Part shown: positions 1 to 12,835 of the stretch, piece after piece | Position numbering within the stretch: position 1 is the first letter of the stretch | How the letters are laid out: each line of letters opens with the position of its first letter | DNA from: Pseudomonadota bacterium | Lineage (GTDB): Bacteria > Pseudomonadota > Gammaproteobacteria > Acidiferrobacterales > Acidiferrobacteraceae | Direction: 5' to 3' | DNA length: 12,835 nucleotides | NCBI GenBank assembly: GCA_021797365.1 | Contig: JAJZZU010000041.1 | Coordinates: 1-12,835 of the forward strand | Notes under the pieces: model-generated | What the model saw: only the letters and a program-made list of their open reading frames with translations | What the model was told of the DNA's origin: nothing | The model's database searches: none | Position numbers and translations under genes: made by a program

Positions 1-33
1 ATCCAAGCCTATGTACTTGCTAAACTTCGTCAT
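1..33 (-). CDS. IS110-family transposase, N-terminus only (runs off the window)
   Basis: Read leftwards from an ATG at 33-31, the sequence encodes MTKFSKYIGLD before the window ends. The string KYIGLD, normally followed by VHK, is the hallmark start of IS110/IS1111 transposases. Its aspartate is the first acidic residue of the RuvC-like DEDD catalytic site. A purine-rich ribosome binding site, GAGGGGGCAGG, precedes the ATG by a few bases. These enzymes are DEDD recombinases, and members of the IS110 group are guided by a bridge RNA encoded in the non-coding end of the element. Only 11 codons are visible, so the family call rests on one motif. The gene reads in the same direction as cas2-3 and lies downstream of it. 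Whether the element is intact cannot be seen. Confidence 0.6.
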   Translation of the reverse strand, partial: MTKFSKYIGLD

Positions 34-120
34 GACCTGCCCCCTCAATTGTGGCTCTGAGCTGATGGTGGTTTTCCCGACCGTAAGCTTAATCCACGTC
101 GCTTGAGGCCGGGCAGGTCA
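33..120 (-). promoter_or_regulatory. Long inverted repeat covering the ribosome binding site of the IS110-like transposase
   Basis: The plus-strand segment 33-48 (TGACCTGCCCCCTCAA) is matched in inverted orientation by 103-120 (TTGAGGCCGGGCAGGTCA). The 8-base TGACCTGC/GCAGGTCA arms and 6-base CCTCAA/TTGAGG arms are perfect, with only a small central mismatch. In the minus-strand transcript this forms a stem of about 14-16 pairs around a 54-base apical region, with the transposase Shine-Dalgarno and the first base of the start codon inside the stem. It could limit translation, be part of a bridge RNA, or be both. The element end is not visible, so its role is inferred. Confidence 0.55.
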
Positions 121-178
121 ATACATGATGTCTATCGTAGGGCCAGAGGGGTCGGTTGCGGACTTGTCGCGTACTTGG
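34..178. other. Non-coding gap between the transposase start and the cas2-3 stop
   Basis: These 145 bases contain no supported gene. They probably include the non-coding left end of the IS110-like element and the 3' flank of cas2-3. I see no classic hairpin plus T-tract terminator for cas2-3 here. The boundary of the insertion element cannot be placed, because IS110 elements lack clear terminal inverted repeats. Confidence 0.5.
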
Positions 179-3100
179 TCAGGTCCGCATTCCATGCCAT
201 GTCAAGCGGAGGGTATCGGGTACGTTGCCGCCGTAGCCCGGCCTGATACTCGCATGCAGGAGCTTATTGGGTTCCTCTACCTTATCCCATTGTGGCGTCA
301 ACCATATTCCGGATCCCGGGAGATCCTCGACAGCTACGGCTCCTTGGGCCTGGGTGGCAGACCCTTTTTTCTTGTCGGTAAGAAAGAATTGACTCGTGCC
401 GAGATCAATAGTGATGCGAAACTGTGGGTCCTTGTCTCGCAAAGGGTACCCAGCGGGCCCCTCAGCGAACCCCCGGATCATGAAGTGTGTCTCGTACCCG
501 GGTTTACGGCCAATGATGGCGATGGCTTTTTGGACCTGTATCGACACGGCGTTTTCATCATACTCCGCAAAACGTGTCTTCCGGGTTCCGTCGCCAAAAA
601 TCAGTCCGGCATCCAGGACCCCATCCGGTAGGCGGCCCTCGGTTGTCCGCATCAGGTCGGTCAGGTCATGTGAAGGATGCGTGCTGTTACCATCCAAGTC
701 ATCCGTCTCGAGACCGGGCTGCACGAAAACCTTGCCATGCTTCCCTTCCAGATCGTGCCAATTCCGGGACAGCAGCACAACGTTGATCTGCCCATCACTT
801 AAGGGAAGCCGACGGTGACGGTTGACGCGCCCCGCGGTCTGGATGATCGAGTGCATGCTCGACGGCTCGATGACAGCCCAATCGAAATCATGGTCACGCC
901 CCACTTCTTCAACCGGCGTGGCCACCACAATCAGGCGAACATCGCCAGACGTATCCCGGATCTCGGGGCATGCCTCACATAAGACCTCAACCCAACGGTC
1001 ATCGCCGCGCGATAATATTCCGTCGAGACGCTTTTCCTTCCAGGCCCGACGCTGCAGGACATCTCGGGCATGGTAGGCCGTGACCAGAAAACGCCCATCA
1101 GCGCGCAAGGCTTCCGCGACCTCCATACAACGATCAACGTTGGCCAAGCGCACGAGCCCAATGGATAGCCGACACGAGAGGCCCGGCGGTATGGCGGCCT
1201 GCATTTCGTGCAATTGCGCGGCCTGTTCGGCGATGGTGGGCGCAAAGGTTTCCAGGGAGTCGACCGGGGCAATCATGTAGCGTTTGGTGACGGGCTCTGT
1301 GGTCAGACGATCGGCCAGTGTGTGTAATGTTTTCCGATAAAAGTGATCCGCCTCTTCTGGATCTGGTGACGGTAAGGGATGGGGTGCGAACTTGTCGCTG
1401 ACCAGGGTCAGGTGCCAGGGGCGCGTACCGAAAAGCGCGTCCTGGACGAGCCGTCCTTGGGCATAGGCCAGACAAAGTCCCTTGGCCAGTCCCGGACTCA
1501 AGGTGGCACTCGAGACGATCACATTGCGCCCGAACGACGCCGCGATCTGCACGACGCGCATGACCGCCACCGTGGCCCGCACGTCGTAGGAGTCGACCTC
1601 ATCAAGTATGAGATCACTATGGGCGACGCGGATCAGGGCCTTGGCGTGGCGATGCTGTTGTCCCGGTTCGCCAGCGGCGACGATCCAGTCCATCGTGGAG
1701 ACCAATACGGGACTGGCGATCAACTTGGCCAATTTTTGTGCGGACGGATCGTTCTCGGATCGGCCTTTCGCAATAGCGGTAAGCCAGGAAGGCGGTTCAA
1801 GACTATGTTCACGGTTCGGTTCATAGGTGTCATCTGTGGGCACATCCTCCTCGTCTTCGTTGGCGTCTTCCCGATCGTCCAGGCCGTGTTCCCCCATCAA
1901 GACGGCGAAATCACGAGCAAATGTGCTGCTAGGCACCCCCAGCCGCGCAAGGTCTTTTTGGAACGCCGCGAAAGTCTGGGTGGTCAGGCTGCGCAAATTG
2001 AAGGCGACGGCCAGCCGCGCGGCGTCCGGACGCACAGCGAAGGCCATTTTGAGGTTGGCCAAGGTCTTACCGGCCCCTGTCGAGGCCACATTGAAGACCA
2101 GTTGGCCTCCCGGCTGGGCGCGCACATGGTCAACGGCCTGGTCCTGCCAAACAAAACGCGAGCCCGGGTCATCGGCCCGTGCCGCCAGAACCGTGCGCAC
2201 TAGGTCCCGATCCACGACGGGCAGGTCCTCGCCCGTAAACATGCGGATATTGTCGGCCGCGCGGTCGCCGACCTCCTGCAGGTGCCAGGACAATGGTTGG
2301 TCCATGAATCGGACGTGTTTTGGCGTGGACCCCCTTTTTCTGCGGATTGATGGCACGGACAGGGCGTCCTGCGAACAATTTTTGGTATTCGCAAAGAGAA
2401 TCCCCGCCTCTCGCGACCTGTCTTTGGTTTCAGGAAAGGTTTCACTGGAAACCTTCTGGTCGGCAAAGATCAGCGCGGCGCGCGCCAGGAGCATAACGCC
2501 CTCCCAATACGGGGCCGATCGCTCGAGACCCTGGATACGCTGGGCAGTCTTATTGATTACCTGAAAGAGCGCGGCCCACCGTTTTGCGTCCTGCGACGCA
2601 CCCGGAACGGCAAAGGCATCTGGCCGTTTTAGGGTCAGGTTGCCTTCGATTTCGAGCGGATTGCGTGTCCGGATATGCAACTCCCCATTCAGTCCGTCTT
2701 CCTGCGTGAGAATCCCGCCCATGCCCCCATGGTGCGTTCCCACGGACCACAGAAGGGCGTCCTGAGGAGTTTTCAGGTGACACCCCATGGGAAGGAAATT
2801 TGCATTAGACGGGCTATCAGGGACGCTGTCGCCCGCACGGTGCTTGGGGAACATCGCGTTCCAGGCGGCGGTAAGGGTCTGCGCGTCGATAGGGGTGTCA
2901 TGCCCTGGACCCATAAGATGCTTCATGAGCCACGCCGAGAGCCACTCATGTCGGATGGCGTCACTCTGGGAGGCTGGGTCCTGGATGCCCTTACAACTGG
3001 CTTCCAGCTTGTCTTGAAAACGGCGACTGGCCTTCCCGAAGTCGTGGACATAGCCCGCCAGACGTGCGATCAGGGCCGCATGCCGGAAGGGCATAGGAAA

Positions 3101-3394
3101 CCCCTTGGGGCGTTCTTGCGTGGCGACTGCGAAACGATCCTGGGCGTCGTAATGATTCCGATTGCCGACGATCCAGATCAACCGCAGCCCAAACACCGCG
3201 TCATTGCGATAGCAGGCAACGGACGTATTACGGCTCGCCTGGCGGCGCAGGGCCTTGTAGACCTCATCCAATGCGTCGCGCGTAATGAGTGTGCCCCAGG
3301 CGCGATCGCCGATGCGCGGGGCGTAGCGGTCGAGTAGGGTCCGCGTGCGCGCCAGGGCTGCCTGCTCACAGTTGGCGATGAAAATGACGTGCAT
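179..3394 (-). CDS. cas2-3: Cas2-Cas3 fusion, type I-F helicase-nuclease
   Basis: This 1071-residue protein is close to the usual I-F Cas2-3 length of about 1,075. Residues 1-95 form the Cas2-like domain (MHVIFIANCE... to RLIWIVGN), used with Cas1 in spacer integration. An HD nuclease domain follows, with the H117-D118 signature (YVHDFGKA), H149, H220-H221 (GTHHGG) and D311. The superfamily 2 helicase has Walker A ASTGAGKT (436-443), Walker B DEVD (597-600), SAT (628-630), motif V around 823-842 and motif VI QTAGRVNRHR (851-860). It degrades DNA bound by the crRNA complex, unwinding with ATP. The ATG at 3394 is chosen because the protein then begins exactly at the Cas2 first strand. A further in-frame ATG at 3433 would add 13 residues inside the upstream gene. 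The start lies 2 bases after the WYL stop, so the two are cotranscribed. All motifs are intact. Confidence 0.96.
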   Translation of the reverse strand: MHVIFIANCEQAALARTRTLLDRYAPRIGDRAWGTLITRDALDEVYKALRRQASRNTSVACYRNDAVFGLRLIWIVGNRNHYDAQDRFAVATQERPKGFPMPFRHAALIARLAGYVHDFGKASRRFQDKLEASCKGIQDPASQSDAIRHEWLSAWLMKHLMGPGHDTPIDAQTLTAAWNAMFPKHRAGDSVPDSPSNANFLPMGCHLKTPQDALLWSVGTHHGGMGGILTQEDGLNGELHIRTRNPLEIEGNLTLKRPDAFAVPGASQDAKRWAALFQVINKTAQRIQGLERSAPYWEGVMLLARAALIFADQKVSSETFPETKDRSREAGILFANTKNCSQDALSVPSIRRKRGSTPKHVRFMDQPLSWHLQEVGDRAADNIRMFTGEDLPVVDRDLVRTVLAARADDPGSRFVWQDQAVDHVRAQPGGQLVFNVASTGAGKTLANLKMAFAVRPDAARLAVAFNLRSLTTQTFAAFQKDLARLGVPSSTFARDFAVLMGEHGLDDREDANEDEEDVPTDDTYEPNREHSLEPPSWLTAIAKGRSENDPSAQKLAKLIASPVLVSTMDWIVAAGEPGQQHRHAKALIRVAHSDLILDEVDSYDVRATVAVMRVVQIAASFGRNVIVSSATLSPGLAKGLCLAYAQGRLVQDALFGTRPWHLTLVSDKFAPHPLPSPDPEEADHFYRKTLHTLADRLTTEPVTKRYMIAPVDSLETFAPTIAEQAAQLHEMQAAIPPGLSCRLSIGLVRLANVDRCMEVAEALRADGRFLVTAYHARDVLQRRAWKEKRLDGILSRGDDRWVEVLCEACPEIRDTSGDVRLIVVATPVEEVGRDHDFDWAVIEPSSMHSIIQTAGRVNRHRRLPLSDGQINVVLLSRNWHDLEGKHGKVFVQPGLETDDLDGNSTHPSHDLTDLMRTTEGRLPDGVLDAGLIFGDGTRKTRFAEYDENAVSIQVQKAIAIIGRKPGYETHFMIRGFAEGPAGYPLRDKDPQFRITIDLGTSQFFLTDKKKGSATQAQGAVAVEDLPGSGIWLTPQWDKVEEPNKLLHASIRPGYGGNVPDTLRLTWHGMRT

Positions 3395-3396
3395 GG

Positions 3397-4239
3397 CTAG
3401 TCCCGATCCTCGAGACGCGTGATGGGCGGCCACACGATGTCGGCAGGCACGGGTTCGTCAATAAACTCCCGCCGGAAGGCGTGTAGGGCATGGTCCGGCC
3501 AAGTCATGATGCCGTCTTGAATATCCAACTGGTTGCGCATGACGGCGGCCTGGTCGGGGGTCAAAGCCTCCGACAGGAACACCCGGAATCGGCGCGTGCG
3601 ATGCACGAGGATCCGGGGCGTGAAGTTTTTCGGGACCTCCTTGGGGTCGAGCGGTTGCGCCTCCAGGATGCGCGCCAGCACATAGGTCTTGATGGGGAAT
3701 CCCTGGGATACCGCCTCCAAGTCTTGCGCATACAAGCGCCAAAAGAGCCCTGTGTGCTCCAGGGCGCGGGGCCACAACAGGCGCCAACGGCCGTTCTCGC
3801 CGACCCGCAATCCCACATACAGGGCGCGGATCGGGCGCTCATGGAGTGCGGCATCCAGGAGCACGCGGGTCGCGAGCGGAGTCAGGGCGCGCGATGGCTT
3901 TGGGATGGGTTTCAGGAACGGGACACCATCATCAGGGAATAGGCCCGTCTCCTGGGGTGGGGCGCCCTGCGCCAGGAGATCCAAGAGCAGCGTTGCCTCC
4001 ACCGGAGCGGGCCGTGGCGCGTGGGGGTTGGGAAACACCCCGCGGTGCCGGAGACGGACCAAATGGTCGGGCCATGCCTGAACCGCTTTCTGCAAAAGGT
4101 TGGAGGCGCGGTTGGGCGAATTGACCGTTCCGAAGGCGCGATCCATGTCAGCACGCCGACATTCCCCCAAAAGCCAAGCCCGCCGTAAGACAAAAAGAGT
4201 GGAATCCATGCCGAATATTTTATAGGACAATTGTGCCAT
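3397..4239 (-). CDS. WYL-domain transcription regulator, BrxR/CapW-like
   Basis: The 280-residue protein has an N-terminal winged helix-turn-helix-like region (about 12-75, including FGTVNSPNRASNLLQKAVQAWPDHL broken over residues 36-60, then a PNPHAPRP turn). A WYL domain follows at about 131-195, with basic and aromatic positions in RPIRALYVG, RWRLLWPRAL, FWRLYAQDLE and IKTYVLARIL. A C-terminal segment to 280 may be the WCX dimerisation part. WYL regulators of this layout (BrxR, CapW) repress defence operons through inverted-repeat operators, and other WYL proteins control CRISPR loci. Here it is the first gene of an operon with cas2-3 and diverges from the Cascade operon, so it probably controls both. 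No clear Shine-Dalgarno precedes 4239. An alternative ATG at 4209 (MDSTLFVLRR) would start past a candidate operator. The ligand is unknown. Confidence 0.85.
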   Translation of the reverse strand: MAQLSYKIFGMDSTLFVLRRAWLLGECRRADMDRAFGTVNSPNRASNLLQKAVQAWPDHLVRLRHRGVFPNPHAPRPAPVEATLLLDLLAQGAPPQETGLFPDDGVPFLKPIPKPSRALTPLATRVLLDAALHERPIRALYVGLRVGENGRWRLLWPRALEHTGLFWRLYAQDLEAVSQGFPIKTYVLARILEAQPLDPKEVPKNFTPRILVHRTRRFRVFLSEALTPDQAAVMRNQLDIQDGIMTWPDHALHAFRREFIDEPVPADIVWPPITRLEDRD

Positions 4240-4240
4240 A
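4221..4240. promoter_or_regulatory. Near-palindromic operator candidate for the WYL regulator
   Basis: The sequence TATAGGACAATTGTGCCATA is symmetrical at 16 of 20 positions around a perfect ACAATTGT core. It spans the annotated WYL start codon (ATG at 4239 on the minus strand) and lies just upstream of the alternative start at 4209. Dimeric WYL regulators of the BrxR/CapW type bind inverted repeats near their own promoters, so autoregulation is a reasonable inference. On the minus strand two -10-like strings are nearby, TATAAC (4258-4253) and TATAAA (4224-4219). Neither has a good -35. Confidence 0.45.
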
Positions 4241-4280
4241 GTCCATGGCGCTGTTATAGTAAAAAAATAAATCGTCCGGC

Positions 4281-4309
4281 TTGCAGTTATTCTTGAGCTA
4301 GGTTAGGCT
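4281..4309 (+). promoter_or_regulatory. Candidate promoter of the cas8f-cas1 operon
   Basis: TTGCAG at 4281-4286 and TAGGCT at 4304-4309 are separated by 17 bases, giving a moderate sigma70-type match. It would start transcription near 4316, about 30 bases before the cas8f ATG. An AGGA Shine-Dalgarno at 4334-4337 sits 7 bases before the ATG. The match is imperfect, and the region around it (4240-4344) is A/T-rich as expected for a divergent control region. Confidence 0.35.
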
Positions 4310-4344
4310 CTCCTCATCGTCACAAAAAGGTTCAGGACTTCCCG

Positions 4345-5862
4345 ATGGAGAAAAGCGAAATAGTGGTGCTCAAGGCCAAACATGCGGCGCTGATGACGTT
4401 ATGCGGCGCCAAATTGACTGCGGAAGATGAAAAAGCCATCTCTTGCGAGCGGGATTTTTGCCAGAGGTGTGTCAAGAAAGAGCCCCGGGTCGATTTCCTG
4501 CTCAAGATCTTTTCTTTGCAGGATGGTTTTGAAGCCTTCGACTCCGAGACGTTACCGGAGCCCAGTGAGGTCGCAGCGCAGGACTACCTGGATCGCGCCT
4601 TAGCGCTGCTCCAAAGGCAAGCCGCTTCGGTATCGCCCGACCAAGCACGCGCCTTGGCGCAGGAAGCCGTGCGGGATTTTGGGGCGCATTTTTCGGGGAA
4701 GCTCATCCATTCGTCGGCAACCGACGCTGCCTTATTGGCGCCCTTGCGTGCGACGCAACAATCTCACCTCTTTAGCCGTCGACTCCGACAAGCGGGCATC
4801 CCGCTGCCGTTAGATCAAAGCAAGCTCGATAATCGGGGTATCTATCAGCGGATCCTTAAGGTGCTGCACGACGATCCTGCGGTGGCGGCGTCCGGTCTCG
4901 AGCCCGCTATCATTGAGGCGATCCGGCAGGGGGCTGACGAAGCACTGACCCAAGCACCGCCGGTACCAGACCTGGTTGATCATCGGTTGCGCCAAGTCCT
5001 GCTTCCGGATGGCGACGGCTATCTGGCGGCAAGCCCGCTCGCTGCTGGCGGGTTGAGCGTTCTGCTCCATGACGCCGCACGAGCCTTGGAAAAGGCGGCG
5101 GCAGAAGCCGATCCGGACCAGTCAGAAAAGACGCCCAAGCGGGGGCGGGGCCGGCCCCACAAGAGCGAAGAACGGGACGCCTCATCGCCTGTATCGGGAT
5201 CCACCGCCGTGACCGGAGACGAGGGGGAGAACGACAGCGAAGCGTCAAAAACTGTCAAACGTCTATTTACGCGTCTCGGCTTACCGTTTGGCGGCGCGAT
5301 TCCGCGCAACGCGAGCATTCACCCCAAATCGTCGATCCAGGAGTCGTTCTTTTTTGCGGCACCACAACGCAACGCCGAATGGAGTGCCGCTTGGCGATTC
5401 GTCTTTCGGTCTTGGCAGCCTTATGTCACCAAAACACAAGCCAAGGATATCGCCAACCAAGTCACAAGCATCGAGAAGTCCGCCGCTCTCCAGGATTCTA
5501 CGTCGTTGACCGCCGTGAAGGTCCAGGCGTCCGGGGCCTTGGCCACTGTGGTGCGGGCCTGCCATGCGCAGGCCGTCGATTTCGCTGCGGGCCTAGCCGA
5601 GGCTATTTTCCGGACAACGGATGGGGGGGAGAGGGAGATCGATGAAGACCTGTTGCGCGAACATCGAGAACCCTCCGCCCTTGATCTGGCCATCGTGCGC
5701 CAAACCTTTAATGCAGAGTATCGCGCCGCAATGGCTGAAACCATTATCAATACCGTGGACCGCTTGGCCGTGAACCGCCAGACCGGACAAGACGCCTTTG
5801 GCGGCGTGATCGGACGGCAACGCGCGCGCCGTGCCATTGAAAAGATTCTGGAGGATGTATGA
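4345..5862 (+). CDS. cas8f: Cas8f (Csy1), large subunit of the type I-F complex, divergent and enlarged
   Basis: This 505-residue protein is longer than the roughly 430 residues usual for Csy1. It is recognised by its place before cas5f and by two segments. QVLLPDGDGYLAASPL (217-232) matches the Csy1 stretch QLYFPLPGSGYHLLAPL in spacing. FGGAIPRNAS (315-324) matches the PAM-contacting FGGTKPQNIS. Cas8f caps the crRNA 5' end with Cas5f and reads the PAM. The C-terminal part (about 370-500) is predicted helical, like the Csy1 bundle that recruits Cas2-3. Odd points are an N-terminal cysteine group (C20, C34, C39, C42), a charged low-complexity linker at about 250-305 with an AT-hook at 264-273, and isoleucine at the position of the Csy1 wedge lysine. 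I see no HNH motif. Its stop overlaps the cas5f start (ATGA), which suggests translational coupling. Confidence 0.85.
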   Translation: MEKSEIVVLKAKHAALMTLCGAKLTAEDEKAISCERDFCQRCVKKEPRVDFLLKIFSLQDGFEAFDSETLPEPSEVAAQDYLDRALALLQRQAASVSPDQARALAQEAVRDFGAHFSGKLIHSSATDAALLAPLRATQQSHLFSRRLRQAGIPLPLDQSKLDNRGIYQRILKVLHDDPAVAASGLEPAIIEAIRQGADEALTQAPPVPDLVDHRLRQVLLPDGDGYLAASPLAAGGLSVLLHDAARALEKAAAEADPDQSEKTPKRGRGRPHKSEERDASSPVSGSTAVTGDEGENDSEASKTVKRLFTRLGLPFGGAIPRNASIHPKSSIQESFFFAAPQRNAEWSAAWRFVFRSWQPYVTKTQAKDIANQVTSIEKSAALQDSTSLTAVKVQASGALATVVRACHAQAVDFAAGLAEAIFRTTDGGEREIDEDLLREHREPSALDLAIVRQTFNAEYRAAMAETIINTVDRLAVNRQTGQDAFGGVIGRQRARRAIEKILEDV

Positions 5863-6674
5863 GTTATCTCGTCATCGACCTAACAGCACATAAGACCAAT
5901 ATGCTGCATACCTTAGGGATCGTATCGCCTGCCCCCGTGCTGCCGACGATTCTGGCCATGCATGCGCTGGACAAAAAGCTCGGGGGACGTCTTGATGTTC
6001 GCGGGGTGGGATTGATTCATCGGCATAGCGCCCCCTGGATCGAGCACCTGGATGACAAGGGTTATTTGAAGCCAGCGTTGGTGCAACGCCGCGGGACCTA
6101 CCTGTTCGACAGCGAAGAAAACCTCTACGGGATCCCCATGCAACCTATGGCGCTGGCCGATATCGAGTGGACGTTGGTACTCCACTGCGAAAACGACGTT
6201 TCCGATGTCAGTGCGGTGATCGGGATGTTGCACACCATGCGTTTAGCTGGTGGGCGCATTCAGGGGATCAAGGCACGGACCTTTGACCAATGGGATAAAG
6301 CAGTTTCAGCGCTTCGTACGGGACGCTGGATTGACGACGTCACTCCTATGCTCCAGTCCGGACCCAATCCCATTCAGGCGCTTCTCTCGGCAACACGCCC
6401 AGGCGCGCGCAATACCGAAGGGTGGGTCGTACCCGCCAATCTCGGTTACGCGCTTCTGGAGGATCCCATCGCTCGCCAGGGGGCCCGTGATGGCCGTCCC
6501 CACGCATTCGTGGAGGATATGGTGGGGTTGGTGCGTTACACGTCCCTCTTTCAGGCGCGCACCAAAGGACTCAAGCCCGCCAACCTCTGGCGTTATGGAT
6601 GGGATGGCGATCAGTTTCTGGTCACAAACCGACAAGATGTGTCGTTGACCCCCGGGCGTGCGGCGACCGTATAA
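5859..6674 (+). CDS. cas5f: Cas5f (Csy2), short form
   Basis: Cas5f pairs with Cas8f to hold the 5' handle of the crRNA in the surveillance complex. The protein has 271 residues against about 320-330 in well-studied Csy2 proteins. Conserved parts are MRLAGGRI (127-134, Csy2 MRLAGGSI), GWVVPANLGYALL (188-200, Csy2 GWLVPIPAGYNAL), and a C-terminal block HAFVEDMVGLVRY followed by LWRYGWDGDQFLV (243-255). Most of the missing length lies between residues 155 and 188, where other Csy2 proteins carry an extra helical insertion. The start overlaps the cas8f stop by 4 bases and has GGAGG at 5850-5854. Because Cas8f is longer than usual, contacts may have moved between the two subunits. Confidence 0.9.
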   Translation: MSYLVIDLTAHKTNMLHTLGIVSPAPVLPTILAMHALDKKLGGRLDVRGVGLIHRHSAPWIEHLDDKGYLKPALVQRRGTYLFDSEENLYGIPMQPMALADIEWTLVLHCENDVSDVSAVIGMLHTMRLAGGRIQGIKARTFDQWDKAVSALRTGRWIDDVTPMLQSGPNPIQALLSATRPGARNTEGWVVPANLGYALLEDPIARQGARDGRPHAFVEDMVGLVRYTSLFQARTKGLKPANLWRYGWDGDQFLVTNRQDVSLTPGRAATV

Positions 6675-6716
6675 CCCAAGCAAGTATATTTAACCACAAC
6701 AGTAAGGAGCATCACT
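6675..6716 (+). promoter_or_regulatory. Intergenic spacer with a strong ribosome binding site for cas7f
   Basis: This 42-base gap is the longest junction in the operon. It ends in TAAGGAG 7 bases before the cas7f ATG, close to the ideal Shine-Dalgarno, whereas the other junctions overlap or have weaker sites. That fits the higher dosage needed for Cas7f, which is present in about six copies per complex. I see no hairpin in it. Confidence 0.7.
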
Positions 6717-7787
6717 ATGAGTATCAAAATTCCTTCCGTCCTCTCCGTTCAGCGGGGCACCATCGTGACCGACGGCATCATGTCGAGTCTCGTCATGAAG
6801 GACAGCAAAACCGAGACGCGTCCGGTTCGTGTAGTGCGCCACGGTATTCGCGGAGTCCTACCCAAAAAGGAGAAGGATGGCGTGTCCAATCCCCAACGCA
6901 CCGAGAGCGCCAAAACCGTGTCTGACGCGATCGGTCTTGCGGTTTCTTTCGATTTCCGGACGATCTCTGCGCGCAAAAACTTGATTTTCGCGTGCTCGGA
7001 AGAGCCCACCCGCCAAGCCATCAATGCCTTTATTGATCGTTTTTTCAAGGATAATGTCCAGGAGTTTGAGGAGGTGTGCCGTCGCTACGCGCGTAATATC
7101 CTGAACGGCCGGTGGCTTTGGCGCAACCGAATTCTGGGGGACGTGACCGTAAGTGCGACGATCCCGGGCAAGGATGAGCCGTACCGATCGGACGGGTCGC
7201 GCACAAAATTTACAGGCCACACCAAAGATGGTTACACCGACGAAGAGATAGCCTTGGCCAAAGAGGTAATCGCCGCCGGTTTGCTGGGCGTATCAGGGTC
7301 ACCGTCGGTTCATGTGGAAGGCCGGGTGATGTTCGGCTTCACGGGTCAAGTTGAGGTGTTCCCCTCCCAGAACATGGTCACATCGAAGCCGAAGGGGTTT
7401 GCCCGCTCCCTCTATAAGGTGAACGTCATTCCCCGGAAGACCCTGATGGACATCATGGGCAGCGCCAAGAACGATGGCGAAGAGGCGGGGGAATTCGCGG
7501 CCGACATGATCGATATGGGGTGGGCGGCCTTGCGTGACCAGAAGATTGGCAATGCCATCCGCACCATCGACACTTGGTATCCGGGTTCTGACGGGACCCC
7601 GATTCCCGTGGAACCCAACGGGGCCAGCCTGGAACATAATAAGTTGCATCGTGAGGCCAAGGGAACCGGGTGGAGAGATCTCCTAACCAAAGTCGACGAG
7701 ATTAAACCGTCGGAGACCTTTAATCCGGATGCGGCGTTCCTGATCGCTCTGCTCGTGCGCGGCGGTGTGTTTTCGGAAAAACAGTGA
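6717..7787 (+). CDS. cas7f: Cas7f (Csy3), backbone subunit of the type I-F complex
   Basis: This 356-residue protein is near the usual Csy3 length of about 340. Cas7f polymerises along the crRNA spacer, usually six copies for 32 bases, each covering 6 bases. Diagnostic blocks include a YARNILNGRWLWRNR stretch (124-138), VFPSQ (214-218), QKIGNAIRTIDTWYP (275-289), PIPVEP (295-300) and the C-terminal LVRGGVF (346-352), all matching Csy3 in order. The start follows a strong TAAGGAG site. The cas6f start lies 7 bases after its stop. No truncation or frameshift is visible. Confidence 0.95.
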   Translation: MSIKIPSVLSVQRGTIVTDGIMSSLVMKDSKTETRPVRVVRHGIRGVLPKKEKDGVSNPQRTESAKTVSDAIGLAVSFDFRTISARKNLIFACSEEPTRQAINAFIDRFFKDNVQEFEEVCRRYARNILNGRWLWRNRILGDVTVSATIPGKDEPYRSDGSRTKFTGHTKDGYTDEEIALAKEVIAAGLLGVSGSPSVHVEGRVMFGFTGQVEVFPSQNMVTSKPKGFARSLYKVNVIPRKTLMDIMGSAKNDGEEAGEFAADMIDMGWAALRDQKIGNAIRTIDTWYPGSDGTPIPVEPNGASLEHNKLHREAKGTGWRDLLTKVDEIKPSETFNPDAAFLIALLVRGGVFSEKQ

Positions 7788-7794
7788 GGACACG

Positions 7795-8379
7795 ATGGCC
7801 TACATCACTTATTTTGATCTAACGCTAAGTCCAGGCCAAGCGGGCCCCGATGAGGCGCCCGCATGGGACCGCCTTGGGCGGGTGTGGCGTGTTACCCATG
7901 GGGCGAGCCGAAAGGTTGGCATACCATTCGCCGTAGCCTTTCCTGGTTGGATGCGGGAGGGCTTCGGCCTGGGCCCAACGCTGCGGGTATTCGTGCAAGA
8001 TGCCGGATCTGCCGAACGTCTGTATGACACCATCGAGCGCGCGCCGGGGATCGGTGACCTTGTTACCGGGTCACGGATTCGGACCGTTCAGGGTACGCCT
8101 CAGTCCTTTGAGGCGTACTTGATGCACCGCATCCCCTCAGGGGTTTCCAAGACGCGCAAAACCATCCCGGCGAATGTTCAGCAGGCCCTGCGCGAAAGTG
8201 CACGGCTTCGTCGGCTGACCCAGCAGCAAGGGCTGCCGTTCGTGCGAATGCGATCGTCCACGGGGCATGGCTTTCGCTTGGTGATCGAGCGGATCGCCGC
8301 TGCGGCGGATATCGGAGGTACACCGAACGGCTACGGTCTGTCGCGCACGACCCAGCTTGTGGCGTTGCCGGTTGTGTAG
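7795..8379 (+). CDS. cas6f: Cas6f (Csy4), crRNA-processing endoribonuclease
   Basis: Cas6f cuts the array transcript at the 3' side of each repeat hairpin and stays bound to it. The 194-residue protein is close to Csy4 (187). The C-terminal part LPFVRMRSSTGHGFRLVI (147-164) and YGLS (180-183) match Csy4 LPFVTLRSQSTGQHFRLFI and YGLS, keeping the active-site serine region and tyrosine. The ATG at 7795 is chosen because MAYITYFDLTL is the expected first strand and GAGGA lies just upstream. A further in-frame ATG at 7765 would overlap cas7f. Two differences stand out. Where Csy4 has the general-base H29 in GKLH, this protein has GRVW (W31), with H35 one helical turn later. The base-reading R102-V-Q104 becomes R112-I-P114. 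Confidence 0.92.
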   Translation: MAYITYFDLTLSPGQAGPDEAPAWDRLGRVWRVTHGASRKVGIPFAVAFPGWMREGFGLGPTLRVFVQDAGSAERLYDTIERAPGIGDLVTGSRIRTVQGTPQSFEAYLMHRIPSGVSKTRKTIPANVQQALRESARLRRLTQQQGLPFVRMRSSTGHGFRLVIERIAAAADIGGTPNGYGLSRTTQLVALPVV

Positions 8380-8388
8380 GCAGGGCCA

Positions 8389-9354
8389 ATGAAGACGATT
8401 CGCCGCCCGCAGGCGGTCATGATCTCCAAGAGGGCGAACGTGTTTTATTTAGAGCACGTTCGCGTGATGCAGAAGGATGAGCGCGTGGTGTATCTCACGG
8501 AGAGCCAAGATGGGATCGACCAGTTTGTGTCGATCCCGGACAAAAACACAGCCTTCATTCTCCTGGGTAAAGGAACATCGATTACAGATGCCGCTGTACG
8601 CAAGCTCTCCGAGTCCAATGTCATCGTGGGGTTCTGTGGGTCGGGCGGCTCGCCGTTGTTTGCCGAAATGGATGTCACGTTTCTGTTGCCGCAGGACGAA
8701 TACCGCCCGCCTGCGCATGCGCAACGCTGGTTTGCCCTATGGATGGCGGAGCCCAGTCGCGTGGCAATGGGGCGCGCCTTCCTGCAGCATCGCGCCGCGT
8801 GGGATAAGAATATGTTTGCCAAACTGGATATGCCGGTTCCAGGCGACGTCTTCGAAGGCTTTGCTGCTGGCCTCGACAGCTGTGCGACGACATCGGACCT
8901 GCTTTCCGCCGAGGCGCATTTCGCCAAAGAGGTCTACCGGCATTTGGCTCACGCGTTCGCCATTCAGGAATTCAGGAGGGAGCCCGGCGCCAAGAAGAAA
9001 GAGACACCGCTCCAGCGGGTCAATAGTTTCCTGGACCACGGCAACTATCTCGCGTACGGGTACGCCGCGGTCGCGCTTCATGGTATGGGCATACCGTATT
9101 TTCTGCCCGTCTTGCATGGGAAGACTCGGCGCGGTGCCTTGGTTTTCGATGTCGCGGATCTTTTCAAGGACTGGCTTATCATGCCAGCGGCTTTTCGGTG
9201 CGGGGGGCAAAACGCGAAGGATGGTGTGTTTCGGGCACAGATCATTGAATTGGCCATGCAGTATGACGTGCTGGATCATGTCATGACCTTCGTTTCAGAG
9301 CTTCCTGAGAAAATCATGAACAATCCAGGGGTTATCGGCGCCATGCCAAATTGA
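8389..9354 (+). CDS. cas1: Cas1, type I-F spacer-integrase
   Basis: This 321-residue protein matches I-F Cas1 in length and in its blocks. The N-terminal domain carries VFYLEHVRV (18-26), IPDKNTAFILLG (49-60) and FCGSGGSPLF (82-91). The catalytic domain has E175 in SAEAHFAKEVY, H243 in PVLHGKTRRG and D254/D257 in LVFDVADLFKD, with DHGNYLAYGYA (216-226) before them. With the Cas2 domain of Cas2-3, Cas1 captures DNA pieces and inserts them at the leader end of the array. It lies 9 bases after cas6f, at the end of the effector operon and directly beside the array. In canonical I-F loci cas1 precedes cas2-3. All metal-binding residues appear intact. Confidence 0.95.
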   Translation: MKTIRRPQAVMISKRANVFYLEHVRVMQKDERVVYLTESQDGIDQFVSIPDKNTAFILLGKGTSITDAAVRKLSESNVIVGFCGSGGSPLFAEMDVTFLLPQDEYRPPAHAQRWFALWMAEPSRVAMGRAFLQHRAAWDKNMFAKLDMPVPGDVFEGFAAGLDSCATTSDLLSAEAHFAKEVYRHLAHAFAIQEFRREPGAKKKETPLQRVNSFLDHGNYLAYGYAAVALHGMGIPYFLPVLHGKTRRGALVFDVADLFKDWLIMPAAFRCGGQNAKDGVFRAQIIELAMQYDVLDHVMTFVSELPEKIMNNPGVIGAMPN

Positions 9355-9377
9355 TCATTTATTGGGCAATGTTGGGT

Positions 9378-9390
9378 TAGCGCCTTGATT
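9378..9390 (-). promoter_or_regulatory. IHF-binding-site candidate in the leader
   Basis: TAGCGCCTTGATT on the plus strand matches the reverse complement of the IHF consensus WATCAANNNNTTR with one mismatch (YAANNNNTTGATW). It lies about 30 bases upstream of the first repeat. IHF bending of the leader is required for spacer integration in studied I-F systems. A single 13-base near-match is weak evidence. Confidence 0.35.
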
Positions 9391-9402
9391 CCCCGTTCTT
9401 TT

Positions 9403-9417
9403 ACAATCCGGAATTGT
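9403..9417. repeat. Leader-proximal inverted repeat
   Basis: ACAAT (9403-9407) and ATTGT (9413-9417) are perfect inverted arms around CCGGA, ending two bases before the first repeat. The left arm overlaps the TACAAT string. It might be a leader-anchoring or protein-binding site for adaptation, or an operator on the array promoter. Confidence 0.4.
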
Positions 9418-9419
9418 GG

Positions 9420-12400
9420 GTTCATCGCCGCGCAGGCGATTGAGAAGTTCGTCTCACGCGGGTAGCCGGGCATGCCGAGGTTCATCGCCGCGCAGGCGAT
9501 TGAGAAGGGACCGGTCTCAGGCCACGGCAGCGGTCTCACGTTCATCGCCGCGCAGGCGATTGAGAAGATGTCGCTTATGGCAAAGAGCGAGCCGAGACCG
9601 TTCATCGCCGCGCAGGCGATTGAGAAGACGCGGTAAAAGGCAGCCACAAGAGACAGCAGGTTCATCGCCGCGCAGGCGATTGAGAAGTTGGTCGTATTCG
9701 TGTGGAGGGTGTCGAGGTTGTTCATCGCCGCGCAGGCGATTGAGAAGAGAGACGCGTCTGATCTGTGTCGTGCGATAGCGTTCATCGCCGCGCAGGCGAT
9801 TGAGAAGGGTATGCAGCATATCTCGCACGCTCACGTCTCGTTCATCGCCGCGCAGGCGATTGAGAAGATGGGAGGCGAAACCGTCCGTGGTACCTGCTGG
9901 TTCATCGCCGCGCAGGCGATTGAGAAGGCGCGCTTCAGGCATGGATAGCCTATCGGGATGTTCATCGCCGCGCAGGCGATTGAGAAGAGGGAGCCTGGAC
10001 AGAGACGACCTGCGGCGTGGTTCATCGCCGCGCAGGCGATTGAGAAGAGCTTGAACAGGTGGAGTACCGGTGCGTGCTCGTTCATCGCCGCGCAGGCGAT
10101 TGAGAAGATTCCCACGCGGTAAGGGGCAGCGACAAGAGAGTTCATCGCCGCGCAGGCGATTGAGAAGCAGATACACGACATTGAGCGCGGCCGCCTTCCG
10201 TTCATCGCCGCGCAGGCGATTGAGAAGGATGCGTGCTCGGCATGCCCGGCTACCCGCGAGTTCATCGCCGCGCAGGCGATTGAGAAGATTCGGCGAGGCT
10301 GGAGACCGGCTCTGGGTGCGTTCATCGCCGCGCAGGCGATTGAGAAGGACCAGGCGCACCATCTCTCCGGCGCCCGCCTGTTCATCGCCGCGCAGGCGAT
10401 TGAGAAGCACCTGAGCCAGCGCAATGACGGGGATATCCAGTTCATCGCCGCGCAGGCGATTGAGAAGAATTCCCCATCCGGCAACCGAATGCGCGCCATG
10501 TTCATCGCCGCGCAGGCGATTGAGAAGAAGTTGCGCATCGTAGGGATCGACGTAGTGCCGTTCATCGCCGCGCAGGCGATTGAGAAGTTGGGCGCGAGTC
10601 ATCGCGACGTACAGGACGCGTTCATCGCCGCGCAGGCGATTGAGAAGCTGTTCGGGGGTTTTGGGGCGTGGTTTGCGTCGTTCATCGCCGCGCAGGCGAT
10701 TGAGAAGGACCCCGATCCGCACCCACAAAAGCGGTCTACGTTCATCGCCGCGCAGGCGATTGAGAAGCAATGCGGCAACGCCCGCGGTTCAGCCCGGGTG
10801 TTCATCGCCGCGCAGGCGATTGAGAAGGGACTGTGGGGGCACCGGAGTACCAAAGCAGCGTTCATCGCCGCGCAGGCGATTGAGAAGGCCGCTGCGCCTG
10901 CCACTGGCTCCGTAGCCTCGTTCATCGCCGCGCAGGCGATTGAGAAGAAACGTCAGAGTGATCCCGCTCTGATTGCCGAGTTCATCGCCGCGCAGGCGAT
11001 TGAGAAGCACTTGCGCCCTGGCCCAAGGCATCGCGGTTCGTTCATCGCCGCGCAGGCGATTGAGAAGATCCGTGATCGCCTGGCGTACATGCCTGCAATG
11101 TTCATCGCCGCGCAGGCGATTGAGAAGAACGTGCCACCGCTGGACGTCTGCGGGCTACCGTTCATCGCCGCGCAGGCGATTGAGAAGTGATCGCCGACCT
11201 CGTGGCGGCGCAGGGCACCGTTCATCGCCGCGCAGGCGATTGAGAAGGTCCGTGCAAGCAGGGACCATCGCATGAAAGAGTTCATCGCCGCGCAGGCGAT
11301 TGAGAAGGCAATCAACCCGGGAGCCGGTTGTCCGGCCGCGTTCATCGCCGCGCAGGCGATTGAGAAGAAGATCGCCGAACTCGAATCCCGCATCAACTCG
11401 TTCATCGCCGCGCAGGCGATTGAGAAGGTCGCAGAGCGAGACGGAAAAGAGGTGACGCTGTTCATCGCCGCGCAGGCGATTGAGAAGACGCAGAAGCGGC
11501 TCTCCGTGATCGGATAGTAGTTCATCGCCGCGCAGGCGATTGAGAAGATGCGTCCTCCCAATACTCCGTGCGTGCGCCCGTTCATCGCCGCGCAGGCGAT
11601 TGAGAAGCGTCATCCATCCGCCGCCAGATACGCGACAGTGTTCATCGCCGCGCAGGCGATTGAGAAGCTCCGGTGGCCGGATTATCTTCGTTGGAATGCG
11701 TTCATCGCCGCGCAGGCGATTGAGAAGATAAGATGCTGTACGCGTCTGGCGCAGGCGACGTTCATCGCCGCGCAGGCGATTGAGAAGATTGCGATATTCC
11801 GCAGCACCAGGGCACATATGTTCATCGCCGCGCAGGCGATTGAGAAGTAATCTTTGGGGATTTTGAGCTTGAGCCGGATGTTCATCGCCGCGCAGGCGAT
11901 TGAGAAGCATGCGGTGGCCCATGCGGCGTTCATCGCCGCGCAGGCGATTGAGAAGCGGAGCCTTTTTACCACGATCCGGCCCAACTCGTTCATCGCCGCG
12001 CAGGCGATTGAGAAGAGTTGATGCCTCCGATCGCGCTCCAGTGTGACGTTCATCGCCGCGCAGGCGATTGAGAAGAAGCGCACTGGATATTCCCCGGCTG
12101 TAGCTCAGTTCATCGCCGCGCAGGCGATTGAGAAGAATTCCCCGTCCAAGAGCCGGATGCGCGCCATGTTCATCGCCGCGCAGGCGATTGAGAAGAGTGC
12201 GGGAGCGTCATGGCGCCCCCTTGTCGAGTTCATCGCCGCGCAGGCGATTGAGAAGGTCGCTTGATCTTATGCGGGCGTTACGTCGCCGTTCATCGCCGCG
12301 CAGGCGATTGAGAAGGCTCTCGCGAGAGAGGAGCCGCTGTGTGACATGTTCATCGCCGCGCAGGCGATTGAGAAGAGCCGCCACGGCGACGTCGTTCCAC

Positions 12401-12615
12401 GCGTTAGGTTCATCGCCGCGCAGGCGATTGAGAAGCTACTTTGGATATGCGGTGGGATCCACTACCAGTTCATCGCCGCGCAGGCGATTGAGAAGGCCCG
12501 ACCTGGCCCACGGCGTGCTCCATTGGCGTTCATCGCCGCGCAGGCGATTGAGAAGATGTGCCGGGGGCGGCTGCGGGTAAAGGGCCGGTTCATCGCCGCG
12601 CAGGCGATTGAGAAG
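9420..12615 (+). CRISPR. Type I-F CRISPR array, 54 repeats and 53 spacers
   Basis: The 28-base repeat consists of GTTCA, stem arm TCGCC, loop GCGCA, stem arm GGCGA and the 8-base handle TTGAGAAG. This is the I-F plan of a 5-pair stem with a 5-base loop and an 8-base 5' handle after Cas6f cleavage. Repeats begin every 60 bases from 9420 to 11880 (42 copies) and again from 11928 to 12588 (12 copies). All 54 look identical, including the last. Spacers are 32 bases except the one at 11908-11927, which is 20. The newest spacers should be at the left, next to the leader. The 60-base period keeps several frames open, so long repetitive reading frames here are artefacts. I found no spacer that clearly matches DNA elsewhere in the window, but this was not an exhaustive search. 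Confidence 0.99.
11908..11927 (+). repeat. Anomalous 20-base spacer
   Basis: This spacer is the only one not 32 bases long. It reads CATGCGGTGGCC followed by CATGCGGC, a 12-base unit followed by a partial second copy. Both flanking repeats are perfect. A crRNA from it would carry a guide 12 bases short, two Cas7f footprints of 6 bases each. Confidence 0.95.
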
Positions 12616-12630
12616 GTTAGTTCCGTTCTT

Positions 12631-12650
12631 GGGGAGTAACTACTCGCCCC
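12631..12650 (+). terminator. Post-array hairpin, possible transcript end
   Basis: GGGGAGT and ACTCGCCCC can pair around an AACT loop with one bulged G, giving about 8 pairs, 15 bases after the last repeat. It is not followed by a T-run, so it is not a standard intrinsic terminator. It may instead stabilise the 3' end of the array transcript. Confidence 0.3.
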
Positions 12651-12675
12651 CTTAGCCATCAACACTACGAGCCGC

Positions 12676-12704
12676 TTGACAATATAGACACCTGACGCTA
12701 CGCT
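12676..12704 (+). promoter_or_regulatory. Sigma70-type promoter for the methyltransferase gene
   Basis: A perfect -35 TTGACA (12676-12681) is followed after 17 bases by TACGCT (12699-12704), which keeps the key first T, A and last T of the -10. Transcription would begin near 12711, giving a leader of about 30 bases before the ATG at 12740. Confidence 0.55.
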
Positions 12705-12705
12705 T

Positions 12706-12730
12706 CCCCCCATGTGAGGGACATGAGGGG
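12706..12730 (+). promoter_or_regulatory. Inverted repeat over the methyltransferase transcript start and ribosome binding site
   Basis: CCCCCATGT (12706-12714 plus flank) and ACATGAGGGG (12721-12730) form inverted arms around GAGGG, with one extra A in the right arm. The right arm contains AGGGG, the likely Shine-Dalgarno 9 bases before the ATG. It could be an operator at the transcription start or an RNA hairpin that hides the ribosome binding site. Confidence 0.4.
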
Positions 12731-12739
12731 TGGCGTGCG

Positions 12740-12835
12740 ATGGGGGCGTATTTCGGATCCAAGGCAACCTCTGGGTTGTGCCAGGCGATCATCGCCCTCA
12801 TGCCGCCCCACGACACCTATATCGAGACCCACTTA
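12740..12835 (+). CDS. D12-class DNA adenine methyltransferase, N-terminus only (runs off the window)
   Basis: The visible 32 codons read MGAYFGSKATSGLC, then QAIIALMPPHDTYIETHL. The pattern Y-x-G-[GS]-K near the start, then an I-x-x-x-M/F-P-P-H stretch and Y-[IV]-E, is the AdoMet-binding beginning of Dam-like (D12 class) N6-adenine methyltransferases, which would continue into a GGG motif just past the window edge. The variant with FGSKAT and MPPHDTYIETHL is reminiscent of stand-alone or phage-type enzymes rather than housekeeping Dam. A Shine-Dalgarno AGGGG at 12726-12730 supports the start. Whether a restriction enzyme accompanies it cannot be seen. Confidence 0.72.
   Translation, partial: MGAYFGSKATSGLCQAIIALMPPHDTYIETHL

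Follow-up and report, generated by a model that had tools for sequence, protein, structure and literature searches.

A type I-F CRISPR-Cas branch with a divergent cas2-3 gene and, in some records, an adjoining WYL regulator gene

When the cas2-3 gene of a type I-F CRISPR-Cas locus points away from the genes of the surveillance complex, is the locus a local rearrangement or a member of a lineage with its own gene order, and could its nuclease be controlled separately? The question was raised by a 12,835-nt stretch of DNA (the window hereafter; contig JAJZZU010000041.1 of assembly GCA_021797365.1) from a Pseudomonadota bacterium of the Acidiferrobacteraceae.

Gene content, protein identities and the CRISPR array

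In the window, cas2-3 (cas3f; 179..3394, minus strand) lies directly behind a gene for a WYL-domain regulator (3397..4209, minus strand). Both are divergent from an effector/cas1 operon on the plus strand, from which they are separated by an intergenic region at 4210..4344. The operon comprises cas8f (csy1; 4345..5862), cas5f (csy2; 5859..6674), cas7f (csy3; 6717..7787), cas6f (csy4; 7765..8379) and cas1f (8389..9354), followed on the same strand by a short stretch presumed from its sequence to be the leader (9355..9419) and a CRISPR array (9420..12615). All genes of the I-F set were found where the original prediction had placed them. Together with the array they make up a complete type I-F immune system, belonging to a branch distinguished by its gene order and protein lineage.

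Cas2-3, a Cas2 domain fused to an HD nuclease and helicase, matched TIGR02562 (566.9 bits, cut-off 565.95), the Cas2 domain PF21384 (81.6 bits) and PF22590. The ORF as called extends to 3433; the model match begins at a Met, residue 14, whose column is conserved in ≥93% of the rows both in the branch (17 rows) and outside it (39 rows), so the start is probably at 3394. Cas7f (PF09615, 186 bits; TIGR02566, 195 bits) and Cas1f (TIGR03637, 329.8 bits) were readily identified. Cas5f matched PF09614 (30.9 bits) and the PADLOC Cas5f model (E 4e-16), and Cas6f matched PF09618 (44.5 bits), while their scores against TIGR02565 and TIGR02563, respectively, fell under the cut-offs. Cas5f had been described as short; its 271 aa are not unusual, falling inside the 248-423 aa spanned by 39 I-F1 ORFs as called (285-423 aa without the phage ICP1). 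Columns conserved in both the branch and the other sequences include H243, D254 and D257 of Cas1, H45 of Cas6f, and H130-D131, GxGKT (453-457), D611-E612 and QxxGRxxR (865-872) of Cas2-3, residues whose roles we take to be catalytic.

Cas8f (505 aa), which has an N-terminal extension, is divergent. The window protein had no Pfam or NCBIfam match, nor any Pfam domain even at E up to 1, and alone it reached only E 0.0027 against PADLOC Cas8f. A profile of 16 branch members aligned to I-F1 Cas8f with hhalign (97.9%, E 3e-13) and covered most of the length of PDB Csy1 chains (best E 4e-11); these alignments and the genomic position identify the gene. The window Cas8f is 100% identical to P0001, a protein encoded on an ENA contig. 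The residue equivalent to K247 of PaCas8f, which presumably has a wedge role, is Lys in four of 16 branch proteins versus 26 of the 31 I-F1 proteins with a readable motif. In the public annotation of three annotated branch plasmids, cas8f is labelled "hypothetical protein".

The array contains 54 identical 28-nt repeats with an I-F-like ATCGCC/GGCGAT hairpin and 53 spacers, 52 of 32 nt and one of 20 nt. The PAM of type I-F is 5'-CC. This motif was present at 12 of 13 protospacers matched by the 32-nt spacers of a branch relative, and overlap inferences from the window's own spacers gave CC in both indirect cases. The PAM evidence stems mainly from an Acinetobacter relative, where no WYL gene was found. 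With the complete window array as query, a BLAST search of phages returned nothing better than E 0.3, and three exact patterns representing six spacers (1/14, 4/12 and 18/46) had no match in viral_contigs. A further array, that of locus L012, had no match among phages; its plasmid matches were limited to itself and a single plasmid of Acinetobacter soli (65% identity). Neither the window's array repeat nor a confirmed match to its Cas1 was found in viral_contigs, so there is no sign in that collection of a phage-borne locus. Rfam gave no match within the window.

A recurrent gene order in a separate protein lineage

Seventeen records, grouped via Cas7f similarity to the window, made up the branch. 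With cas2-3 and cas8f both in view, cas2-3 was divergent in 16/17 branch records versus 0/37 I-F1 loci; the layout recurs in 15 further records and is therefore not due to chance. The branch formed one clade in the trees of Cas7f (support 100/100, 17 rows), Cas1 (98/94, 15 rows), Cas2-3 (100, 17 rows), Cas8f (100, 16 rows) and Cas6f (98, 17 rows). Because the records were chosen by Cas7f similarity, their grouping in the Cas7f tree is in part built in; the gene orders and the other four trees are independent of that selection. The original prediction had proposed a distinct I-F branch, to be abandoned if its proteins scattered inside I-F1 and its order occurred in a single genome. We observed the opposite, and a distinct branch with a recurrent gene order is supported by the five clades and the shared order.

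We fetched 11 of 18 Cas7f matches from one search and two of four from another, the remainder all being weak, and opened nine of the 32 plasmid records with a Cas7f match. L002, a second contig of the MAG that contains L003, was left out of all trees. The long-branched ICP1 locus (L108) was left out of the conservation alignment, the trees with alphaproteobacterial loci and the rooting tree with L142, the last of which also excluded two long I-E rows. Length limits removed short rows of cas1 (L070, L094), cas7f (L076), cas8f (L070, L114), cas2-3 (L051, L055) and WYL (L060, L119), and L064 and L069 were left out of the second WYL tree.

In genomes drawn from the class that includes Tepidimonas (Gammaproteobacteria in GTDB), the branch was present in 4/369 including the search centre (3/368 without it), and a strong match to Cas3fv, marking I-F2, was present in 5/339. 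Despite a frequency in these draws close to that of the named variant I-F2, Pfam and NCBIfam models miss the window Cas8f.

The original prediction also held that cas1 had moved to the array. Gene order and rooting point the other way: cas1 adjoining cas6f and the array is probably the ancestral state. It directly follows a cas6 gene in two alphaproteobacterial I-F loci and in E. coli I-E as well, and in a Cas1 tree rooted on I-E the branch and the two alphaproteobacterial loci fell outside I-F1 plus I-F2, albeit on long branches. L142 (Pseudomonas sp. Leaf58), when added to the rooting, was left unplaced (support 19/10). The derived change of the branch would then be the detached, divergent cas2-3, and these results suggest that I-F1, where cas1-cas2-3 comes first, has a derived order itself.

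The WYL gene and its possible control of Cas2-3

A WYL gene was present in 8/17 branch records, each time just upstream of cas2-3, and was not found in the other nine. Tepidimonas alkaliphilus carries one of the branch loci with a WYL gene. Its end lay at most 10 nt from the likely cas2-3 start in all eight; in the window, its stop codon is 2 nt ahead of that start. The eight proteins formed one clade (99/96) apart from 15 other WYL proteins, in a tree whose rows did not include CapW and BrxR themselves. A WYL-cas2-3 arm with a single clade of WYL proteins is supported for these eight records. A WYL family profile matched 13/303 genomes, and both with E <1e-39 have the gene beside a branch cas2-3.

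The window WYL protein had no Pfam or NCBIfam match and reached E 2e-4 against PADLOC WYL; alignment places its likely start at 4209 rather than at 4239, where the ORF as called begins. Against structures, the family profile matched CapW (9c5g, E 1.3e-8) and BrxR (7t8k, E 1.2e-5), with positions 11-242, N-terminal part included, aligning to CapW 18-241. The profile alignment identifies the WYL proteins as remote homologues of CapW and BrxR, two defence repressors, and they appear to unite an N-terminal wHTH, a WYL and a C-terminal domain in one protein, the combination by which CapW/BrxR are recognised. CapW represses its own operon by binding palindromes that overlap the −10 site (PMC9122588), and 21 of 210 BrxR-associated defence systems are CRISPR-Cas (PMC9122601).

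Between positions 4180 and 4360, two sigma-70-like sites were found versus a mean of 0.2 in shuffles. The promoter-like site of the WYL/cas2-3 arm (4217..4245, minus strand) reads TGGACT-17-TAAAAT, and a 20-bp imperfect palindrome (4221-4240) lies between its hexamers; shuffles were as good in 99/500 cases, which is not significant. This palindrome was not seen in L001, and none common to the branch was seen in the nine intergenic regions scanned.

Several other readings were weighed against these data. An ordinary I-F1 system, locally rearranged in few genomes and with the WYL gene as a passing defence-island neighbour, would account for the fact that every core gene is I-F and that a relative uses a CC PAM. 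WYL genes of other lineages also occur near I-F1 or I-F2 cas1 in several loci, so WYL closeness to CRISPR is not rare. Against this stand the separate clade in five proteins, the divergent order absent from the I-F1 loci and the single clade of the WYL proteins adjoining cas2-3, which together make this reading highly improbable. It is unlikely, although less so, that the branch is the rare I-F1/I-F2 intermediate mentioned in the 2025 classification (PMC12669027) and is thus already recognised. The PADLOC model PDLC01425 matches 14/16 branch Cas8f proteins (best E 2e-264), so its curators had a member, and the unrooted Cas2-3 tree joins the branch between I-F2 and the rest. However, the branch has a Cas8f together with Csy2- and Csy3-type Cas5f and Cas7f, profile comparison matches its Cas7f with that of I-F1 at 100%, and I-F2 Cas1 proteins nest within I-F1 rather than with the branch. 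Comparison with the Cas7fv profile decides nothing on I-F2 kinship, as branch (0.3%) and I-F1 Cas7f (0.1%) both fail to match. The branch is already mostly covered by a PADLOC Cas8f model, and the variant mentioned in the 2025 classification could be the same.

The WYL protein might instead be a ligand-sensing partner that acts directly on Cas2-3 or the complex and not a transcription factor. The tight WYL-cas2-3 spacing and the lack of an evident operator palindrome in the regions scanned are consistent with this, as is WYL1 of type VI-D, an RNA-binding positive regulator of Cas13d (PMC9122588). The alignment to the DNA-binding repressor CapW extends over the N-terminal part, which argues against a direct partner, and we regard that role as very unlikely.

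Our preferred reading, which we consider probable, is an I-F branch with a divergent cas2-3 arm, led by a WYL gene in 8/17 records, for which we infer WYL control of Cas2-3. Since Cas2-3 sits on its own arm, preceded by a regulator whose family controls other phage defences, the final cut may be separately controlled; homology to CapW/BrxR makes such control plausible. In the proposed mechanism, Cas8f, Cas5f, Cas7f and Cas6f, the last retaining its presumed catalytic His, would form the crRNA-guided complex. A WYL dimer would bind the shared intergenic region and repress its own arm, perhaps the complex operon too, until a ligand arising in infection or DNA damage freed it from DNA. The surveillance complex and Cas1 would be kept ready while the nuclease was made on demand. 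Cas2-3 doubles as the Cas2 partner of Cas1, so such a switch would gate spacer integration as well as target destruction. We tentatively put forward, as a possibility somewhat short of even, that the branch is an additional I-F variant whose Cas2-3 is gated by its own WYL sensor-repressor, with one infection-dependent switch serving both shredding and integration. Structures have been solved and binding assays published for the regulator family, so the locus is a natural system in which to ask when a CRISPR nuclease turns on.

Comparison with known systems

The window has the features of type I-F: a Cas2-3 fusion, Cas1f, Cas8f (by profile only), Cas5f, Cas7f and Cas6f, with 28-nt hairpin repeats and 32-nt spacers. 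It shares its Cas proteins, repeat and spacer format and, in a branch member, the CC PAM with I-F1. Whereas I-F1 carries cas1, cas2-3, cas8f, cas5f, cas7f and cas6f on one strand, the branch has a divergent cas2-3 and cas1 after cas6f; its proteins fall outside the I-F1 clade, and the window Cas8f escapes the Pfam and NCBIfam models. Cas1f and Cas2-3 are also common to I-F2 (Shewanella type; Cas5fv/Cas7fv). Four fetched I-F2 loci gave no Cas8f match, whereas the branch has one, and their PADLOC-named Cas7fv and Cas5fv ORFs come after cas1 and cas2-3; the window Cas5f and Cas7f match the Csy2 and Csy3 models, with no Cas5fv or Cas7fv match among those listed. In contrast to I-F3 (reference loci L106 and L107), with its Cas8-Cas5 fusion, TniQ and no cas1 or cas2-3, the window has separate cas8f and cas5f and both of the latter genes. 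It also differs from I-F4, which has an HNH in Cas8f and usually lacks Cas3, in that its Cas8f has no Pfam domain and cas2-3 is present.

The alphaproteobacterial I-F loci (Neokomagataea and Pararhizobium plasmids) resemble the branch in placing the complex genes first and then cas1 after a Cas6-like gene, which was identified by weak matches only; their Cas8f is PADLOC PDLC01145. Unlike in the branch, cas2-3 comes after cas1 and shares its strand. One of the two has a WYL gene divergent from cas8f, of another lineage, and the loci form a clade separate from the branch in the Cas1, Cas7f, Cas2-3 and Cas8f trees. Like CapW and BrxR of CBASS and BREX, the branch WYL protein, homologous over most of its length, stands first in a phage-defence arm; unlike them, it precedes cas2-3, and its sequence is distant from theirs.

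Gene content, array and spacers

By open reading frames and family calls, the minus strand of the window encodes cas2-3 and a WYL gene, and the plus strand carries cas8f, cas5f, cas7f, cas6f and cas1, followed by the array, which bears out the I-F gene set of the original prediction. Presumed catalytic columns of Cas1, Cas6f and Cas2-3 were conserved in alignments of the window and its branch, the 17 records grouped by Cas7f similarity to the window, itself among them. The start of cas2-3 was placed at 3394, probably its true position and 2 nt past the WYL stop, because the model match of Cas2-3 begins at residue 14, a Met whose column is ≥93% conserved both in the 17 branch rows and in 39 other rows. 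The WYL gene probably starts at 4209, the position where close relatives align. The array consists of 54 identical 28-nt repeats and 53 spacers, of which 52 are 32 nt long and one, at 11908–11927 between two perfect repeats, is 20 nt. An open frame at 12740–12835, beginning MGAYFGSKATSGLCQAIIALMPPHDTYIETHL, continues past the window end; the Pfam match of its 32 amino acids was insignificant, and we take it to resemble the start of an adenine methyltransferase.

Plasmid p1DB053 of Acinetobacter baumannii, a branch member, carries two arrays with differing repeats (5573–7941 and 13030–13360 of its record, L011). Spacers of the larger array match Acinetobacter phages, and matches to the p1DB053 array were found in 110 phage records and nine plasmid records (its own plasmid included). 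Sequence stretches from four phages and three plasmids contained, at up to two mismatches, a protospacer for 13 of 40 spacers, with CC directly 5' in 12 and CT in one. Two overlaps involving window spacers likewise show CC upstream, one of spacer 4 with spacer 12 on a related target and one of spacer 19 with spacer 102 of locus record L001 (21 nt, four mismatches). Judging from CC at these sites, target choice in the branch looks to be as in I-F1. Window spacers 9448–9479 and 10228–10259 have 23 nt in common as reverse complements, meaning that the same target was struck on opposite strands, as expected from primed adaptation. Spacers 10468–10499 and 12136–12167, identical in register with six mismatches, evidently represent repeated sampling of a varying target. 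The branch would, by sequence signs, be functional.

Gene order and occurrence of the branch

Gene order was surveyed by tblastn with reference proteins in 18 loci from the 17 branch records and in 39 I-F1 loci. In eight branch loci, cas2-3 and a WYL gene are divergent from cas8f-cas5f-cas7f-cas6f-cas1, and six others have this arrangement without WYL. One locus, on Pseudomonas silesiensis pPL1 (L015), has cas1 out of view, two are fragments of one genome (L047 and L114, the latter with cas2-3 divergent from cas8f), and L094 is the exception, where cas2-3 and cas1 follow the complex genes in the same orientation. The unusual order described in the original prediction thus recurs beyond one genome: cas2-3 is divergent in 16 of the 17 branch loci showing both cas2-3 and cas8f, whereas all 37 I-F1 loci having both cas1 and cas2-3 carry the former upstream in the same orientation, with no divergent case. 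As for the other I-F1 loci, L055 starts within cas2-3 at a contig end, and neither cas1 nor cas2-3 was found within ~7 kb upstream of cas8f in L056.

The array follows cas1 in 14 branch loci. In p1DB053 a second, larger array separates cas2-3 from cas8f, in L094 array repeats stand between cas6f and cas2-3, and no array was called in L015 or L114. The cas3 frame of the P. silesiensis locus (L015, 3701–6517; 938 aa) aligns with the window protein from residue 113 onwards only; a Cas2-domain match was not found in this frame, nor cas1 within the fetched stretch. Two further plasmid layouts were observed. A Pseudomonas sp. Leaf58 plasmid (L142, 5997–16021) carries csy1-csy2-csy3-cas6f and, in the same orientation after a gap of ~2.5 kb, cas1f and cas3; its Cas1 was not placeable in the tree. 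Another Pseudomonas plasmid (L143, 5521–10944) encodes a RAMP protein, Cas6f, a DNA helicase and Cas1f, a type IV-like make-up.

A genome_contigs scan for close relatives gave four loci with an order identical to the window within reach of their contigs. Cas7f matched in 33 of 369 genomes drawn class-wide, and the scores were bimodal: four genomes, among them the centre genome, G003, reached E 6.6e-43 or better, and the other 29 scored no better than E 1.3e-15. The order of Tepidimonas gave matches in 18 of 300 genomes: five reached E 1.5e-52 or better, a sixth (L088, E 1.9e-18) turned out to be I-F1, and the others were weaker. Another order had matches in 3 of 31 genomes, each at E 3.1e-35 or better. 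The centre genome alone matched in three other orders (1/4, 1/196 and 1/57), and one more had 4 of 47, strong in the centre genome only. Among 32 plasmid records with a Cas7f match, the best four (33.7–40.8% identity) are branch members: Allochromatium tepidum pAt1, A. baumannii p1DB053, Acinetobacter sp. ANC 7974 and P. silesiensis pPL1.

The WYL gene

The predicted conserved WYL-cas2-3 arm held in part. A WYL gene was found in 8 of the 17 branch records; in all eight it immediately precedes cas2-3 in the same orientation, and the likely cas2-3 start falls from 10 nt before to 2 nt after the WYL end (starts in the window, L001, L087 and L095 being chosen from the conserved N-terminus). In a tree with 15 other WYL proteins, those encoded near I-F1 and I-F2 cas1 among them, the eight group as one clade (99/96), and they do so again (100/100) with a second set of 14 others. 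A five-member WYL profile matched 13 of 303 genomes; the two matches below E 1e-39, G003 and G175, both have the WYL gene adjoining a branch cas2-3. WYL genes of other lineages occur near I-F1 or I-F2 cas1 (L013 5517–6383, L060, L089 and L111), and such genes therefore seem to have been recruited to I-F loci more than once.

Both CapW (E 1.3e-8) and BrxR (E 1.2e-5) were matched lengthwise by the branch WYL profile, and a broader profile including one I-F1-associated WYL gave E 1e-35. Passages of PMC9122588 describe CapW as a repressor binding palindromes that overlap the -10 site, and passages of PMC9122601 count CRISPR-Cas as 21 of 210 defence systems associated with BrxR homologues. The WYL arm of the window has a promoter-like site at 4245–4217, where a 20-bp imperfect palindrome was equalled in 99 of 500 shuffles. 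We infer, on reasonable grounds, a regulatory role for the WYL gene.

Relation to other type I systems

The window Cas8f had no Pfam or NCBIfam match and reached only E 0.0027 in PADLOC. A profile of 16 branch members matched PDB Csy1 chains over most of the chain length (best 9irf_J, E 4e-11; 5uz9_A, E 1e-5) and aligned to the I-F1 Cas8f profile at 97.9% probability. A single PADLOC Cas8f model matches 14 of the 16 branch proteins (best E 2e-264), and curators therefore already knew the Cas8f of the branch as such. The stretch GGTKPQN of 5uz9_A aligns to GGAIPRN in the window, and its K247 and N250, located by counting along the alignment, presumably have roles in PAM reading. At the K247 equivalent, 4 of 16 branch proteins have Lys, compared to 26 of 31 I-F1 proteins with a readable motif (seven more I-F1 proteins and one branch fragment were not readable); the N250 equivalent is Asn in 15 of 16 and Thr in L094.

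A distinct I-F branch had been proposed, and trees of Cas1, Cas7f and Cas8f each gave a supported clade. The 17 branch Cas7f rows formed a single clade (100/100) separate from 38 I-F1 and two I-F3 rows, and 15 Cas1 rows did so at 98/94, with four I-F2 rows nested within I-F1. Quick trees supported the branch at 100 for Cas2-3 (17 rows), 100 for Cas8f (16) and 98 for Cas6f (17). Two caveats apply to the trees: the branch members had been selected for their Cas7f similarity, and long branches drew warnings from the programs. By these comparisons, the window locus is a recurrent, phylogenetically distinct I-F variant.

Such a variant might already be recognised. The 2025 classification (PMC12669027) deals with I-F3 and I-F4, and one of its figures depicts a rare I-F1/I-F2 intermediate with which the branch could be identical. 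In an unrooted Cas2-3 tree with alphaproteobacterial rows, the branch attaches between I-F2 and the remainder. Profile comparison gave 100% for branch against I-F1 Cas7f, and 0.3% and 0.1% for Cas7fv (identity checked by PADLOC) against branch and I-F1 Cas7f, respectively; because both fail, Cas7fv says nothing on kinship, and for this reason we regard identity with the intermediate as marginally less improbable than before, yet still unlikely. The window layout was not described in the titles or abstract openings found by literature search, which covered subscription journals thinly and included passages of PMC12669027 (with part of a figure legend), PMC9428484, PMC6360697, PMC9071438 and PMC10910872.

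The direction of gene-order change was considered using two alphaproteobacterial plasmid loci, L140 and L141, on Neokomagataea and Pararhizobium plasmids, with the order cas8f-cas5f-cas7f-[cas6-like]-cas1-cas2-3. Their cas8f genes, not so named in the records, match a PADLOC Cas8f model (E 1e-121 and 7e-150), and the cas6-like genes weakly match type IV Cas6 (E 2e-4 and 5e-5). L141 also has a divergent WYL gene. When Cas1 was rooted with five I-E proteins as outgroup, L140/L141 were outermost, followed by the branch (98/99) and then I-F1 with I-F2 (96/87), the node uniting the branch with I-F1 and I-F2 having 97/93. On the simplest reading, cas1 after cas6 would be ancestral, I-F1 would have shifted cas1-cas2-3 to the front, and the branch would have detached cas2-3; we lean towards this with modest confidence because the root depends on very long branches. 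The I-E locus of Escherichia coli, casE(cas6)-cas1-cas2, likewise has cas1 after cas6, as in the branch and L140/L141.
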